NCBI GenBank assembly: GCA_013298545.1
Contig: JAAFIA010000001.1
Span: forward strand, 62,001 to 126,000
Reading direction: 5' to 3'
Source: Bacteroidota bacterium
Lineage (GTDB): Bacteria > Bacteroidota > Bacteroidia > Palsa-965
Length of the DNA stretch: 64,000 bases
The notes under the pieces are model-generated. The model had not been told where the DNA came from, searched no databases, and saw nothing but the letters and a program-made list of their open reading frames with translations. Position numbers and translations under genes: made by a program. Positions 1 to 64,000 of this stretch are shown here, in pieces (positions within the stretch are counted from its first letter, which is position 1; the number at the start of each line of letters is the position of its first letter).

Positions 1-1274
1 ACATTCCTCCCGGAACTTGCAATGGCCAATACTACATCGTTTTTGAAGTTGATCCCAACAACAACTTTTTAGAAGAAAACGATGGCAACAACTACACCGC
101 TGTTCCAGTAACATTAACTTTACAAGAAGCTCCAGGCAATGGCATTTATCTAATTTCTGCCGATCGTAATCCGGTGATTTGCCCGAACGAAAACATTACC
201 CTCACGGCTACTGCAGGAACAGCGTTTTTGTGGAGCACAGGCGACACCACACAAAGCATCATTGTAAATCAACCCGGTACTTATACTTGCGATGTTACAA
301 ACTATTGTGGTGTTGGAACAGCAACCTTTACCGTTTATGCAACAAGTACAACCGCACCAACATCGGCTGATGATACGGTTTGCTCTGGTTATAGCCTTAC
401 ACTCAACGCCAATGGCGCTGGCACACTCCGCTGGCGCGATAATTTGGGCAACGTTGTAGGCACAGGAACATCTTACACCACACCCAATCTCAATGCCTCA
501 ACTTTCTACACTGTTGAAAGTGTTACTACACAATCTGACAGCACATACGCAACGCCACACAACAAAAACATGGGTAGCGGCGGAAACGTAACGTCTGCAC
601 AGTACGAGATCTTCAACGTGTACACTGCTTGCACCTTGCTCGATGTACGCGTATATGCCAACAACGCCGGCAACCGCACCATTCAATTGCAAGACTCTGC
701 CGGAAACGTACTCCAAACCACAACCGTTGCCCTCGTTGCTGGCGACCAACGCGTTCCGTTGAATTTCAACTTGACACCAGGAAATAATTACCGCCTTGCC
801 GGAACAGGTACTACCAATTTGTTCCGCAACGATGGTGGCGTTTCTTATCCGTATGATGTAGCTGGTGTGGTTCGCATCACCAATTCTTCTGGCGGCCTCG
901 CTCGGTACTACTTCTTCTACGATTGGCATTTGGCAACAACAAACGAAGTATGTGTGAGTAACCAAACTACCGTTAACGTTTTTGTCGATCCTTGCCTTGG
1001 TCTTGGTGGAAATACCCTTTTCAGCAATTCTATTCAAGTGGCTCCAAACCCTAGCAATGGTCAGTTTACCGTAAACTTCGATGCGCCAGTGCGTAACGAT
1101 GTTGCTGTTCAAGTTACCGATCTTGTTGGACGTGTTGTTTATGCCGATATCATGCAAAATGTTCAAGGCCGCAACACACGCGACATCAATTTGCAATCGC
1201 TTTCAAAAGGTGTTTATTTGTTTAGCCTTGTTTACGAAGGCAAAGCATATACCCAAAAGATCATCATCGAATAG
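1..1274 (+). CDS. T9SS-sorted CARDB/Ig-like surface protein, C-terminal part (partial)
   Basis: The frame is open from the first complete codon at position 3, so the gene begins outside the window; about 423 residues are visible. The first 45 residues resemble the end of a CARDB adhesion domain (a segment containing FEVDPNNNFLEENDGNN). Ig-like segments follow (ICPNENITLTATAGTAFLWS and a second around VCSGYSLTLNANG), then a segment resembling the wrapping domains of secreted Bacteroidota proteins. The last ~80 residues are a type A T9SS sorting domain: VAPNPSNGQFTVNF, a VTDLVGRVVY strand, LSKGVYLF, and KIIIE at the end. The family is exported across the outer membrane by T9SS and anchored or released after cleavage of this domain. 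The ligand is unknown. A terminator follows 20 bases after the stop. Confidence 0.85.
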   Translation, partial: IPPGTCNGQYYIVFEVDPNNNFLEENDGNNYTAVPVTLTLQEAPGNGIYLISADRNPVICPNENITLTATAGTAFLWSTGDTTQSIIVNQPGTYTCDVTNYCGVGTATFTVYATSTTAPTSADDTVCSGYSLTLNANGAGTLRWRDNLGNVVGTGTSYTTPNLNASTFYTVESVTTQSDSTYATPHNKNMGSGGNVTSAQYEIFNVYTACTLLDVRVYANNAGNRTIQLQDSAGNVLQTTTVALVAGDQRVPLNFNLTPGNNYRLAGTGTTNLFRNDGGVSYPYDVAGVVRITNSSGGLARYYFFYDWHLATTNEVCVSNQTTVNVFVDPCLGLGGNTLFSNSIQVAPNPSNGQFTVNFDAPVRNDVAVQVTDLVGRVVYADIMQNVQGRNTRDINLQSLSKGVYLFSLVYEGKAYTQKIIIE

Positions 1275-1293
1275 TTGATCTATCAACCAATTT

Positions 1294-1332
1294 AAACGCC
1301 GCCGTTAGCTTTGTCTATCCGGCGGCGTTTTT
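1294..1332 (+). terminator. Rho-independent terminator
   Basis: Perfect 11-bp stem AAACGCCGCCG / CGGCGGCGTTT with a 15-base loop, followed by TTTT. It separates the partial T9SS gene from the next propeller gene. Confidence 0.85.
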
Positions 1333-1348
1333 CAACTACATAAATCGC

Positions 1349-2599
1349 ATGCGCTTTTTTTCTGTTGTCGTTTCTGGTTTTTTTTGCCTCGTGCTGACCT
1401 TACAAGCGCAGGCACAAAATCCGTTGTGGACCATCTACAACACCGGAAACTCTGGCCTTCCCGACAACAACGTAAAATGTATTTCGTTCGACTCGCAACA
1501 ACAAGCGTGGATCGGGACAGACAATGGGTTGGCGAAATTTGATGGAACAACGTGGACGATTTTCAATGTTGGCAATTCGGGATTGCCCGACAATAACGTG
1601 CGAAGCATTGCCATTGATTCGCTCGATCATATTTGGGTTGGAACGTTTGTTGGTGGGTTGGCGCGTTTTGATGGAATAACGTGGACAGTATGGAATACTG
1701 GAAACTCAGGTATCCCAAATGATTTTGTACGTGCCGTTGCATTCGATACGAGCGCGGGTGTTGCGTGGGTTGGAACAAGCTCGGGCCTGGCGCGTTTCGA
1801 TGGAACAACCTGGACGATCTGGAACGATCAGAATTCGGCCTTGTTATCAAACAACGTTTCTACGATTGTCGTAAGCCCCGATAACCGGAAATTTTTTGCA
1901 ACCATCAATGGTGGTTTATACGAATACAACGATACGGCATTTACGGTTTTCACGATTTCAAATTCGGGTATTCCAGACAATTCTGCTGTGAAAGTGGCGC
2001 TCGATTCATTCAACAACCGTTGGTACGCATCGCCAGCATCGGGTATCATGTTGCGGTACGATTTGAATTTCTGGGGCGGTTACAACACGCTCAATTCTGG
2101 AATTGCAACCGATGCCATCACCGATGTCTTTATTGATTCGCAGCAGGTTGTGTATATGGGCAGTATTCAACTCGGCCTTATTCGGTTTCAGCAACCTGTA
2201 ACGTGGCTGAATTGGAACATGAGCAATTCTCCGCTCCCCGATAATTACATTCAATGCGTAAGCAAAAAAAACAACCACGTTCTTTATGCGGGTATGCAGA
2301 TCGGCGGACTGGTTGTGATTGATGAAATTCCTAATGGAATTGTAACCAACGAACCGGAAAGCGTACAGGTTTTTCCAAATCCCGCACAAACCAATTCGCC
2401 TGTGTTTTTGAATCGCTTTTTTTTCAAAGCACGCGTCCGTGTGTTGGATGTTCACGGAAAAGTGTGTCAAGAAGAGCACGTGAACGGAAATTCTTTTTTG
2501 CTTTCGTCTGAATTAAAAACAGGCACATACGTTCTCGAATTGCTTACTACCGAAGGTGCTGTTTTGCATCAAAAGATAGTTGTTGTATCAACTAATTAA
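1349..2599 (+). CDS. Secreted seven-repeat beta-propeller protein with T9SS sorting domain
   Basis: 416 residues. A signal peptide covers about residues 1-23, ending QAQAQ. Seven repeats of about 43 residues follow, starting near 27, 69, 112, 155, 198, 243 and 288. Each has the two-component-regulator propeller pattern: an NSGLPDN-type turn, a hydrophobic strand, WIGT, GLAKFDG and TTW. Residues about 339-416 are a type A T9SS sorting domain (VFPNPAQTN, RVLDVHGKV, LKTGTYVLEL, KIVVV). There is no kinase, phosphatase or membrane segment, so this is a free propeller exported to the surface rather than a sensor. The repeats match those in the phosphatase at 6.5-9.7 kb and the lipoprotein at 35.1 kb. 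The ATG directly precedes the signal peptide. Substrate unknown. Confidence 0.88.
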   Translation: MRFFSVVVSGFFCLVLTLQAQAQNPLWTIYNTGNSGLPDNNVKCISFDSQQQAWIGTDNGLAKFDGTTWTIFNVGNSGLPDNNVRSIAIDSLDHIWVGTFVGGLARFDGITWTVWNTGNSGIPNDFVRAVAFDTSAGVAWVGTSSGLARFDGTTWTIWNDQNSALLSNNVSTIVVSPDNRKFFATINGGLYEYNDTAFTVFTISNSGIPDNSAVKVALDSFNNRWYASPASGIMLRYDLNFWGGYNTLNSGIATDAITDVFIDSQQVVYMGSIQLGLIRFQQPVTWLNWNMSNSPLPDNYIQCVSKKNNHVLYAGMQIGGLVVIDEIPNGIVTNEPESVQVFPNPAQTNSPVFLNRFFFKARVRVLDVHGKVCQEEHVNGNSFLLSSELKTGTYVLELLTTEGAVLHQKIVVVSTN

Positions 2600-2600
2600 A

Positions 2601-2644
2601 AAAGAAACCGAGAAAGGCCAACCCCACAAGCCCTCCTCGGTTTC
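2601..2644 (-). terminator. Terminator between convergent genes
   Basis: Stem GAAACCGAG / CTCGGTTTC. Read on the minus strand it is followed by a run of six T, so it mainly terminates the SprB-repeat gene; it may also block read-through from the plus-strand propeller gene. Confidence 0.8.
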
Positions 2645-2658
2645 ACTCGACGCATCAA

Positions 2659-5600
2659 CTACCGTAACAGGGAAACGTGCCCGGAGAGTTGATGTTTTTT
2701 CCCAGCAAAATCTACTGCTGTAATTTTCCACACATACACATCTTGTTGTGCGGTATCGCTTCCCCCCCGCGCTTTTCCATCCCACCCTTCCTGCATGCTA
2801 TTCGATTGAAAAATCAGTTGTCCCCAACGATCGTACAAGGTCATTTGAAATTCGGTGATCTCTTCGCCAACCGCCAAAAACACATCATTCTTACCATCGC
2901 CATTTGGCGTAAACGCATTCGGTACATACAGCGTTACTTCTGGATTGACGGTAATGGGAAGTTCTGTGGTATCGGTACAACCGCCGAGCGCGGTGGCAAT
3001 TAAACGCACCTGATAGGTACCTGTAGCTGCGTACGTGTGTGTGGGCGATACCTGTGTCGAAGTAGCGCTGTCGCCAAAATCCCAATTCCATCCAATCGCA
3101 CCAACAGACTGATCCACAAACGCAATAGTTGGCTCCAGAATACTCGTCTCCGAAACCGAACGCGCAAACGATGCTGTTGGCGAAGCGTACACCTGAATGG
3201 TGGCATACGTTGTTCCAGTATTCACACAACCAAATGGCGATGTTATGGTTACGTTGACCGTATAATTTCCACTTTGCAAATAATCGTGTGTGGTGCTTGC
3301 ACCTACACCCGTTGTATTGTCGCCAAAATCCCACACATATATACTTCCGATATTTGCTGGATCGTTGTCGGTAAAAATCACGCGCGCCTCATCACACGCC
3401 ACCGCGCTCACCGGCGCAATTACAACATCGGGAAGCGGATGCACCACAACCGTTGCCGAGCCTTGCACCACCACACCACAAACGTTGGTAACACTAACTT
3501 GATAGGTTGTGGTAACAACGGGAAATACCTGATACGGCCCTGCGCTATTCCAAGCCGGAACGCTCCATGTCCAAACAAGCGGCCCCGTATTGCCAACAAC
3601 ATTAGCCGCAATTTGTGCAGAAACTCCTTCGCAAATACTTGCATTTCCGGTAACCGTCAAATTTGCAGGCGAAAACTGAAACACATCAATGAAGATAGAA
3701 TCCGTCGCACTCACACATCCATTGGCATCGGTTGCTTGAACGATGTAATGCGTTGGCCCTGCCGGATAAACCGTGTAGTTGGAGTTGTTGCCCAAATTGG
3801 GTAGCCACGAATAACTGTAATTTCCCGCCCCGCCAACAGCCGACGCGCTAATCAAAACTGGTTGTCCAGGACAAACCGTATCGTCGTTGCTTACACTCAG
3901 CACAACGGCTGTTGGTTGCAAAATGGTTGCTGTACCAATCGTAGCACAACCATTCGCATCGGTAACAGTACACGTAAAACTTCCTGCTGTAAGATTTGTT
4001 GCTGTGGCATTAAACTGTGCCGGAACAGAATTCCAACTATACAGGTACGGCGCGGTTCCACCTGTTGGTGTCATTGTCGCTGCGCCGTTATTTCCTCCGT
4101 TGCAAGCCACGGCAACCAAATTGGTTAGCGATGCCGAAAGTGGCGCTGGTTGTGTGATGAGCGCATTTGCTTGTGCTGTGCACCCGTTTGCGTCTGTTAC
4201 ATGGCAAACATAGGAACCCGCTCCTAAACCAACCGCATTGGCTGCAAACTGCGCTGGTACAGTATTCCAGACGTATGTATAATTTCCTGTACCGCCAGCA
4301 ACGTTGACAATTGCAGAACCATTTGTTCCACCATTGCACGAAACAGCCGTACTGATTGCTGTTGCCGTCAACGCATTAGGCTGTGTTAGGGTAACACTAC
4401 TCAAACTTGTACAACCAGCCGCATCCGTTACAACACAACTGTATGTTGCGGCTGTCAATTGTGTTGCAGAGGCCGTTGTTTGTGCCGGATTAGTATTCCA
4501 ACTATATATGTACGGCCCAACACCACCAACCGCGTTAACGGTTGCTACACCAGACGATGCACCAAAGCAAGCGATGCCAGTTGTAACCGTTGCATTTGTA
4601 TTGAGCGGCGATGCAGGTTGCGTAATCGTAACGGTTGCTGTGTTTGTACAACCATTGGCCGTTGTAACCACAACGCTGTAAGTACCTGCAATCAGATTGC
4701 TAATGGTTGGTGTGTTGCCACCATTTGACCAAGCGTATGTGTAGGGCTGTTGTCCACCATTGGCGTTGACGGTTGCATTTCCGGTATTGCCACCAAAGCA
4801 AGCAATAGCATTCCACGAAGTTTGCAGGTTGGTATTGGCTGGACCTTGTGTAACCACTGTTGTTGCCGTAGAAACACAACCCGAAGCATCGGTAACTGTT
4901 ACGGTATAATTTCCAGCATTCAATCCATTTGCGTTTGCATTGTTTCCACCTGATGGCGACCATTGGTAGGTGTATGGCCCATTTCCGCCATTCGGAACAA
5001 CACTCGCCGAACCATTTGATGCACCACAATTTGTTCCTGTGGCGTTGATCGTCAATCCAAACCCTGTTACGAGAATACAAAACGCATACGTTTGCGATCC
5101 TGAGAACGGACAATTATCGTCGCTTACCGTAACGGTAAAACAATATGGATTGTTGCTGATGTTTGCCGCAGTTGGTGTCCAGTTGAATGTAGCAACAGGA
5201 TGTGGCGCATTGGTTGTTGTAAACGTTGCACCCAAAATAGCATTGTTCCAAGTCATTGTCAGGTTTTGACCCGGATCAATATCAAATGAATTGATGTTGA
5301 AATTGATCGTGCTGCCCGCGCAAGCCGTCAGCGAATAGGTATTGGTACTGTTGATCCCATCTACATACGGCAAATTGTTGGTGCAAGCAATCGTATGCAA
5401 TTGAATATCGCGCACAACACTTCCGATCAAAATTCCGTTTCTCCATTCTTCAACACGCACCGCCATTACAGTAACAAGCAGTTGTGTTGGGGTCATGCAA
5501 ATATCGCCCGTTGATGTATTGAAAGTCATAGCGGGATTTGAAGCGACTGGTTGTGCAGCCGAAAATGGAGGAATGTAGGTTACAAATGTGTTTGGTCCTG

Positions 5601-6225
5601 AAGCTGGGGGAAGTAAAGCATAAACTAAAGAATCGCCATCAATATCGGTTGCTCCATGATTGAAGCAGTAATTTTGACCAACACAAACAAATGGAATCGG
5701 GCGATTCGAAAATGTAGGTGAATTGTTGCAAGGGGCATTCACATTGTTGAGCAACGACTCAACATAAATGTTTTGTCCGCCGGGATTGTTGATGGTTGAG
5801 ATTGCATTGTTGCGGCAACAAAGCGAAAAACTAAATGTCCAATCGGTACACGCTTGTGGTAAATTAATGGTGCCGCGATAAATCCATTCTTGAACGCCGG
5901 GCTGGTTTCCATTGTTGCAAACAGTCGTCATGCTTGAACAAATGGGCGTTACATCTATTCCTGTTCCGGGAATTGGATAGAGTGTGGCATTAAAATTCTG
6001 ATTACAGGATGCAGAACTAATGTTGATCGTAACACTCCCTGGTGCTGGGCTTCCGCTACAATCGCGGTAAAACGCCAAACTCACTTCGTACTGATTTCCG
6101 CCGAGACATCGGTAGGTTAAATCTGCTCCTTGCGCATGTGAGGCATACGCTTCCGTACTGATTTGAATGAATGCCAAAATGCAGCACGTCCAAAATTTCC
6201 AACTGTGTGTGTAGTTGTTTTTCAT
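2659..6225 (-). CDS. Large SprB-repeat / PKD-domain surface protein with gliding-type C-terminal domain
   Basis: 1188 residues. A signal peptide ends near residue 29. The N-terminal ~390 residues are cysteine-rich and lack an obvious family name; they contain a cadherin-like segment around DIDGDSLVYALLPPASG. Five SprB-type repeats follow at about 395-460, 468-537, 549-615, 625-692 and 702-771, each with a C-GG/GAS-NG start, a GG..PY.Y.W core and a V.D..GC end. Two PKD domains lie at about 930-1010 and 1015-1095 (VWDFGDNTTG, NWDFGDSAT). Residues 1097-1188 form the gliding motility-associated C-terminal domain (VPNAFTPNGDGKNDVF, YDRWGQLIF, W.GKARGG, DVYVWKI), which directs export by T9SS. It is far smaller than the SprB adhesin and should not be named as such. 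A GGGGG stretch 4-8 bases before the ATG could act as a ribosome site. Confidence 0.88.
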   Translation of the reverse strand: MKNNYTHSWKFWTCCILAFIQISTEAYASHAQGADLTYRCLGGNQYEVSLAFYRDCSGSPAPGSVTINISSASCNQNFNATLYPIPGTGIDVTPICSSMTTVCNNGNQPGVQEWIYRGTINLPQACTDWTFSFSLCCRNNAISTINNPGGQNIYVESLLNNVNAPCNNSPTFSNRPIPFVCVGQNYCFNHGATDIDGDSLVYALLPPASGPNTFVTYIPPFSAAQPVASNPAMTFNTSTGDICMTPTQLLVTVMAVRVEEWRNGILIGSVVRDIQLHTIACTNNLPYVDGINSTNTYSLTACAGSTINFNINSFDIDPGQNLTMTWNNAILGATFTTTNAPHPVATFNWTPTAANISNNPYCFTVTVSDDNCPFSGSQTYAFCILVTGFGLTINATGTNCGASNGSASVVPNGGNGPYTYQWSPSGGNNANANGLNAGNYTVTVTDASGCVSTATTVVTQGPANTNLQTSWNAIACFGGNTGNATVNANGGQQPYTYAWSNGGNTPTISNLIAGTYSVVVTTANGCTNTATVTITQPASPLNTNATVTTGIACFGASSGVATVNAVGGVGPYIYSWNTNPAQTTASATQLTAATYSCVVTDAAGCTSLSSVTLTQPNALTATAISTAVSCNGGTNGSAIVNVAGGTGNYTYVWNTVPAQFAANAVGLGAGSYVCHVTDANGCTAQANALITQPAPLSASLTNLVAVACNGGNNGAATMTPTGGTAPYLYSWNSVPAQFNATATNLTAGSFTCTVTDANGCATIGTATILQPTAVVLSVSNDDTVCPGQPVLISASAVGGAGNYSYSWLPNLGNNSNYTVYPAGPTHYIVQATDANGCVSATDSIFIDVFQFSPANLTVTGNASICEGVSAQIAANVVGNTGPLVWTWSVPAWNSAGPYQVFPVVTTTYQVSVTNVCGVVVQGSATVVVHPLPDVVIAPVSAVACDEARVIFTDNDPANIGSIYVWDFGDNTTGVGASTTHDYLQSGNYTVNVTITSPFGCVNTGTTYATIQVYASPTASFARSVSETSILEPTIAFVDQSVGAIGWNWDFGDSATSTQVSPTHTYAATGTYQVRLIATALGGCTDTTELPITVNPEVTLYVPNAFTPNGDGKNDVFLAVGEEITEFQMTLYDRWGQLIFQSNSMQEGWDGKARGGSDTAQQDVYVWKITAVDFAGKKHQLSGHVSLLR

Positions 6226-6535
6226 GGTTCCCCCTTTTTTGATTTAGTTGATAGAACAAAGAACTGCTTCCTTCAACGTGAGGGTGAAAAACGGGTTTCA
6301 AAATTTTTTCTGTATGATTTCGGGCAACAAGTGGCGACTAAAATTTGAGAAGTGGTCAACTCACTGAACCTCAAAATGGATGAGCACGCATTCAAAAAGG
6401 TTACAAAAAATGGATGTAACGAAAAAATAGTTCCTGCGTACAATATGCTTGTGGTCTTTGCTAAAAAATAGCGCAAAGCCACTCCCAGCTTATGTTGCAC
6501 AAGAATTATGCCTTTTCTAAAATAGCCGTTTGCCC
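6226..6535. other. Intergenic stretch, no gene seen
   Basis: 310 bases between two minus-strand genes. I see no conserved frame, hairpin terminator or exact TANNTTTG promoter here. The promoter of the SprB-repeat gene should lie in this stretch but is not recognisable. Confidence 0.5.
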
Positions 6536-9500
6536 CTAAATTCTGATCCCGATTACCAGTACATCGTCCACTTGCTCGTATTCTTTTTTCCAGCCAAAAA
6601 ATGCTTCTTTAATTTTTTCGTGCTGCATTTCTAGCGGTAATTGATGAACCGATAAGAGCAATTCGCGAAATGGTGCATACTTGAATTTTTTTCCAAACGG
6701 CCCACCAAACTGATCGGCAAACCCATCGGAGAAAATATAAATCATATCATTTTTCTCAATCTTAATTTTGTGGTTGGTATAGTGGTCGGCCACATTGTTC
6801 TCGTTGCTACCAATCGGATCTTTATCGGCTTTGAATTGAAACAAATCGCCGTTGCGAATCCAATACAGCGGGTTAAACGCTCCCGCATACTGCAATTCCA
6901 TCTGCTCAAAGTCGATGCGGCAAACCGCGATGTCCATGCCATCTTTCACTTCGCTATCGCGATCTGATTGGCGCAAAAGTTTATTGACACCATGATCTAA
7001 ATGCGACAATATTTTTGATGGTTCAATCAATTTGGCTTCGTGCAAGGCTTGGTCGAGTAGATTAAACCCAACAACCGACATCAACGCTCCGGGAACGCCA
7101 TGCCCTGTGCAATCGGCGGCGGCAATGTAAACCGCATGGTCTTTTACATCGAGCCAATGAAAATCGCCGCTCACAATATCTTTGGGCGATAAAAACACAA
7201 AACTCTGCGGCAAAATTTTATCGTAATGCGAACGGCGCGGCAATAAGGCATCCTGAATGCGTTTGGCGTAATTGATGCTGTCGTGCAAATCGCCAACCAC
7301 TTGTTGCAATTTTTCTTTTTGTGTTTGTACTTCAAGCGTACGTTCGCGAACCAATTTTTCTAACACGTTTTTGTGCTTGCGCAAACGCAGCAAACTGATG
7401 TAAACAATCAGCACCATCAACAAGATTGCCGCAACAGCATACCCCAAATAAGCCCAAATGGTTCTGTACCAAGGCGGAGAAATGGTAAACGTAAACGTTG
7501 TTTCTTCACTCAATTGTCCATATAAATTGGCAGCTTGTACATGAAAAATATACTTCCCTTCCGGCAAATTGCCAAACGCATGTTCTTTGGTCAAACTCCA
7601 CGACGACCACGTTTCGTCATGCCCTTCGAGCCAATACCGATAACGCGTCAGTTCTTCGTGGTTGAAATACGGTGCAGCAAATTTAATCAGCACATCATTT
7701 AAATCATACGGAATGGTTGACGCAAACGTATAATTAGTCATCATCCCTTCCATTAAAAGCGAATCGTTACCCACAAGCATCTGGCGAACGTATGGCTTCA
7801 TAAAGACAGGGGTAGCTACCGAATCTTTGGAATTAATCCGAATAACCATGCCTGTTGCAGAAATCCAAAACTGGTTTAATGGCGAATGATAACTTGTAAC
7901 GAAATCTTCTCCCGCCATATTTGCAATGGGAAGCGGGTAACTGAAATAATCTTTTCGTTCATAATCATACCCTATAAACCCATAATAACGCGTTTCTTTA
8001 ATTTCTTTGTTATATACATTCGTGAAGACATTGCCGTTAAAAACACCTTGCATAAAAAGGCGTTTTTTTTGTAAATCAAATTTTGATGTGTCTGGCTCAA
8101 AGCAAATGCGTTCGCCTTTTAGATCTTCTGCATGCTTATATAACATCGCTTGATTCGTAAAAAAAACATAGAGTTGATTTTGCGCAACGGCTAATGCTTT
8201 CAACGAACCATATACGCCACGCGTACTATCGTATGTTGTATAATTAATGGTCTTGTCTTTGCACCAAAAATGATAGATCATTCCCGTATTTCTTCCCATA
8301 GCCCAAATACTGGCTTGCGATGCTTGCCGATATGGATCAATTTGTATTTCGGCCATCTGTTCGCCTTTAATTTCTTGTGTGGTGTGCGGTAGCCAATCTT
8401 CTTCTTTTGTTTTTCGCAGAATCGTAACTCCATCGCGTTCCGCAATCCACATCAAACTGTCTTGAATGAGAACGTCCTGTGCCGCACCGCTCGATATTTT
8501 TTTCAATGAATGATCTTTCGCAACCTGAAAAACACCACTGCCTGTTGCCAAATACATATAATTTAGGCTCGTGCGAATTTTCCATATCTCCATTGGGCTT
8601 GACGTAGTTGGCATAAAATGGCTACCCGAATCGGAGAACTGATATAAGCCTGCAAGTGTTCCAAAATAAATCTGATTGTTAAATGACGTTATCGCTGTTG
8701 GTTCTCCCCCAATATCTTTGATGTTGGTATAATAGCGGGCTGCCGATGCAAAATCAATTTTTGAAATGCCCTGCGATGTGGTGAGCCAAACAAAATGATT
8801 GCGGTCGGTATTTACCGAAGAAATAGAATTATCGGGAAGTCCGTTTTTTGAATTTAAATGTTCTACCAGAGTACCATCGGCACGAAACAACATAAATCCA
8901 TTTATACTCCCAACACCAATGAGCGAGTCGCCAATCCACGATGTGTTAAGTGGATATGAATCACCTATAAAACGATTGCTTTTAAACGCACTCATCTGAA
9001 TGCGATTTTCTTCCATGCGGTAAAACCCAGAATCGCCCGCGAGAATCAACATCGCCCCGCTTTTTTGTTTTGGATTTTCGGGCAAAATGTCCAAAATACG
9101 CCTGTCGGAAAACTGTTCGCCATTTGCAACCAGAACCAATTTATGATCACGGATTTCCATCAGTCCAATTTTACGCTGACGAATAAACAAACGGTTATTG
9201 CAATAAAACGAAAGTGCAAACGTGTGCTCTGGTGCTATCGTTGTTGTTCGCTTTTTGTCTTTGAAAAAATAAACGCGTTCGGAAGACTGAAAAACAATTT
9301 CGCCATTTACTTCATAAATTTTCCAGACATCGGAAAACGAACGTTCGTTTTCCGGTAAAAGTGGAACGAGGGAAATGTATTCAAATGCTCCCGATTTTTT
9401 TTGACGGATATAACCAAAACTGCCAACAGACCCAACATACAAAACGCCATCAGCACCAACGCGCAAGGAACGAATCGCCCTCCCTTCCTGAATTAATACT

Positions 9501-9706
9501 TTGGTCCATGTTGCACCATCGTAATGCACCAAGTTTGAACTCGTACCAAACCACATAGCGCCTGCACTATCCTCTACCGAGCACCACACTTGGTTGAATG
9601 CGCCGTATTCTTTGGGCGAATAATTGCGAATGGGAATGCCTGTTTCTTGCGCCTTGCCAAACGCAACACACAAACAAAAAAACAAGAGCATTCCAATTTT
9701 TTTCAT
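6536..9706 (-). CDS. Propeller-Y_Y_Y sensor with SpoIIE-type protein phosphatase output
   Basis: 1056 residues. A signal peptide (residues 1-19, ending FGKAQ) is followed by a periplasmic two-component-regulator propeller (MWFGTSSNLVHYDGATW and later repeats) to about residue 650. A Y_Y_Y domain lies at about 665-742, one membrane helix at about 751-773, a short coiled coil (KNVLEKLVRERTLEVQTQKE), then a SpoIIE/PP2C-like serine phosphatase at about 835-1056. Metal-binding motifs are present: SGDFHW (846-851), AADCTGHGVPGALMS (863-877), DGMD and FSDGFADQFGG (992-1002). The layout is that of a hybrid sensor whose kinase is replaced by a phosphatase; such enzymes typically dephosphorylate anti-anti-sigma proteins, but none is encoded nearby. 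Its ATG overlaps the metZ stop (ATGA), so the two are translationally coupled. Confidence 0.9.
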   Translation of the reverse strand: MKKIGMLLFFCLCVAFGKAQETGIPIRNYSPKEYGAFNQVWCSVEDSAGAMWFGTSSNLVHYDGATWTKVLIQEGRAIRSLRVGADGVLYVGSVGSFGYIRQKKSGAFEYISLVPLLPENERSFSDVWKIYEVNGEIVFQSSERVYFFKDKKRTTTIAPEHTFALSFYCNNRLFIRQRKIGLMEIRDHKLVLVANGEQFSDRRILDILPENPKQKSGAMLILAGDSGFYRMEENRIQMSAFKSNRFIGDSYPLNTSWIGDSLIGVGSINGFMLFRADGTLVEHLNSKNGLPDNSISSVNTDRNHFVWLTTSQGISKIDFASAARYYTNIKDIGGEPTAITSFNNQIYFGTLAGLYQFSDSGSHFMPTTSSPMEIWKIRTSLNYMYLATGSGVFQVAKDHSLKKISSGAAQDVLIQDSLMWIAERDGVTILRKTKEEDWLPHTTQEIKGEQMAEIQIDPYRQASQASIWAMGRNTGMIYHFWCKDKTINYTTYDSTRGVYGSLKALAVAQNQLYVFFTNQAMLYKHAEDLKGERICFEPDTSKFDLQKKRLFMQGVFNGNVFTNVYNKEIKETRYYGFIGYDYERKDYFSYPLPIANMAGEDFVTSYHSPLNQFWISATGMVIRINSKDSVATPVFMKPYVRQMLVGNDSLLMEGMMTNYTFASTIPYDLNDVLIKFAAPYFNHEELTRYRYWLEGHDETWSSWSLTKEHAFGNLPEGKYIFHVQAANLYGQLSEETTFTFTISPPWYRTIWAYLGYAVAAILLMVLIVYISLLRLRKHKNVLEKLVRERTLEVQTQKEKLQQVVGDLHDSINYAKRIQDALLPRRSHYDKILPQSFVFLSPKDIVSGDFHWLDVKDHAVYIAAADCTGHGVPGALMSVVGFNLLDQALHEAKLIEPSKILSHLDHGVNKLLRQSDRDSEVKDGMDIAVCRIDFEQMELQYAGAFNPLYWIRNGDLFQFKADKDPIGSNENNVADHYTNHKIKIEKNDMIYIFSDGFADQFGGPFGKKFKYAPFRELLLSVHQLPLEMQHEKIKEAFFGWKKEYEQVDDVLVIGIRI

Positions 9707-10878
9707 CGCGATTTTTCTAAGGCTTGTTGAACATCTGCAAGAATATCGTCGATGTGTTCCAATCCAACCGAGATGCGTATCAAGCCTGGCGTAATGCCAA
9801 CCGCCAACCGATCAGCCTCGCTGAGTTTGGCATGCGTGGTAGAAGCCGGATGCGACACTATGGTGCGCGTATCGCCCAAATTAGCGGTGAGCGAACACAT
9901 CCTGATGGCGTTTAAAAATTTGCGTCCTTGTTCCAGCCCGCCGCGCAATTCAAAGCTCACCACGCCGCCGCCCGCGCGCATCTGCTTACGCGCAATCGCG
10001 TACTGCGGATGCGAGGCCAAAAACGGATAACGAATTTGTGTAATTGCTGAATGGCCTTCCAAAACCTCCGCCAATTTCAACGCACTCGCCGAATGCCGCT
10101 CCATGCGCAAACTCAAGGTCTCCAAACTTTTTGAAAGCACCCACGCATTAAACGGTGCAAGCGCCGGACCCGTACTGCGACAAAACAAATAAATTTCGTG
10201 AATCAATTCTTTTTTGCCCAAGACCGCACCACCCAACACACGCCCCTGCCCATCGATAAATTTTGTGGCCGAATGCGTAACCAAATGCGCGCCGAATTTT
10301 GCGGGTTGTTGTAAAGCTGGTGTAGCAAAACAATTGTCCACATTCAAAATAATACTGTGGCGTTTCGCTAAATCGCCCAACCATTCGAGATCAATTAAAT
10401 CGAGTGCTGGATTGGATGGCGTTTCGACATAAATCATTTTTGTTTCGGGACGAATCAAACTTTCCCAAGTCTCGGGACGAAGGATATCGGCATACGAATA
10501 CGAAATGCCGTAACGCGTCAAGTATTTTGTAATGACGGTATGCGTTGATCCAAAAATAGAACTACACGCCAGCAAATGATCGCCCGTTTTGAGCAAGGCC
10601 AAAAACGAAGCCGTTACCGCAGCCATGCCCGAAGCCGTTGCAAATCCGGCTTCTGTGCCTTCGAGCGCGCAGAGCTTATCGACAAATTCTTGCACATTGG
10701 GATTTGAAAAGCGGCTGTAAATATTGTCGTCAGTTTCGTCGGCAAAGGCAGCGCGCATGGCCTCCGCATCATCAAACACAAAACTCGATGTGAGGTAGAG
10801 CGGCACGCTGTGTTCGTGCGCGGCGGTGCGTTCGCTTTGGATGCGAATGGCTAAAGTTTCTGGATGCAAGTTATCCAT
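9703..10878 (-). CDS. metZ: O-succinylhomoserine (or O-acetylhomoserine) sulfhydrylase
   Basis: 391 residues, a full-length member of the Cys/Met metabolism PLP-dependent family. These enzymes join sulfide to an activated homoserine, making homocysteine for methionine synthesis in the cytoplasm. The PLP-binding lysine is Lys206 in HSATKFIDGQGR; the DGQGR tail after the lysine favours MetZ over cystathionine gamma-synthase. Also visible are SRFSNPNVQEF, the ETPSNP segment and DNCFATP with the PLP aspartate. The choice of acyl donor cannot be read from the sequence. It lies 6 bases after osmC and overlaps the start of the phosphatase gene, giving an apparent osmC-metZ-phosphatase operon. No SAM riboswitch is evident upstream. 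Confidence 0.85.
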   Translation of the reverse strand: MDNLHPETLAIRIQSERTAAHEHSVPLYLTSSFVFDDAEAMRAAFADETDDNIYSRFSNPNVQEFVDKLCALEGTEAGFATASGMAAVTASFLALLKTGDHLLACSSIFGSTHTVITKYLTRYGISYSYADILRPETWESLIRPETKMIYVETPSNPALDLIDLEWLGDLAKRHSIILNVDNCFATPALQQPAKFGAHLVTHSATKFIDGQGRVLGGAVLGKKELIHEIYLFCRSTGPALAPFNAWVLSKSLETLSLRMERHSASALKLAEVLEGHSAITQIRYPFLASHPQYAIARKQMRAGGGVVSFELRGGLEQGRKFLNAIRMCSLTANLGDTRTIVSHPASTTHAKLSEADRLAVGITPGLIRISVGLEHIDDILADVQQALEKSR

Positions 10879-10884
10879 ACTGTT

Positions 10885-11313
10885 TTAGGAAATTTTTTCG
10901 CCATTCAACAGCACCGACCACGTAATGGTGGCGGCTACTTCCAAGGTTTTGGCCACGGAGCAATATTTATCCATCGAGAGTTGAACAGCGCGAATGGCTT
11001 TGCCCGGATCAATTTGTCCGGCTAAGTGATACACCACGTGAATGTCTTTCCACAAGGCCGGATCAACGCCTTGTTCGCGCTCGCCATCAATGCCCATGCG
11101 AAAATCGGTGATCGTTTGTTTTTGCTTTTGTAAAATCAACACCACATCGATGCCGCTACAACCGCCGAGCGCCATGAGCAACGACTGCATGGGCCGAACG
11201 CCTTTCCCTTCGCCTCCAATTTCTGGAGAGCCGTCAAAATTTATGGTATTGCCTTCGCTGTTGCTGGCTTCAAAATGAACCGCGTTGTTGATGCGTTTGA
11301 GTTCGATGTGCAT
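10885..11313 (-). CDS. OsmC/YhfA-family protein
   Basis: 142 residues from the ATG at 11313. The longer frame to 11334 would need a TTG, so I prefer the ATG (MHIELKRINN). OsmC-family proteins are small dimeric cytoplasmic thiol peroxidases or relatives that reduce organic hydroperoxides with two cysteines. The two expected cysteines are Cys52 in ALGGCSGIDVV and Cys118 in DKYCSVAKT. The FDGSPEIGGEGKGVRPMQ segment matches the YhfA-like subgroup. Placement directly before metZ suggests a link to sulfur or redox metabolism, but this is inferred from position only. Confidence 0.85.
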   Translation of the reverse strand: MHIELKRINNAVHFEASNSEGNTINFDGSPEIGGEGKGVRPMQSLLMALGGCSGIDVVLILQKQKQTITDFRMGIDGEREQGVDPALWKDIHVVYHLAGQIDPGKAIRAVQLSMDKYCSVAKTLEVAATITWSVLLNGEKIS

Positions 11314-11824
11314 GGGCTTGTGTGTTGGATGCAAGCCAAAGATAATATTTTGGGGGATAAATGGGGCGGGGATTTTTAGACGGATTGACCGATGATGATT
11401 GTTTGGCTTTTGTTATTTTTAGTTGCTCCGCAGGATTTAAAATCTTGCGGAAAAATGGACAATTAAATGTGCTGAATTTTAATACGCGTGTAGGCCGCAG
11501 GATTGCAAATCCTGCGGAGCGGGGGTTGACCGATGATGATTGCTGTTTGTTTTTTGTTATTTTTATTTGCTCCGCAGGATTTAAAATCCTGCGGAAAAAG
11601 GCACAATTAAAGGTGTTGAATTTTAATGCGCGTGTAGGCCGCAGGATTGCAAATCCTGCGGGGCGGGGGAGAAAATATACCCCGTTAATTTGTCGGTTTA
11701 ATTTTTTCGTTAGTTCGCCCGATGCTTTAAGCCTTTTTTTAAATGGCACGTAAACCAAATAGAGAAACCAACCCAAAAGCCCAACAACAACAATAACGAT
11801 AATCAGGAATAAGAGGTTTACCAT
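11270..11824 (-). CDS. Small membrane-protein ORF continuing in frame through two repeat units
   Basis: 184 codons. Residues 1-53 look like a genuine small membrane protein: one helix (about 2-25, VNLLFLIIVIVVVGLLGWFL) followed by a basic segment (KKRLKASGELTKKLNRQ). Residues about 54-148 are the translation of two copies of the 141-bp repeat, which is 47 codons long and has no stop in this frame (SAGFAILRPTRVLKF in each). The frame then runs into the 5' end of osmC and stops there. The original gene may have ended near residue 53 before the repeat arrived, or the repeat may be translated as a tail. I do not recognise a family. Confidence applies to the N-terminal part. Confidence 0.4.
   Translation of the reverse strand: MVNLLFLIIVIVVVGLLGWFLYLVYVPFKKRLKASGELTKKLNRQINGVYFLPRPAGFAILRPTRALKFNTFNCAFFRRILNPAEQIKITKNKQQSSSVNPRSAGFAILRPTRVLKFSTFNCPFFRKILNPAEQLKITKAKQSSSVNPSKNPRPIYPPKYYLWLASNTQAHAHRTQTHQQRGSF
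11385..11525. repeat. REP-like 141-bp tandem unit, copy 1
   Basis: The unit begins TTGACCGATGATGATTG. It contains a first inverted repeat (CCGCAGGATTTAAAATCTTGCGG), a spacer with GAATTTTAATACGCGTGTAGG, and a second inverted repeat (CCGCAGGATTGCAAATCCTGCGG), then ends in a G-run. The same arms recur in copies 2 and 3, so a transcript would form two stable hairpins. Confidence 0.85.
11526..11669. repeat. REP-like tandem unit, copy 2
   Basis: Direct tandem repeat of the preceding unit with a period of about 141 bases. Its first palindrome is perfect (CCGCAGGATTTAAAATCCTGCGG), whereas copy 1 carries one T in the right arm. Confidence 0.85.
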
Positions 11825-11920
11825 TTTTGTTTGGGGAGCGAATGGTTAGGTATTAGGCTTATACAAATACTGGCCTTGTGTCTTTATGTAATGATTTCAA
11901 AATTACTAAATCTTCTATGT

Positions 11921-12025
11921 TCCGCAGGATTTAAAATCCTGCGGAAAAAGGCACAATTAAAGGTGTTGAATTTTAATGCGCGTGTAGGCCGCAGGATTAC
12001 AAATCCTGCGGAGCGGGGGGGGGGG
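11921..12025. repeat. REP-like repeat, copy 3, ending in an 11-G run
   Basis: Core of the same repeat (both palindromes and spacer) without the TTGACCGATGATG lead. It ends in eleven consecutive G at 12015-12025, followed by a broken piece of the motif (CTTGCGGAGCGGGAG). Its spacer matches copy 2 more closely than copy 1. Confidence 0.85.
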
Positions 12026-12122
12026 CATATCTTGCGGAGCGGGAGCTTTCCCACTAAAAAACAAACCCTACATATATAATTTACATACCTACTCTAAAAA
12101 TCAACCTTTTAATCATCCCAAC

Positions 12123-12156
12123 AAAAAATCCCGCCAAGGCCAAAGGCCAAGGCGGG
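12123..12156 (-). terminator. Terminator downstream of asnS
   Basis: CCCGCC / GGCGGG outer stem with an inner GGCC / GGCC stem. On the minus strand it is followed by ATTTTTTG. It lies about 90 bases after the asnS stop codon. Confidence 0.75.
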
Positions 12157-12185
12157 TCTTTCTATACTTCTAAATCCAAGCCTGA

Positions 12186-12243
12186 AAATTGGAACTTGCT
12201 TTTTGGAGCTTGGAACCTGGAACTTGTTCTTTGTAATCTTGAA
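12186..12243. repeat. GGAA-type low-complexity repeat after asnS
   Basis: Degenerate 7-10-base units of the type TTGGAACTTG / GGAGCTTGG / GGAACCTGG. Similar stretches occur at 20676-20717, 51041-51077 and 60175-60222, each just downstream of a minus-strand stop codon. Confidence 0.55.
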
Positions 12244-12244
12244 C

Positions 12245-13630
12245 CTAAAACTCCGCGTTCTTCGGCGTACGCGGAAACGGAATCACATCACGGATATTCG
12301 TCATGCCCGTTACAAACAACACCAAACGCTCAAAACCCAAACCAAATCCGGCATGCGGACATGTTCCGAATTTGCGCGTTTCTAAATACCACCACAACGA
12401 CTCTTGCGGAATGTGCATTTCCTCAACACGCTTCAACAACTTGGCATGATCCTCTTCACGCTGTGAGCCGCCAATGATTTCGCCAATCCACGGAAATAAA
12501 ATATCCATGGCACGAACCGTTTTGCCGTCGTCGTTTTGTTTCATGTAAAACGCCTTGATGTCTTTCGGGTAACCCGTAACAATCACCGGGCCGCCATGAT
12601 GTTCTACCAAGTAGTTTTCGTGTTCTTTCTGCAAATCTTTTCCCCAATCCGCCAAGTATTCAAACTTCTTGCCGCAGGTTTTCAGAATCTCAATCGCTTC
12701 GGTGTAGGTAATGCGCGTAAACGGTTTGTCAATCACCGAGCGCAAGCGGTTGAGCAATTCTTTGTCGTACATTTTATTCAAAAACTCCAAATCAGCCGCA
12801 CAATGCTCGAGCGCGTACGCAACAAGGTATTTCAACATTTCTTCCGCCAAATCCATGTTGTCTTCAATGTCGTGAAACGCCATTTCTGGTTCAATCATCC
12901 AAAACTCCGCCAGGTGGCGCGGTGTGTTTGAATTTTCGGCGCGGAATGTTGGCCCAAACGTATAAATCAAGCCCAAAGCCAAAGCCCCCAATTCCCCTTC
13001 GAGCTGGCCCGAAACCGTGAGGTTCGTTTCTTTTCCAAAAAAATCTTGGCTGTAATCGATGTTGCCGTCTTCGGTGCGTGGTGTGTTTTTCAGATCGAAC
13101 GTCGTTACATGAAACATTTCGCCAGCGCCTTCCGCATCGCTTCCGGTAATGATGGGCGTATGCAGGTTGAAGAAGCCTTTATCGTTGAAAAACTTATGAA
13201 TGGCATACGCCAAATGGTGACGCACCCGCAAGACCGCGCCAAACGTATTGGTGCGCGGACGCAAATGCGCAATCTCGCGCAAGAACTCAAGCGAGTGTCC
13301 TTTTTTCTGCAAGGGATAAACTTGCGGATCGGCGGTGCCGTAAATGTGAATTTCTTTGGCTTGAATTTCTACCGCTTGCCCTGAACCTTGCGAAGCCACC
13401 AGGTTTCCGCTCACGCGAATACACGCGCCGGTAGAAACGTCTTTTAAAAATTCATCTGAAAACAGATTGGCATCTGCTACCGCTTGAATATTGTGAATGG
13501 TAGAACCATCGTTCAACTCAATAAAAGAAATGGTTTTGTTTCCACGACGCGAACGCACCCAACCCGAAACAACCACTTCTTGACCCGTGCCTGCTGTTTG
13601 CAACAGGGCTTTAATTCTGACTTTAGACAT
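12245..13630 (-). CDS. asnS: Asparagine--tRNA ligase
   Basis: 461 residues from the ATG at 13630 ([14 protein letters not shown]). The open frame continues 50 codons upstream, but that extension matches nothing expected, and 461 is the usual length. This class II synthetase attaches asparagine to tRNA-Asn in the cytoplasm. Visible are the N-terminal OB-fold anticodon domain ([20 protein letters not shown]), motif 2 ([20 protein letters not shown]) and motif 3 ([16 protein letters not shown]) with the DVIPFPR tail. It is a single gene with its own terminator and is divergent from the tetR gene. Confidence 0.96.
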
Positions 13631-13877
13631 AGCAATAGATTTTGAAAGGGCACAAAAATCGGTAAAATACTCGCACAACCGGAAACGAAATGGTAGAAAT
13701 TGGTGCAATTCGTCAACAAAAACAGCAAGCCTGCTTTTTGAGAAACATTTTTTGTTTCCATCGTTTCCGTTCGTAAGCAAATCAAAATCAGCTATTTAAG
13801 TCAAATATTGTGCGTGAAATGATGGAAAACTGAAAAAATATTTTGCGTGGAAACGCGAAAATCAAAAAATGTTTCCT

Positions 13878-13885
13878 TAGTTTTG
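13878..13885 (+). promoter_or_regulatory. Candidate -7 box of the tetR-efflux operon
   Basis: TAGTTTTG matches TANNTTTG and ends 11 bases before the TetR ATG, implying a very short leader. It is followed by CGGC, as in the glyS promoter. No clear -33 TTTG was found at the usual distance. Confidence 0.5.
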
Positions 13886-13896
13886 CGGCCAAATTC

Positions 13897-14511
13897 ATGG
13901 AAACCAAAGACCGTATTCTCAAAGCCGCTTTAGAATTGTTCTTCCGCTACGGGATCAAGAGCATCACCATGGACGATATTGCCAAGCATTTGTCGATGTC
14001 GAAAAAAACCATTTACCAGTTTTTTAGCGATAAAGACGAATTGGTGCATTCCTTATTCATGCAATCGCTGGAAGAAGACGAACGCGATTTTGTTGCCATT
14101 TCCGAAAAAGCCGCCAATGTGGTGGAAGAAGTATTTATGTTCATGCGTAAGATGCACGAGATTTTTGATACCATCAATCCAAACATTTTTTACGACCTGC
14201 AAAAATACCATCCCAAAAGTTGGGCACTCTTTCACGATTTCAAAACCAATTACATTCTCGGTTCGGTTGAGAAATCGTTGGAGCGTGGCAAAAAGCAAGG
14301 ACTTGTGCGCGAAGATGTGAATGTGAAAATTTTGGCCCGTTTGCGTGTAGAGGAAATTGGCATGGGCTTGAATCCACAAATCTTTGCTGCCGATAAATTT
14401 AAAATTGTGGATGTTCAAATTGCCTTGACTGAACATTTCCTATACGGCATCTGTACATTAAAAGGCCATAAGTTGATTAATAAGTACAAACACATAAACG
14501 AAGAAGAATAA
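13897..14511 (+). CDS. TetR/AcrR-family transcriptional regulator
   Basis: 204 residues from the ATG at 13897; the frame extends 18 codons to a TTG, but that would lie upstream of the -7 box. The N-terminal helix-turn-helix is clear (RILKAALELFFRYGIKSITM, DDIAKHLSMSKKTIYQFFSD). The C-terminal ligand domain (about 60-200) is variable, as usual. It is followed by tolC, adaptor and RND genes on the same strand (33, 39 and 44 bases apart), so it is very likely their repressor, releasing DNA when a pump substrate or inhibitor binds. No palindromic operator stood out by eye. Confidence 0.9.
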   Translation: METKDRILKAALELFFRYGIKSITMDDIAKHLSMSKKTIYQFFSDKDELVHSLFMQSLEEDERDFVAISEKAANVVEEVFMFMRKMHEIFDTINPNIFYDLQKYHPKSWALFHDFKTNYILGSVEKSLERGKKQGLVREDVNVKILARLRVEEIGMGLNPQIFAADKFKIVDVQIALTEHFLYGICTLKGHKLINKYKHINEEE

Positions 14512-14544
14512 AATAAAAACAAAGGTTCAAGCGACCATACATAA

Positions 14545-15915
14545 ATGAATATGCCAATGAAACCATTTTTTAACCGTTTTGCGCTGCTCGTTCTACTTTG
14601 CTCAAGTGGGATTCTTCGCGCGCAACAGCAACCCGATGCGTCGTCTTATACGTTTTCGGTGATGCAAGCCGTTGACTTTGCATTACAGCATCAACCTTCT
14701 GTCAAGAATGCGCAACTGGATCAACAAGCCGCCACCAATAAAGTGCGCGAGGTGGTGGGCATTGCGCTTCCACAGATTAACGGAAGCGGTCAAATCCAAG
14801 ACTTTCTCGAAATTCCAACCTCGTTTATTCCTGCCGAAGTTTTTGGCGGACAACCCGGAACCTTCATTCCGGTTCAGTTTGGAACAAAATACAATGCAAC
14901 GGTCGGCGTTTCGGCTTCGCAACTGTTGTTTAGCGGCGAATGGTTTTTGGGCGTAAAAGGCGCTAAAATTTACCAAGAACTCGCGCAGAAAAACACCGTT
15001 CGCACACAACTCGAAACCGCTAGCGAAGTCAAAAAAGCGTACTATTCAACGCTGGTGAATGCCGAACGCAAGAAACTCGTTGAGGCCAATGTAGCCATGA
15101 TCAAGCGGTTGATGGACGATACACGCGCCTTGAATCAAAATGGTTTTGTGGAGCAAATTGATGTTGACCGTGTAACGGTTGCCTACAACAACATCTTGAT
15201 CGAACAACAAAACATCAATCGCCTCCTCGATTTATCGTTGGTGTTGCTCAAATACCAAATGGGTATGGAACAAACGGCAACCCTTACATTGACCGATGAT
15301 TTGAAGAGTTTGAATTTAGACATGCCTGTTCCACAAAACGGCCCGTTCAATTACGCCAACCGCATTGAGTACCAATTGTTGGATTTGCAATTGCGCGGAA
15401 GTCGTTTGCAAATGCGCGCCAATCGGATTGGCTACTTGCCTACCGCTGCCTTGTTTGGAAGCGCGCAGTACCAAGCACAGCGCACCAAGTTTGACATCTT
15501 CGAAAACAAACCGTGGTATCCGATTGTGGTTGTTGGCTTGCAAGTAAACGTTCCTATTTTCGATGGCTTGCAACGTCATTACCGCATTCAGCAAAGCCGC
15601 GTAAGCATTGCCAAAGCAGAAAACGATATGTTTATGATTCGCCAAACCATCGACCTGCAAATGGCCATTGCGCGTGCAAACCTCATCAATAGCGCTTCTT
15701 CCATCAACACCCGCCAGAGCAATGTCGATCTGGCACAACGTGTTTACGATGTGGCCAAGAAAAAATACGAAGCAGGCGTTGGCTCCAACCTCGAAGTATT
15801 GAATGCCGAAACAGCCTTGAAAGAAGCACAAACCAATTACTTCAGCGCTTTGTACGATGCTGTTGTTGCTAAAGTAGAATACGAAAAAGCAACAGGCACA
15901 CTCACCTTTAAATAA
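14545..15915 (+). CDS. TolC-family outer membrane efflux protein
   Basis: 456 residues with a signal peptide ending near residue 26 (SGILRAQQQ). It shows the typical pair of outer-membrane-efflux repeats: VMQAVDFALQHQPSVKNAQL near the start and a second long-helix section ending LEVLNAETALKEAQTNYFSA. These proteins trimerise into a periplasm-spanning channel through the outer membrane. It is the exit duct for the adaptor and RND pump encoded next. Length is normal for the family. Confidence 0.92.
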   Translation: MNMPMKPFFNRFALLVLLCSSGILRAQQQPDASSYTFSVMQAVDFALQHQPSVKNAQLDQQAATNKVREVVGIALPQINGSGQIQDFLEIPTSFIPAEVFGGQPGTFIPVQFGTKYNATVGVSASQLLFSGEWFLGVKGAKIYQELAQKNTVRTQLETASEVKKAYYSTLVNAERKKLVEANVAMIKRLMDDTRALNQNGFVEQIDVDRVTVAYNNILIEQQNINRLLDLSLVLLKYQMGMEQTATLTLTDDLKSLNLDMPVPQNGPFNYANRIEYQLLDLQLRGSRLQMRANRIGYLPTAALFGSAQYQAQRTKFDIFENKPWYPIVVVGLQVNVPIFDGLQRHYRIQQSRVSIAKAENDMFMIRQTIDLQMAIARANLINSASSINTRQSNVDLAQRVYDVAKKKYEAGVGSNLEVLNAETALKEAQTNYFSALYDAVVAKVEYEKATGTLTFK

Positions 15916-15954
15916 ACGAATCAACTTTCATCCAACCGATAGTATCCGCTTACC

Positions 15955-17082
15955 ATGAAAAAATCACTTCTCCTGTTTGGTATTCTCGCCTTCGCCTTGT
16001 ACGCTTGCGGCGGTGGTGCAACCGATAAAACAGCACAACTCAAAGAGAAAAAAGCAGCTTTTGAAGTCCTGCGCAAAGAAATTGCCGACCTCGAACGCGA
16101 ACTGGCAAAAACATCTGGCAACAAAAACCTTGAAGGAAAACCGGTAAAAGCGGTTGATGTGGTGGCTGGCTTGTTTTCACACTCCATCGACGTTCAAGGC
16201 CGTATTGATGCTGAAGAAAGTGTTTCTGTTGGCCCGCAAATGCCCGGCCTCGTGAAACGTGTATATGTGCAAGCGGGCGACCGTGTAAGCGCAGGACAAG
16301 TTCTTGCCGAGATTGATGCCGATGCGATGGTACAACAACTCGCGTCTATCAAAATTCAACGCGATCTCGCGAAACAAGTTTTCGATCGTCAGAAAAATCT
16401 TTGGGATCAGAAAATCGGAACCGAGATTCAGTTCCTTTCTACCAAAACACAATACGAAGCACTCGACAAACAAGTGAGCGCGGTTCAGGAGCAAATCAAC
16501 ATGACCAAAATTACTGCACCTATTAGCGGTACCATTGATGTCATCAACATGAAAGCGGGCGAACTTGCGGCAGCTGGTTTTAGCTCGATTGTGATTGTAA
16601 ATACGAGCAAACTCCGTGTCAAAGGCGAAATTGCGGAAGGCTACATTGCCAAAGTAAAAACCGGCAATGCCGTTCAAGTTGTACTGCCTGATGCCAACAA
16701 AACCTTGGATGCAAAAATTACTTATGCTGGTCAATACATCAATCCACTCAACCGAACATTTAGCGTCCAAGTGGTCATTCCATCAAACGAAAAAGATGTT
16801 GTTCCAAACATGGTTGCGGTCTTGAAAATTACCGATTACAGCAACGACAAAGCCATTACAGCACCACTCTCAGCGATTCAATCATCTTCTGATGGCAAAA
16901 ATTTCATTTATATAGTTGTTGCAGGAGCCGATGGCAAAATGACGGCAGAACGTCGCGATGTAACCTACGAAAAGAGTTACAACGGCCGTGCCGAAATCAC
17001 GTCGGGATTAAATGCGGGTGATAAACTCATCACCGAAGGTATTGCCGAACTCAACAACGGCGACCTGATCAGCATTAAATAA
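15955..17082 (+). CDS. RND efflux periplasmic adaptor (MFP) lipoprotein
   Basis: 375 residues. A lipoprotein signal with lipobox LYAC places the acylated cysteine at residue 18. A coiled coil follows (KEKKAAFEVLRKEIADLERE), then a biotinyl-lipoyl-like half (VGPQMPGLVKRVYVQAGDRV), a helical hairpin (about 115-165), the second lipoyl half (MTKITAPISGTIDVINMKAG) and a beta-barrel domain. The adaptor links the RND pump in the inner membrane to TolC. The early coiled coil before the lipoyl domain is slightly unusual. Confidence 0.92.
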   Translation: MKKSLLLFGILAFALYACGGGATDKTAQLKEKKAAFEVLRKEIADLERELAKTSGNKNLEGKPVKAVDVVAGLFSHSIDVQGRIDAEESVSVGPQMPGLVKRVYVQAGDRVSAGQVLAEIDADAMVQQLASIKIQRDLAKQVFDRQKNLWDQKIGTEIQFLSTKTQYEALDKQVSAVQEQINMTKITAPISGTIDVINMKAGELAAAGFSSIVIVNTSKLRVKGEIAEGYIAKVKTGNAVQVVLPDANKTLDAKITYAGQYINPLNRTFSVQVVIPSNEKDVVPNMVAVLKITDYSNDKAITAPLSAIQSSSDGKNFIYIVVAGADGKMTAERRDVTYEKSYNGRAEITSGLNAGDKLITEGIAELNNGDLISIK

Positions 17083-17126
17083 GTGAACTTACTGAATTAA
17101 TAATCGCGGTTACATACATACGCGCC

Positions 17127-20100
17127 ATGTTAGACAAAATCAAAGAGTTTGGGCCTACAAGTTGGTCGATCAATAACAAGACGAGCATCTTCATCCTGAC
17201 CGTATTTCTCTGCTTTGCAGGGTATCTGTACTATCAGAAACTCCCGAAAGAAAGTTTTCCGGAAGTAAAAGTTCCAACCATTTATATCCAAACAGGTTAC
17301 TTCGGTACATCGCCTGTTGATATGGAGAATTTGGTTGCGAAGCCGCTGGAAAAACAAGTTAAAGCCATTTCTGGTGTCAAGAAAATCACGAGCAACTCGC
17401 TCGAGAATTTCAGCGTGATGATTGTGGAATTCAACACCAATGTAAAGGTTGAAGACGCGCTCCGCAAAACAAAAGATGCGGTTGACAAAGCCAAAACCGA
17501 TCTTCCACAAAAGCTCGACATTGGGCCAAACGTGCAAGAAATCAACTTTTCGGAATTTCCGATCATGTACCTCAACATTGCAGGGGATTATGATTTGGCC
17601 CGGCTGAAAAAATACTCCGAATCGCTTAAAGACCGCATCGAGTCGATGAAGCAGATTACGCGCGTGGACTTGGTGGGTGCGCTCGATCGCGAGATTCAGA
17701 TTGATGTGGACATGTACAAGATGCAGGTTACACAACTCACCATGGGCGATATTCAACGCGCCATTGGTTTCGAAAACGTAGCCATTTCGGGCGGAACAAT
17801 TACCAACAATGGCATTAAACGTACTGTTTCTGTGCGGAAAGAATTTAAATCTGTTGAAGAGCTAAAAAATATTGTGATTGGTTCGCAATCGGGTGCAATG
17901 GTGTATCTGAAAGATGTGGCCGAAGTGCGCGATGGATTTAAAGAACAAGAAAGTTTTGCACGTCTTGAAGGTAAAAATGTCATCACGCTCAACGTCATTA
18001 AACGTGCCGGCGAAAATTTGATTGTGGCCTCCGACAAAATCCACGAGATCATTGACGAGATGTATGCGAGTCAAGAGTTGCCGAAAGATTTGAAAATTAC
18101 CATCACCGGCGACCAATCCACACAGACGCGCGTTACCTTGCACGATTTGATCAATACAATCATTATTGGTTTCGTATTGGTATTGATTGTACTCATGTTC
18201 TTCATGGGTTCTACCAATGCGTTCTTCGTGGCGCTTTCGGTTCCGCTTTCTATGTCTATTGCGTTCATTGTTTTGTTCTGGATGGGCTGGTCGCTCAACA
18301 TGATTGTGTTGTTTGCGTTCTTGCTGGCCTTGGGTATTGTGGTGGACGATGCGATTGTGGTGATCGAAAACACGCACCGTATTTTCATGCAAAACAAAGG
18401 CATTGGCATTGTACGTGCGGCAAAATTGGCGGCTGGCGAAGTATTCCTTCCGGTTCTTTCTGGAACATTGACCACGCTTGCACCGTTTATTCCGCTTGCG
18501 TTCTGGGATGGTATTATTGGTCAGTTCATGTTGTATTTACCCGTAACGTTGATCATCACCTTGTTGGCATCGCTCTTGGTAGCGTACATCATCAATCCGG
18601 TTTTTGCGGTTCAGTTCATGCGTCATTACGATCCTGCATCGGCAAAAGATAATTCTTGGCCACAATGGCTCAAGCGCACATCAATTGCTTGGATTCCGAT
18701 TACACTCATCAGTTATTTGATTGGTTTCGGTTTCGGCAATTTTATTGTGTTTGTTTATCTCCTCATTCTTTTGCACCACTATGTTTTGCGCCGCATGATT
18801 TTCGGTTTTCAAGAAAAAACATGGCCACGCGTGCGCGAATGGTTTGGTCGTAAATTGGAATGGTCGATCGATCACCCGAAAACAATTTTGACCTCAATTG
18901 TCCTTTTATTCTTCTTATCGTTTATGTTGTTGGGCGCACGTCAACCCAAAGTTGATTTCTTCCCAACTGCCGATCCGAATTTCGTTTACACGTACATTGA
19001 ATTACCAATTGGTACCGATCAATTGCGAACCAACGCGGTATGCTTGGATGTTGAGAAACGCATCAATGCATTGATTAAAGATGACAAAGACATTGTTTCT
19101 TCCGTTATCGCAAACGTTGCTTTAGGCGCTGGCGATCCGCAACAACAAGACAATTCCATTCAACCAAACAAAGCGCGGGTAACCATTTCGTTTGTAGAAT
19201 TTGCAAAACGCAACGGCAAATCGACACGGGCGGTTTTGGAACGCATTCAGAAATCGTTTGACGAAAATAAAATTGCTGATGCCGAAATTGTTGTAGAACA
19301 AGAGCAAGGCGGACCTCCAGTAGCGAAGCCAATCAGTATTGAGATTACAGGCGAACGCTTGGAAGATCTTATCGCAACAGCCGATTCGTTGAAAAAGTTT
19401 TTAGATCGTCTTGATATTGATGGCGTACAAAAACTAAAAAGCGATGTGGTAGCGAGTAAGCCAGAAATTATTTTCGACGTAGATCGTGAACGTGCTAACC
19501 GCGAAGGAATTTTCAGCGGACAAATTGGTAACGAATTGCGTAGTTCGATTTTCGGTGTAGAGGTTTCTAAATTCCGCGATGCGAATGACGAATATCCAAT
19601 CATGCTTCGCGCGCGTGCCGATCAACGCAGCGACATCAATGCGTTGAACAACATGAAAATCACGTACCGCGATATGAACATGGGTGGTATGATTCGCAAC
19701 GTTCCAGTTTCGGCCTTTGCTACGGTGCGCGAAAGCACCAGTTATGGCGGAATCAAACGGAAAGGTCAAAAACGCATCATCACGCTTGGTTCTGGTGTTC
19801 TCACAGGTTTCAATCCAAACGAAGTTGCGGCACAAGTGGAATCACAAGTCGAAGCATGGAAAGAGAAAAATAAACTTGCGGGTGTTGAAATTTCGATGAG
19901 TGGACAAAAAGTGGAACAAGAAGAAACTGCCGGATTCTTGGGCGGTGCGATGTTGGCGAGTATTGGTTTGATCATTGTTATTCTCGTAACACAATTCAAC
20001 TCCATCAGTAAGCCACTGATCATTCTCAGCGAAATTTTCTTCAGTGTAATTGGTGTTTTCCTCGGTCTTGCCATTTTTGGTATGAACGTATCCATCATCA

Positions 20101-20552
20101 TGACGGGCGTTGGTATTGTAGCCTTGGCCGGTATTGTGGTCCGCAATGGTATTTTGATTGTTGAGTTTATCGACATCTTGCGCGAACGCGGCATGCCGCT
20201 GCGCGAAGCAGTGATTGAGGCCGGTAAAACACGTATGACACCTGTATTGCTTACTGCAACAGCGACCATGCTCGGCCTTGTTCCACTCGCGGTAGGTTTG
20301 AATATCGACTTTGCAGAATTGTTTTCGTCATTCAATCCGCACATTCACTTTGGTGGCGATAGCGTAGCGTTCTGGGGGCCGCTTTCGTGGACCATGATTT
20401 ATGGATTGAGTTTTGCAACCGTGCTTACGTTGATCGTTGTTCCGGTCATGTATATGGTTTCCGAAAATCTAAAAGCACGTTTTAAGAAAAAGAAGAAGGA
20501 AGATGAACCGGTGATAGGTGATTTGGAAGATGCGCGCGATCACATTGCCTAA
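17127..20552 (+). CDS. RND-family efflux transporter permease
   Basis: 1141 residues, slightly longer than AcrB because of a charged C-terminal tail (KKKKKEDEPVIGDLEDARDH). The N-terminal helix is followed by two large periplasmic loops and two sets of membrane helices. The proton-relay acidic pair sits in LALGIVVDDAIVVIENTHR at about residues 406-408. The LPKESFPEVKVPTI porter start and the LAGIVVRNGILIVEFI segment are typical of the AcrB/heavy-metal-efflux superfamily. It pumps substrates out by proton exchange with the adaptor and TolC. Between the two halves lies an extra hydrophobic section (residues ~510-570, two helices). Specificity cannot be predicted. Confidence 0.94.
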   Translation: MLDKIKEFGPTSWSINNKTSIFILTVFLCFAGYLYYQKLPKESFPEVKVPTIYIQTGYFGTSPVDMENLVAKPLEKQVKAISGVKKITSNSLENFSVMIVEFNTNVKVEDALRKTKDAVDKAKTDLPQKLDIGPNVQEINFSEFPIMYLNIAGDYDLARLKKYSESLKDRIESMKQITRVDLVGALDREIQIDVDMYKMQVTQLTMGDIQRAIGFENVAISGGTITNNGIKRTVSVRKEFKSVEELKNIVIGSQSGAMVYLKDVAEVRDGFKEQESFARLEGKNVITLNVIKRAGENLIVASDKIHEIIDEMYASQELPKDLKITITGDQSTQTRVTLHDLINTIIIGFVLVLIVLMFFMGSTNAFFVALSVPLSMSIAFIVLFWMGWSLNMIVLFAFLLALGIVVDDAIVVIENTHRIFMQNKGIGIVRAAKLAAGEVFLPVLSGTLTTLAPFIPLAFWDGIIGQFMLYLPVTLIITLLASLLVAYIINPVFAVQFMRHYDPASAKDNSWPQWLKRTSIAWIPITLISYLIGFGFGNFIVFVYLLILLHHYVLRRMIFGFQEKTWPRVREWFGRKLEWSIDHPKTILTSIVLLFFLSFMLLGARQPKVDFFPTADPNFVYTYIELPIGTDQLRTNAVCLDVEKRINALIKDDKDIVSSVIANVALGAGDPQQQDNSIQPNKARVTISFVEFAKRNGKSTRAVLERIQKSFDENKIADAEIVVEQEQGGPPVAKPISIEITGERLEDLIATADSLKKFLDRLDIDGVQKLKSDVVASKPEIIFDVDRERANREGIFSGQIGNELRSSIFGVEVSKFRDANDEYPIMLRARADQRSDINALNNMKITYRDMNMGGMIRNVPVSAFATVRESTSYGGIKRKGQKRIITLGSGVLTGFNPNEVAAQVESQVEAWKEKNKLAGVEISMSGQKVEQEETAGFLGGAMLASIGLIIVILVTQFNSISKPLIILSEIFFSVIGVFLGLAIFGMNVSIIMTGVGIVALAGIVVRNGILIVEFIDILRERGMPLREAVIEAGKTRMTPVLLTATATMLGLVPLAVGLNIDFAELFSSFNPHIHFGGDSVAFWGPLSWTMIYGLSFATVLTLIVVPVMYMVSENLKARFKKKKKEDEPVIGDLEDARDHIA

Positions 20553-20584
20553 TTAATTGCGCGGAAATACCCGTCCCGAACGAC

Positions 20585-20626
20585 AACGGCCCGTTTGATT
20601 GATTTCAAACGGGCCGTTTATTTTTA
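20585..20626 (+). terminator. Strong terminator of the efflux operon
   Basis: Perfect 14-bp stem AACGGCCCGTTTGA / TCAAACGGGCCGTT with a 6-base loop, followed by TATTTTTAT. Confidence 0.92.
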
Positions 20627-20675
20627 TATAGAAGTTCTGCATTTCAATCCTCGCAAGTATCTGCGGGGAAGAGAC

Positions 20676-20717
20676 GCGTGTGGAAGTTGGAGACTGAATT
20701 TTGGAATTTGAACCTTT
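20676..20717. repeat. GGAA-type stretch after the DUF3109 gene
   Basis: Degenerate GGAAGTTGGAGACTG / TTTTGGAATTTGAACC units ending at the stop codon of the minus-strand gene. Same type as 12186-12243. Confidence 0.4.
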
Positions 20718-21308
20718 TTACTTTTTCTTCCGTGGTTGTTCTTTCTCCCAAAGCTTCGCGACTTCTGTTAATTCAGCATACCAATCTTCGCCGTATTTGC
20801 GGATGAGTGCATCTTTCACAAAGCGATAAACCGGAACTTGTAATTTTTCGCCACACGCGCATGCTGGCGCGCAAATGTCCCAAACTTCATAATTCACCGC
20901 ATCAAACTTCTTGTACTTCGAGATGCGAACAGGGTACAAATGGCACGAAACCGGTTTGCGAAACGTAATTTTTCCATCAAAAAATGCTTTCTCAATCGCG
21001 CACAAAGCCATGCCATTTTCAAAATACGTGTAGGCACATTCTTTGTCGCCACCAACGAGCGGAGTAACCAAATCGCCATCAACATCTGTAAGCCAATGAC
21101 CTTGCTTTTCAACCGCCTCAATACCGGGCATGGTCATGTAAGGTTTTACATGCGGATAAGCGGCTTCGATTTCTTTTGTTTCGTCTTCTTCGAGCGGAGC
21201 GCCTGAATCGCCATGAATGCAGCATGCACCTTTGCAGGCATTCAAGTCGCACACAAATTTTTTTTCCAACAACTCGTCTGAAACAAGCGTTCGTCCAATT
21301 TCAATCAT
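20718..21308 (-). CDS. DUF3109 family cysteine-rich protein
   Basis: 196 residues, the usual length of DUF3109, a Bacteroidota family of unknown function related to cysteine-rich metal-chelating YkgJ-like proteins. Cysteines occur in clusters: Cys20, Cys25, Cys29 and Cys30 (VCDLNACKGACC), then ECAY, LCAIEKAF, PVSCHLYPVRI and CAPACACG. This pattern suggests metal or iron-sulfur binding, which is inference. The gene stands alone with a -7 promoter match 5 bases before the ATG. Confidence 0.85.
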   Translation of the reverse strand: MIEIGRTLVSDELLEKKFVCDLNACKGACCIHGDSGAPLEEDETKEIEAAYPHVKPYMTMPGIEAVEKQGHWLTDVDGDLVTPLVGGDKECAYTYFENGMALCAIEKAFFDGKITFRKPVSCHLYPVRISKYKKFDAVNYEVWDICAPACACGEKLQVPVYRFVKDALIRKYGEDWYAELTEVAKLWEKEQPRKKK

Positions 21309-21312
21309 GAGG

Positions 21313-21320
21313 CAAAGATA
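21313..21320 (-). promoter_or_regulatory. -7 box of the DUF3109 gene
   Basis: On the minus strand this reads TATCTTTG followed by CCTCATG, so transcription would start at or within a few bases of the ATG. It is the same very short arrangement as glyS. Confidence 0.55.
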
Positions 21321-21375
21321 AGATTTCCCAATGCTATCTCTGCTTAGACTTTTGTTGGTTCTTTTGGCGAAATGG

Positions 21376-23082
21376 TTATTGCTGCTTAATGATTTTTCTT
21401 GCCATCAAACCTTCTGCTGAGTATATATACACTGTATAAACACCGTCTGCTAAAAAACCTAATTCTAGTTCTTGTTCTGCTTCGGATATTTTTTTGACTA
21501 AAACTTGCTCTCCCAAAAGATTTACAATAGACAACTGCATTTCAGTGCCTGGATTCTTTAGTGTTATCATTACATTTTCGTTGAATGGATTGGGCGATAT
21601 GTTCATTCCATTTCCATGTTGGATTGCATCAACACCTGTATTGTCAAATGCTGTAAAACGAGCCAAATAAGCATCTGCAATACCACCACCGTATGTGTTT
21701 TGATAGCCATTGAATGCAAGTCCTAGACTACTCGTCCATCCCGATAAATAAAGATAGCCTTGGCTACTTAGTGTTGCGTGTCCGTCTTCTGTATCGAGTG
21801 GCCCAAGTCCAAAATAAGTAGCGCAAACTAAATTACAATAGGGATCAATTTTTGCAAGAAAATTATCTTCCATGCCCAACAGTACATTTTGAAATCCACC
21901 TAAAGCTACACCCGAGACACTATATGAATCACCGGCAATAAATATATTGCCAACATCATCAAGCACAACAGACAAAATATAATCTGAAGCAGGACCACCA
22001 TAATAGGTTGCCCAAATCCGATTCCCCGATGCGTCAAATTTCACTAAAAGTCCATCCAATGCACCACCAAATGTATTTTGGAATCCTCCAACAGCAGTAT
22101 TCGTGAGATCGGTTGTGTGGCCTGCCATATAAACATTGTTTGCATTATCAATAACCAGACTATTTCCCATAGAATCATAAATATCGCCATAGTAGGTCGC
22201 CCAGATTCTGATTCCGGCTGGATCGTATTTAATTAAATACGCATCAGACACTCCTCCTCCGTATGTGTTTTGAAATCCTCCTGAAAAAACGGCTGTATTT
22301 CCTTGTGTTTCTCCCGTTAGATATACATTGCCAGTAGCATCTGTTGCAATACCATTGCCAAAATCATTGCCAGCACCACCAAAGTAAGTTGCCCAGATTC
22401 GGTTTCCCGATGCATCAAATTTTACCAAAAACGCGTCGCCACTATAGCCGCCTCCAAATGTATTTTGATCTCCCCCAAAAGCAATTCCCGTTACGCTGTT
22501 TGTTTGGCCACATAAATAAACATTACCTAAATTATCTGTCGCAATCCCTTTTGCGAAATCAAGACTTTGAGATGTACCATAATATGTTCCCCAAATGCGA
22601 TTGCCCGAAGGATCAAATTTTACCAAGAATACGTCAAATGCTGCTGCACCACCTCCCGTATTCTGAAATCCATTTGCGGCTATTTGAGTCGTACTTGTTG
22701 TTTCGCCACAAATGTAAATGTTGCCCACGGCATCCAGATGAACACTTTCTCCTAAATCGTCTCCTGGACCACCATAATATGTTGCCCAAACTAAATTACC
22801 GTTCGGGTCAAACTTGGCAAGAAAAGCATCGTTAGTTCCTCCTCCAAACACATTTTGATAGCCATTCAAAGTAATACCACTCGAACTTGACGTGTAGCCA
22901 ATTATGTAAGCATTACCCGCTTGATCATTGGCCACATCGAAGCACGCTTCTGTAAATGCTCCGCCAAAATACGTTGACCAAATACGGTTATCCTGCCCTT
23001 GTAAAGGCATAAAAAGGATAAGCTGTAAAAGCCAAAATAAAAAGAAGGCTTTCTTTATTCCGTGTTTCTTTGCTTGTATCAT
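21376..23082 (-). CDS. SBBP-repeat beta-propeller protein with T9SS sorting domain
   Basis: 568 residues from the ATG at 23082; a GTG three codons upstream is the alternative. A signal peptide (IKKAFFLFWLLQLILFMPLQG) leads into SBBP-type repeats of about 55 residues, each with WATYYGG, a D..GNVY..G strand, GFQNT.GGG and DAFLVKFD. Roughly eight are visible. Residues ~495-568 form a type A T9SS sorting domain (ISPNPFNENVMITL, IVNLLGEQVL, LADGVYTVYI, KIIKQ). The family is secreted and its ligand is unknown. The DNA repeats are strong enough to cause misassembly or copy-number change. Confidence 0.9.
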   Translation of the reverse strand: MIQAKKHGIKKAFFLFWLLQLILFMPLQGQDNRIWSTYFGGAFTEACFDVANDQAGNAYIIGYTSSSSGITLNGYQNVFGGGTNDAFLAKFDPNGNLVWATYYGGPGDDLGESVHLDAVGNIYICGETTSTTQIAANGFQNTGGGAAAFDVFLVKFDPSGNRIWGTYYGTSQSLDFAKGIATDNLGNVYLCGQTNSVTGIAFGGDQNTFGGGYSGDAFLVKFDASGNRIWATYFGGAGNDFGNGIATDATGNVYLTGETQGNTAVFSGGFQNTYGGGVSDAYLIKYDPAGIRIWATYYGDIYDSMGNSLVIDNANNVYMAGHTTDLTNTAVGGFQNTFGGALDGLLVKFDASGNRIWATYYGGPASDYILSVVLDDVGNIFIAGDSYSVSGVALGGFQNVLLGMEDNFLAKIDPYCNLVCATYFGLGPLDTEDGHATLSSQGYLYLSGWTSSLGLAFNGYQNTYGGGIADAYLARFTAFDNTGVDAIQHGNGMNISPNPFNENVMITLKNPGTEMQLSIVNLLGEQVLVKKISEAEQELELGFLADGVYTVYIYSAEGLMARKIIKQQ

Positions 23083-23160
23083 GCTATTCACAATTTAAAT
23101 GGTTTTATAAAAATACGCATTCTTCATGCTTTATGTAGCATACTCTCTTTTTGAAAATTA

Positions 23161-23338
23161 AGAGCCTGTTTAAAATTTGTTTTTGAGAATTGTTATGATG
23201 GCTTTTTGTGCCAGACGAGGCGTGTTTTGCAGGCCATAGCAGCGCGCCTACGGTCAAAAAACGTAACGAAGTATGGTGCAAAAAGGCGCATAACAATTCC
23301 GAGGCTTCGGAACAAAGGATGAAATTTAAACAGGCTCT
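23161..23338. mobile_element. MITE-like element, copy A
   Basis: 178 bases bounded by inverted repeats: AGAGCCTGTTTAAAATTT at the left, AAATTTAAACAGGCTCT at the right. The interior matches the element at 58076-58266 in inverted orientation but lacks the CCCGAAGCATCGGG hairpin found there. AAAATT on both sides may be a target duplication. It has no transposase and would need one in trans. Fragments of reading frame inside it are shared with copy B and are not genes. Confidence 0.75.
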
Positions 23339-23383
23339 AAAATTCCCCCATGTTTTTCAATTTCCTGCTGCAAACAGAAGTGC

Positions 23384-23391
23384 TATCTTTG
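23384..23391 (+). promoter_or_regulatory. -7 box of glyS
   Basis: TATCTTTG followed by CGGCTATG: the box ends 5 bases before the ATG, implying a near-leaderless transcript. It also decides the start, since the longer frame from 23208 would begin upstream of the promoter and inside the MITE. Confidence 0.6.
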
Positions 23392-23396
23392 CGGCT

Positions 23397-24941
23397 ATGG
23401 CCAATTCTTCTGAAGACCTTCCAAAAATCATTTCCCACGCCAAAGAGTATGGGTTTGTATTTCAGTCCAGCGAAATTTACGATGGACTTAGTGCTGTTTA
23501 CGATTATGCACAAAATGGTGCCGAACTGAAAAAAAACCTCCGCGAATACTGGTGGAAATCCATGGTACAGCTTCACGAAAATATCGTGGGCATTGATGCT
23601 GCTATTTTCATGCACCCAACAACGTGGAAAGCCTCTGGACACGTTGACGCGTTTAATGATCCACTGGTGGATAACAAAGATTCTAAAAAACGTTACCGCG
23701 CCGATGTGCTCGTCGAAGATGCGATGAGTAAGGTGGAAGATAAAATCAAAAAAGAAGTTGAGAAAGCCGCCAAACGTTTTGGTGATACATTTGATGCCGA
23801 TATGTACCGCGCGACAAATCCGCGCGTACTGGAGTATCAGAAAAAAATTGACGATACCAAAGCACGTTTCAAAGCCGCACTCGAAGCGAGTGATATGACC
23901 GAATTGCGTCAAATCATCATCGACTTAGAAATTGTTTGTCCGATTTCGGGAAGCCGCAACTGGACGGAAGTACGTCAGTTCAACCTCATGTTTGCGACGC
24001 AACTCGGTTCTGTTGCGGAAGAATCAAACACCATTTATCTGCGTCCGGAAACGGCTCAAGGAATTTTCGTGAATTTTTTGAATGTGCAGAAAAGTGGTCG
24101 CATGAAAATTCCGTTTGGTATTGCACAAACCGGAAAAGCATTCCGCAATGAAATTGTGGCGCGTCAGTTCATTTTCCGCATGCGCGAATTTGAACAAATG
24201 GAAATGCAATTTTTCATTCGCCCAGGAACGGAAGACGAATGGTACGAAACCTGGAAAGCCACACGCATGGCTTGGCACAAGGCATTGGGTTTTCCGGAAA
24301 GCAAATACCGTTTCCACGACCACATCAAGCTTGCGCATTATGCCAAAGCCGCTTGCGATATTGAATTTGAATTTCCGTTCGGTTTCAAAGAGTTGGAAGG
24401 CATTCACTCGCGCAGCGATTTCGATTTGCGTCAACACGAAGAGCATTCTGGAAAAAAATTACAATACTTCGATCCTGAATTAAATCAAGGCTACGTTCCG
24501 TACGTCATTGAAACGTCTATTGGTTTGGATCGGTTGTTTTTGGCAACGCTTTCGCATGCTTATACCGAAGAAAAATTGGAAGATGGTAGCGAACGTGTGG
24601 TTTTAAATATTCCGCCGTTTTTGGCACCAATTAAAGTTGCTGTTTTTCCTCTTCAAAAAGATGAAGGCTTACCTGAAAAAGGTCGTGAAATTATGAATAT
24701 GCTCAAGTATGATCATATTTGTGTTTATGAAGAAAAAGACAATATCGGGAAACGTTACCGCCGTCAAGACGCGATTGGAACGCCGTTTTGCATTACGGTA
24801 GATCACCAAACCTTGCAAGACAATACCGTAACCATCCGTGACCGCGACACGATGAAACAAGAGCGTGTAGCGATTGCAGAATTGCCACGCATCATTGGCG
24901 ACCGCGTGAGCATGAATAACGTTTTACGCAAACTCGTTTAA
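23397..24941 (+). CDS. glyS: Glycine--tRNA ligase (dimeric class II type)
   Basis: 514 residues from the ATG at 23397 (MANSSEDLPKIISHAKEYGF), the normal length for the alpha2-type enzyme that attaches glycine to tRNA-Gly. The 63 upstream codons in frame come from the MITE and are rejected. Visible are TIYLRPETAQGIFVNF, the motif 2 segment FRNEIVARQFIFRMREFEQ, motif 3 IETSIGLDRLFLA and the C-terminal anticodon-binding domain (PIKVAVFPLQKDEGLPEKG). An aldehyde dehydrogenase begins 23 bases downstream and may be cotranscribed. The symbol for this single-chain form is sometimes glyQS. Confidence 0.95.
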   Translation: MANSSEDLPKIISHAKEYGFVFQSSEIYDGLSAVYDYAQNGAELKKNLREYWWKSMVQLHENIVGIDAAIFMHPTTWKASGHVDAFNDPLVDNKDSKKRYRADVLVEDAMSKVEDKIKKEVEKAAKRFGDTFDADMYRATNPRVLEYQKKIDDTKARFKAALEASDMTELRQIIIDLEIVCPISGSRNWTEVRQFNLMFATQLGSVAEESNTIYLRPETAQGIFVNFLNVQKSGRMKIPFGIAQTGKAFRNEIVARQFIFRMREFEQMEMQFFIRPGTEDEWYETWKATRMAWHKALGFPESKYRFHDHIKLAHYAKAACDIEFEFPFGFKELEGIHSRSDFDLRQHEEHSGKKLQYFDPELNQGYVPYVIETSIGLDRLFLATLSHAYTEEKLEDGSERVVLNIPPFLAPIKVAVFPLQKDEGLPEKGREIMNMLKYDHICVYEEKDNIGKRYRRQDAIGTPFCITVDHQTLQDNTVTIRDRDTMKQERVAIAELPRIIGDRVSMNNVLRKLV

Positions 24942-24964
24942 TTTTTCGGCATCGGCCTTGCGAC

Positions 24965-26407
24965 ATGGAAAAGCTCTACAATTATATTGGCGGAAAACTC
25001 ATTGATCCGGTTTCAAACACCTGGTTCGATAATTTTCATCCGGCAACAGGAACTGTTTATTCACACATTCCTGATTCCGATCAGCGCGATGTACAATTGG
25101 CTGTAGATGCTGCCGAAGCTGCGTTTCCGGCATGGTCAACACTGGCTGCCGAAAAGCGTTCGGAGATTTTAAGTCGCTTATCGGATTTAATCAAGCGCGA
25201 TTTAGAACTCTTGGCGCAAGCCGAATCGAAAGACAATGGCAAGCCGGTAAGTTTGGCGCGCATTGTTGATATTCCGCGCGCTGTCAGCAATTTTGAATTT
25301 TTCGCAACGGCGATTTTGCATTTTGCAACCGAAGCGCATGCGATGGAAAGTAGTGCCATCAATTACACCTTACGCCAACCAATTGGTGTAGTGGGTTGCA
25401 TCTCGCCTTGGAATTTGCCCTTGTATTTGTTTTCATGGAAAATTGCGCCAGCCTTGGCTGCGGGAAATTGTGTTGTGGCCAAACCATCGGAAGTAACACC
25501 GATGACAGCGTATTTGCTTTCTAAATTGTGCATTGAAGCGGGCATGCCTGCGGGTGTTTTAAATATTGTGCATGGCCTTGGCGGCAAAGCGGGACAAGCC
25601 ATTGTGGAGCATCCAAAAATCAAGGCGGTATCGTTTACGGGCGGAACCAAAACGGGTGCGGGCCTTGCGGCTACGGCTGCGCCGATGTTTAAGAAATTGT
25701 CGTTGGAATTGGGTGGAAAAAATCCGAACATCATTTTTGCCGATTGCGATTTTGATGCAATGTTGAAAACAACCTTGCAATCGTCGTTTGCGAATCAAGG
25801 ACAGATTTGTTTGTGTGGTTCGCGCATTTTTGTGGAGCGTCCGTTGTACGAAAAGTTCCGCGATGCGTTTGTAGAGAAAGTGAAGCAGTTGAAGCCGGGC
25901 AATCCGGCAGATGAAGGTACACGCATGGGCGCGGTTGTTTCGCAGGCGCACATGGAAAAAGTATTGTCGTACATTCAATTGGCGCGCGAAGAAGGCGGGA
26001 CGGTGTTGTGCGGTGGGGAGCGCGTGGTGCTTGAGGGCGAATTGAAAACCGGGTGGTACATTGCGCCAACCGTAATTGAGGGTTTGGCATTTGATTGCCG
26101 CACCAATCAGGAAGAAATTTTTGGGCCGGTTGTAACGATCATGCCGTTTGATACGGAGGAGGAAGTATTGGAAATGGCGAACAGCACGGTATATGGTTTG
26201 GCGGCAACAGTTTGGACGCAGCATTTAACGCGGGCACATCGGGTTGCGAATAATTTGCAGAGTGGTATTGTATGGATCAACTGTTGGCTTTTGCGCGATT
26301 TGCGGACGCCGTTTGGGGGTGTGAAGGCATCGGGCGTGGGGCGCGAGGGGGGATTTGAAGCCTTGCGCTTTTTTACCGAAGCGAAAAATGTTTGCGTGAA
26401 ATTGTAG
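24965..26407 (+). CDS. NAD(P)-dependent aldehyde dehydrogenase, semialdehyde (ALDH8-like) type
   Basis: 480 residues, full length. It oxidises an aldehyde to an acid through a cysteine thioester. The catalytic cysteine is Cys282 in FANQGQICLCGSR, the general-base glutamate is Glu248 in LSLELGGKNPN, and the oxyanion asparagine is Asn150 in ISPWN. The C-terminal INCWLLRDLRTPFGGVKASG segment resembles 2-hydroxymuconate and 2-aminomuconate semialdehyde dehydrogenases (kynurenine or catechol breakdown). No other gene of those pathways is in the window, so the substrate is uncertain. It follows glyS by 23 bases. Confidence 0.88.
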   Translation: MEKLYNYIGGKLIDPVSNTWFDNFHPATGTVYSHIPDSDQRDVQLAVDAAEAAFPAWSTLAAEKRSEILSRLSDLIKRDLELLAQAESKDNGKPVSLARIVDIPRAVSNFEFFATAILHFATEAHAMESSAINYTLRQPIGVVGCISPWNLPLYLFSWKIAPALAAGNCVVAKPSEVTPMTAYLLSKLCIEAGMPAGVLNIVHGLGGKAGQAIVEHPKIKAVSFTGGTKTGAGLAATAAPMFKKLSLELGGKNPNIIFADCDFDAMLKTTLQSSFANQGQICLCGSRIFVERPLYEKFRDAFVEKVKQLKPGNPADEGTRMGAVVSQAHMEKVLSYIQLAREEGGTVLCGGERVVLEGELKTGWYIAPTVIEGLAFDCRTNQEEIFGPVVTIMPFDTEEEVLEMANSTVYGLAATVWTQHLTRAHRVANNLQSGIVWINCWLLRDLRTPFGGVKASGVGREGGFEALRFFTEAKNVCVKL

Positions 26408-26525
26408 TAGTTGTGTTCTTAGGAGTGGAGGCAGAATCGACTTTTGTTGGAGAGTGATGAGCCTATTTTATGGCTTGGATTGTAAGCCAATATCGAACTA
26501 CAAGCAGAAAACAAATATTAACGTG

Positions 26526-27164
26526 CTATTCTGGCTGATAAAACTTTTCTGTTAGAAAAAAAACGGTGTCGATAAACTGTAAAACGCCCTCGTTTGTCAA
26601 CACATTTTCATCATGCAAATCTTCCAAAATAATACCTAGGTCAGGATGAAAATAATCGTTGTCTTTTTTATTGATGAATCCATTTGCACTTAAAAAGTCT
26701 TTTACGTTTTCAAGATTTGTGCTTTCTGTTGCTTTTACAAATGGTTGCATCACGACAGCATGAAGAGTTCCTTCATATAACTTAAAGCCGATCAATTCAT
26801 AGGCCAAATGAGGGAAAAAGTAATTGTGCAATAACAGGTTATTTAAGTAATCCGACCAGCATTTATAAAAAATACCATCATTTACCTTAATGACAAAATC
26901 AGGATCTAAATGCTCGTAAATTTTCTGTTCCGCTCCTTCACCAATATATTTTGCGGCAAGCTCGCTAACATACCAAAAGTTGGCTTGCTCAACATAGTCA
27001 ATTAGGATTTTTGTTTCTTCGTCCTTACTGAACTTTGTTTCTTTAACGTTTGAAACTGCATTCTTTTTTCCTCTAAGGTAAGCCGAGATTGTTTGGATAG
27101 TTTCTCCATGCCTAACTTGTCCATTTCCTGAAATGATATTTTGTAGTTCATTTTTTAACGACAT
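26526..27164 (-). CDS. Kinase-like protein (resembles the kinase domain of polyvalent proteins)
   Basis: 212 residues. After an N-terminal ~70 residues without a recognised fold there is a phosphotransferase-like pattern: a Gly-containing start and lysine (IGEGAEQKIYEHLDPDFVIK), a hinge-like VVMQPFVKA, a catalytic-loop candidate EDLHDENVL and a metal-site candidate FIDTVFF. The order matches kinases of the polyvalent-protein group found on phage and conjugative elements, but I rely on pattern only. The DNA is richer in A/T than glyS or the dehydrogenase to its left, as in the following 6 kb. No partner gene is adjacent. Confidence 0.55.
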   Translation of the reverse strand: MSLKNELQNIISGNGQVRHGETIQTISAYLRGKKNAVSNVKETKFSKDEETKILIDYVEQANFWYVSELAAKYIGEGAEQKIYEHLDPDFVIKVNDGIFYKCWSDYLNNLLLHNYFFPHLAYELIGFKLYEGTLHAVVMQPFVKATESTNLENVKDFLSANGFINKKDNDYFHPDLGIILEDLHDENVLTNEGVLQFIDTVFFLTEKFYQPE

Positions 27165-27375
27165 TTATACGAATGTACGAATTTTCTATTGCTCCGAAAA
27201 TATTGGCAGCCTCGTTATATTTTTACTTTGCGAAGATTATTTGCAAATTGTAACGTCAAGAAATGAGTTATTCGTCATTCCCAAAAAACCATATAACAGC
27301 TATTCACGACAGCGCAAATCATACCGACTAAGGAGTTTTCGAACTTCTATAAAGTAGCTCTTTTAAACATTCGTG

Positions 27376-28299
27376 CTAGTATTGTTCATACCAGCTAAAT
27401 TTTTCCTGAACAATTTGCGCTTTTTCTTTTCTCAAATAATCTAAAAAGGCTTTGGAAACGGGGGCATGTTTTTTCCCTTTTAACCACACTAAACTCCACG
27501 TTGTTTTAATGGGAAGTCCTTTTATGGGGATGATTTGTAATCCGTTGTTATGAACTTCATTTTTAATCCCAATCAATGGCATAATTGAATATCCTAAACC
27601 TGCTAATAAAGCTTGTTTCACTGCTTCGTTCGATGTTAATTCCATCTTTTTTAATACTGGCAAGTTATTTTTTTGAATAAACAGTTCCATGGTTTGTCTT
27701 GTTCCCGAACCTTTTTCTCTAAAAATGAGTGGTAAGCCGTTGAACGTATCTTTCACACTTTTACCAAGATTTATTTTTGTCTTGCTACTTCCTACCAGAT
27801 ATAATTTATTTTGCAGCAAATCGAGTTTCTCAACATGGAGTGTGTTGGGTATAATGGAGACGAGTGCAAAATCGACTTCATTGTTTTCCAAACTCTCAAT
27901 AACTTTATTTTTATTTGTTACATCCATCACTAATTCTACGCCTGCATGCTGTTGCATAAAATTTGTGAGAAAATAAGGCATTACATACTTCCCTGTTGAT
28001 ACAACCGAAATTTTTAAGCGTCCGGTTAGTTGTCCTTTATATGCCAGCGTTTTATAATTAATGGCATAAACCTGATTGATAATATCTTCTGCAGCTGCTG
28101 CAATTTCTTTTCCAAAATCAGTAATGTAAATTTTTCGTCCAACGATTTCAGTTAGCGGAATATCAAACTGATCTTGAAAGTTTTTCAACTGAATAGAAAC
28201 GGCTGGTTGAGTAAGGTGCAGTTCTTCTGCCGCCTTCGTGATGCTTTTTTCTTGCACGATTTTTAAAAAAATCTGCAACTGGTTCAATGTGTAATTCAT
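27376..28299 (-). CDS. LysR-family transcriptional regulator
   Basis: 307 residues. The N-terminal winged helix-turn-helix (LNQLQIFLKIVQEKSITKAA, EELHLTQPAVSIQLKNFQDQ) is followed by a substrate-binding domain from about residue 90 (GRLKISVVSTGKYVMPYFLT). The substrate domain resembles the CysB/CbbR group. It is divergent from the icd-sbtA cluster with a 93-base shared promoter region, the classic arrangement for a LysR protein controlling its neighbour. Given the bicarbonate transporter, a CO2- or carbon-status signal is plausible but unproven. Confidence 0.9.
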   Translation of the reverse strand: MNYTLNQLQIFLKIVQEKSITKAAEELHLTQPAVSIQLKNFQDQFDIPLTEIVGRKIYITDFGKEIAAAAEDIINQVYAINYKTLAYKGQLTGRLKISVVSTGKYVMPYFLTNFMQQHAGVELVMDVTNKNKVIESLENNEVDFALVSIIPNTLHVEKLDLLQNKLYLVGSSKTKINLGKSVKDTFNGLPLIFREKGSGTRQTMELFIQKNNLPVLKKMELTSNEAVKQALLAGLGYSIMPLIGIKNEVHNNGLQIIPIKGLPIKTTWSLVWLKGKKHAPVSKAFLDYLRKEKAQIVQEKFSWYEQY

Positions 28300-28323
28300 A
28301 AATTTTTTTAATGTTATTCATAT

Positions 28324-28331
28324 CAAAGATA
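28324..28331 (-). promoter_or_regulatory. -7 box of the LysR gene
   Basis: TATCTTTG on the minus strand, 25 bases before the LysR ATG. On the plus strand of the same gap CAGTTTTG, one base off TANNTTTG, lies upstream of icd and could be a weak, activator-dependent promoter. Confidence 0.45.
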
Positions 28332-28392
28332 AATAAAAATTAATGAAATAGAATTTACAGTTTTGCACCGTTAAACATAAACCAAAAACAAA

Positions 28393-29829
28393 ATGACACG
28401 AATCACAGTTGCAAAAGGCGATGGAATTGGACCTGAAATAATGGATGCCACTTTAGAAATAATTTTAGCTGCGGGGGCCAAGTTTGAAATAGATGAAATT
28501 GCCGTTGGCGAGCAAGTTTATCTAGCGGGCAATACATCAGGCATTGCATCCGAATCGTGGGATGTTATTAGAAAAAACAAAGTTTTTCTTAAAGCTCCTA
28601 TTACAACGCCTCAAGGTGGGGGCTATAAAAGCTTAAATGTAACGACGCGCAAATTTCTTGGCTTATACTCAAACGTAAGGCCCTGCATGAGTTTACATCC
28701 TTTTGTAAGCACCAAGCATCCCGTAATGGATATTGTTATTGTCAGAGAAAACGAAGAGGATTTATACGCGGGCATTGAACACCAACAAACAGATGAAGTT
28801 GTACAATGCTTAAAGTTAATAAGCAGACCGGGCTGCGAAAAAATTGTTCGTTATGCGTTTGAGTATGCCAAACAACAAAACAGAAAGAAAGTAACCTGTT
28901 TTACAAAAGATAATATCATGAAACAAACAGATGGTTTGTTTCATCAAGTATTTGATGAAATTGCAAAAGAGTATCCTGAAATTGAAAACGAACATTGGAT
29001 CATTGATATTGGTGCCGCTAAAATGGCTGATACACCAGAATCTTTTGATGTCATTGTGATGCCCAATTTATATGGCGATGTACTGAGTGACGTTGCTGCA
29101 CAAATTACAGGATCTGTAGGTTTGGCGGGTTCTGCCAATATCGGTGAAGAGTGTTCAATGTTTGAAGCCATACATGGTTCTGCGCCCAGAAGAGCTGGAC
29201 AAAACGTAGCTAATCCTTCAGGTTTATTACAAGGTGCTATCATGATGTTGAATCATATCGGACAAACAGATGTTGCAGAAAAAGTTCAAAATGCTTGGCT
29301 GAAAACATTGGAAGATGGAATACATACGTATGACATCTTTAAAGAAGGAATCAGCAAACAAAAAGTGGGTACAAAGGAATTTGCAAAAGCGGTTATTGCC
29401 AACCTGGGGCATAAACCATCTATCCTAAAACCTGTTTCGTATGCTAAAAATTCTGCGCTAAATCTTCCGAAATACAAACGGAAACCGGCTGCAAACAAAC
29501 AACTCGTTGGTGTCGATGTTTTTGTTCACTGGACCGGCTCTAATCCAAATGAATTGGCAGAAAAAATCAAAAAGATAGAAAGCAGCGACGTAAAACTATC
29601 TATGATTACCAACAGAGGAATCAAGGTTTGGCCTGACGGATTTCAGGAAACATTTTGTACAGACCACTGGAGATGTCGTTTTAAACCAACCGAAAATGCT
29701 GAAATCAATAAATCAACCATCATTGAACTATTGAAACAAGCGGTTACTGAAAATATCGATACGATCAAAACAGAAAACTTATATTCTTTTGATGGTAAAG
29801 CGGCTTATTCTCTAGGACAAGGTCAATAA
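28393..29829 (+). CDS. icd: NADP-dependent isocitrate dehydrogenase
   Basis: 478 residues, matching the longer Thermus/Rickettsia-type enzyme with an extra C-terminal domain (about 340-478) rather than the ~415-residue E. coli form. It interconverts isocitrate and 2-oxoglutarate plus CO2 in the TCA cycle. Visible are ITVAKGDGIGPEIM, the substrate loop TTPQGGGYKSLNVTTRK, VRENEEDLYAGIEHQ, and the metal/NADP segment MPNLYGDVLSDVAAQITG with HGSAPRRAGQNVANPSG. It is the first gene of a dense cluster: the next ORF starts 10 bases after its stop. It is unusual to find it coupled to a bicarbonate transporter. Confidence 0.93.
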   Translation: MTRITVAKGDGIGPEIMDATLEIILAAGAKFEIDEIAVGEQVYLAGNTSGIASESWDVIRKNKVFLKAPITTPQGGGYKSLNVTTRKFLGLYSNVRPCMSLHPFVSTKHPVMDIVIVRENEEDLYAGIEHQQTDEVVQCLKLISRPGCEKIVRYAFEYAKQQNRKKVTCFTKDNIMKQTDGLFHQVFDEIAKEYPEIENEHWIIDIGAAKMADTPESFDVIVMPNLYGDVLSDVAAQITGSVGLAGSANIGEECSMFEAIHGSAPRRAGQNVANPSGLLQGAIMMLNHIGQTDVAEKVQNAWLKTLEDGIHTYDIFKEGISKQKVGTKEFAKAVIANLGHKPSILKPVSYAKNSALNLPKYKRKPAANKQLVGVDVFVHWTGSNPNELAEKIKKIESSDVKLSMITNRGIKVWPDGFQETFCTDHWRCRFKPTENAEINKSTIIELLKQAVTENIDTIKTENLYSFDGKAAYSLGQGQ

Positions 29830-29838
29830 ACAAACACC

Positions 29839-30081
29839 ATGGACATACAACTTATACAAGGAGAATTTAGCTCCAAGGATGCTATAGAACTTATAGCCCA
29901 AATGTTGCAGATAAAAATAAAGTATCACGAAAATAAAATTAGACAAGACAGCAACGAAGAAGATGTAAAGAACCGAGAGTCGAAAATTAAGCAGCTCCAA
30001 AATGAGCTATTGGAACTGAGGGAAAGTATTGGTTCGAATAGCGATAACATAAAAATTGAAGCCATCATAAAAATTGAATGA
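29839..30081 (+). CDS. Small protein, paralogue of the 93-residue protein two genes on
   Basis: 80 residues, acidic-basic and probably helical. It begins IQLIQGEFSSKDAIELIAQM and ends in a coiled-coil-like stretch (ESKIKQLQNELLELRESI). It aligns with the protein at 30253-30534 (LKLIEGNFSYDESKEILSSL). I recall similar short proteins as widespread Bacteroidota hypotheticals, function unknown. It overlaps the next gene by 4 bases (ATGA). Confidence 0.7.
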   Translation: MDIQLIQGEFSSKDAIELIAQMLQIKIKYHENKIRQDSNEEDVKNRESKIKQLQNELLELRESIGSNSDNIKIEAIIKIE

Positions 30082-30260
30082 GTATGGATACAATAGCATT
30101 AAAAACTAGTTTTTGTTTGGTCTTAATGATTGCATTTCTAATCCTAGCGTTCACCACGACGAGCGTTATTACACGAGAACTTTTCTCCTCTTTAGGGTTA
30201 ATCACAATCATTTACGCATCAAAACTAATATCTTCTCAAAACAAGCTAAAAAATGAATAA
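30078..30260 (+). CDS. Small two-helix membrane protein
   Basis: 60 residues with two hydrophobic segments, about 9-28 (TSFCLVLMIAFLILAF) and 34-50 (LFSSLGLITIIYASKLI). It overlaps the genes on both sides (4 and 8 bases), which supports real translation. No family recognised. Confidence 0.6.
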   Translation: MSMDTIALKTSFCLVLMIAFLILAFTTTSVITRELFSSLGLITIIYASKLISSQNKLKNE

Positions 30261-30534
30261 AATAGAACGTTTAAAACTGATTGAAGGCAACTTCTCATAC
30301 GACGAGTCAAAGGAAATCCTATCCAGTTTATTTTCCTCAAAAATTAATTTTCATAAAATAAAAAATTGGAGTTCGCACGAGCGTTTTGGAAAAGACGATG
30401 AAATTGCACAAGAACGAATTCCGGCTTTAAAAAAGGAAATGGAAAAGTTGCAAACCTTACTCCTAGAAGCCAAAGCAACTAAGAAGCGACTTTTAGTTAC
30501 TTCCGAGATACACATAACATTAGTGGATGAGTGA
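30253..30534 (+). CDS. Small LIEGNFS-type protein
   Basis: 93 residues. N-terminal LKLIEGNFSYDESKEILSSL, central KINFHKIKNWSSHERFGKDD and a helical C-terminus (RIPALKKEMEKLQTLLLEAK). It is related to the 80-residue protein upstream but keeps the fuller SSHERFGK centre. It overlaps the membrane protein by 8 bases and the next gene by 8 bases. Function unknown. Confidence 0.75.
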   Translation: MNKIERLKLIEGNFSYDESKEILSSLFSSKINFHKIKNWSSHERFGKDDEIAQERIPALKKEMEKLQTLLLEAKATKKRLLVTSEIHITLVDE

Positions 30535-31378
30535 TTTTGCGCTGCTCAAGGGGAGGCGTTTGCTGATTGCAACGAAACACGAGAAGGAAAAAGTAATTGC
30601 TCCTATTTTAGAAAGAGAATTGGGTGTAAAATGTTTCATCGCCTCCAATATCGATACGGACCTGCTTGGTACTTTTACAGGAGAAGTTGAACGAAAAGAC
30701 GACCCTGTAACCACCGCTAGAAATAAATGCTTGATGGCAATGGAACTAACAAATTGCGATTTGGCCATTGCTAGCGAAGGTTCTTTTGGTCCACATCCCT
30801 CCCTTTATTTTATTCCTGCCGATGACGAGTTTTTATGCTTTCTGGATAAAAAAAATGAGCTAGAAATTATTTCTCGGGAATTAAGTACTGAGACCAATTT
30901 TAATGCTTTGGAAATTAAAACAGAAAAAGAATTAAAAGATTTTGCAACTCAAGCAAACTTTCCTTCTCATGGTTTGATTCTGAGAAAAGCAAAAGATGAT
31001 TTTAGCGTACTTGTCAAAGGAATAACAAATCTAGAACAACTCATCAGCACATTCAATACGCTCGTAGCCGAACACGGTAAAGCTTTTGTTGAAACCGATA
31101 TGCGGGCCATGTACAATCCAACCAGAATGAACGTGATTGAGCGTGCTGCCATAAAACTTGCGGAAAAAATAAATACTCGCTGCCCCAATTGCGAAATGCC
31201 GGGATTTGGAATTACAGCGGTTAAACCCGGATTGCCGTGCGAATTATGCCATTTCCCAACACGCAGTACACTGAGTCATGTTTATACGTGCCAAAAGTGC
31301 TCTTTCTCCAACACAAAATTGTACCCAAACGATAAACAAAGGGAAGACCCTATGTACTGTGATCATTGCAATCCATAA
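30527..31378 (+). CDS. DUF6671-like protein with four CxxC pairs
   Basis: 283 residues. The N-terminal ~215 residues have no catalytic motif I know; they include LLIATKHEKEKVIAPILERE and a well-ordered TDMRAMYNPTRMNVIERAA segment. The last 68 residues carry four CxxC pairs (Cys219/222, 238/241, 255/258, 278/281), consistent with two zinc ribbons. I believe this corresponds to DUF6671, which has no assigned function. It overlaps the preceding small gene by 8 bases and lies 12 bases before sbtA, so it belongs to the same transcript. Confidence 0.7.
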   Translation: MSDFALLKGRRLLIATKHEKEKVIAPILERELGVKCFIASNIDTDLLGTFTGEVERKDDPVTTARNKCLMAMELTNCDLAIASEGSFGPHPSLYFIPADDEFLCFLDKKNELEIISRELSTETNFNALEIKTEKELKDFATQANFPSHGLILRKAKDDFSVLVKGITNLEQLISTFNTLVAEHGKAFVETDMRAMYNPTRMNVIERAAIKLAEKINTRCPNCEMPGFGITAVKPGLPCELCHFPTRSTLSHVYTCQKCSFSNTKLYPNDKQREDPMYCDHCNP

Positions 31379-31390
31379 AAAATAAAAACA

Positions 31391-32353
31391 ATGAATTTTG
31401 ATCTTCTTATAGATAATCTTACAAATCCCGCATTACTTTTTTTTGTCCTTGGCATTATTGCTGTTTACTTGAAAAGTGATTTAGAAATTCCCGCAAATTC
31501 GTCAAAATTTATTTCACTCTATCTCTTGTTTGCAATTGGCTTCAAAGGTGGCCAGGAATTATCTCATGAATCCTTTACAATGGAAATTGGATGGTCGATG
31601 TTATTTGGAATTTTTATTTCCTTAATCATACCATTTTATACATTCTTTATACTCAAGCGGAAATTAAATGTATTTGATGCTGGTGCCATCGCTGCGGCCT
31701 ACGGTTCTGTAAGTGCCGTTACTTTTGTTACTGCGGTTTCTTATTTAGAATCTCAGCAATTGATGCTCCATGGACACATGGTTGCTATTATGGCTTTGAT
31801 GGAATCTCCTGCGATAATCATTGGGTTGATTCTAATTTCTATGTTTAATAAAGAAGAGTCTAACACCATTAGCAAACGAAGTGTTTTAAAACACTCGTTT
31901 ACAAACGGAAGTGTATTGCTTATTCTCGGTAGTTTACTGATTGGTTATTTTGCCAATACCAAACAAGCCGAAGGAATACGACCATTTACAAACGATCTTT
32001 TTAAAGGTTTTCTAGCCATTTTTCTTTTAGACATGGGTATCACCAGTGGTAAAAAACTCAAAGCGTTTTTCTCGTTCGGTTGGTTTCCAATTATTTTTGC
32101 GGTAATTATTCCTCTCGTTAATGGTTGTGCTATTGCACTGGTCAGCTCTTTTGTAACGCAAGAAATTACAAATCGTTTTATGTTTGCAATTTTAGCTGCA
32201 AGTGCTTCTTACATTGCCGTTCCGGCTGCCATGAAAATTTCTGTCCCCAAATCAAATCCCGGACTTTTCCTGCCCATGGCGCTTGCCGTAACGTTCCCAA
32301 TTAATATTACCATTGGCATGCCCATCTATTTTCTAATTGTGCAAAACACATGA
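31391..32353 (+). CDS. sbtA: SbtA-type sodium-dependent bicarbonate transporter
   Basis: 320 residues, about ten membrane helices in two inverted halves (first helix after DLLIDNLTNPALLFFVLG). Family-like segments include LYLLFAIGFKGGQEL, AAAYGSVSAVTFVTA, GHMVAIMALMESPAIIIG and SASYIAVPAAMKIS. In cyanobacteria SbtA imports HCO3- with Na+ and is controlled by the PII-like SbtB; no SbtB is encoded here. The central loop is short compared with cyanobacterial SbtA. In a heterotroph the import would feed carboxylation reactions, which is inference. Confidence 0.88.
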   Translation: MNFDLLIDNLTNPALLFFVLGIIAVYLKSDLEIPANSSKFISLYLLFAIGFKGGQELSHESFTMEIGWSMLFGIFISLIIPFYTFFILKRKLNVFDAGAIAAAYGSVSAVTFVTAVSYLESQQLMLHGHMVAIMALMESPAIIIGLILISMFNKEESNTISKRSVLKHSFTNGSVLLILGSLLIGYFANTKQAEGIRPFTNDLFKGFLAIFLLDMGITSGKKLKAFFSFGWFPIIFAVIIPLVNGCAIALVSSFVTQEITNRFMFAILAASASYIAVPAAMKISVPKSNPGLFLPMALAVTFPINITIGMPIYFLIVQNT

Positions 32354-32393
32354 TTAGAAGTATCGCAACACATAAACACATCAAGCAAACAAC

Positions 32394-32966
32394 ATGAAGA
32401 AACACACATTTATCGCCGGATATTTTATTGCAACAATCGGATTGATTGGCTGTAACTCCAATGAGAAAAATGGAAACCAAGAAGTAAAAGATGAGCCAAA
32501 AAAAGAGACTTCGTCTCCGATACTTTTTGATACGCTCGCAGCGGTTGAAGGAATCAATAAAATGAGAACAGCAATCGAAGCGCTTGAAATAAATCCGTTT
32601 GAAATTTCGACTTCTGGGCTACGAGAAAAGACAAAACAAAAGTGGAGCAAGATTCACTTCTATGTTCAAAATGATGTTGTCATTAAAGTTAAAACATATC
32701 CGTATTCTGAAATTTCAAAAAGAACAGAAGAGTTTTATGCGAATAAAGATGGTTTAGCATTAGTTGTGATTGAAGATGATGGCGAAGGTTCCAAGGGAAA
32801 GCCGAAAAATGAATTAGACAAGATGTATTACTTCAACAATGGCAAGCCAATAAAGGAATTAAATAAAGAAGCGGAATCGGAGTACACCATCAAAACCAGT
32901 GATGCAGAAGAGTTATTGGCCGAGTACGAAGAATATCTTGACATTTACAAAAAGGCTAAAAAATAA
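32394..32966 (+). CDS. Hypothetical lipoprotein
   Basis: 190 residues. Lipoprotein signal with lipobox GLIGC (Cys20), then a short charged linker (NEKNGNQEVKDEPKKE) and a soluble domain with mixed strands (KIHFYVQNDVVIKVKTYPYS). No family recognised. It starts 40 bases after sbtA and may be the last gene of that cluster. Confidence 0.75.
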   Translation: MKKHTFIAGYFIATIGLIGCNSNEKNGNQEVKDEPKKETSSPILFDTLAAVEGINKMRTAIEALEINPFEISTSGLREKTKQKWSKIHFYVQNDVVIKVKTYPYSEISKRTEEFYANKDGLALVVIEDDGEGSKGKPKNELDKMYYFNNGKPIKELNKEAESEYTIKTSDAEELLAEYEEYLDIYKKAKK

Positions 32967-33236
32967 CGGATGGCATGACCTCATATAAGTCTGTGTTGTT
33001 TAGACGATGCAATAGATACATTTTGAACACGTCAAGAAATGGTTGAAAATTAATTGCTGCAAAACGATCCAACCAAAACCGGTTTGCATAATTGCAAGCG
33101 GTCTGAGACAACATGTAAGTATGCCTGAATGCAAACCATTGGGCATTAAAAACAGACGTTAAGCGCGTAAGATTTTAGGAGATTCGTTCTTGCTACATGA
33201 CAAAGCTTCATAATTTCGTTTCATAATTTAAACACG

Positions 33237-34910
33237 ATGAAGCAACTTTATACAACAGCAGCATTTCTTCTGCTCCTCATTCATACGGCATCGGCACTTA
33301 CCAATGTAAGCGGTTTTATAAACGCCAACACAACCTGGACGCTTGCGGGTGCTCCGTATATCGTTACGGGCAATGCGTTGTTGTCGCAAGGATATACACT
33401 CACCATTGATCCGGGTGTTGTGGTGAAATTTGATAACAACAAAGCCCTTCAGATCGATGGCGAATTGATTGCCATAGGAACTGTTTCTCAGCACATTGTT
33501 TTTACATCTAACCAAGCTGTTCCGCAACCCGGCGACTGGGCGAAACTGCATTTCTCCGATTTTTCGACAGATGCGGTTTATGATGCTGCGGGAAATTATG
33601 TTTCGGGAACGATCATGAAGTATTGCGATGTGCGGTATGGCGGTTCTCTCATGTGGGGTTCGGTTGATATTCAGCAATGTTCACCGTATTTCAATCATTG
33701 TAGAGTCTTGGATGGGTCGTGGTGCGGTATTAATTTCAATGGCGACCACCTTACCATTGATTCTTCTTCTGTACGCAACTGCGCGAAGCGCGGAATATAT
33801 TATCAAGGCGGACACTTTTTGATGCGCAACGATTCTTTTTCGTACAACTTAGAAGGGGCCATTCATGTGCTTCAGGCATACGATGGTATTCAATCTAGAA
33901 TTGTGGATTCGTATTTCCGTTGGAATTATGGTGCAGTTAGTTGGCAGAATAACGGTTTGCAATACGTTACAATTAAAAACTGTGCGTTTGCGAACAACAA
34001 TGGCCCTGCTGTGGTGGCTTTGCAAGGTGTTAGCGATACCGTGATTTGCAATAAGTTTAGAAACAATACCAATGGGCCTGTGATTCATTGGAATGATTGG
34101 GCCAATCCGTCGGCGGGGGGTGTAATTCACAACAACCTCATCGAATACAATAGCAATGCTGCCGGACCATCTGTTTTTTTACTTGGTGTAGGGTCTTGGA
34201 TGGATACGCTATTCATCTCGAACAATACGGTACGGCACAATTCTTCGCCCGGAAATTCTTGCTCCATGTATTATCTGTTGTTTGGAGGATCGACAAGAAG
34301 TCTTCAAATCTACAACAACAGTTTCACCGAAAATGATGGGATCAATTTCATGATGCTGTATGGCCCACAGACCAACGATCCTTCATTCGATTTTATGTAT
34401 TTGAACAACAATACATTTTTCAATCCGGCTTGCCAGTACGAGTTGAATAACAACATCCCATACGGCTCGCCAAATTTGCTTATTGCCAATAATTATTGGG
34501 GTAGCTCCAATACAGCTTATGTGGACGGTGTTATCTACGATTATTTTGATTTTGCCAACCAGTCGGTAGCTTATTACATGCCTATTCTTACCTCACCCGT
34601 TGCTGTTGATACGGCGTGTTTGCCATTTCAGAAACCTGTTGGCATGGAAGAGTTTCAAGCAATTGCAACAAGTAAGCTCGACCTATTCCCCAATCCAACA
34701 AACGATCGTTTTTCCATTAACTTCGGTAACGTGAACCAACCTTCAGACGGAATCCTTGAAATACGCAATTCACTTTCAGAACTTGTTTATCGTGAAGCAT
34801 TGTCCAATAGCGAATCGAATAGTTTTATACTTCCCGAAGCGAATGGAATTTATTTTGTGCGTGTGCTAACGAAAGAGCGTATCTGGGTGGGAAGAGTTGT
34901 GAAAATATAG
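33237..34910 (+). CDS. Right-handed beta-helix protein with T9SS sorting domain
   Basis: 557 residues. A signal peptide (LYTTAAFLLLLIHTASA) is followed by a PbH1/NosD-like parallel beta-helix with repeated asparagine ladders (VTIKNCAFANNNGPAVVALQ, ISNNTVRHNSSPGNSC). The TIDPGVVVKFDNNKALQIDG start is common in secreted Bacteroidota right-handed helix proteins. Residues ~480-557 form a T9SS type A sorting domain (LDLFPNPTNDRFSINF, EANGIYFVRVL, WVGRVVKI). Such folds often bind or cut polysaccharides, but no lyase residues are evident. A 270-base gap precedes it in which I saw no exact promoter or gene. Confidence 0.88.
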   Translation: MKQLYTTAAFLLLLIHTASALTNVSGFINANTTWTLAGAPYIVTGNALLSQGYTLTIDPGVVVKFDNNKALQIDGELIAIGTVSQHIVFTSNQAVPQPGDWAKLHFSDFSTDAVYDAAGNYVSGTIMKYCDVRYGGSLMWGSVDIQQCSPYFNHCRVLDGSWCGINFNGDHLTIDSSSVRNCAKRGIYYQGGHFLMRNDSFSYNLEGAIHVLQAYDGIQSRIVDSYFRWNYGAVSWQNNGLQYVTIKNCAFANNNGPAVVALQGVSDTVICNKFRNNTNGPVIHWNDWANPSAGGVIHNNLIEYNSNAAGPSVFLLGVGSWMDTLFISNNTVRHNSSPGNSCSMYYLLFGGSTRSLQIYNNSFTENDGINFMMLYGPQTNDPSFDFMYLNNNTFFNPACQYELNNNIPYGSPNLLIANNYWGSSNTAYVDGVIYDYFDFANQSVAYYMPILTSPVAVDTACLPFQKPVGMEEFQAIATSKLDLFPNPTNDRFSINFGNVNQPSDGILEIRNSLSELVYREALSNSESNSFILPEANGIYFVRVLTKERIWVGRVVKI

Positions 34911-35019
34911 GCGTTGTAAAACTGAATAATAGAACTGCTTTTGTTTTACATTGTTTGTGTTGAGTTGTTTTTTTATGCTTGACACTGGTTAATGAGCATG
35001 CTTTCGTTCCGGCAATTCA

Positions 35020-35027
35020 TACCTTTG
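35020..35027 (+). promoter_or_regulatory. -7 box of the propeller lipoprotein gene
   Basis: TACCTTTG, 45 bases before the ATG at 35072. It lies inside the longer TTG-started frame and so supports the downstream start. Confidence 0.5.
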
Positions 35028-35071
35028 CTGCTAGTACCAACGAAACCGCTTGCCTCACCCAAGCCAAACAA

Positions 35072-36127
35072 ATGCGCCTCGCCAAACACCTTTTAACGAC
35101 ACTGCTGCTTGGCGGCTTTCTATGTCTTTTTTCGGCTTGTCAAAAACAAGTTAAGCCCAACACAAGTGTTACATATACTGCAATTGAACTTGGTCGCGTG
35201 GTTTCGGAAATAGACAGCAGCATTTGGGTTGTGTTTCAAGACAAGCAAAACCGGTATTGGTTTGGTAGCAATGGAAAAGGCGTGTATTGCTACGATGGAA
35301 AAAACATAAAACAATTGACCACGAAAGAGGGTTTATGCAGCAACCAGATTCGGGGAATTCAAGAAGACGAGTCGGGGCATATTTATTTCGATACGCCTGC
35401 TGGTGTTTCAAAATTTGATGGCGAAAAATTTACTTCGTTAATTCCTGTTCGAGGCACAGCCAACCAATGGCGATTGCAACCGCATGATTTATGGTTCAGG
35501 TACAATGCTGGTTTGAATGGTGCTAGTCGATATGATGGCGATACGTTGTATCTATTGGCGTTTTCCGCAATCAGCGCAAAGGGTTTCTCTTCGGAAGCTG
35601 CGGTGTATAGTATTTATAAAGACCCACAAGGGTATATTTGGTTTGGAACATTGGGGGCTGGTGTGTGTCGGTTTGATGGTAGAGGCTTACAGTGGATTGA
35701 AGAAGAGGAATTGGCTCCGCTTGCAGATGGACGAGCTCCGGCCATTCGTTCCATCATCGAAGATCAAGAGGGCTATTTTTGGTTCAGCAATTTGCTCTAC
35801 CAATACAATATCTTGAATACGGTTCACAAAACAATTGGCTACGAACGGGTAAAGAGAATCGACTTAACGCAACAAGAAGAAAAAATGGAACTTCCATACT
35901 ATACTTCAGCCGTATTGGACCATCACACTATTTGGATGACCAATTATACCGAAGGTGTTTGGAAATACGACGGCAAGCGTTTAACGAACTACCGCATCAA
36001 CGATGGCGAAAAAGTGGTGTTGACGATGTTTGTCTTTAAAGACAATAAAGGTTCTATCTGGCTAGGAACAGACAATGCGGGAGTTTATACATTTAATGGT
36101 GTGGCATTTGAAAAGTTTAAACCTTAA
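35072..36127 (+). CDS. Propeller-repeat lipoprotein
   Basis: 351 residues from the ATG at 35072. The open frame reaches a TTG 31 codons earlier, but the ATG directly precedes a lipoprotein signal (LLTTLLLGGFLCLFSACQ, acyl Cys23). The rest is a two-component-regulator-type propeller with repeats such as YWFGSNGKGVYCYDGKNI, GYIWFGTLGAGVCRFDG and SIWLGTDNAGVYTFNG. There is no output domain. It is related to the propellers at 1.3-2.6 and 6.5-9.7 kb but is membrane-anchored. It could be a free sensor module or binding protein. Confidence 0.85.
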   Translation: MRLAKHLLTTLLLGGFLCLFSACQKQVKPNTSVTYTAIELGRVVSEIDSSIWVVFQDKQNRYWFGSNGKGVYCYDGKNIKQLTTKEGLCSNQIRGIQEDESGHIYFDTPAGVSKFDGEKFTSLIPVRGTANQWRLQPHDLWFRYNAGLNGASRYDGDTLYLLAFSAISAKGFSSEAAVYSIYKDPQGYIWFGTLGAGVCRFDGRGLQWIEEEELAPLADGRAPAIRSIIEDQEGYFWFSNLLYQYNILNTVHKTIGYERVKRIDLTQQEEKMELPYYTSAVLDHHTIWMTNYTEGVWKYDGKRLTNYRINDGEKVVLTMFVFKDNKGSIWLGTDNAGVYTFNGVAFEKFKP

Positions 36128-36154
36128 TTGCAAAGAATTATCATTCGTAAAATC

Positions 36155-36703
36155 ATGACACCTGAAAACACATCGGCAATTCAAAATCTAGTGCATTCAG
36201 ATCTAAAAACGGCGAACGTTTTTGTCTATGACAAGTGTGGCTTTGACTTCACTCGTCTTGTTTGGGATGCCGAAAGTATTGCTTATGGTGCTTGTTCTTT
36301 TGTGCTTAACGGAAAAAATATCCAACACCGTATTTCTAAAATAACACCAACAAAAACGGGTCAGTTTGTAACCATTTGGAAAAGGAATAAGGCCGGAATA
36401 ACGGCTCCTTTTGAGGATTCGGACAACATCGATTTTATACTCATCACATCAAAATGTGGTGATGCGTTTGGACAATTTATTTTTCCAACCGCTGTTTTGA
36501 TTGACAAAGGAATCATAACGGCTAATGGCAAAGAAGGAAAACGTGGCATACGCGTTTATCCACCTTGGGATGTTGCCACGAGTAAACAAGCGGAGAAAAC
36601 ACAAGACTGGCAGACACGTTATTTTTTAACTATTAAAGACGATGGTACAACGGATATTGAATTAGCGAAAAAATTATTTGCTCATTGCAACAAAGTTGGA
36701 TAG
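36155..36703 (+). CDS. MepB family protein
   Basis: 182 residues from the ATG at 36155; a TTG nine codons upstream overlaps nothing useful. Matches the MepB family (named from the Staphylococcus mepRAB locus): FTRLVWDAESIAYGACSFVL, RISKITPTKTGQFVTIWKR, FGQFIFPTAVLIDKGI and GKRGIRVYPPWD. The biochemical role is not established. No MepA-type pump or MepR regulator is adjacent. Confidence 0.85.
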   Translation: MTPENTSAIQNLVHSDLKTANVFVYDKCGFDFTRLVWDAESIAYGACSFVLNGKNIQHRISKITPTKTGQFVTIWKRNKAGITAPFEDSDNIDFILITSKCGDAFGQFIFPTAVLIDKGIITANGKEGKRGIRVYPPWDVATSKQAEKTQDWQTRYFLTIKDDGTTDIELAKKLFAHCNKVG

Positions 36704-36731
36704 CAACGAAAATATAGTAATTCTTAAAAAC

Positions 36732-36782
36732 TACTTCCTCCCCTTCTGCGCCGATACCTGATACTCGCGTGGTGTTTTATTC
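36732..36782. repeat. 51-bp direct repeat, left copy (att-like)
   Basis: Identical over 51 bases to 38078-38128, the 3' end of the araC-family gene. Similarity continues 14 bases further left with four mismatches (36718-36731 against 38064-38077). Read on the minus strand the copy still encodes the gene's final residues (YQVSAQKGRK) and a stop codon, here TAG instead of TAA. Confidence 0.95.
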
Positions 36783-36786
36783 GGTT

Positions 36787-37467
36787 TTACTGCACGAATT
36801 TTTTCATTGCCTCCAGAATTAAATAGCTAGCCGGAGGAGATGCTCTTTCAACATGTCCGTCAATCCATTCAAAGTGGTTCGGATTGTTTAATACATTTTG
36901 AAATTCGATGCGTAAATAGTTTCTGAGATTCTCATTCGTATTATTCATTTCATCCCAAATAGACGCCCTATTTTCTAGGGTATAAATGATGTCTTCAAAG
37001 TCCGAGCTTGTTCGGCCATCATTTTTGCCGCGACCTTTGAATGCTTCAAATTTTGTTGCAATAAAAAAAGGAGCACTCAATATTTTTACTTTACACCCTT
37101 CATCAATTATATAATCAATGGCTTGGTTAAAGCCTTCTGGATACCATGTATTGCTGAACCCAATTGAGATATCGTTTGTTGGCATGATGTCAACAACAAT
37201 TCCATTTATCTTATATCGACAAACTACACCAGATTCAATATCATGTGAAAAACCAATGCCTCTTAATTTTTCTTCCAAATCGACCCTGTTTTGATAGTTT
37301 AATATTTCTATTAAAACATCGACATCATCAGTAGGTCTCACTTCAAACACCTGCCTATCGGGATAAAGCGATATCGTTGCACCTCCAACAAAAACAACTT
37401 TTTCTTTTAGATTGTCAAGGGCATTTGCTACAGCCTTTATCCTAACAATATTAATGCGATGGCTCAT
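36787..37467 (-). CDS. AbiEii/AbiGii-like nucleotidyltransferase (putative toxin)
   Basis: 226 residues. The nucleotidyltransferase signature is present: VVFVGGATISLYP, then RPTDDVDVLIEI with the two metal-binding aspartates, a third acidic strand (IVVDIMPTND), and later DFEDIIYTLENR. The AbiEii/DUF1814 group acts as the toxic part of type IV-like abortive infection modules, modifying RNA with nucleotides. It starts directly at the stop of the upstream winged-helix gene, so the pair is cotranscribed. The whole pair lies between the 51-bp direct repeats. A conventional nucleotidyltransferase role is possible. Confidence 0.78.
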   Translation of the reverse strand: MSHRINIVRIKAVANALDNLKEKVVFVGGATISLYPDRQVFEVRPTDDVDVLIEILNYQNRVDLEEKLRGIGFSHDIESGVVCRYKINGIVVDIMPTNDISIGFSNTWYPEGFNQAIDYIIDEGCKVKILSAPFFIATKFEAFKGRGKNDGRTSSDFEDIIYTLENRASIWDEMNNTNENLRNYLRIEFQNVLNNPNHFEWIDGHVERASPPASYLILEAMKKFVQ

Positions 37468-37977
37468 CTACACTGTTTTTTTCAATTCGGCAACAGCATA
37501 TTTAACCTCTCTCACTTTCCCTACACGAATAACATCCACTAGCGCAAGCAATTTGTAATACTCTTTGTCTTCGGCAACACTTTCAGGCTGTTTTGGATAA
37601 AAAGGCTCTATCATTTGTCCCATAACATCACCTTTATTATCTGGCCAAACATAGTTCATTTCACTCATAAATTTATTTTTCATAAGCGGATGAGAATGAG
37701 CTGTAGGAATACCTCTTACTATTGCCCCTGGTTGCTGCGGGAAAACATAACGAACACCGTGCTCTAAAAATTCCAACAAGTTTTGTCGATTAACTTTTTT
37801 CTTTTTGTAATCAATAAGATTTGCAATTCGGCTTCTGTTTAAAGACTCCGAAATTTCTGAAAGGCTTATGCATAACGAGTTTGACAATCCTAATAATTGC
37901 CAATTTTGCCCTTCTAATGCAATAATTTTGATTAGAATAGCAATGTCTTGTGGCCGCATGCCATTGTGTTTTCGCAT
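37468..37977 (-). CDS. Winged-helix antitoxin/repressor-like protein
   Basis: 169 residues from the ATG at 37977; the longer frame would need a TTG two codons earlier. The N-terminal ~60 residues look like a helix-turn-helix (RPQDIAILIKIIAL, SLSEISESLNRSRIANLIDY). The remainder is an extended C-terminal part with PQQPGAIVRGIPTAHSHPLM. It precedes the nucleotidyltransferase with no gap, the usual antitoxin-first order, and a perfect inverted repeat covers its promoter, so I infer an autorepressing antitoxin. No exact family recognised. Confidence 0.7.
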   Translation of the reverse strand: MRKHNGMRPQDIAILIKIIALEGQNWQLLGLSNSLCISLSEISESLNRSRIANLIDYKKKKVNRQNLLEFLEHGVRYVFPQQPGAIVRGIPTAHSHPLMKNKFMSEMNYVWPDNKGDVMGQMIEPFYPKQPESVAEDKEYYKLLALVDVIRVGKVREVKYAVAELKKTV

Positions 37978-37980
37978 ATG

Positions 37981-37988
37981 CAAATATA
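37981..37988 (-). promoter_or_regulatory. -7 box of the toxin-antitoxin-like operon
   Basis: TATATTTG on the minus strand, 3 bases upstream of the ATG. A TTTG at 38006-38009 on the same strand, 17 bases further upstream, could be the -33 element and falls inside the palindrome. Confidence 0.6.
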
Positions 37989-38029
37989 ATTATTTTCGCA
38001 TTTCGCAAATTGCGAAATGCGAAAATAAT
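37989..38029. promoter_or_regulatory. 20-bp perfect inverted repeat, likely operator
   Basis: Left arm ATTATTTTCGCATTTCGCAA (37989-38008), one central base, right arm its exact complement (38010-38029). Within it the unit TTTCGCA occurs twice per arm, and TTTTCGCAT occurs again overlapping the ATG (37969-37977). It covers the spacer and -33 region of the promoter, as expected of an autorepressor site. Confidence 0.8.
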
Positions 38030-38076
38030 GGCATGCTAGCATAGCTATCAATCAAAAACACCCTAATTTTTAGCAA

Positions 38077-38958
38077 TTACTTCCTCCCCTTCTGCGCCGA
38101 TACCTGATACTCGCGTGGTGTTTTATTCATCACTTTCCGAAATACGCGGTTGAAGTGCGAGACGTTTCCAAAACCACACTCGTACGCAATTTCCGACACC
38201 ATCACATCGGTTCCGGTTTTTAGGCGGCGGCAGGCTTGTTCTACGCGCACTTCGTTGAGAAAGGTAATGTAGGTTTTATGCGTGTGTTTTTTGAAGAACC
38301 GGCAAAACGCTTCAGGCGTCATGTGTACAATTTCGGCAGCATCGCCAACTGTTACTTCCTTATTGAAATTTTTTAGCGTGTAATCGAAAATTGCGTGCAT
38401 GCGCGTTCCTTCGCGTTCGGTAAGGTCGCTTCCTACTTCGCCGTCAGATAACGGTTGGTGGCTGCTGTGGTGCAAAACCAAATCGATCAATTGTAAGAAA
38501 GCCGTGAGGCGTTGCAAGCCTTGCAATACACGCACACGCAAAAACGCTTCCGTAACCGCCACATAATCTTTCGGTTCAATGCGATATCCGCGTGAAGAGC
38601 GTTGAGCAAACTGTTTCAACTCGTGCAATTCTGGAATATTTCCCAAACTCGATGGCACTTCCGAAACATCAAAAAACACAGAAATCGATTGCGCCTTGAG
38701 CCATGTTTTCTTTTGAAAATAAATGGGATCGCAGCGAAATACATGCGGTTGATTTTGGCCAAGCCAATAAATTTCGCCCGAAGAAAAATGTCCCGTATAA
38801 TTTCCCGCCAAAAGTGTTCCTTCTCCTTTCAGAATCCATGTGAGTTGCACTTCGGGGTGTTGATGGAGGTAATCGTAAAAATGCGACTGAATATCTTCCT
38901 CCACGATCACAGAGTTTTCTCTGAGAACCGGAATTTTGAAGGGTAATATCTTAGTCAT
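38077..38958 (-). CDS. AraC-family transcriptional regulator
   Basis: 293 residues. N-terminal cupin-like sensing domain (EVQLTWILKGEGTLLAGNYT, with a histidine in WLGQNQPHVFRC), C-terminal double helix-turn-helix (VTVGDAAEIVHMTPEAFCRF, VSEIAYECGFGNVSHFNRVF). The signal is unknown. Its last 17 codons are duplicated 1.3 kb downstream, on the far side of the toxin-antitoxin-like pair. Confidence 0.93.
   Translation of the reverse strand: MTKILPFKIPVLRENSVIVEEDIQSHFYDYLHQHPEVQLTWILKGEGTLLAGNYTGHFSSGEIYWLGQNQPHVFRCDPIYFQKKTWLKAQSISVFFDVSEVPSSLGNIPELHELKQFAQRSSRGYRIEPKDYVAVTEAFLRVRVLQGLQRLTAFLQLIDLVLHHSSHQPLSDGEVGSDLTEREGTRMHAIFDYTLKNFNKEVTVGDAAEIVHMTPEAFCRFFKKHTHKTYITFLNEVRVEQACRRLKTGTDVMVSEIAYECGFGNVSHFNRVFRKVMNKTPREYQVSAQKGRK
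38078..38128. repeat. 51-bp direct repeat, right copy (att-like, within araC 3' end)
   Basis: Last codons of the araC-family gene, identical to 36732-36782. Together the copies bracket 1295 bases holding the winged-helix/nucleotidyltransferase pair and nothing else. Confidence 0.95.
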
Positions 38959-39083
38959 GATTGGGTTAATAGGCTAGTTATGTAGTGCGATATTAATAAA
39001 AAAAGGTCAATCTTGGATGGCAAGAGGTCAATTTCTGCAAACCAATAGCTAAAATTTGATTAGCCAACCAACCGATATGCTTC

Positions 39084-39224
39084 TACATTTGTTGCGGTTG
39101 CCGTTGCGTTGTCCTCGTTCTTTCTAAAATTGCAACCACCAGCGGAAACACATTTGGTTTCACTCACGATGTTCCGCTCAACACATCAGCACAAAAGGCC
39201 GGGATTAGCGTTCCGGCCTTTTTG
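39084..39224 (+). ncRNA. Candidate small RNA transcription unit
   Basis: A -7 match TACATTTG (39084-39091) with a possible -33 TTTG at 39055 (spacing 25, longer than usual). About 100 bases later there is a terminator: AAAAGGCCGG / CCGGCCTTTT with a 10-base loop, then TTTTTGTTTTG (39193-39230). Between them an AGCGGAA..TTCCGCT stem forms. The unit has no convincing ORF and points opposite to both neighbours. The hairpin could equally serve only the histidine kinase on the minus strand. Confidence 0.4.
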
Positions 39225-39243
39225 TTTTGTAGGCTTTAGCCGA

Positions 39244-40746
39244 TCATTTTTTCAACACAATCCGAAACGTCGTGCCTTTTCCAAGTTCAGATCGCTTAAC
39301 GAAAATTTTCCCTTTGTGATATTGCTCCACAATGCGTTTGCATAGCGATAAGCCCAAACCCCAACCGCGCTTCTTTGTCGTAAATCCTGGCTCAAAAATG
39401 GTCTTGTATTTCGATTTGGGCATGCCTTTTCCCGTATCCGTAATATCAATATAAACAAACTGCATTTGATCTGTTGCCTCAATATCAATGCGACCCTGAC
39501 CGTCCATAGCATCTACGGCATTGCGGCAAAGATTTTCGATGACCCATGCAAAAAGCGGAACATTGAGCGGTACCGTCATGTTGCGTTCTGTTTTTACGGC
39601 AAATGTTACACTCTTGGGCGATCGGGAGCGGATGTAATCGACGGCTTGCTCTAGGGCTTCTTCCAAATTTTCGGATTGCATTTTGGGTTGCGATCCAATT
39701 TTCGAGAACCGTTCAGTAATCATTTCCAAACGCTTGAGATCTTTCCCAATTTCGTCTGTCATTTCGGGATCAACACCTTTGAGTTTGAGCAATTCTTGCC
39801 ACGCAATGAGCGAAGAAAGCGGCGTTCCGAGTTGGTGCGCGGTTTCTTTGGCCATACCTACCCAAACATGATCTTGTTCGGCTTTGCGCGAAGTGCTAAA
39901 CATTAAATACGCAATGAGCAAAAACATGCCGACAACCACAATTTGTCCGACTGGAAAATAACGCAACTGCTTCAACTGCGGCGATTCCATGTAATAAATC
40001 AAATTCTTTTTGCCATTGCCGAGCGAAACCGTAATCGTATCGCCATATTGCCGCAATTCTTTGAGCGCTTCTTGCAAGTACGCTAACGAATCTTGCTTGA
40101 TCAAAACCGTATCGAGGTTTCCGTAGGCCAGAATTTTTGTTGACGTAGAATCGGTGTAGATGGCCGGTGCGGAGGCCGGATTGGCCGCAACCTCTTTGAT
40201 AAACGAGCGTTCGTTGTTTTCAAACGATTGTCGTATTTCGGTAAACACTTCAGAATCTTTGTAAAACAAATACTGAAAACGACCGCCGCCTACGTCAATC
40301 GGAATGCTGTCGTGCTGCGCGCGCATGAGCACTAGCTGCTCCTGAATGTAAACCGTATCGCGCAGGCGTGTAGAATCTAAATTGCGCGCATACACAAATC
40401 GCCCACGATCATCGCGAAGCATTACGGGAACAGTTTCGTTTCCTTTAATGACTTCAAAGGCAAAACTATAATCGCTTAAATCTTTTGAAAGTTGGCGGTT
40501 TGCTTCGGCCCAAAGCTCTACTTTTTTGCGTTCTTCGCGCGCAATTTTTGAATACAAGGTGTTGGTTACTTCAACCAAAACAGCTTTGCGGCGCACGGCC
40601 TCGGCCCAAAGTTCAACATTGCGTTTTTCGCTTGTCGATATTTTTTTGACCAGTCTCCCCGAAAACCAGAGCGATATGCCCACAATGATTGCCGCTGCAA
40701 GCAGAAGCAGAAGTTTCCATTGTTGTTTGCGGGAATAGATGTTCAC
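39244..40746 (-). CDS. Sensor histidine kinase
   Basis: 500 residues from a GTG at 40746. The longer frame begins with a TTG that lies within the -7 box, so it cannot be transcribed from that promoter. Positions below use the 507-residue frame. Membrane helices at about 17-37 and 272-292 enclose a periplasmic region of ~230 residues. The H-box is AKETAHQLGTPLSSL with phospho-acceptor His311, the N-box has Asn412 in IENLCRNAVDAMDG, and G-boxes DTGKGMP and GWGLGLSL follow. The periplasmic part has no recognised sensor fold. No response regulator is adjacent, so it is an orphan kinase here. Confidence 0.9.
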   Translation of the reverse strand: MNIYSRKQQWKLLLLLAAAIIVGISLWFSGRLVKKISTSEKRNVELWAEAVRRKAVLVEVTNTLYSKIAREERKKVELWAEANRQLSKDLSDYSFAFEVIKGNETVPVMLRDDRGRFVYARNLDSTRLRDTVYIQEQLVLMRAQHDSIPIDVGGGRFQYLFYKDSEVFTEIRQSFENNERSFIKEVAANPASAPAIYTDSTSTKILAYGNLDTVLIKQDSLAYLQEALKELRQYGDTITVSLGNGKKNLIYYMESPQLKQLRYFPVGQIVVVGMFLLIAYLMFSTSRKAEQDHVWVGMAKETAHQLGTPLSSLIAWQELLKLKGVDPEMTDEIGKDLKRLEMITERFSKIGSQPKMQSENLEEALEQAVDYIRSRSPKSVTFAVKTERNMTVPLNVPLFAWVIENLCRNAVDAMDGQGRIDIEATDQMQFVYIDITDTGKGMPKSKYKTIFEPGFTTKKRGWGLGLSLCKRIVEQYHKGKIFVKRSELGKGTTFRIVLKK

Positions 40747-40764
40747 GTTGCCGGGGATTGTTTT

Positions 40765-40772
40765 CAAAGGTA
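40765..40772 (-). promoter_or_regulatory. -7 box of the histidine kinase gene
   Basis: TACCTTTG on the minus strand. It overlaps the TTG of the longest open frame and sits 18 bases before the GTG, which decides the start. Confidence 0.55.
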
Positions 40773-40880
40773 ATTATTCTGTGGCAATGCGTGAGGGTGC
40801 TTTTTCCCACACCCACACTTGTTCACATCCCCCCGCTCGAAACTCCCCCGCACACAAATCAAAACTCTAAAAATCTTCGG

Positions 40881-40888
40881 TACTTTTG
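40881..40888 (+). promoter_or_regulatory. -7 box of the MORN-repeat gene
   Basis: TACTTTTG, 39 bases before the chosen ATG at 40928. Confidence 0.5.
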
Positions 40889-40927
40889 AGCATGAAATTT
40901 TTTGCGCAATCCTGCGTTTTCTATCGC

Positions 40928-42799
40928 ATGAAAATCTCCCCGCTTATTCTGCTCTTTTTGATTATCGGATTTGCTGCACCTGCACAAACCGGCAAAAAAC
41001 CAAAAAGCAAAAGCACAACCACCGCTGCTAAACGAACAACGGCTGGCAATCCCAAACCCGAGAAAAAAATCGAGTATTGGGATCAGGAAAAAAAGCACAA
41101 AAAAAGCGAAGAATTTTTGCTCAACGGCAAGCAGCACGGCAAATGCAGCTACTGGTATCAAAACGACAAACTCGCGCGTACAGGAAGTTTTATCGATGGG
41201 AAAGAAGATGGTTTCTGGATCTATTATTACGACGATGGCAAAAAGAAAGCCGAAGAATTTTATATCGAAGGAATAAAATTTGGCCGTGCCAAATACTGGT
41301 TCAAATCGGGACAACAAGCCATGATTTGTCGTTATGTTGGCAATGTGGCCGATAGCACTTGGGTTTCGTGGTACGAAAATGGTCAAATCAAAAGCAATGA
41401 AAACTTCAAAGCGGTTTTTGTCAATTTCCGCTGGGGCACCATCAAACAAGGGCAATTCCGCTACTGGCGCGAAAATGGAACACCTGAAAGCGATGGTTTT
41501 TTTGTCAATGATACCCTGCATGGCCCATACAGTTCTTGGCATCCGAATGGAAAAATGCGTGAAACGGGTGAGTTTACAAAAGGTAAAAAATCGGGCCGCT
41601 GGAAATACTTTTACGAAAACGGAAAACTTATTTCTGAAAACGAATACCGCGATGGACTTGAACTGATTTGGGAACTATACGCCGAAGACGGAAAACACCT
41701 CATTGCGAATGGAAACGGACGTTTGTTGCTCGTTTACGACAATGGCAAAAAAAATGCGGAAGGCAATTACCGCAACGGCTTACGCGATAGCACGTGGACA
41801 TTTTGGACACCAAACGGAACACTCGATTTTAAAGACGATTTTCGTGAGGGACGAAAAAACGGAAAATCCATTCATTGGTATGCCGATGGAACCATAAGCA
41901 TTGAAGGACAATACGAAAACGACCTGAAAACGGGCAATTGGACTTGGTACAAAACCAATGGAAAAATAGATATGTCGGGCGAGTTTTCAAACGATTTAAG
42001 AAATGGGCATTGGCTTTATTATTTCCCAGAACAAGACAAAATAGAAACAGACGGGTGGTTTAAAGACGATCTTGAAGATAGCTTGTGGACATATTGGTAC
42101 CCCAACGGACAGAAGTACAAAGAAGGTACGTTTGTAAAAGGCAAGAAAAATGGCGAATGGAAATTTTGGTTCGAGAATGGTCAACTTTTGCAAGAAGGCG
42201 TTTTTGTCAACAATAAAAATCATGGCCTTTGGACATCCTGGTACGACAATGGCGCCATCAAAGACCGCGGCACATTTGATTCGAGCTTGATGGTTGGCAA
42301 ATGGGAAGGTTGGTATTTCAACGGCCAACTCAATTATTCGGGCACCTACGGCGACAAAGGAAGAAAAGAAGGGGCTTGGAAATTTTATTGGAAAAATGGC
42401 AAGATGATGGAGCAAGGTTCGTTTAGGAACGGACTGCATGCTGGAAAATGGACGTATTGGAGCGAAGCGGGAATTTTAGATCGTACGGGGCATTACAAAT
42501 ACGATAAGCAGCATGGCAAATGGAAATACTATTACGAAACAGGTGGTTTGATGACGGAGCAATCGTATGATGTGGGCAAGTTGAAAGGCAAGAGCAAAAC
42601 GTATTACATGGATGGCAAACTAAAAGCTGTTGCCAGCTATAAAATCATTCGGCAAAAAGAGTTTATTGCCACAAAAACCAACGGTAAAAAAGTATATAAA
42701 ACGCGCAAAGTAAGCAAACCACATGGCAAATGGCTTTTCTATGCCCCGGACGGAAAAGTCCTGAGCAGCCTGCGCTATAAGAAAGGTGTAAAGCTTTAG
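40928..42799 (+). CDS. Exported MORN-variant repeat protein
   Basis: 623 residues from the ATG at 40928, immediately before a signal peptide (KISPLILLFLIIGFAAPAQ). An ATG twelve codons and a TTG fourteen codons upstream lie too close to the -7 box. After a Lys/Thr-rich linker there are roughly two dozen ~23-residue MORN-like repeats of the type G.W..Y..NG....EG.F..G...G.W (e.g. WKFWFENGQLLQEGVFVNNK). Databases often label such proteins YwqK-family antitoxin, which is only a repeat match. The role is probably binding at the envelope. The stop lies 3 bases from the convergent gene. Confidence 0.87.
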   Translation: MKISPLILLFLIIGFAAPAQTGKKPKSKSTTTAAKRTTAGNPKPEKKIEYWDQEKKHKKSEEFLLNGKQHGKCSYWYQNDKLARTGSFIDGKEDGFWIYYYDDGKKKAEEFYIEGIKFGRAKYWFKSGQQAMICRYVGNVADSTWVSWYENGQIKSNENFKAVFVNFRWGTIKQGQFRYWRENGTPESDGFFVNDTLHGPYSSWHPNGKMRETGEFTKGKKSGRWKYFYENGKLISENEYRDGLELIWELYAEDGKHLIANGNGRLLLVYDNGKKNAEGNYRNGLRDSTWTFWTPNGTLDFKDDFREGRKNGKSIHWYADGTISIEGQYENDLKTGNWTWYKTNGKIDMSGEFSNDLRNGHWLYYFPEQDKIETDGWFKDDLEDSLWTYWYPNGQKYKEGTFVKGKKNGEWKFWFENGQLLQEGVFVNNKNHGLWTSWYDNGAIKDRGTFDSSLMVGKWEGWYFNGQLNYSGTYGDKGRKEGAWKFYWKNGKMMEQGSFRNGLHAGKWTYWSEAGILDRTGHYKYDKQHGKWKYYYETGGLMTEQSYDVGKLKGKSKTYYMDGKLKAVASYKIIRQKEFIATKTNGKKVYKTRKVSKPHGKWLFYAPDGKVLSSLRYKKGVKL

Positions 42800-42802
42800 C
42801 CT

Positions 42803-43096
42803 TTACGATGTTTTCTTACGCAAGCGGCGGAAATGCGGGTCGTTGGGATGGTTGTAATGTGGCTTATGCACATTGTTTCCGGGAGTACTTGATTCTTCAT
42901 CTTTGTTTTTCCCAGATTGACCTACCGTAATGACCCAAGCGAAGAGAACTACGCCTATAATGAGGGCAACGTAAAGTAGGATTTCGCCCACAGAGATTCC
43001 TTCTGGTTTTCCTGCGGTTTGAGCCCAAGTAGGTGTACTGAGCATAAGGGTTGCGGCAATGAGCGCAATTCCTTTGGTGTTGTGTTTCGGCATCAT
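42803..43096 (-). CDS. Small membrane protein with signal peptide
   Basis: 97 residues from the ATG at 43096; an ATG at 43147 would add 17 residues and is possible. Signal-like helix (GIALIAATLMLSTPTWAQ), then one membrane segment (VGEILLYVALIIGVVLFAWV) and a polar C-terminus ending HFRRLRKKTS. No family recognised. It is divergent from rimP. Confidence 0.7.
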   Translation of the reverse strand: MMPKHNTKGIALIAATLMLSTPTWAQTAGKPEGISVGEILLYVALIIGVVLFAWVITVGQSGKNKDEESSTPGNNVHKPHYNHPNDPHFRRLRKKTS

Positions 43097-43193
43097 GACT
43101 ATGCGTGTTTGCGTTAGACAGGTTCGATGCCGTTCTTTTGTATTCATGAGGCCAAAAAAGAACGTCGTCGGAAGTATTATTGGTTTGGTCTAG

Positions 43194-43201
43194 CAAATAT
43201 A
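43194..43201 (-). promoter_or_regulatory. -7 box for the small membrane protein gene
   Basis: TATATTTG on the minus strand, about 98 bases before the chosen ATG and 47 before the alternative ATG. Confidence 0.4.
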
Positions 43202-43235
43202 CGTCTTTATCGACCAGAAAGTCAAGTAAAAAAGA

Positions 43236-43267
43236 TTTGGATTTATACTTATTCTATTGTACATTTG
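43236..43267 (+). promoter_or_regulatory. Promoter of rimP-nusA-infB
   Basis: TTTG (43236-43239), a 20-base spacer and TACATTTG (43260-43267): the clearest complete Bacteroidota promoter in the window. Transcription should start near 43273, about 55 bases before the rimP ATG. Confidence 0.8.
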
Positions 43268-43294
43268 CACTCGCAATTCGTAGAAAAACAATTC

Positions 43295-43321
43295 AGGGGA
43301 CAGAAAGTCCCCTGTTTTTTT
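43295..43321 (+). terminator. Leader terminator (attenuator) before rimP
   Basis: Perfect 8-bp stem CAGGGGAC / GTCCCCTG with a 4-base loop, followed by seven T. It lies between the promoter and the rimP ATG at 43327, so it would stop transcription before the operon unless antiterminated. Confidence 0.85.
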
Positions 43322-43326
43322 GTCGC

Positions 43327-43791
43327 ATGATCAACCACAATACCGTTCGCCAACTGGCCGAAGAACATCTCGCAGGCACCGATCTTTTTCTCGTTGACAT
43401 TACCATCAACGCGAAAAACAAAATCGCTGTATATGTTGACCGTATGGGCCATGTAGCCATCAAAGACTGCGTTTCGTTGAGCCGCCACATCGAGTCGAAT
43501 CTTGATCGTGAAGCCGAAGATTTTGAACTCGAAGTGTCATCGCCCGGCCTCGATAAACCGTTCAAAGTTATTCAGCAGTACGAAAAAAATATCGGCAAAG
43601 CGGTTGAGGTCGTTCTCAAAGACGGTCGCAAAATAGAAGGAACACTTACCGAAGCATCTGCTGAACGTATTGTTCTTGAACAACACCTGATTAAAAAAGT
43701 TGAGGGCAAAAAAACAAAACAAAAAACAACCGAACAGCACCCGTTTGCTTTCGCCGACATCAAAGAAACCTACATCGTCATTTCTTTTTAA
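43327..43791 (+). CDS. rimP: Ribosome maturation factor RimP
   Basis: 154 residues from the ATG at 43327. The frame reaches further upstream, but that part would cross the leader terminator and promoter. RimP assists late 30S subunit assembly in the cytoplasm. Visible are FLVDITINAKNKIAVYVDRM, DCVSLSRHIESNLDREAEDF and the hallmark ELEVSSPGLDKPFK, followed by the SH3-like C-terminal domain. First gene of the conserved rimP-nusA-infB order. Confidence 0.93.
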   Translation: MINHNTVRQLAEEHLAGTDLFLVDITINAKNKIAVYVDRMGHVAIKDCVSLSRHIESNLDREAEDFELEVSSPGLDKPFKVIQQYEKNIGKAVEVVLKDGRKIEGTLTEASAERIVLEQHLIKKVEGKKTKQKTTEQHPFAFADIKETYIVISF

Positions 43792-43840
43792 TTCAATATA
43801 CTAAACAAGAGTCATCCATAATTTGACATCCGTTTCAACA

Positions 43841-45091
43841 ATGGAAAACATCAACCTGATCGAATCCTTCTCAGAGTTTAAGGAAACGAAAAACATCGAC
43901 CGCACTACGTTGATCAGCATCATCGAAGACGTATTCCGCAGTCTTATCCGTAAAAAATACGGTAGCGACGAAAACTTCGACGTTATTGTAAATCCCGAAC
44001 GCGGCGACTTAGAGATTTGGCGCAACCGCGAAATTGTCGATGATGAATTTGCTGAAGACAGCTTTGATTACGACGAAAACAAACACATTGGCTTGAGCGA
44101 AGCCCGCAAAATTGAACCCGATTTTGAAATTGGTGAACAAGTAACAGATAGTTTTAAGCTCGATGATTTTGGACGCCGTTCTGTTTTGGCAATCCGTCAA
44201 AACCTCGTTTCGCGCGTACTCGATCTCGAAAAAGACGCCATCTACCAAAAATACAAAGAACGTGTTGGTGATGTCATTACGGGCGAAGTTTACCAAGTCT
44301 GGAAAAAAGAAACACTCATTCTCGACGACGAAGGCAACGAACTTATTCTTCCTAAAAACGAACAAATCCCGGGCGACTTTTTCAAAAAAGGCGATTCTAC
44401 CCGTGCCGTTGTTTCTAAAGTGGATATGCGCAACAACGCGCCTGTCATTATCCTTTCCCGCACCTCGCCTGTTTTCCTCGAAAAATTATTTGAAAACGAA
44501 GTTCCTGAGATTTTCGATGGCCTCATTACCATCAAGAAAATTGTCCGCGAACCAGGCGAACGCGCCAAAGTTGCTGTTGAGTCGTACGACGATCGCATTG
44601 ACCCTGTTGGTGCTTGTGTGGGCATGAAAGGCTCACGCATTCATGGCATTGTTCGCGAATTGAAAAACGAGAACATCGATGTTATCAATTATACTGCCAA
44701 TACACAACTCTTTATCCAACGTGCGTTAAGTCCAGCAAAAATCACATCAATCAAGCTCGACGAAGAAAATAAACGCGCCGAAGTATTCCTGAAGCCCGAT
44801 CAAGTTTCGCTTGCTATCGGAAAAGGAGGACACAATATCCGTTTGGCTGGCCGCTTAACCGGATACGAAATCGACGTTTACCGCGATACGGATGAAGATG
44901 TGGAAGACGTTACACTCGACGAATTCGGAGACGAAATCGAACAGTGGATTATTGATGAGTTCAAAAACATTGGTTGCGATACAGCGAAAGCCGTATTGGA
45001 ACTGAGCGATGAAGAACTCATCCGCCGTACCGACCTCGAAGAGGAAACCGTACGCGAAGTAAAACGCATTTTGCGTTCCGAGTTTGAATAA
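43841..45091 (+). CDS. nusA: Transcription termination/antitermination factor NusA
   Basis: 416 residues from the ATG at 43841 (MENINLIESFSEFKE); a TTG six codons earlier is rejected. The N-terminal RNA polymerase-binding domain, S1 domain (about 130-200, VGDVITGEVYQVWKKETLIL) and two KH domains (GACVGMKGSRIHGIVREL, VSLAIGKGGHNIRLAGRLTG) are present, with a shorter acidic C-terminus. It modulates pausing, termination and antitermination. It lies 49 bases after rimP. With a terminator in the operon leader, autoregulation by NusA is a reasonable inference. Confidence 0.95.
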   Translation: MENINLIESFSEFKETKNIDRTTLISIIEDVFRSLIRKKYGSDENFDVIVNPERGDLEIWRNREIVDDEFAEDSFDYDENKHIGLSEARKIEPDFEIGEQVTDSFKLDDFGRRSVLAIRQNLVSRVLDLEKDAIYQKYKERVGDVITGEVYQVWKKETLILDDEGNELILPKNEQIPGDFFKKGDSTRAVVSKVDMRNNAPVIILSRTSPVFLEKLFENEVPEIFDGLITIKKIVREPGERAKVAVESYDDRIDPVGACVGMKGSRIHGIVRELKNENIDVINYTANTQLFIQRALSPAKITSIKLDEENKRAEVFLKPDQVSLAIGKGGHNIRLAGRLTGYEIDVYRDTDEDVEDVTLDEFGDEIEQWIIDEFKNIGCDTAKAVLELSDEELIRRTDLEEETVREVKRILRSEFE

Positions 45092-45098
45092 GTTGCCA

Positions 45099-45149
45099 AC
45101 GATTTTTCGGGAACAAAAGCCGCCGCGAGCCATGTTCCCGAAAAATCGT
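45099..45149 (+). promoter_or_regulatory. 17-bp perfect hairpin between nusA and infB
   Basis: ACGATTTTTCGGGAACA (45099-45115) and its exact complement (45133-45149) around a 17-base GC-rich loop. There is no U-run afterwards, so it is not a standard terminator. It could be an RNA processing site or an mRNA-stability element setting nusA against infB levels. Confidence 0.7.
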
Positions 45150-45232
45150 GGAAAATAAGTGGTCATTTGCCGAATGAGTGCTTTGTTTTCCGACCTTTGT
45201 ACACCGAAAATTCAGCGCGGCAAAACGACTCT

Positions 45233-48232
45233 ATGTCAGAAACCGAAAAAACAATCCGACTCAGCAAAGTCAAAGGCGAGTTGAACGTGTCTCTTGAACG
45301 CATCTTCGAAGTACTCGAAGAAGCCGAGGGGCAAAAGATCGACCGCAACCCAAATGCAAAAATCTCAGAAGCGCAATACCGTCTTCTGCAAGATGAATTT
45401 GCTGTAGATCGGGAAGAAAAAGAAGAATCCAAGCAAATCGGACTTAGCACCAAAGCCCGCAAAGAAACGATTGCGCTTGAGAGTGATTCACGCCCACGCG
45501 AGAAAGAAAAAGAGCGCACACCGGAAGTGGCGAAAGAACCTGTGAAGGAGAAAGAACCCGTAAAACCGGTTGTCGAAACACCTCCCGCTGTTGTTGTTGA
45601 AAAGAAAGAAGAGGAAGAAGCGCCAAAAGTAGAGCCTGTTGTTGAAAAACAAGAGGAAGAAAAACCTGCGGAGGAAAAAACAGAAGAGATTGTTCGTGTA
45701 AAAGCCGAATCAACCTTTACTCCAAAAGTAATCGGCAAAATCAATCTCGAAGAAAAACCAAAAGCGAAAGGTAAAGCTCCCCAAAAGGTTGAGAAAGCTC
45801 AGGAAAAACCGAAGACTAATCCGAAAGGCGATAAAAACGCACCGAAAAAACAAGAGCCTGTTGTTACTCCTAAAGAAGAAGTAAAAGCAGAACCTGTTGT
45901 TGAAACGCCTGTTGTTACCGAAACGCCCGCTGTTGATATTCCTGAGGAGAAAAAAGAAGAAGTGCTCTTCCGCCGTACCGTCGATAAACTCGAAGGACCG
46001 AAGATCATGGGCAAAATTGTTTTGCCCGTTAAAGATGACAAGAAAAAACCTGTCGCCTCTTCTTCTGCTCAATTTGAATCCGACAAAAAGAAAAAACGCA
46101 AACGCATTCGTAAAGAAGGCGGACCTGTTGATCCAAAATCGTTTGCTGCTAAAAACGATCAAAATAAAACAGGCGGCGGACAAGGTGGTGGTGGAAATAA
46201 CCAAGGAAATAACAACAACCGCAACCGTCCAGGCGGTGGTGGTGGAAATAATCGTCCAGGCGGAAACAATCGCCCAGGCGGAAACAACCAAGGAAATAAC
46301 CGCAAGCCGAATACTCCGAAGGCTGAACTCACCGAAGAAGAAGTACAGGCACAAATTAAGGAAACACTCGCCCGTCTTAGCGGTGCTGGTGGAAAATCCA
46401 AAGCCTCTAAATACCGCCGCGAAAAACGCGATCAAGTTAGCCAACGTATTCAACAAGAAGCAGCAGCTCAACTTGCCAATGAAGGTATTTTAAAAGTAAC
46501 CGAATTTGTTACCGCTGCGCAACTCGCTACCATGATGAATGTTCCTGTAACAAACATCATCTCAACCTGTATGACGCTTGGCTTGTTCGTTTCCATCAAC
46601 CAACGTCTCGATGCCGAAACCATCAGCATCCTCGCCGAAGAATTTGGCTACAAAGTTGACTGGGTAAGTGCTGAAGTTCAAGAAGCCATTCAGGAAGAAG
46701 AAGATCGTCCTGAAGACCTCACCGATCGTCCGCCAGTTGTTACTGTCATGGGTCACGTTGACCACGGTAAAACATCACTCCTCGACTACATCCGCAAAAC
46801 AAACGTTATTGCTGGTGAATCGGGTGGTATTACGCAGCACATCGGAGCTTACGCGGTAAAACTCGAAAACGGAAAACAAATTACGTTCCTCGATACACCG
46901 GGTCACGAAGCGTTTACGGCGATGCGTGCGCGTGGTGCGAAACTTACTGACGTAGCCATCATCGTAGTGGCTGCCGACGATAGCGTCATGCCGCAAACCG
47001 TTGAAGCAATCAACCACGCACAAGCTGCGGGTGTTCCGATTGTATTCGCGATTAATAAAATTGATAAGCCCGGAGCAAATCCAGATAAAATCCGCGAAGC
47101 ACTCTCGGCCATGAATATCTTGGTTGAAGAATGGGGCGGTAAATTCCAGTGTCAAGAAATCTCGGCCAAAAAAGGTCAGCACATCGACACACTTCTCGAA
47201 AAAGTATTGCTCGAAGCCGAAATGCTTCAGCTCAAAGCCAATCCGGTACGCCGCGCCGTAGGTGCGGTCATCGAATCGACGCTTGATAAAGGTCGTGGTT
47301 ATACTGCAACCGTTCTCGTCGAAAACGGAACCATGCGTGTAGGCGATGTCGTTCTTGCTGGTTGTTTCAGTGGTCGTGTCAAAGCGATGCACAACGAACG
47401 CGGACAAGATATTCTCGAAGCCGGACCAGCAACGCCAGTTCAGTTGCTCGGCCTCAACGGTGCGCCACAAGCGGGCGATAAATTCAACATCATGGCCGAC
47501 GAACGCGAAGCCCGTGAAATTGCCAACAAACGTTTGCAACTTCAGCGCGAGCAACAAATTCGTACCACCAAACACATCACCATCGAAGAAATTGGCCGTC
47601 GTATTGCCCTCGGCGATTTCAAAGAACTCAACGTCATTGTCAAAGGCGACGTGGATGGTTCAATCGAAGCGTTGGCCGATGCGTTGCTCAAACTTTCTAC
47701 CGAGAAAGTTCAGATTCGCATCATTCACAAATCAGTTGGTGCCATCAGCGAAAGCGACGTACTCCTTGCTTCTGCTTCAAACGCCATCATCATTGGCTTC
47801 CAGGTTCGTCCGTCTGTCAATGCGAAGAAGCTTGCCGAAACAGAACAAATCGACATTCGTCTCTACTCCATCATTTACAAAGCCATCGAAGAAATCAAAG
47901 CCGCGATGGAAGGTATGTTGGCCCCAGAGTTTGAAGAGAAAGTTGTTTGTAACGTCGAGATTCGCGAAGTATTCCGCATCACGAAAGTGGGAACAATTGC
48001 TGGTTGTTATGTACTCGATGGTAAAGTCAACCGTCAAACCAAAGTACGCATCATCCGCGATGGCATTGTACTCCACGACGGCTCACTTGGTTCACTCAAA
48101 CGTTTCAAAGACGATGTGAAAGAAGTTGCTGCTGGTTACGAATGCGGTCTGAACATTGATAAATTCGACAACATTCAAGTTGGCGATTTGATCGAAGGTT
48201 ACGAAATGGTTGAGATCAAACGCAAACTTTAA
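45233..48232 (+). CDS. infB: Translation initiation factor IF-2
   Basis: 999 residues from the ATG at 45233 ([20 protein letters not shown]). The longer frame starts at a TTG beside the hairpin. IF-2 is the GTPase that delivers initiator tRNA to the 30S subunit. A long Lys/Glu/Pro-rich linker (to ~290) and a Gly/Asn/Arg-rich stretch ([14 protein letters not shown]) precede the conserved core. G1 is at about residues 505-512 (GHVDHGKT), then [12 protein letters not shown], and the C-terminal domains II-IV ending [15 protein letters not shown] terminator follows. Confidence 0.96.
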
Positions 48233-48251
48233 TTCACTTATTCACTGTATA

Positions 48252-48290
48252 AAAAGAGGATGTCTCCAAAGAGGCAGCCTCTTCTTTTTT
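48252..48290 (+). terminator. Terminator of the rimP-nusA-infB operon
   Basis: AAGAGG / CCTCTT stem enclosing a loop with a further GCC pairing, followed by CTTTTTTG. Confidence 0.75.
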
Positions 48291-48352
48291 GTGGTGTAAT
48301 TTGGACCTTTAATACGGGTCATAGTCTTCTATAAAAGTTTGAGCTATAAAAT

Positions 48353-48527
48353 AACCGCAAAGGGCGCAAAGAAAGCGCAGAGGGGGCAAAGCCCAGTTTT
48401 CGAAAATCCTTTTCGGTAAAATTTTAACCGTCAAGTACACCAAGAAAGTGTAACGTTCGCAAAGCCCATTATTGGGAAATAGCAATAGCTCCGCGCTCTT
48501 TGCGAAACCTTTGCGGCCTTTGCGGTT
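48353..48527. repeat. MITE-like element with AACCGCAAAG termini
   Basis: 175 bases. The left end AACCGCAAAGGGCGCAAAG and the right end (CTTTGCGGCCTTTGCGGTT) are imperfect inverted repeats of about 30 bases. Centre contains CCGTCAAGTACACCAAGAAAG. No coding capacity. It fills most of the 380-base gap after infB. Confidence 0.65.
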
Positions 48528-48612
48528 AAAAAATTATTGCTCTGTTTGTGCTAACGATATACGCTCTTTTGAAGTCGCGCACGTATTTGATAACCGCGAT
48601 TAGTAAATAAAC

Positions 48613-49983
48613 CTACGGAAATAAAACACCGTTACAATCGATGCAGTTTAAGGTTGGAATCGTTGCGCCATATTTTGCATTGATGGCGAAAATAAATTCG
48701 TTGGCAAGTAAGGCATATCCTTTTTGATGTGGATGATAGCCATCGAGCGAGAAAAAACCACCGCTTACAAAAACAGCATTGGTGGTAACACCATCCCATT
48801 GTACGCCACTTGTCAACCGCGCAAAATAAGCGTGCATATCGACAAAGGCTAAATTGTATTCGCTTGCTTTTTGGGCAATGATTTGATTGTATGCGGCAAT
48901 GTGTTGGTCGAGGATGGCGGCCTCGGTGCTATCAATCACATAGCGATCGGGAATGGTCGAAAATAAAATTCCCATAAACTGACATTTCACCGAATCGAGC
49001 GGAAGGCCGAGCGTGAGGTATTCGCCCGCACGAATCTGACGCACACCTTGCGGCGCATTCACATCGTTGATCACAAAACCATTTGCGCCTTCATAAAAAC
49101 GGATGTGCGACAAATTGCTGACATCATAAATATCGTTGAGCGAATCGGCTTTGCTTGCCGTGAGTGTTGCGCCATTGTATGGAATGAGTGAATAATACGG
49201 AAACACCCGAAAATCAGGGATGTTTGCCACCACACCTTTTGCGCCATTTGCCGTGAGTTGCGAAAAAACAGAATCGACCAAAATTTCAAAAGCCGATGGC
49301 GACAAAATGCCAGCACCTTCGCCACCACGCCGAGCATAATCGAAAATATCTTCCATGCCCAACCATGCGGTAAAGAAACTTGCATTTGCATTCACGGCAT
49401 CGCCCAAGACGGTTGATGTGCCGGGCGCGGAGGCCATGCGGTGATAATACGGATTCGTATTGTTTTGAAGCGGCGCATTTCCAAAAGCTGGTAAAAACAA
49501 ATCAACCGTTCGTGCATACGGAATAGCGAAATTTTGGTTCTCGGTATCGTAAGCATTGGCCAAAAAAGGAGCAGCAAACGCGATTGGAAAAGAATCTTTT
49601 ACAGGGCCAAGCGAAACTGTTCCTTCACAATCTGTTCGGTCGCGCAATTTGGATGCGTGTACATAATAACTCTCCCAAGGCTTTAAGTTCCAGCCAAAAC
49701 CATCTGTGTAAGGAATTCTATTTTGAATAAATCGCCCCGCTCTTCCATCGGCTTTAGCAAGCTGGTTAGCAAGCAAGGCCGGAATACTTTTATGCTGACT
49801 TCCTTCGTCCAATGCTCCATTCTGATAACCCGAAAGAAAACCTCCGCCAATGGCAATCGTTTTTCGGAGGTCGAGTGAACCCGACTGTGGCGCGGGCATA
49901 TCCAGCTTAGGCGTACAAGCCGAAACCGCCAAAACAAGGCTAGAAATAAATGCGATGCGTGAAAATAAACGTGCCTTCATCAT
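48613..49983 (-). CDS. SGNH/GDSL-hydrolase-like lipoprotein with altered block I
   Basis: 456 residues. Lipoprotein signal with lipobox VSAC (Cys23). The SGNH fold is suggested by block I position IAIGGGFLSGY (43-53), a GMEDIF segment in place of the G.ND block and DGYHPHQKGYALLANEF with the Asp-His pair at the C-terminus. Aligned to GDSLTAG, the nucleophile serine is Gly48 and the aspartate Gly47, so ordinary esterase activity is doubtful. It lies 33 bases after a fructosamine-kinase gene and may share its transcript. Confidence 0.8.
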   Translation of the reverse strand: MMKARLFSRIAFISSLVLAVSACTPKLDMPAPQSGSLDLRKTIAIGGGFLSGYQNGALDEGSQHKSIPALLANQLAKADGRAGRFIQNRIPYTDGFGWNLKPWESYYVHASKLRDRTDCEGTVSLGPVKDSFPIAFAAPFLANAYDTENQNFAIPYARTVDLFLPAFGNAPLQNNTNPYYHRMASAPGTSTVLGDAVNANASFFTAWLGMEDIFDYARRGGEGAGILSPSAFEILVDSVFSQLTANGAKGVVANIPDFRVFPYYSLIPYNGATLTASKADSLNDIYDVSNLSHIRFYEGANGFVINDVNAPQGVRQIRAGEYLTLGLPLDSVKCQFMGILFSTIPDRYVIDSTEAAILDQHIAAYNQIIAQKASEYNLAFVDMHAYFARLTSGVQWDGVTTNAVFVSGGFFSLDGYHPHQKGYALLANEFIFAINAKYGATIPTLNCIDCNGVLFP

Positions 49984-50016
49984 TCAAATAACGGGCATTT
50001 TTTTCACATCTGAAAA

Positions 50017-50898
50017 TTAAGCGAACGCTTTAACAATTTGGAGCAAATCGCGCACATAGCCGCCACCAAACAAATTGGTGTGAACCAGCAAGGGATAAAC
50101 CTGTGCGAATGGCTGGCGCGCTTTCCAGTTTTTTTCGAGTGGGAAATTTTCTTCGTAGCCTGTATAAAAATCGGCACCAAAACCGCCGAAGAGATTGGTC
50201 ATGGCAATATCCATTTCGCGGTGGCCGAAATAAACAGCCGGATCAAAAACGGCTGGACCGAGTAGGCTCACGAAAAAATTTCCGCTCCACAAATCGCCAT
50301 GCAACAAAGCGGGTTGCTCTTGCGGAAAAAGTTCGGGAACAACTTGACAAAAGCGTTCTGTTTTTCTAACCACATCGTACGTCAACGCCTGTTTGTCGCG
50401 GGCCATTTGAAGTTGTGGAAGAATGCGTTCTTCCACAAAAAAATCGGCCCAGGTAGCGTGATTGGCATTTGATTGCGGCAACGATCCAATAAAATTATCG
50501 TGATCGAGTCCGAATTTTTTTTGTGTGATGCGGTGTTGCCGCGCGAGTGCTTGCCCACTTTCAAACCAACTTCGCGGATGCAGCGGACCTTTTTCTAAAA
50601 ACTCCAACAACAGAAACGATGCTGCTTTCTGGTCGCTTGCCGCCAAGACTTTGGGAATACGAAAACCATTGGCCAGTTGCAGCAGATCCAATCCACGCGC
50701 TTCAATCTCAAAACGTATGGGCGATTCGTCTAAACGTTCTTTGTATTTCAAAAAATACGAGCCAACAGGCGTTACCACTTGATAAGCGCGCGAAATATTT
50801 CCACCCGTTACGGCTTGTATGCGTGTAACAATAATGGTACGCCCTTCGCGCAACGAAAGGTGCGACTCAACAGCAGACTGAACAGCAACAGGCAACAT
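50017..50898 (-). CDS. Fructosamine kinase family protein
   Basis: 293 residues, normal length. These kinases phosphorylate sugar-derived ketoamines on glycated proteins, causing their breakdown (deglycation). Visible are GGNISRAYQVVTPVGSYFLK with the ATP-contacting lysine, FLLLEFLEKG, the catalytic loop LLHGDLWSGNFF, FDPAVYFGHREMDIAMTNLF and the C-terminal YPLLVHTNLFGGGY. The 201-base gap before it holds only a weak GGAA-type stretch. Confidence 0.9.
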   Translation of the reverse strand: MLPVAVQSAVESHLSLREGRTIIVTRIQAVTGGNISRAYQVVTPVGSYFLKYKERLDESPIRFEIEARGLDLLQLANGFRIPKVLAASDQKAASFLLLEFLEKGPLHPRSWFESGQALARQHRITQKKFGLDHDNFIGSLPQSNANHATWADFFVEERILPQLQMARDKQALTYDVVRKTERFCQVVPELFPQEQPALLHGDLWSGNFFVSLLGPAVFDPAVYFGHREMDIAMTNLFGGFGADFYTGYEENFPLEKNWKARQPFAQVYPLLVHTNLFGGGYVRDLLQIVKAFA

Positions 50899-51040
50899 GT
50901 TTAAAAATAGAAAATTGGAAAATAGCGTGGAAAGATTTTATTTTTTACAAATACTCGGTTGTCAGAAAATCGCGTTACGTGAACTTTTTTGCCCAATCAG
51001 GTCCGATTTAAAATGTGGTGGTGGAAGTAAATCATGTACC

Positions 51041-51077
51041 TTTTGGAAATTGGAACTTTCAACATTCCATTTTGACC
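51041..51077. repeat. GGAA-type stretch downstream of pth
   Basis: Short degenerate TTGGAAATTGGAACTTTC / CATTCCATTTTG units, the weakest of the four such stretches; 23 bases from the pth stop codon. Confidence 0.3.
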
Positions 51078-51099
51078 AAACGACAATTCATTTTTCCTA

Positions 51100-51663
51100 T
51101 TATTTCCCGTTGAATTGTGTCATGGTCAATTGCAAACCAATTGTACCAAATGCTTTGATGACTTCTGTTGCTTTGGGAATGCGTGTTTGCAGCAATTCGT
51201 TTTCTTCTTTGGTCCAACGCCCGAGAACATATTCTACTTGGCGTCCTTTCGGAAATTCATTTCCCACACCAAAACGCAACCGCGCATATTCGGTTGTTCC
51301 AAGAACTTCTTGAATATTTTTTAAGCCATTATGTCCGCCATCGCTTCCTTTTCCTTTGAGGCGCAAGGCACCAACAGGCAAAGCAAGATCATCGGTAATC
51401 ACCAAAATATTTTCGCGCTGAATTTTTTCGGCTTGCATCCAATACTGAACTGCCTTACCACTCAAATTCATGTAGGTAGTTGGTTTGATGAGAATAAATG
51501 TGCGCCCTTTGAATTTGTATTCGGTAACATGCGCGTGGCGGTCGAGCCGGAAAACGAGACTGGACGCTCGTGCGAGAGCGTCCAGTACATCGAATCCTAT
51601 GTTGTGGCGTGTACCGGCGTATTCATCACCGATATTGCCAAGGCCAGCAATGAGGTATTTCAC
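51100..51663 (-). CDS. pth: Peptidyl-tRNA hydrolase
   Basis: 187 residues. It releases peptides from peptidyl-tRNA that has dropped off ribosomes. The catalytic His20 is in GTRHNIGFDVLD, Asn10 in GLGNIG, the IKPTTYMNLSG segment and Asp in VITDDLALP are all present, as is GSDGGHNGLKNI. It follows rplY by 14 bases, and the prs-rplY-pth order is common in bacteria. Confidence 0.95.
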   Translation of the reverse strand: MKYLIAGLGNIGDEYAGTRHNIGFDVLDALARASSLVFRLDRHAHVTEYKFKGRTFILIKPTTYMNLSGKAVQYWMQAEKIQRENILVITDDLALPVGALRLKGKGSDGGHNGLKNIQEVLGTTEYARLRFGVGNEFPKGRQVEYVLGRWTKEENELLQTRIPKATEVIKAFGTIGLQLTMTQFNGK

Positions 51664-51677
51664 CGATCAGGAATTAT

Positions 51678-52322
51678 TTACTTTTTAGCAGCTGGGGCTT
51701 TTGCAGCAGGAGCAGCAGCTTTAGCGGCTGGAGCTTTTGCAGCACCTTTCGCTTTGTCATCTGTAGCAGCAACAGCCACGTTACGTGTAACCTGAATGGT
51801 AACAATCGTCAAGTTGCTTGCGTCGGTCAGTGTAAGACCATCGACGTTCACATCAGCAACACGAATGTTTTGACCAATGTCAAGTGTTTCGATGTTGATG
51901 GTGATGTTGTCTGGCATGTTGGCAAGTGGTCCGCGCACGTTGAGTTTGCGCAATTTTTTGATGAGTTTACCACCAGCTTTAACACCTGCAGAGTTTCCAA
52001 CCAATTTGATTGGCAAACCAATGTTGATGTCTTTGCCTTCAACAACTTCGATAAAATCGGCGTGAACGATGCGATCGTTAACTGGATTTTGTTGAATTTC
52101 TTTGAGAATAGCAACGTGTTTTTTGTCGCCGATTGTTAATTCAACGGCATGTACATCAGGGGTAAACACGAGTGGGCGGAATTGCGATTCAGGAACAGCA
52201 AATGTTACTTGTTCTTTTCCACCGTAAAGTACGCAAGGTACTTGTTCGTTGCGGCGCAATGCTTGTGCGTCTTTTTTCCCTACGTTCGCGCGAAGCGAAC
52301 CGCTCATAGCAACTGTTTTCAT
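51678..52322 (-). CDS. rplY: Ribosomal protein bL25 (long, CTC type)
   Basis: 214 residues. The N-terminal L25 domain (ANVGKKDAQALRRNEQVPCV) binds 5S rRNA; the C-terminal TL5/CTC domain (about 90-190) contains DFIEVVEGKDINIGLPIKLV. The tail is low-complexity Ala/Lys/Pro (APAAKAAAPAAKAPAAKK), typical of Bacteroidota. It sits between prs and pth on one transcript. Confidence 0.93.
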   Translation of the reverse strand: MKTVAMSGSLRANVGKKDAQALRRNEQVPCVLYGGKEQVTFAVPESQFRPLVFTPDVHAVELTIGDKKHVAILKEIQQNPVNDRIVHADFIEVVEGKDINIGLPIKLVGNSAGVKAGGKLIKKLRKLNVRGPLANMPDNITINIETLDIGQNIRVADVNVDGLTLTDASNLTIVTIQVTRNVAVAATDDKAKGAAKAPAAKAAAPAAKAPAAKK

Positions 52323-52365
52323 TTTTGTTTTGTTTGTTTAATTATGAATTGATTTGAACTGATTA

Positions 52366-53298
52366 CTAAATAATGAAGTGTGAACTAATGGACTCGAAAT
52401 TAACCACACGGTGAAACACATCGGAAAACATTCCGGCCACAGAGAGTACTTTAATTTTATCGCTTTGGCGTTTGAGTGGAATGGTATCGGTAACGATGAG
52501 TTCGGTAATTTTTGAATTTTCGATGTTTTCGTATGCTTTGCCCGACAAAATCGGATGGGTGCAGAATGCGCGAACGCTTCTTGCGCCACGTTCCATCATC
52601 ATGTCTGCTGCTTTGCAAAGTGTTCCGCCGGTATCCACAATATCGTCAACGAGAACAATATCGCGGCCTTCAATTTCGCCAATGGCGGTCATGGAATCGA
52701 CCACATTTGCTTTGGATCGTTGCTTGTAGCAAATCACGATATCGCATTTGAGGTGTTTGGCGTAGGCGTTGGCGCGTTTTGAGCCGCCCATATCAGGAGC
52801 CGCCATCGTGAGATGAGGCAATTTTAAACTTTCGATGTACGGAATGAAAACCGTTGACGCATACAAATGGTCAACAGGCATGTTGAAAAAGCCTTGAATC
52901 TGATCGGCATGCAAATCCATGGTCATCACACGTGTTACACCTGCGGTTGCAAGCATATCGGCTACCAATTTTGCGCCGATGGCCACGCGGGGGCGGTCTT
53001 TGCGGTCTTGACGGGCAAAACCATAATACGGCATAACAGCAATGACTTCCTTGGCTGACGCGCGTTTGGCAGCATCGGCCATGAGCAACAATTCAAAGAG
53101 ATTGTCTGTGGGCGGGAAGGTTGACTGAATGCAAAAAACGGTTGATCCGCGAACGGTTTCTTCGTAGCTGGTCTGAATCTCGCCATCGCTAAAACGATCG
53201 AGCGAAATTTGACCTAACGCTTGTCCGTAAGATGACGCGATCTGCTCTGCTAAATAGAGCGACGATGAGCCGGAGAATATTTTGACCTGTTCAGACAC
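52366..53298 (-). CDS. prs: Ribose-phosphate pyrophosphokinase
   Basis: 310 residues. It makes PRPP from ribose 5-phosphate and ATP for nucleotide, His and Trp synthesis. Visible are SGSSSLYLAEQIASSYGQAL, DGEIQTSYEETVRGSTVF, YYGFARQDRKDRPR, the metal-binding DLHADQIQGFF and the PRPP loop DIVLVDDIVDTGGTL. First gene of the prs-rplY-pth operon with a promoter match just upstream. Confidence 0.96.
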   Translation of the reverse strand: MSEQVKIFSGSSSLYLAEQIASSYGQALGQISLDRFSDGEIQTSYEETVRGSTVFCIQSTFPPTDNLFELLLMADAAKRASAKEVIAVMPYYGFARQDRKDRPRVAIGAKLVADMLATAGVTRVMTMDLHADQIQGFFNMPVDHLYASTVFIPYIESLKLPHLTMAAPDMGGSKRANAYAKHLKCDIVICYKQRSKANVVDSMTAIGEIEGRDIVLVDDIVDTGGTLCKAADMMMERGARSVRAFCTHPILSGKAYENIENSKITELIVTDTIPLKRQSDKIKVLSVAGMFSDVFHRVVNFESISSHFII

Positions 53299-53321
53299 GT
53301 TTTTCCGTTTTTGAAGGGTGG

Positions 53322-53329
53322 CAAAGGTA
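53322..53329 (-). promoter_or_regulatory. -7 box of prs
   Basis: TACCTTTG on the minus strand, 23 bases before the ATG. Confidence 0.5.
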
Positions 53330-53427
53330 ATGCTTTTTTTGTGTTAGAACATTGGTTTGGCGCGATTTTTCCTGCTTTTTTCGGGCTTTTTAAAAGGCGT
53401 TCGGGCTATTGTTATCTTCGTTCTCGT

Positions 53428-53964
53428 ATGACCGCTCTAAAAACTGTTGTTGCGCTTTGCGGAAGTACCCGCACCAGCTCTATCAACCGAAGCCTGATTG
53501 AAACATTGGCCAAAATGGCCAAAGAACGATTTTCGGTCGTTTTTGCCCCGAATTTGATCGAAATTCCAGCATTTTCTCCCGATTTCGACACCAATTCGCC
53601 TCCAGAAGCCATTATTGCTTTTCGCAAATGCTTGCGCTCGGCAGATGGAATTTTGATTTGTACACCCGAATATGCGATGGGTGTTCCGGGTATGCTCAAA
53701 AATGCGATTGACTGGACGGTTTCTTCTATGGAGTTTTCAAAAAAACCAACGGCACTCATAACGGCTTCTTCGGTTGGCGAAAAAGGGCACCGCTCGTTGT
53801 TAGAAACATTAGAAGTTATTGAAGCGAAAATACTTCCCGAAACACAGGTTTTGATTTCGTTTGTCAAAACAAAAATCAATCCGGCAGGAGAAATTACAGA
53901 AGCGCCCACAAAATTGGAATTGGAGCGTTTGCTTGTGGTGTTTGATGGGTTGATGCGGGAGTGA
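53428..53964 (+). CDS. NADPH-dependent FMN reductase family protein
   Basis: 178 residues from the ATG at 53428; 39 further codons upstream are open but unlike the family. Flavodoxin-like fold with the FMN phosphate loop CGSTRTSSINRSL and the family motif TPEYAMGVPGMLKNAIDW. These enzymes reduce flavins or quinones with NAD(P)H. Single gene, divergent from prs. Confidence 0.9.
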   Translation: MTALKTVVALCGSTRTSSINRSLIETLAKMAKERFSVVFAPNLIEIPAFSPDFDTNSPPEAIIAFRKCLRSADGILICTPEYAMGVPGMLKNAIDWTVSSMEFSKKPTALITASSVGEKGHRSLLETLEVIEAKILPETQVLISFVKTKINPAGEITEAPTKLELERLLVVFDGLMRE

Positions 53965-54021
53965 AAAGATTGTCGCTCCGCTAGATTTACAAAGTAGATA
54001 AGCAAGCTCATCAGCTTCCGA

Positions 54022-54037
54022 TCCCGAAATTTCGGGA
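54022..54037. repeat. 16-bp perfect palindrome
   Basis: TCCCGAAATTTCGGGA in the 302-base gap between the FMN reductase and scoB. It resembles the TCCCGATGCTTCGGGA hairpin inside the MITE at 58076-58266. Confidence 0.6.
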
Positions 54038-54131
54038 CGGAATGCAACGCGGATGCTCGAGAAGCGTTAGCCCAAGGCTAAAACACACGTTGCATAAAAT
54101 ATCTTAAAAACGAATCTATGTCTTTCAATAA

Positions 54132-54190
54132 TTCTTGTTTCGCGTTACAAACGCGAATTTCAATCCTCCGCGTTGCAAACGCTGAGGAGG
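54132..54190. repeat. 59-bp REP-like repeat, copy 1
   Basis: Contains the hairpin arms CGCGTTACAAACGCG and CCTCCGCGTTGCAAACGCTG. Nearly identical (three differences seen) to 60114-60172 in the same orientation. Confidence 0.8.
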
Positions 54191-54230
54191 ACGTTTGCTT
54201 GTGGCGTTTGGTGATTGATGCAGGAATAAA

Positions 54231-54261
54231 AAAGACCGCTTCAAAATATGGAGCGGTCTTT
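54231..54261 (-). terminator. Terminator of scoAB
   Basis: AAAGACCGCT / AGCGGTCTTT 10-bp stem, followed on the minus strand by TTTATTCC after the stem's own T-run. Confidence 0.85.
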
Positions 54262-54266
54262 CTTTT

Positions 54267-54926
54267 CTAGTTAATCTTCATTTCGGGAATCTCGCCTTCG
54301 ATGATGAGTTTGCCGAGTGTTGCGTTTTTAATTTGCTCCACCGAAATGCCCGGCGCGCGTTCCAACAGCACAAACCCTACTCCTGGAACAACATCAAGTA
54401 CGGCTAGTTCGGTTACAATTTTTTTCACGCAACGTACGCCCGTAAGCGGAAGCGTACAAGCGGGAAGCAATTTCGATTCGCCTGCTTTGTTGACATGCTG
54501 CATGGCTACAATAATGTTTTTTGCAGCGGCAACCAAATCCATCGCACCGCCCATGCCTTTCACCATTTTGCCCGGAATTTTCCAGTTGGCGATGTCGCCG
54601 TTTTCGCTGACTTCCATCGCCCCTAAAATCGTCAGGTCAACTTTTCCGGCGCGAATCATGCCAAAACTCATGGCCGAATCGAAATAAACGGTGCCCGGAA
54701 TTTCGGTGATGGTTTGTTTTCCGGCATTGATGAGATCGGGATCTTCTTCGCCTTCAAACGGAAACGGACCCATGCCGAGCATACCGTTTTCGGATTGTAA
54801 TACCACATTCATTCCTTGCGGAATGTAGTTTGCAACGAGTGTTGGAATACCAATTCCTAAGTTGACATAATATCCATCGCGCACTTCCTGCGCAATACGT
54901 TTTGCAATTCCTGTTTTATCAAGCAT
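54267..54926 (-). CDS. scoB: 3-oxoacid CoA-transferase subunit B
   Basis: 219 residues. With subunit A it moves CoA from succinyl-CoA to acetoacetate or a related 3-oxoacid. The glutamate that forms the CoA thioester is expected at Glu46 in LQSENGMLGMGP. Also visible are VNLGIGIPTLVANYIPQGM and GGAMDLVAAAKNIIVAMQH. It lies 34 bases after scoA. Confidence 0.93.
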   Translation of the reverse strand: MLDKTGIAKRIAQEVRDGYYVNLGIGIPTLVANYIPQGMNVVLQSENGMLGMGPFPFEGEEDPDLINAGKQTITEIPGTVYFDSAMSFGMIRAGKVDLTILGAMEVSENGDIANWKIPGKMVKGMGGAMDLVAAAKNIIVAMQHVNKAGESKLLPACTLPLTGVRCVKKIVTELAVLDVVPGVGFVLLERAPGISVEQIKNATLGKLIIEGEIPEMKIN

Positions 54927-54960
54927 GGTTGAAAATCAATAACTGTGATTATAATTGCGA

Positions 54961-55659
54961 TTATGATTTGGCGCGTACGGTACGTTGTTCGATTCGCTTT
55001 TCGTAGTTTTCGCCTTTGAATACGCGGTGTACATAAATTCCCGGAACGTGAATCTGATCGGGATCGAGTGCGCCAGCGGGAACAAGTTCTTCGACTTCCG
55101 CAATCACAATTTTCCCAGCCATCGCCATGGGTTGGTTGAAATTGCGCGTAGTTTTACGAAATACGAGGTTGCCGTGCGTATCGGCTTTCCATGCTTTTAC
55201 AATAGAGAATGGCGCGTTGAAGGCGTGTTCAAGCAAATAATCAACGCCATCAAAATTGCGTACTTCTTTTCCTTCGGCCACTTCGGTGCCCACGCCTGCG
55301 CGTACAAAAACCGCTGGCATGCCGTAAGCAGCGGCAAGGCAACGTGTAGCCAATGTTCCTTGCGGAATCAGTTCTACTTCCAATTCGCCACTGAGCAACT
55401 GCCGTTCAAATTCGGCGTTCTCGCCAACATACGACGAAATCATTTTTTTGACTTGGCGCGTCTTCAACATCAATCCAATGCCAAAATCATCGACACCCGC
55501 ATTGTTTGAAATACAAGTGAGGTTTTTTACGCCTTTGCGCACAAGTGCGGCAATGCAATTTTCGGGAATGCCACACAAACCGAAGCCGCCAAGCATAAGC
55601 GTCATGCCATCTTCAATATCGCGGATCGCTTCGTCTGCACCGGAAACAACTTTATTCAT
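54961..55659 (-). CDS. scoA: 3-oxoacid CoA-transferase subunit A
   Basis: 232 residues. CoA-binding subunit with the Gly-rich start [32 protein letters not shown] and the [19 protein letters not shown] segment. Partner of scoB. The gene begins 27 bases after the PBP1A stop, so all three may share one transcript. Confidence 0.93.
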
Positions 55660-55686
55660 AGTATTTAGTTTGGTTGTGGTAAGAAA

Positions 55687-57969
55687 TTACGGATTAGAAT
55701 CAGGCCCAAACGGATCGTCGAAATTCGGATCGTAAATGGGTTCTTTATCGTCGTCTTTATCGTATTTAGAACAATCGAGATCCATCATAAGTTTTTTGGA
55801 TGGCCGCGGAAATTCGCCTTTTGAGATTTTGATGGATTTATCGGCATATACTTTCTGGAAAAAATACGCCCAGATAGGAAGTGCCATGCTTGCGCCTTGT
55901 CCTTCGCTCGTGTTGTCGAAGTGTACGCTTCGGTCTTCGCCGCCCACCCACGCGCCTGCCGCCAAATCTGGTGTAAGGCCAATAAACCAACCGTCGGAAT
56001 TGTTTTGCGTTGTTCCTGTTTTGCCTGCAATCGGGTTGTTTAATTTGTAGCGGTGCAAACGCGCACCCGTTCCGTATTGTACAACGCCTTGCATCAAATT
56101 AATCATCAAGTATGCTTTTTCTTCGCTCAGTACTTCGTTGCTTTTTGGAATAAAATCTTCAAGCACTTTCCCGTTTTTATCTTCAATGCGTGTGATGAAT
56201 GTAGGTTCAATCCATGTTCCTTTATTGGCAAATGTGCTGTTGGCGCCAACCATTTCATAAACCGAAATATCGGCAGAACCCAAACAAATAGATGGAACCG
56301 GATCAAGTGGACTGGTTATACCTACACGGCGCGCAAAATCGACAACCGCATTGGGGCCAAATTGTTTCATAATGTATGCCGTAACATAATTGACCGAATT
56401 GGCCAAGGCTTTTTTCAGCGTCAGCATTTGACCATTCAATTTATTGTCGGAATTGTCTGGACACCATTCTTTACCATTTGCGGTTGTGATGCAAGTACGC
56501 ACATTAGGCACTTGATCGCATGGCGACCAACCTTCTTGAATAGCCAAGGCATAAACAAGTGGTTTGAAAGTAGAACCCACTTGGCGACGACCTTCCTTGA
56601 CGTGATCGTATTTGAAATGGCGGAAATTGATGCCGCCCACCCAAGCACGGATATAGCCCGTTTGCGGTTCCATGGCCATAAAGCCGGTTTGCAAAAACGA
56701 TTTGTAATAGCGAATCGAATCCATGGGTGTCATGGTTGTGTCTATATCGCCTTTCCACGAGAAGACGCGCATTTTGGTTGGCGTTGTAAAACTCTTTTCA
56801 ATCTCTTCGTCCGATGCTTTTGCTTCTTTGAGGTTGTGGTAGCGTTCTGAACGTTTCTTGGCCGAGTTCATGATTTTTTCAATCTCGTCGGGTTTGACAC
56901 GCCAACTGAAGGGTGCATTTTTTTTCTTCTTCAGCGATTTATCAAAACTGGCTTGCAGCTCGGTCATGTGTTTGGTAACAGCTTCTTCGGCATACTTCTG
57001 CATGCGCGGATCAATGGTGGTATAAACTTTCAATCCGTCGCGGTACAAATCGTATGGTTTTCCGTTGGGTTTCAAATGTTCTTTGCACCATTTTTTGAGC
57101 ATGTTTTCGCGCAGGTATTCGCGGAAATACATGGCTTGTCCTTCGTTATGACTTTCAGGGCTGAAATGCAAAACGATGGGCAATTCTTTGAGTGAATCGA
57201 ATTGTGTGCGGGTGAGGAATCCGTTTTTGAGCATTTGTCCGAGCACGACATTGCGTCGGGTAACGGCATCTTTGGGATTCAATTTCGGATTCCAGCGGGA
57301 GGGATTTTGGCACATGCCAATAAGCACGGCAGCTTCTTCTGTTTTAAGCGAATCGGGTGTAGTAGCAAAATACACTTTCGCCGCAGATTTAATGCCAACC
57401 GCATTGTAGTTGAAATCGTACTTGTTGAGGTACATAGCGACGATTTCCTCTTTGGTATAAAGTCGTTCGAGACGAACCGCAATGATCCATTCTTTGAATT
57501 TCTGGTAAACGCGTTTTACGGCACTGGAATAATCGGCTTTATGAAATTGCATTTTCGCCAATTGCTGTGTGATGGTAGAACCGCCGCCGCCGCCGCCCAT
57601 TTTCACAACCGCACGAATCAAACTTTTTCCATCAATGCCCGAATGCTCGCGGTAGCGTTCGTCTTCGGTTGCAATCAAAGCATTGATTACGTCTTGATCT
57701 ATTTTTTTGTAGCTAACGTTAACCCGATTTTCGGCATAAAAACGGCCAAGCTCTTTACCGTCGCTAGCATAAACAACAGAGGCGAGATTGCTTTCTGGAT
57801 TCTGAAGTTCTTCTACATCGGGAAGATCAGCAAACAAGAGGATGCCGATAATGAGTAAAAATAAACTGACAAAGGGTGCGAGAAAAAGCATCCAAAGGAT
57901 GCGAATAATGCGGCGGTATTTACTTTTTTCGCCAGCACCAGCTTTTGCGGAATTGTTTTCTTTGGCCAT
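55687..57969 (-). CDS. Bifunctional penicillin-binding protein 1A (GT51 + transpeptidase)
   Basis: 760 residues. N-terminal membrane helix (ILWMLFLAPFVSLFLLIIG), glycosyltransferase 51 domain with the catalytic glutamates in ATEDERYREHSGIDG and the GGGGSTITQQLAKM segment, then a transpeptidase domain: SxxK in VGSTFKPLVYA (about Ser467), SVN, and KTG in AGKTGTTQNN (about 650). The C-terminus is Asp/Pro-rich. It polymerises and crosslinks peptidoglycan. Upstream a promoter match and then a MITE separate it from gldH, which I recall as a near neighbour in other Bacteroidota. Confidence 0.94.
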   Translation of the reverse strand: MAKENNSAKAGAGEKSKYRRIIRILWMLFLAPFVSLFLLIIGILLFADLPDVEELQNPESNLASVVYASDGKELGRFYAENRVNVSYKKIDQDVINALIATEDERYREHSGIDGKSLIRAVVKMGGGGGGSTITQQLAKMQFHKADYSSAVKRVYQKFKEWIIAVRLERLYTKEEIVAMYLNKYDFNYNAVGIKSAAKVYFATTPDSLKTEEAAVLIGMCQNPSRWNPKLNPKDAVTRRNVVLGQMLKNGFLTRTQFDSLKELPIVLHFSPESHNEGQAMYFREYLRENMLKKWCKEHLKPNGKPYDLYRDGLKVYTTIDPRMQKYAEEAVTKHMTELQASFDKSLKKKKNAPFSWRVKPDEIEKIMNSAKKRSERYHNLKEAKASDEEIEKSFTTPTKMRVFSWKGDIDTTMTPMDSIRYYKSFLQTGFMAMEPQTGYIRAWVGGINFRHFKYDHVKEGRRQVGSTFKPLVYALAIQEGWSPCDQVPNVRTCITTANGKEWCPDNSDNKLNGQMLTLKKALANSVNYVTAYIMKQFGPNAVVDFARRVGITSPLDPVPSICLGSADISVYEMVGANSTFANKGTWIEPTFITRIEDKNGKVLEDFIPKSNEVLSEEKAYLMINLMQGVVQYGTGARLHRYKLNNPIAGKTGTTQNNSDGWFIGLTPDLAAGAWVGGEDRSVHFDNTSEGQGASMALPIWAYFFQKVYADKSIKISKGEFPRPSKKLMMDLDCSKYDKDDDKEPIYDPNFDDPFGPDSNP

Positions 57970-57976
57970 GCGGAAT

Positions 57977-58011
57977 CAAAAGTACAAAATACCTTGGGCG
58001 TAGCATGCAAA
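57977..58011 (-). promoter_or_regulatory. Promoter of the PBP1A gene
   Basis: On the minus strand TTTG (58008-58011), a 23-base spacer and TACTTTTG (57977-57984), ending 7 bases before the ATG. Confidence 0.55.
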
Positions 58012-58075
58012 GAAGGATAAGTGTTGGAAACTGTTTTTCCGTTTCTGCCTCTTGTCTTAAATCCGTTGCAGATTT

Positions 58076-58266
58076 AGAGTCTGTTTAAATTTTATCCTTT
58101 GTTCCGAAGCCTCGGAATTGTTATGCGCCTTTTTACACCATACTTCGTTGCGTTTTTTGACCGTAGGCGCGCTGCTATGGCCTTCAAAACGCGCCTCGTC
58201 TGGCACAAAAAGCCATCATAACAATTCTCAATCCCGATGCTTCGGGACAAATTTTAAACAGGCTCT
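58076..58266. mobile_element. MITE-like element, copy B
   Basis: 191 bases with inverted ends AGAGTCTGTTTAAATTTTA and ATTTTAAACAGGCTCT. It matches 23161-23338 in inverted orientation and additionally holds the CCCGATGCTTCGGG hairpin. Its right edge coincides with the stop codon of the phosphatase gene. Confidence 0.8.
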
Positions 58267-59219
58267 TAGCGGCGACGAAATCCACCTTTTACAATGTCCC
58301 ACATCACTTGTCCGTCGCCCGTTGGCATCGGAAAACCGAGCAATGCTGAAATAGTACGCGCAATATCGCGCTGGTCGTAGTGAACGGGTGTGGTGTAATT
58401 TTCTTTAAAATCGGGACCAATGGCAATCAATTCAATTTTGCGACATCCGGCACAAGTATCGCCGTGTGTGGTATAGCCGCCTTGAACCGAGTTGAGGTGT
58501 CGTCCATGATCGTTGGTGATGAAAATAGCGGTTGTTCCGGCGTAATACGGATCGGCTTGTATGTGTTGAACCAAATCAAACACATATTGATCGGTTGTTT
58601 GAATGCCTAAGATATAATTGTTCCAATTGGCTTGATGTGCGCTAAAATCCGGCTCCCGAAAATTGACGAGCATGAGATCGGGATGGTGCAAATTCAATAT
58701 TTCTTTTGACCGGCGCAGCGTGATCGAATCGTCGCGGTAGCCTGTAAATGGGCCATTGACACCACAATCTGTTTTAGCTCCCCAGAGTCGTATGGTAGTG
58801 TCTTTGGTATCGCCAAGAATGTAGAGTTTATCTTTTGAAGCAACAACCCAGGCCTTTGTTGACGGGCGGTTGTAGTATTTACGCCAGTAATGAAAAATAG
58901 AAGGATAAAGCGGAAACTCTAAGCCACTGTTGTTGATCGGTTCGTAAAATGCGGTCGTGATTGCACCATGCCCCGAATTGGTATAAGTAAAACCTTCGTT
59001 ATTGAAATCTTGCGCAAAAACACCTTGTGGTTTCAAGTGCTGATCGCGCATGGGAATGTTTACACGGGCCGAGTCTTCCCATGTTTCAGACCAACGTGGG
59101 CCATCAACAACTATGATAATAACATGCTTGGTTTTAAAGTCCGATACAGGCGCGTCTTCTTTACACGTGCCGCTAAATAAGCTCAGCGAAAGCAGGAAAA
59201 ATAAGAGGGGGATGCGCAT
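58266..59219 (-). CDS. Alkaline-phosphatase-superfamily lipoprotein
   Basis: 317 residues. Lipoprotein signal with lipobox SGTC (Cys19). Metal-site motifs of the superfamily (phosphodiesterase/sulfatase type): VVDGPRWSET with Asp39, TNSGHG with Thr80/Ser82 as likely nucleophile, FREPDFSAHQANW, TNDHGRH and THGD. It should hydrolyse a phosphate or sulfate ester in the periplasm or on the surface. The stop codon lies on the edge of a MITE, so the C-terminus (GGFRRR) may have been shortened or replaced. Confidence 0.85.
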   Translation of the reverse strand: MRIPLLFFLLSLSLFSGTCKEDAPVSDFKTKHVIIIVVDGPRWSETWEDSARVNIPMRDQHLKPQGVFAQDFNNEGFTYTNSGHGAITTAFYEPINNSGLEFPLYPSIFHYWRKYYNRPSTKAWVVASKDKLYILGDTKDTTIRLWGAKTDCGVNGPFTGYRDDSITLRRSKEILNLHHPDLMLVNFREPDFSAHQANWNNYILGIQTTDQYVFDLVQHIQADPYYAGTTAIFITNDHGRHLNSVQGGYTTHGDTCAGCRKIELIAIGPDFKENYTTPVHYDQRDIARTISALLGFPMPTGDGQVMWDIVKGGFRRR

Positions 59220-59389
59220 GAGTATATGGCTTGAAATGTGGGTGTTAAGCCAAAGTTAAGAAAAGGATGGTTTGACTGACACGTTTGATCTCACATTTTC
59301 TAAAATTATCAAGATCGGGATCTTCCTACACTGACCTTATGTTTATTCGCGTCATTCTGTCGCTTTGAGTTCGGCAAAGGCAAAAAATC

Positions 59390-59896
59390 TTATTCTAAAA
59401 TGCTCTTATACCATTCTTTCAACATTTCAAGCTCATTTAATTTCGGGTAAATCACATTGATCGCATTTTTGATTTCTTTGGCGAAACCTTGCACTTCCAT
59501 TTTTAATTCATCTATCTCAAGAATCTCTAATTCTAAGCGTGAGGGCCACTTCTCCTTGGCCGCGTTTTCGAGTTTGATGATTTTACTATCCATTTTCGTA
59601 AGCTTGATTTTACGATCAATTCCTTGCTCGTAAAACCACAACAAACACGTTTCGTTTATTGGTGAATTGCAAAGCCTAATTATCTCTGGAAGATTTTCGC
59701 ACACTAGCGGCAAATCCCAAATCGAAAACGGCCAATTTTCTCCAAGACAAAAGAAAGAGAAGTCAATTTTTTGTGTTTCGCCAAATGCGTTTCTCGCGAT
59801 ATAAAGTGCTTCTAAAACAGATTTTTCTTCTTCAAATATTTCATATTGAAAGTTGGATAGACTTTGGGCTTCTTTATAATTTAGTTTAATTTTCAT
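59390..59896 (-). CDS. Hypothetical protein, family not recognised
   Basis: 168 residues, acidic N-terminus, hydrophobic centre (CLGENWPFSIWDLPLVCENL) and a helical, charged C-terminus (LNELEMLKEWYKSILE). No signal peptide or membrane helix. The size, isolation and lack of family are what immunity-type proteins often look like, but no toxin is nearby. The end of a MITE fragment lies 8 bases upstream of the ATG, so the promoter may derive from it. Confidence 0.65.
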   Translation of the reverse strand: MKIKLNYKEAQSLSNFQYEIFEEEKSVLEALYIARNAFGETQKIDFSFFCLGENWPFSIWDLPLVCENLPEIIRLCNSPINETCLLWFYEQGIDRKIKLTKMDSKIIKLENAAKEKWPSRLELEILEIDELKMEVQGFAKEIKNAINVIYPKLNELEMLKEWYKSILE

Positions 59897-59903
59897 GTGC
59901 TTG

Positions 59904-59929
59904 AGAGCCTGTTTAAATTTTATCCTTTG
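59904..59929. mobile_element. MITE end fragment
   Basis: 26 bases matching the first 26 of copy B (58076-58101) with one mismatch, in the same orientation; the rest of the element is absent. Confidence 0.75.
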
Positions 59930-60113
59930 AGTTCTGCTATGAAACTATCTATACTCACCAATCCTTTTACAACATCAAAAAACCAAAGTCAAGCTTACTT
60001 CCGGCAAATATTACGCGAAATGAAAAATACATGTTCTCGCAAACACCATTAATCCACTGCGTAAAAATTGTTTCGCTTAAAAATCGGGAAGAATAATTCG
60101 ATCCGTTTAAGAT

Positions 60114-60172
60114 TTCTTGTTTCGCGTTACAAGCGCGAGTTTCAAACCTCCGCGTTGCAAACGCTGAGGAGG
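60114..60172. repeat. 59-bp REP-like repeat, copy 2
   Basis: Same orientation and near-identity to 54132-54190, with arms CGCGTTACAAGCGCG and CCTCCGCGTTGCAAACGC. The 332-base gap between the hypothetical gene and gldH holds this repeat, the MITE fragment and the GGAA-type stretch, and no gene. Confidence 0.8.
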
Positions 60173-60174
60173 TG

Positions 60175-60222
60175 TTTTGGAATTTGACTGTTTGGAAATT
60201 GGAATCTGGAAATTGGAGTCTG
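60175..60222. repeat. GGAA-type stretch downstream of gldH
   Basis: Units TTGGAATTTGACTG, TTGGAAATTGGAATCTGG and AAATTGGAGTCTG, ending 6 bases before the gldH stop codon. Confidence 0.5.
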
Positions 60223-60228
60223 TTTCCC

Positions 60229-60702
60229 TTATTTCTCCACAAACCGCTCAATCCGCAACCCCGCATTAATCAACCCCGGAAGCGTTTCTACACGCATGGC
60301 CTGCTCGGCTTCGATGTGGTAATGCCCGGCAACCGGAAAACGTACCGCTTTTCTAAAAATCAATTGGCAATCGTGAATATCGCCTTGCCCTTTTCCGAGC
60401 CATTGCCCACGTTCGTTCATGAGTGGAAACTCAACGGTATCTAACGCTGTTTTTCCGTTTGGAAATTTGGTGTGAAAAAACACATAGATGTTGCTGTACG
60501 GATACGCATCGGTATTGCGTACGTTGAAATAAAAATTGTACGGTTGCAAGGTGTCTGCAATATCGAAATCGAAACTTAATTTTTCCTTCACGTTCCACCC
60601 CGTTTCAGGCAAATCGCGATTCTCTTCGTACAAACGATTATCGCCACACGAAGATAAAATCGTGATTAGCAAAAGACTAATAATCGCGCTTACTAACCTC
60701 AT
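60229..60702 (-). CDS. gldH: Gliding motility lipoprotein GldH
   Basis: 157 residues. Lipobox LSSC (Cys19), GldH-like body with NFYFNVRNTDAYPYSNIYVF, FPLMNERGQWLGKGQGDIHD and a C-terminal GLRIERF. In gliding Bacteroidota GldH is an accessory lipoprotein of the motility/T9SS machinery; some non-gliding members keep it. It supports the T9SS reading of the cargo proteins in this window. It overlaps ricT by 4 bases (ATGA). Confidence 0.9.
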   Translation of the reverse strand: MRLVSAIISLLLITILSSCGDNRLYEENRDLPETGWNVKEKLSFDFDIADTLQPYNFYFNVRNTDAYPYSNIYVFFHTKFPNGKTALDTVEFPLMNERGQWLGKGQGDIHDCQLIFRKAVRFPVAGHYHIEAEQAMRVETLPGLINAGLRIERFVEK

Positions 60703-62099
60703 ACAGCTGGTGGTGGTGTTGGTTTCTGACCGCCGTTATTTCTCGGAAAGCGCGGGCCGTTGTTGCGGCGCGGCTTGTTGTTTTGTTTGGGCTGCGGATT
60801 ATTTTGCTGCTGACCGCCTTGATTTTGTGGCGGTTTGTTTTGCTGCGGTTGACGTTGTTGTTGTGGACGGTTATCGCGGCGTTGTTGCGGTTTCGGATTG
60901 GGGTTGGGATTCGGATTTTCTATACCGCCAACAGCATTCACCGCACCGGCATTTGCGCTCGGACGTTTTTTCTTTTTCTTCTTGTTTTTCTTCTGCTGAT
61001 CGAAACGTGTGAGGCTGTCTTGACCAACAACATTTTCGAAGTCGTGCTCTTTTACAACAACGGCTTGGACAACATGCGCAGTAAGCTCTTCGGGCTTTTC
61101 TCCGCGTTTGTTCATCTCTACAATTTCTTTGACTTTATCGGCTTTGATGGGGATAAAATTGCCCGGATCATCGGCATACGCATACCACATCAGTCCGCGG
61201 AAAATATCGGATTTCTGGTGACGTGCGCGTCCACGTTTCGATTCAATGTCAACGGTTTCGGGAAACGATTTCAAGGCTTCGACATAGCCATCCAATTCGT
61301 AATTCAAACAGCATTTTAGTTTGCCGCATTGCCCTGCAAGTTTGATGGGGTTGAGCGATAATTGCTGGTAACGCGCAGCACCAGTGGTTACAGAACGAAA
61401 ATCGGAGAGCCAAGTCGAGCAACATAATTCACGCCCACAAGTGCCAATTCCGCCAAGTCTTCCCGCCTCCTGCCGCGCACCAATTTGACGCATTTCTACA
61501 CGAATTTTAAATTCGTCGGCCATCATTTTGATGAGTTCGCGAAAATCAACGCGTTCATCGGCGGTGTAATAAAAAATGGCTTTGCTTTTATCGCCTTGGT
61601 ATTCCACATCACCAATCTTCATCTGTAAGCCAAGGTTGACAGCGATTTCGCGCGAACGCATCATGGTAGCACGTTCTTGTTGTTGTGCTTCTTGCCATTT
61701 TTCGACATCGGCTTCGCGTGCTTTGCGATATACTTTTTTCAGATCGGGCGCATCGGGTTTTACGCCTTTGCGATTCATCTGCATGCGCACCAATTCGCCC
61801 GTGAGCGAAATGGTACCAATATCGTGGCCTGGCGATGCTTCAACAGCAACCAATTCGCCAACGACAAGTGGTAATTTATTGACGTTTCTAAAAAATTCTT
61901 TGCGGCTGTTTTTAAAACGAATTTCCACTGCGTCAAACGGTTCTTGTCCGTGTGGAAGTTCCATATTGGCAAGCCAGTCGAATACGTTCAGCTTATTGCA
62001 GCCGCCCGATCCGCACGAGCCATTATTGCGACAGCCGGCTGGCGTACCACTTGTTGTAGTACTACATCCTCTACCCGTAGAGCAACCGGAGCATCCCAT
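60699..62099 (-). CDS. ricT: PSP1/RicT-family protein
   Basis: 466 residues. A cysteine-rich N-terminus (MGCSGCSTGRGCSTTTSG), the PSP1 core (about 55-330, with ASPGHDIGTISLTGELV and GARQEAGRLGGIGTCGREL) containing the conserved cysteine set CGRELCCSTW and CGKLKCCLNYE, then a low-complexity Asn/Pro/Gln/Arg tail. In Bacillus, RicT with RicA and RicF carries Fe-S clusters and affects RNase Y processing. Its role in Bacteroidota is not established. Coupled to gldH and downstream of holB. Confidence 0.88.
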   Translation of the reverse strand: MGCSGCSTGRGCSTTTSGTPAGCRNNGSCGSGGCNKLNVFDWLANMELPHGQEPFDAVEIRFKNSRKEFFRNVNKLPLVVGELVAVEASPGHDIGTISLTGELVRMQMNRKGVKPDAPDLKKVYRKAREADVEKWQEAQQQERATMMRSREIAVNLGLQMKIGDVEYQGDKSKAIFYYTADERVDFRELIKMMADEFKIRVEMRQIGARQEAGRLGGIGTCGRELCCSTWLSDFRSVTTGAARYQQLSLNPIKLAGQCGKLKCCLNYELDGYVEALKSFPETVDIESKRGRARHQKSDIFRGLMWYAYADDPGNFIPIKADKVKEIVEMNKRGEKPEELTAHVVQAVVVKEHDFENVVGQDSLTRFDQQKKNKKKKKKRPSANAGAVNAVGGIENPNPNPNPKPQQRRDNRPQQQRQPQQNKPPQNQGGQQQNNPQPKQNNKPRRNNGPRFPRNNGGQKPTPPPAV

Positions 62100-62162
62100 A
62101 GTTTTTGTCTTCTAATAAATAGGTTAACCGAAAAAGATCGGCCCGCAAGAATTGCGGAAAGA

Positions 62163-62170
62163 CAAAAATA
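62163..62170 (-). promoter_or_regulatory. -7 box of ricT-gldH
   Basis: TATTTTTG on the minus strand, 63 bases before the ricT ATG. Confidence 0.4.
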
Positions 62171-62194
62171 AGGGTTTTCGGCACGAAAAAACGT

Positions 62195-62581
62195 TTATCC
62201 TACGATTGGGGGTTCAATTCCGCTTTGTGGCTGAATCAATCCGTAGCGGTTTCCGCTTGGATCGCGGAAAACGCAGCATGTTCCGTCAGGAATTGGAAAC
62301 GTTGCCCCTTCGCTAGCCCAGCCGTTGTGGCGCAGTTCGGTTATCGTTTTTTCCATGTCGGCTACTTCAAAAAGTAACCGAAACCCGGGTTCATGAAAAT
62401 GATCGGAGAGCAGGATAAATGGTTTTTGTCCGGTAAGGTCGAATGCCGCAATGCGTGCGCCGAAGCGAGAAATTTCCCAAACAAGCCGCGCATGCAGCGT
62501 GTTGAGGTAATATGCGCAATCGCGGTTGTAATGCTTGGTGCCTGAACAGACATAAGCCAATTGGAGAAATGGCGGTGTCAT
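62195..62581 (-). CDS. VOC-family (glyoxalase-like) protein
   Basis: 128 residues with the VOC fold pattern: LQLAYVCSGTKHYNRDCAYY at the start, FRLLFEVADMEKTITELRHN in the middle and CCVFRDPSGNRYGLIQ at the end. The family binds metals and small substrates in lyase, isomerase or resistance roles; the substrate is unknown. It lies between holB and ricT. Confidence 0.85.
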   Translation of the reverse strand: MTPPFLQLAYVCSGTKHYNRDCAYYLNTLHARLVWEISRFGARIAAFDLTGQKPFILLSDHFHEPGFRLLFEVADMEKTITELRHNGWASEGATFPIPDGTCCVFRDPSGNRYGLIQPQSGIEPPIVG

Positions 62582-62712
62582 TGCAATACATTTTGGGCCG
62601 TGCCCCGGGATTGCCGAACAGTTATGGCGGATGCGGCGTGTGTGTATCGAAATTTACGTCTTTTTTATGAACTTTGCTAACAGAAAAAGAAGTTTGCTTG
62701 TTTCAACAAGCA

Positions 62713-63846
62713 TCAAGCCGTTGCTTTGGGCACATTCAACAATTCATTCATCCGAAACGACATGTCCATCAAAACGATTTTGGGACTTCCGTTTCGTTCA
62801 ATATCGCGGTAGGCTTTATTGAGTTCTTCGATAAAACGTTCGCCATTGGCGGTATGAATAAAAGGCGCAAATTTTTTAACGAACGCTTCTTCTTCGCCAG
62901 AAAGTCGGACGAGTGATGGATCGCCGTAATTCATGAGCAAACTATCGCGCACAATATCGAGTGCATAAGCTAGAAAATGTTTTTGGCGTTCACGACCAAT
63001 GCTTGCCAATTCGTCAACCACGGCCATGACTTTTGCCGCATCAAATTTCAGGCTTGCACGCATCCAACTTTGAAATGTGGCGAGGTTGAATGCGGCTTGT
63101 TCGTCGCGCTCCAACAGACGCAAGGCGGCTGCATAATTTCCATCGGCTTGATACGCCATTTTTGCTGCATCGCTCTCGCTCATCTCGTGGCGCAACATGA
63201 GTGCGCGGCGCAATTCATCATCTGCAATGCGGCGAACTTTAACGAGTTGTGTGCGCGAAACAATCGTGCGCAACAACTGGTCTTCGTTTTCTGTAACGAG
63301 CAAAAAAAGCGTTTTGTCTGGTGGCTCTTCTAGAATTTTCAACAGTTTATTTGCTGCGCTGGCGTTCATTTTTTCTGGCAGCCAGATAAGCATGATTTTA
63401 TATTCGCCTTCGTATGTTGTGAGGCTGAGTTTGCGTAAAATCTCGCCACTTTCTTCTGTTCCAATAACGGCCTGTTTGTTTTCGGCCTCTAATCTGTTGA
63501 GCCAGCCTTCTAAGGTCAAATACGGATCGGCAAGAATGGCTTGTCGCCATTCGGTAACCACATCGGTACTTATGCGCACATCTTTTGAAAGCGCAATGGG
63601 ATGTACAAAGTGTAAATCGGGATGAACTAATTTATCGTACTTCACGCACGAAGGACATTGACCGCATGCCTCTTCGGCTGTTCTTGCGGTACAATGAATA
63701 TAGCGCGCGTATGCAAATGCGAGGGCAAGCGAACCAGATCCTTGTGGACCAAAAAATAGTTGTGCATGCGAAATGCGGTTGTTCGCAACAGTTTGTAAAA
63801 GCCGTTGAATAACATCCTGCTGACCAATAATATTGCGAAAAAACAT
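62713..63846 (-). CDS. holB: DNA polymerase III subunit delta'
   Basis: 377 residues. Clamp-loader subunit with NIIGQQDVIQRLLQTVANNR, a degenerate P-loop (GPQGSGSLALAFA, serine in place of the usual lysine, normal for delta'), a zinc-binding cluster (CGQCPSC with an earlier cysteine), KLLKILEEPPDKTLFLLVTE and the SRTQ sensor. It helps load the beta clamp at the replication fork. It precedes ricT-gldH with a VOC gene in between. Confidence 0.92.
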   Translation of the reverse strand: MFFRNIIGQQDVIQRLLQTVANNRISHAQLFFGPQGSGSLALAFAYARYIHCTARTAEEACGQCPSCVKYDKLVHPDLHFVHPIALSKDVRISTDVVTEWRQAILADPYLTLEGWLNRLEAENKQAVIGTEESGEILRKLSLTTYEGEYKIMLIWLPEKMNASAANKLLKILEEPPDKTLFLLVTENEDQLLRTIVSRTQLVKVRRIADDELRRALMLRHEMSESDAAKMAYQADGNYAAALRLLERDEQAAFNLATFQSWMRASLKFDAAKVMAVVDELASIGRERQKHFLAYALDIVRDSLLMNYGDPSLVRLSGEEEAFVKKFAPFIHTANGERFIEELNKAYRDIERNGSPKIVLMDMSFRMNELLNVPKATA

Positions 63847-63884
63847 GGCTTAAAGATACGCGCTTTTGAATTTACGGTTGCGAT

Positions 63885-64000
63885 TTAAAACCGCGAAGCC
63901 AAGACACACGTGAGTTTATAGTGTTTCACCGTTCCGTCGGTTGCAAACGCTTCGAAATAGATGACGTAAATACCCGTGCGCGCTTTGCTGCGATCATCTG
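63885..64000 (-). CDS. C-terminus of an unidentified protein (partial)
   Basis: 38 codons are visible, ending in TAA at 63885. The segment RTGIYVIYFEAFATDGTVKH, then YKLTCVLASRF, resembles the end of secreted Bacteroidota proteins with lamin-tail or FlgD-like C-terminal strands (GIYVIYFEAF). Too short to name. It lies 38 bases upstream of the holB start on the same strand. Confidence 0.6.
   Translation of the reverse strand, partial: DDRSKARTGIYVIYFEAFATDGTVKHYKLTCVLASRF

Follow-up and report, generated by a model that had tools for sequence, protein, structure and literature searches.

Why would a member of the Bacteroidota keep an SbtA-like bicarbonate transporter in one gene cluster with an isocitrate dehydrogenase, facing a divergently transcribed LysR-type regulator? 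We met this arrangement in the window, by which we mean the whole analyzed stretch of 64,000 nucleotides (contig JAAFIA010000001.1, positions 62,001 to 126,000), in a host genome of 4.53 Mb that is 97% complete. Our answer, which we regard as probable, is that in non-RuBisCO Bacteroidota the locus serves as an operon that is induced by CO2/bicarbonate starvation and controlled by the LysR protein.

Gene Content of the Locus

We re-examined the window with Pfam and NCBIfam family searches and found every gene of the preliminary description at its position, i.e., a divergent LysR gene facing icd, three tiny genes, the gene of a protein with four CxxC motifs, and that of an SbtA-like transporter (Table 1). 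The closest relatives at the locus are from Bacteroidota, and the intergenic gaps of the operon are 9, -4, -8, -8, and 12 nt. The range of the cluster as it had been drawn stands from LysR through Sbt_1 and is shortened at its far end: a lipoprotein-like ORF (32394-32966), which starts 40 nt past the preceding ORF, was without relatives among the other loci retrieved and was dropped as probably lying outside the system. None of the three small ORFs had a credible match in Pfam or NCBIfam; that they are spurious calls was ruled out by their conservation together with confident folds or hydropathy. All three tiny genes are thus present as described, and their description can be refined to two paralogues of one family, which we named SML, and a third gene encoding a two-TM peptide.

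Table 1. Features of the LysR-icd-SML-DUF6671-SbtA locus, in positions of the window.
Feature	Position	Strand	Evidence and remarks
LysR-type regulator, CcmR/NdhR-CmpR-CbbR class	27376..28299	-	Divergent from the operon; Pfam LysR_substrate 132 bits, HTH_1 61 bits
Conserved LysR operator, candidate	28309..28346	.	Divergent gap; window form TAATG-N6-AT..CAAAGATAAATAAAAATTAATGA
-7-like promoter element, CAGTTTTG, towards icd	28358..28365	+	AnnTTTG in nearly all loci
icd, isocitrate dehydrogenase with bacterial C-terminal domain	28393..29829	+	TIGR02924 729 bits, PRK09222 797 bits, PF18324 164 bits
SML subtype a, 80 aa, icd-linked	29839..30081	+	Clade a of the SML family
60-aa peptide, two hydrophobic stretches, probably transmembrane	30078..30260	+	Hydrophobic ORFs at the equivalent position elsewhere
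SML subtype b, 93 aa, transporter/DUF6671-linked	30253..30534	+	41 genomic matches; AF2 model
DUF6671, ITPase/YjjX/HcgB-like domain and two C-terminal zinc ribbons	30527..31378	+	PF20376 349 bits; fold comparison
SbtA-like transporter, Na+-dependent bicarbonate transporter superfamily (Sbt_1)	31391..32353	+	PF05982 377 bits, cut-off 27

Recurrence of the Cluster in Bacteroidota

That icd, DUF6671, and sbtA would keep company across genomes was borne out when we screened 295 genomes of the class with DUF6671, Sbt_1, and the C-terminal domain of icd and joined the positions of the matches. DUF6671 is carried by 54 of these genomes, Sbt_1 by 76, and this type of icd by 116. Of the 44 genomes with both icd and DUF6671, 27 have icd on the same strand and no more than 1.5 kb upstream of DUF6671, against a chance expectation of about 0.01. 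Sbt_1 and DUF6671 are at most 1.5 kb apart in 18 of 36 genomes, and icd and Sbt_1 at most 3 kb apart in 18 of 65. The cluster is a predicted operon recurring across many Bacteroidota. Conceivably, it could be a chance neighborhood of unrelated genes without a shared function, and icd, sbtA, or DUF6671 are indeed also found apart in many Bacteroidota; however, with adjacency thousands of times above chance, a common operator, and an order conserved in many families, we consider this exceedingly improbable.

The loci that we compared comprise 120 from the 295 genomes and 80 further loci from GTDB genomes found with a DUF6671 alignment. In them, the divergent LysR faces an operon drawn from a small gene set, i.e., icd, a hydrophobic peptide of ~52-90 aa, one or two small proteins, DUF6671, Sua5 (L-threonylcarbamoyladenylate synthase), dihydroorotase, Sbt_1, beta-carbonic anhydrase, and DabB-DabA. 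The identities of Sua5, dihydroorotase, DabA, the DabB-type antiporter, P-II, and carbonic anhydrase were confirmed in representatives with Pfam and NCBIfam. Of the 80 loci with a divergent LysR, 53 have SML in the operon, 50 icd, 47 Sbt_1, 43 DUF6671, 19 Sua5, and 13 dihydroorotase; as the loci were gathered via DUF6671, Sbt_1, icd, and SML, these counts should be read as a description of the module and not as unbiased frequencies. Carbonic anhydrase, DabAB, Sua5, and dihydroorotase are swapped into the operon elsewhere, which makes inorganic carbon its theme and gives backing from other genomes to the carbon theme first read from the window. The RuBisCO that would mark the CO2-concentrating mechanism of an autotroph was not found, the large-subunit family PF00016 having no match in the window's genome, and DabA likewise had no match there.

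The same vocabulary could be read as a carbamoyl/nucleotide supply operon, in which HCO3- brought in by SbtA would feed pyrimidine and t6A synthesis (PyrC and Sua5), DUF6671 would be a house-cleaning nucleotidase, and icd a passenger. The ITPase/YjjX-like fold of DUF6671 described below agrees with this, as do PyrC in 42 and Sua5 in 34 of the 80 DUF6671 loci, although those loci are the nearest relatives of DUF6671 and not a random draw. Where the LysR operator is present, Sua5 (19/80) and PyrC (13/80) are outnumbered by icd (50/80), and both are absent from the window operon, so that we rate a nucleotide supply operon as quite improbable.

The Regulator and Its Operator

The LysR protein had been discussed alongside CbbR and CmpR, and among characterized proteins it is indeed closest to cyanobacterial CcmR/NdhR and CmpR. 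Its nearest solved structures are 5y2v, the Synechocystis "Rubisco operon transcriptional regulator" (1.1e-51, 179 bits), and CmpR 5z49 (3.5e-29, 105 bits, a comparison of the effector domain only); the next other LysR proteins score 91 and 61 bits, and OxyR and CcpC fall well behind. The nearest characterized relatives therefore lie within the CcmR/NdhR-CmpR-CbbR class, whereas the score against the NCBIfam CbbR equivalog NF045990 (171 bits) is under the cut-off of 450, and hence the protein is not filed as CbbR. Both CcmR/NdhR and CmpR control Ci transporters (PMC13249358). The 2-OG interface residues of NdhR, taken from the same review (K104 was read from the alignment, where the review prints Lys10), are kept in almost all of 80 LysR proteins of the module (K104 in 77, Y105 in 80, S224 in 74, and N225 in 79), and two 2-phosphoglycolate contacts are changed (H130 is K, R267 is T/S). 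As the same K-Y and S-N residues are present in CmpR, which binds RuBP there, the ligand is narrowed rather than fixed, and 2-OG is not singled out.

LysR and the first gene of the operon are usually separated by 84-95 bp, and by 93 bp in the window. Across 80 loci from many families, the consensus of this gap is TTTATG-N6-ATTACAAATATAAATAAAAATwTATGAAT, then AnnTTTGC, with several columns invariant. This candidate operator is nearly unchanged whether icd, the TM peptide, SML, Sbt_1, DUF6671, or carbonic anhydrase comes next. At up to 3 mismatches, the pattern occurs once in the whole window genome, with no further copies found and none for a reversed control, and LysR therefore appears to be a single-target regulator; probably it is also autoregulated. 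Columns A60 and T63-G66 of the gap alignment are nearly invariant, and AnnTTTG resembles TAnnTTTG, which we take to be the -7 box of Bacteroidota. A sigma-70 scan found fewer promoters than in shuffles, the sigma-70 model being ill-suited to Bacteroidota. Apart from the conserved gap, the locus thus gave no promoter or terminator signals in support of our reading.

A Second Isocitrate Dehydrogenase

The icd product belongs to its family by a wide margin (cut-offs of 561 bits for TIGR02924 and 25 bits for PF18324), and its nearest structure is the Thermus IDH 2d1c (1.5e-107). The other IDH in the genome (G000:C82) is PRK08299, of the eukaryote-like NADP type, and the icd of the operon is thus an extra, second isozyme. 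Behind LysR, icd is the commonest named enzyme (50 of 80 loci, next to 53 with SML and 47 with SbtA), which implies that the TCA cycle might be what the regulator primarily serves and counts against a response to CO2/bicarbonate starvation. This leads to the main rival explanation, a TCA or carbon/nitrogen operon in which LysR would sense 2-oxoglutarate, citrate, or isocitrate and set the level of IDH, Sbt_1 would carry another anion, and inorganic carbon would not be the signal. Besides the frequency of icd, the presence of the B. subtilis-type LysR CcpC among the weaker matches and the two HCO3- site residues that differ in SbtA (see below) are in its favor. CcmR itself binds 2-OG and NADP+, reported as co-repressors (PMC3401165), which we count for this rival and for a bicarbonate-starvation operon alike; as these are a product and a substrate of NADP-isocitrate dehydrogenase, a feedback between LysR and icd would be attractive. 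Nevertheless, carbonic anhydrase, DabAB, and SbtA stand behind the same LysR without icd in several loci (L137, L173, L181, L199, L213, L216-L218), and CcpC is far behind CcmR (58 versus 179 bits), for which reasons we hold a primarily TCA-directed operon to be unlikely. As to the earlier suggestion that icd might tie the cluster to carboxylation, we found no support for it.

An SbtA With a Different Putative Small Partner

The nearest structure of the window Sbt_1 protein is Slr1512 (7cye, 2.8e-24), for which Ser114, Tyr140, Ser324, and Ser327 have been proposed as HCO3- residues (PMC8352866). At these positions the window protein has S/M/S/A where Slr1512 has S/Y/S/S, so that two of the four are kept (changes Y140M and S327A). 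The M and A are common to most Bacteroidota Sbt_1, and the P-II-linked SbtA of Bacteroidota also have Ala at the S327 position, and L (9) or M (4) in place of the Tyr. Because two of the four residues differ, we file the protein in the Sbt_1 superfamily and infer bicarbonate as its likely substrate. In marine flavobacteria, sbtA has been counted among the anaplerotic carbon genes (PMC5932025).

Among 98 Sbt_1 loci, SML is nearby in 39 and a P-II gene within 1 kb in 13, and the two never coincide; a P-II (SbtB) gene within 1 kb was found in none of the 39 SML-linked loci, the window included. In a quick tree of Sbt_1, all 13 P-II-linked transporters fall outside a supported clade of 82, which contains all 39 SML-linked and 32 of 33 other module-linked ones. 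The loss of SbtB accordingly amounts to one or a few events and not to 39 observations, and SbtB is predicted to have been lost before or together with the whole LysR-module clade. The locus thus suggests that SbtA changed its regulatory partner within Bacteroidota.

The SML family has no match in Pfam or NCBIfam. A search with SML-b (93 aa) returned 41 matches in 38 of the 295 genomes, of which 35 lie no farther than 3 kb from icd, DUF6671, or sbtA, and the fetched loci hold 89 members in two clades. Members of clade a (n = 34, median 80 aa) stand directly after icd in 30 of 34 cases, while those of clade b (n = 55, median 95 aa) stand directly before DUF6671 (32), SbtA (9), DabB (3), or Sua5 (2), i.e., 46 of 55, which suggests partner-specific roles of SML-a and SML-b. 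At the position equivalent to that of the two-TM peptide, hydrophobic ORFs of 52-90 aa were found in most of 42 candidates beside module genes. The AF2 model of the window SML-b (pLDDT 94.5) shows a strand, two long helices, and a strand (beta-alpha-alpha-beta). A kinship of SML with P-II/SbtB was considered and rejected: a profile search of the PDB was empty, Foldseek matched nothing at E <= 0.001, and the VIA structural matches were at the level of helical hairpins, with Z at most 7.7. The small proteins had been put forward as new regulators in place of SbtB; the part of this that stands is the lack of a P-II neighbor in SML-linked SbtA loci, but SML also accompanies icd and DabB, is therefore not specific to SbtA, and is not simply an SbtB replacement.

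DUF6671

The eight Cys of DUF6671 form four CxxC motifs; the zinc-ribbon Cys are invariant across the aligned relatives, and an N-terminal ATKHxKE stretch and an SEGSFGPHP motif are nearly so. A profile search of the PDB found nothing significant by sequence, and the likeness to known proteins comes from fold comparison of the AF2 model (pLDDT 93.6). The best Foldseek matches were YjjX (1.8e-4) and HcgB, then ITPA, and VIA aligned RdgB (Z 12.9, 136 residues, rmsd 3.4) and YjjX (Z 12.5, 134 residues, rmsd 3.0), which places the N-terminal domain in the ITPase-like fold. With YjjX, RdgB/HAM1, and HcgB, DUF6671 has the fold in common over residues ~9-218 (Z 11-13), and it differs from them by having no detectable sequence match and by its two zinc ribbons. 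VIA also listed ATP-grasp proteins for residues ~125-193 (Z 8-10, ~66 residues). Many DUF6671 genes are accompanied by pyrC outside the module, which counts against our reading of the locus. The zinc-ribbon protein had been supposed to be a regulator; judging from the predicted structure, it looks rather like, and probably is, a nucleotide-acting enzyme of ITPase-like fold.

A Model of the Operon and Its Significance

Gene order, conservation, operator, homologies, and predicted folds are the observations from which a bicarbonate-starvation operon can be pictured. In doing so, we infer the signal, the substrate, the direction of regulation, and what SML, the TM peptide, and DUF6671 do. A CcmR/CmpR-like LysR would occupy the one conserved operator that separates its gene from the operon and would sense a metabolite that tracks the supply of inorganic carbon, most likely 2-oxoglutarate or a related central metabolite. 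When CO2/HCO3- runs short, LysR would release or activate the operon; SbtA would then import HCO3- (or DAB would do so, with carbonic anhydrase in some genomes), and the second isocitrate dehydrogenase could raise the release of CO2 and the supply of 2-oxoglutarate. Where present, Sua5 (HCO3- for t6A) and dihydroorotase (the HCO3--dependent pyrimidine pathway) would serve HCO3--dependent steps. In a human mitochondrial relative of Sua5, t6A formation is bicarbonate-limited, with a Km of 13-31 mM, and drops without CO2 (PMC5951830), and sua5 could for this reason belong in such an operon. SML-a and SML-b, with the two-TM peptide, would probably regulate IDH and the membrane part or serve them as adaptors in a partner-specific way, and DUF6671 would probably be a nucleotide-acting enzyme. 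A bolder version, which we put forward tentatively, has the SML subtypes directly adjusting IDH on one side and SbtA/DAB on the other, replacing P-II, within a widespread and so far undescribed CO2/HCO3--limitation regulon of non-RuBisCO Bacteroidota.

Bacteria without RuBisCO still depend on CO2/HCO3- in anaplerosis and to make fatty acids, purines, pyrimidines, and t6A. In the open-licence literature, we came across no account of a dedicated and regulated way in which Bacteroidota respond to a shortage of CO2 and nothing on an icd-sbtA-LysR link in this phylum or on DUF6671, most subscription papers being outside that scope. Every protein class of the locus except SML is already known, as is the LysR-controlled Ci transporter operon as a kind; that literature yielded no earlier description of the combination, the operator, or SML. 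The locus narrows the question to a defined regulator, a single defined operator, and a small number of genes, and it suggests functions to probe for DUF6671 and for the unnamed protein family that we call SML. As the module is present in culturable Flavobacterium species, among them Flavobacterium petrolei with all its genes (L313) and F. sandaracinum (L261), the idea is testable at once.

Comparison With Known Systems

CcpC of Bacillus is likewise of the LysR type and controls genes of TCA enzymes, but its sequence similarity to the window LysR is far weaker than that of CcmR. The DAB inorganic-carbon pumps recur in loci where LysR and SML are followed by DabB-DabA (L137, L173, L181), unlike in the DabA-less window genome. 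The SbtA-SbtB pair resembles our locus in having an Sbt_1 transporter beside a small partner gene; here, however, the neighbors are SML, a putative partner of beta-alpha-alpha-beta fold, and the two-TM peptide, and not P-II. In CmpR-cmpABCD, as in the window, LysR is divergent from a bicarbonate transporter operon and has a restricted set of targets (PMC13249358), whereas the transporter here is SbtA or DAB and not of the ABC type, and operator and cargo differ. The CcmR/NdhR regulon with sbtAB of Synechocystis differs in that the Bacteroidota LysR would be a single-site local regulator with an AT-rich operator, not ATAG-N8-CTAT, and that the operon here includes icd, SML, and DUF6671, with SbtA but no adjoining SbtB and no RuBisCO found. 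In essence, the two share the LysR class, which in the known regulon controls high-affinity Ci uptake including sbtA, and the 2-OG interface residues that the Bacteroidota LysR has kept.

Isocitrate dehydrogenase family and operon flanks

Only two Iso_dh-family genes were found in the whole genome of this organism (G000), and none of the leuB type, which is indicative that the organism may be without leucine synthesis or that the leuB-type gene may lie within a gap. Immediately downstream of lysR is a solitary Kinase-PolyVal ORF (PF18762, 191 bits); such kinases are mostly domains within larger polyvalent proteins of mobile elements. The lipoprotein-like ORF (190 aa) directly after sbtA is an orphan, as none of the other fetched loci holds a relative.

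Module components in other genomes

Outside the LysR module, DUF6671 is often paired with the dihydroorotase gene pyrC (loci L259, L260, L282, L284, L287, L290, L292, L295, L297, and L300), a hint that its function may lie close to pyrimidine metabolism. Residues 125-193 of DUF6671 align over ∼66 residues (Z 8-10) to ATP-grasp proteins (biotin carboxylase, Ddl, and cyanophycin synthetase), a likeness that may be a coincidence. In some genomes, another unnamed family of small proteins (∼93-121 aa) occupies the place of SML, the small beta-alpha-alpha-beta family, between module-type LysR and sbtA.

Coordinates of the features described
Feature	Location	Strand
Kinase-PolyVal ORF	window 26526-27164	-
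DUF6671 segment	window 30899-31105	
Lipoprotein-like ORF	window 32394-32966	+
Second small-protein family	L213:5642-5956	
Second small-protein family	L216:6969-7331	-
Second small-protein family	L217:5597-5962	
Second small-protein family	L218:5678-5959	

Outside the SbtA clade that contains all SML-linked proteins, a P-II-like SbtB gene is kept downstream of Bacteroidota SbtA (L187, L190, L197, L202, L210, and L211), with a carbonic anhydrase additionally upstream of SbtA in L202.

Follow-up and report, generated by a model that had tools for sequence, protein, structure and literature searches.

A conserved leader hairpin ahead of rimP-nusA-infB in Bacteroidia, probably a transcription attenuator with NusA feedback

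What is the role of a terminator-like hairpin that is placed between the promoter of the rimP-nusA-infB operon and the first gene of that operon? This question is raised by a locus in a 64,000-nucleotide stretch of Bacteroidota DNA, the whole of which is referred to below as the window. Based on Pfam matches, the operon contains, all on the + strand, (i) rimP (43327..43791; 154 amino acids; RimP_N and RimP C-terminal SH3 domain), (ii) nusA (43841..45091; 416 amino acids; NusA_N and KH domains), and (iii) infB, encoding translation initiation factor IF-2 (45230..48232; 1000 amino acids). In each of 50 long loci inspected, nusA was found after rimP.

Promoter, leader RNA, and hairpin at the rimP locus

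The rimP promoter on the + strand matches the consensus TTTG / TAnnTTTG of the Bacteroidota primary-sigma type (PMC7366714). The -33 element TTTG is located at 43236..43239 and the -7 element TACATTTG (TAnnTTTG) at 43260..43267, with a spacer of exactly 20 bases. Since the TAnnTTTG box sits at -12 to -5 (PMC9723704), the start site of rimP is predicted near 43272-43273, and sequence and folding predict a leader RNA at 43273..43326 (+) of about 54 to 55 nt, with a terminated RNA of about 49 nt. Some 23 A-rich nucleotides separate the start site from a hairpin, CAGGGGAC-AGAAA-GTCCCCTG (43294..43314, +), whose arms at 43294-43301 and 43307-43314 form a perfect 8-bp stem with 6 G-C pairs around the loop AGAAA. 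The stem is followed by a T7 tract (43315..43321, +) and the five bases GTCGC, and it ends 12 bases before the rimP ATG at 43327. The original prediction, made from this sequence alone, of a TTTG-N20-TACATTTG promoter and of a perfect 8-bp hairpin with seven T before the rimP ATG was thus correct on both counts. It had also called the leader of about 55 bases very compact; the size is right, whereas such a length is ordinary for the phylum, in which 5' untranslated regions (UTRs) of Bacteroides thetaiotaomicron average 52 nt (PMC7366714) and those predicted for rimP in 91 class members have a median length of 59 nt.

The fold of the 54-nt leader has a free energy of -18.2 kcal/mol (z = -4.0), a stability reached by none of 200 shuffled sequences, and the terminator hairpin is its sole stable fold. 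Among the strong terminator-like sites of the window, only the rimP site sits in a true leader. Elsewhere in the window, a perfect palindrome, TTATTTTCGCATTTCGCAATTTGCGAAATGCGAAAATAA, was observed at 37990-38028 (-) between two same-strand open reading frames (ORFs), 48 bases past the stop and 12 bases before the start.

The hairpin lies 494 bases past the last same-strand stop, and the next gene upstream is a small ORF on the - strand that is divergent from rimP and has no Pfam match (42803-43147); judged by eye, its product likely has a signal peptide and one membrane segment. Beyond it, at 40934-42799 (+), a protein consisting mostly of MORN_2 repeats is encoded (Pfam E = 2e-54). Because the neighboring gene is on the - strand, the hairpin is not the terminator of a gene upstream, and such a role was ruled out by gene orientation and by the promoter in between.

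Conservation, covariation, and specificity to rimP

The rimP upstream regions were inspected in a first set of 69 genomes of the same genus, family, and class, as well as in a held-out set of 60 further class genomes, none of which was used in building the covariance model. The leader hairpin was present in 128 of these 129 Bacteroidia genomes, which were sampled by kinship and are hence non-independent, a relatedness that the shuffle controls leave in. In the first set it was found in 68 of 69, including one genome (G037) with the hairpin about 225 nt upstream. A formal terminator rule (a stem of at least 5 pairs with at least 4 G-C, and at least 5 T in 8 bases) identified 56 of the 60 held-out leaders, compared with 0.75% of dinucleotide shuffles; in the remaining four, the hairpin is present, but its T tract is weak or its stem is interrupted. 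The sole genome of the 129 with an intact rimP-nusA-infB operon and no leader hairpin is G053 (L300, family f43). In this genome, rimP is nearly leaderless, with about 6 nt between the promoter box and the ATG, and its NusA shares only about 41% identity with that of the window.

The elements around the hairpin are retained as well. A T tract occurs in nearly all members, with on average 6.5 T within the 8 bases past the stem, and 119 of 125 class members have TAnnTTTG within the 60 nt 5' of the hairpin. The distance from this box to the hairpin core is near-constant (median 29 nt, median absolute deviation 2), a narrow spacing that may reflect function or simply short leaders, whereas the distance from hairpin to ATG ranges from 7 to 61 nt (leaving aside the approximately 225 nt of G037). 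In one genus of family f12 (L009, L066, L139, L140, and L154), the hairpin GCAGGGGAC..GTCCCCTGC is kept and the T tract has decayed to TTCATT; the stems of these five leaders, and those of L035 and L037, were assigned by eye. A factor-dependent terminator might show such decay, as might an element with a role in pausing or on the mRNA.

The class consensus of the stem is RGGGGAC...GUCCCCY, and GGGGAC/GTCCCC is exact in 69 of 125 leaders. Lineage-specific shifts were seen in Chitinophagaceae (GGGAAC/GTTCCC), Arcticiflavibacter (GAGCGGAC/GTCCGCTC), and Flavobacterium (GAGGCACGC/GCGTGCCTC), and, given this drift in some families, a single fixed recognized sequence would be no more than a possibility. 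A MAFFT alignment of 67 leaders, built without the use of structure, revealed two-sided changes at 7 of the 9 pairs of the helix, in 38 cells compared to 8.7 in shuffles; the covariation score was reached by none of 500 shuffles and exceeded that of all slid versions. The 56 held-out sense matches, in an alignment that was fitted to the covariance model and is therefore biased in its favor, showed such changes at 8 of 9 pairs (52 cells versus 10.9 shuffled), with 95.5% of cells pairing. The covariation proposed as a check on the original prediction is thus present within Bacteroidia. Antisense matches to the model scored lower, indicating that the 3' T run matters. Taken together, the class conserves the hairpin in position, in structure, and largely in sequence, and the hairpin is no chance match. 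Outside the class, in 20 genomes of the same phylum, most rimP leaders keep a hairpin and T run with different sequences; the hairpin position is older than the GGGGAC signature.

The genome-wide background was derived from pattern and covariance model searches. (i) The pattern AGGGGACN3-8GTCCCCT had one site each in 32 of 59 relatives' genomes, and 29 of these 32 exact sites were rimP leaders, the other three being 3' terminators elsewhere; the reversed control pattern gave 7 sites. (ii) A search of 296 class genomes with covariance model R1 placed 26 of the best 30 matches directly before rimP (one of them, L132, assigned by eye, as its contig ends just afterwards), and the other four were 3' terminators. 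(iii) Of 38 held-out genomes for which the place of rimP is known and the best match of the whole genome was listed, 23 had the rimP leader as that match. The GGGGAC/GUCCCC signature is thus almost private to rimP. We found no wider regulon of the same hairpin: the non-rimP sites checked were 3' terminators, and the element is not shared by any second gene.

Relation to known rimP and nusA leaders

The general rimP-leader, as described in the main text of Naville and Gautheret (2010; PMC2965389), is a single hairpin with a G-rich 5' arm, a C-rich 3' arm, and a T stretch, located 4 to 130 nt from the gene and lacking an antiterminator. Sequence conservation and the missing antiterminator led those authors to propose NusA as its regulator. 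The window hairpin resembles this description in that it is located in the 5' UTR of rimP-nusA-infB, has the G-rich and C-rich arms CAGGGGAC/GTCCCCTG followed by T7, lies 12 nt from stem to ATG, and has only the terminator fold. The literal motif GGGc(...)gCCC of that paper differs from GGGGAC/GTCCCC in the window and occurs in some class members only (for example, L024 and L026). The element therefore belongs to the general rimP-leader in the general sense of the Figure 2b legend, the mismatch concerning the stem consensus and not position, polarity, or T tract. Bacteroidetes are not named in the main text of that paper, and Bacteroidota may already be present in its species list.

With its one hairpin, the element is closer to this general rimP-leader than to the leader of the same operon in Escherichia coli. 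The Rfam family RF01770, the gammaproteobacterial rimP leader, covers 102 positions with two tandem hairpins and has a gathering score of 47 bits. It scored 102 bits in the E. coli positive control, exceeded the cut-off in none of 59 class genomes, and was absent from the matches listed for the window leader at E values up to 10. The E. coli terminators t1 and t2 precede rimP, and mutants with reduced NusA termination show increased levels of the operon transcripts (PMC6511841), from which autoregulation of the operon by NusA is inferred. The t2 terminator, GGGCTTTAGGCCC followed by T7 and located about 18 nt from the rimP start codon, resembles class variants such as AGGGCTCTAATTAGGCCCT. The parallel with E. 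coli drawn in the original prediction therefore holds for leader terminators before the same operon, whereas the E. coli leader is longer and more complex, with two terminators. The nusA leader of Bacillus subtilis likewise has an intrinsic terminator with nusA in the operon behind it, and NusA acts on its own leader to promote termination (reviewed in PMC12288461). That leader measures about 180 nt (as given in PMC2965389), compared with about 55 nt here, and its NusA dependence has been reported, whereas that of the window leader is argued by analogy.

The 2021 transcriptome of Flavobacterium psychrophilum (PMC9723704) contains a structured 5' element before rimP that is kept in other Flavobacteriaceae genera and has no Rfam match; it is very probably the same element. 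The main text of that study names the rimP element, and a consensus, a terminator or NusA reading, and the class-wide range are added here. A rimP-leader attenuator is consequently a known kind of system and not a new one; what is new are the class-wide consensus, the covariation, the genome-wide specificity to rimP, the failure of RF01770 to detect the element, and the narrow box-to-hairpin spacing.

Probable attenuation with NusA feedback and its alternatives

Several modes of control were considered and rejected. Leader-peptide attenuation is not compatible with the lack of ATG, GTG, or TTG between start site and hairpin in the window leader, and the corresponding stretch is free of ATG in 58 of 96 relatives. 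A riboswitch or other known RNA was likewise rejected, as no Rfam match exceeded its gathering score in the window; weak leader matches appeared at a relaxed threshold. We found no conserved motif (such as boxA) from start site to hairpin beyond A-richness and no alternative (antiterminator) structure in the leader folds. The short, A-rich leader is too small to accommodate an antiterminator, an aptamer, or a leader peptide; regulation must therefore target the elongation complex at the hairpin.

The hairpin and T7 tract are best read as an intrinsic terminator in the rimP-nusA-infB leader that serves as a transcription attenuator, probably with feedback by NusA. RNA polymerase would start near 43272 and transcribe about 49 nt; at the T tract, either the short RNA would be released or readthrough would proceed into rimP. 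NusA, the second product of the operon, would raise termination at the hairpin, such that ample NusA would close its own operon and scarce NusA would open it. Of the original prediction that the logic is the same as in E. coli, the part concerning a leader terminator that would act as an attenuator draws strong support from conservation and covariation as well as from U-tract, position, and rimP specificity, whereas the part concerning NusA autoregulation is reasonable by analogy with B. subtilis and E. coli; our literature search found no 3'-end, reporter, or NusA-depletion results for the rimP leader of any Bacteroidota. Since the sequence is conserved beyond the needs of a terminator, the data suggest that a protein reads the stem or the loop, with NusA as the first candidate.

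The most serious alternative, although clearly less probable, is a real leader terminator without NusA control, which would either set operon output as a fixed attenuator or respond to another factor, such as NusG, RimP, IF2, or the global elongation state. With its 6 G-C pairs and T7, the window terminator is strong and might do without NusA, there is no antiterminator or ligand-binding element, and the hairpin persists while its sequence drifts. However, the conservation of the stem and its near-uniqueness to rimP exceed what a fixed terminator needs, and NusA autoregulation through the leader of the same operon has been reported in B. subtilis (PMC12288461). Conversely, a stronger version of NusA feedback can be entertained as a rather doubtful proposal, namely, that the GGGGAC/GUCCCC hairpin, kept across the whole class at about 29 nt downstream of the promoter box, serves as a dedicated NusA sensor that is read by its sequence, with termination near +49 set around the time at which sigma gives way to NusA on the young elongation complex.

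It is improbable that the hairpin acts after transcription, guarding the 5' end from decay or hindering ribosome loading, with an incidental T tract. Its end only 12 bases from the ATG in the window and the five f12 leaders with a decayed T tract would fit such a role, which is at odds with the T tract in nearly all members, the variable hairpin-to-ATG distance, and the lower scores of antisense matches. Even less credible is a trans-acting small RNA: an intrinsic terminator would indeed give the released RNA of about 49 nt a defined 3' end, but its 5' single-stranded part of about 23 nt is A-rich and not conserved and has no shared seed. Finally, that the hairpin stops transcription from upstream or insulates rimP against it is very hard to sustain, for although the stem looks bidirectional and a + strand gene ends at 42799, the promoter lies between the upstream genes and the hairpin, so that rimP's own transcripts would be stopped too, the neighboring gene is divergent, and the box-to-hairpin distance is conserved.

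These findings matter in several respects. (i) The RNA family library overlooks this attenuator, for which a class-wide consensus and covariance evidence are now available in a major phylum that includes gut, soil, and marine bacteria. (ii) If the more speculative sensor proposal were true, the NusA level would be measured directly at each initiation, and the class would possess a specific recognition element distinct from ordinary NusA-stimulated terminators. (iii) The minimal leader, with one hairpin in about 55 nt, offers a clean test of NusA feedback in organisms whose transcription termination has been little studied. (iv) The data suggest that the control of nusA through early termination is general.
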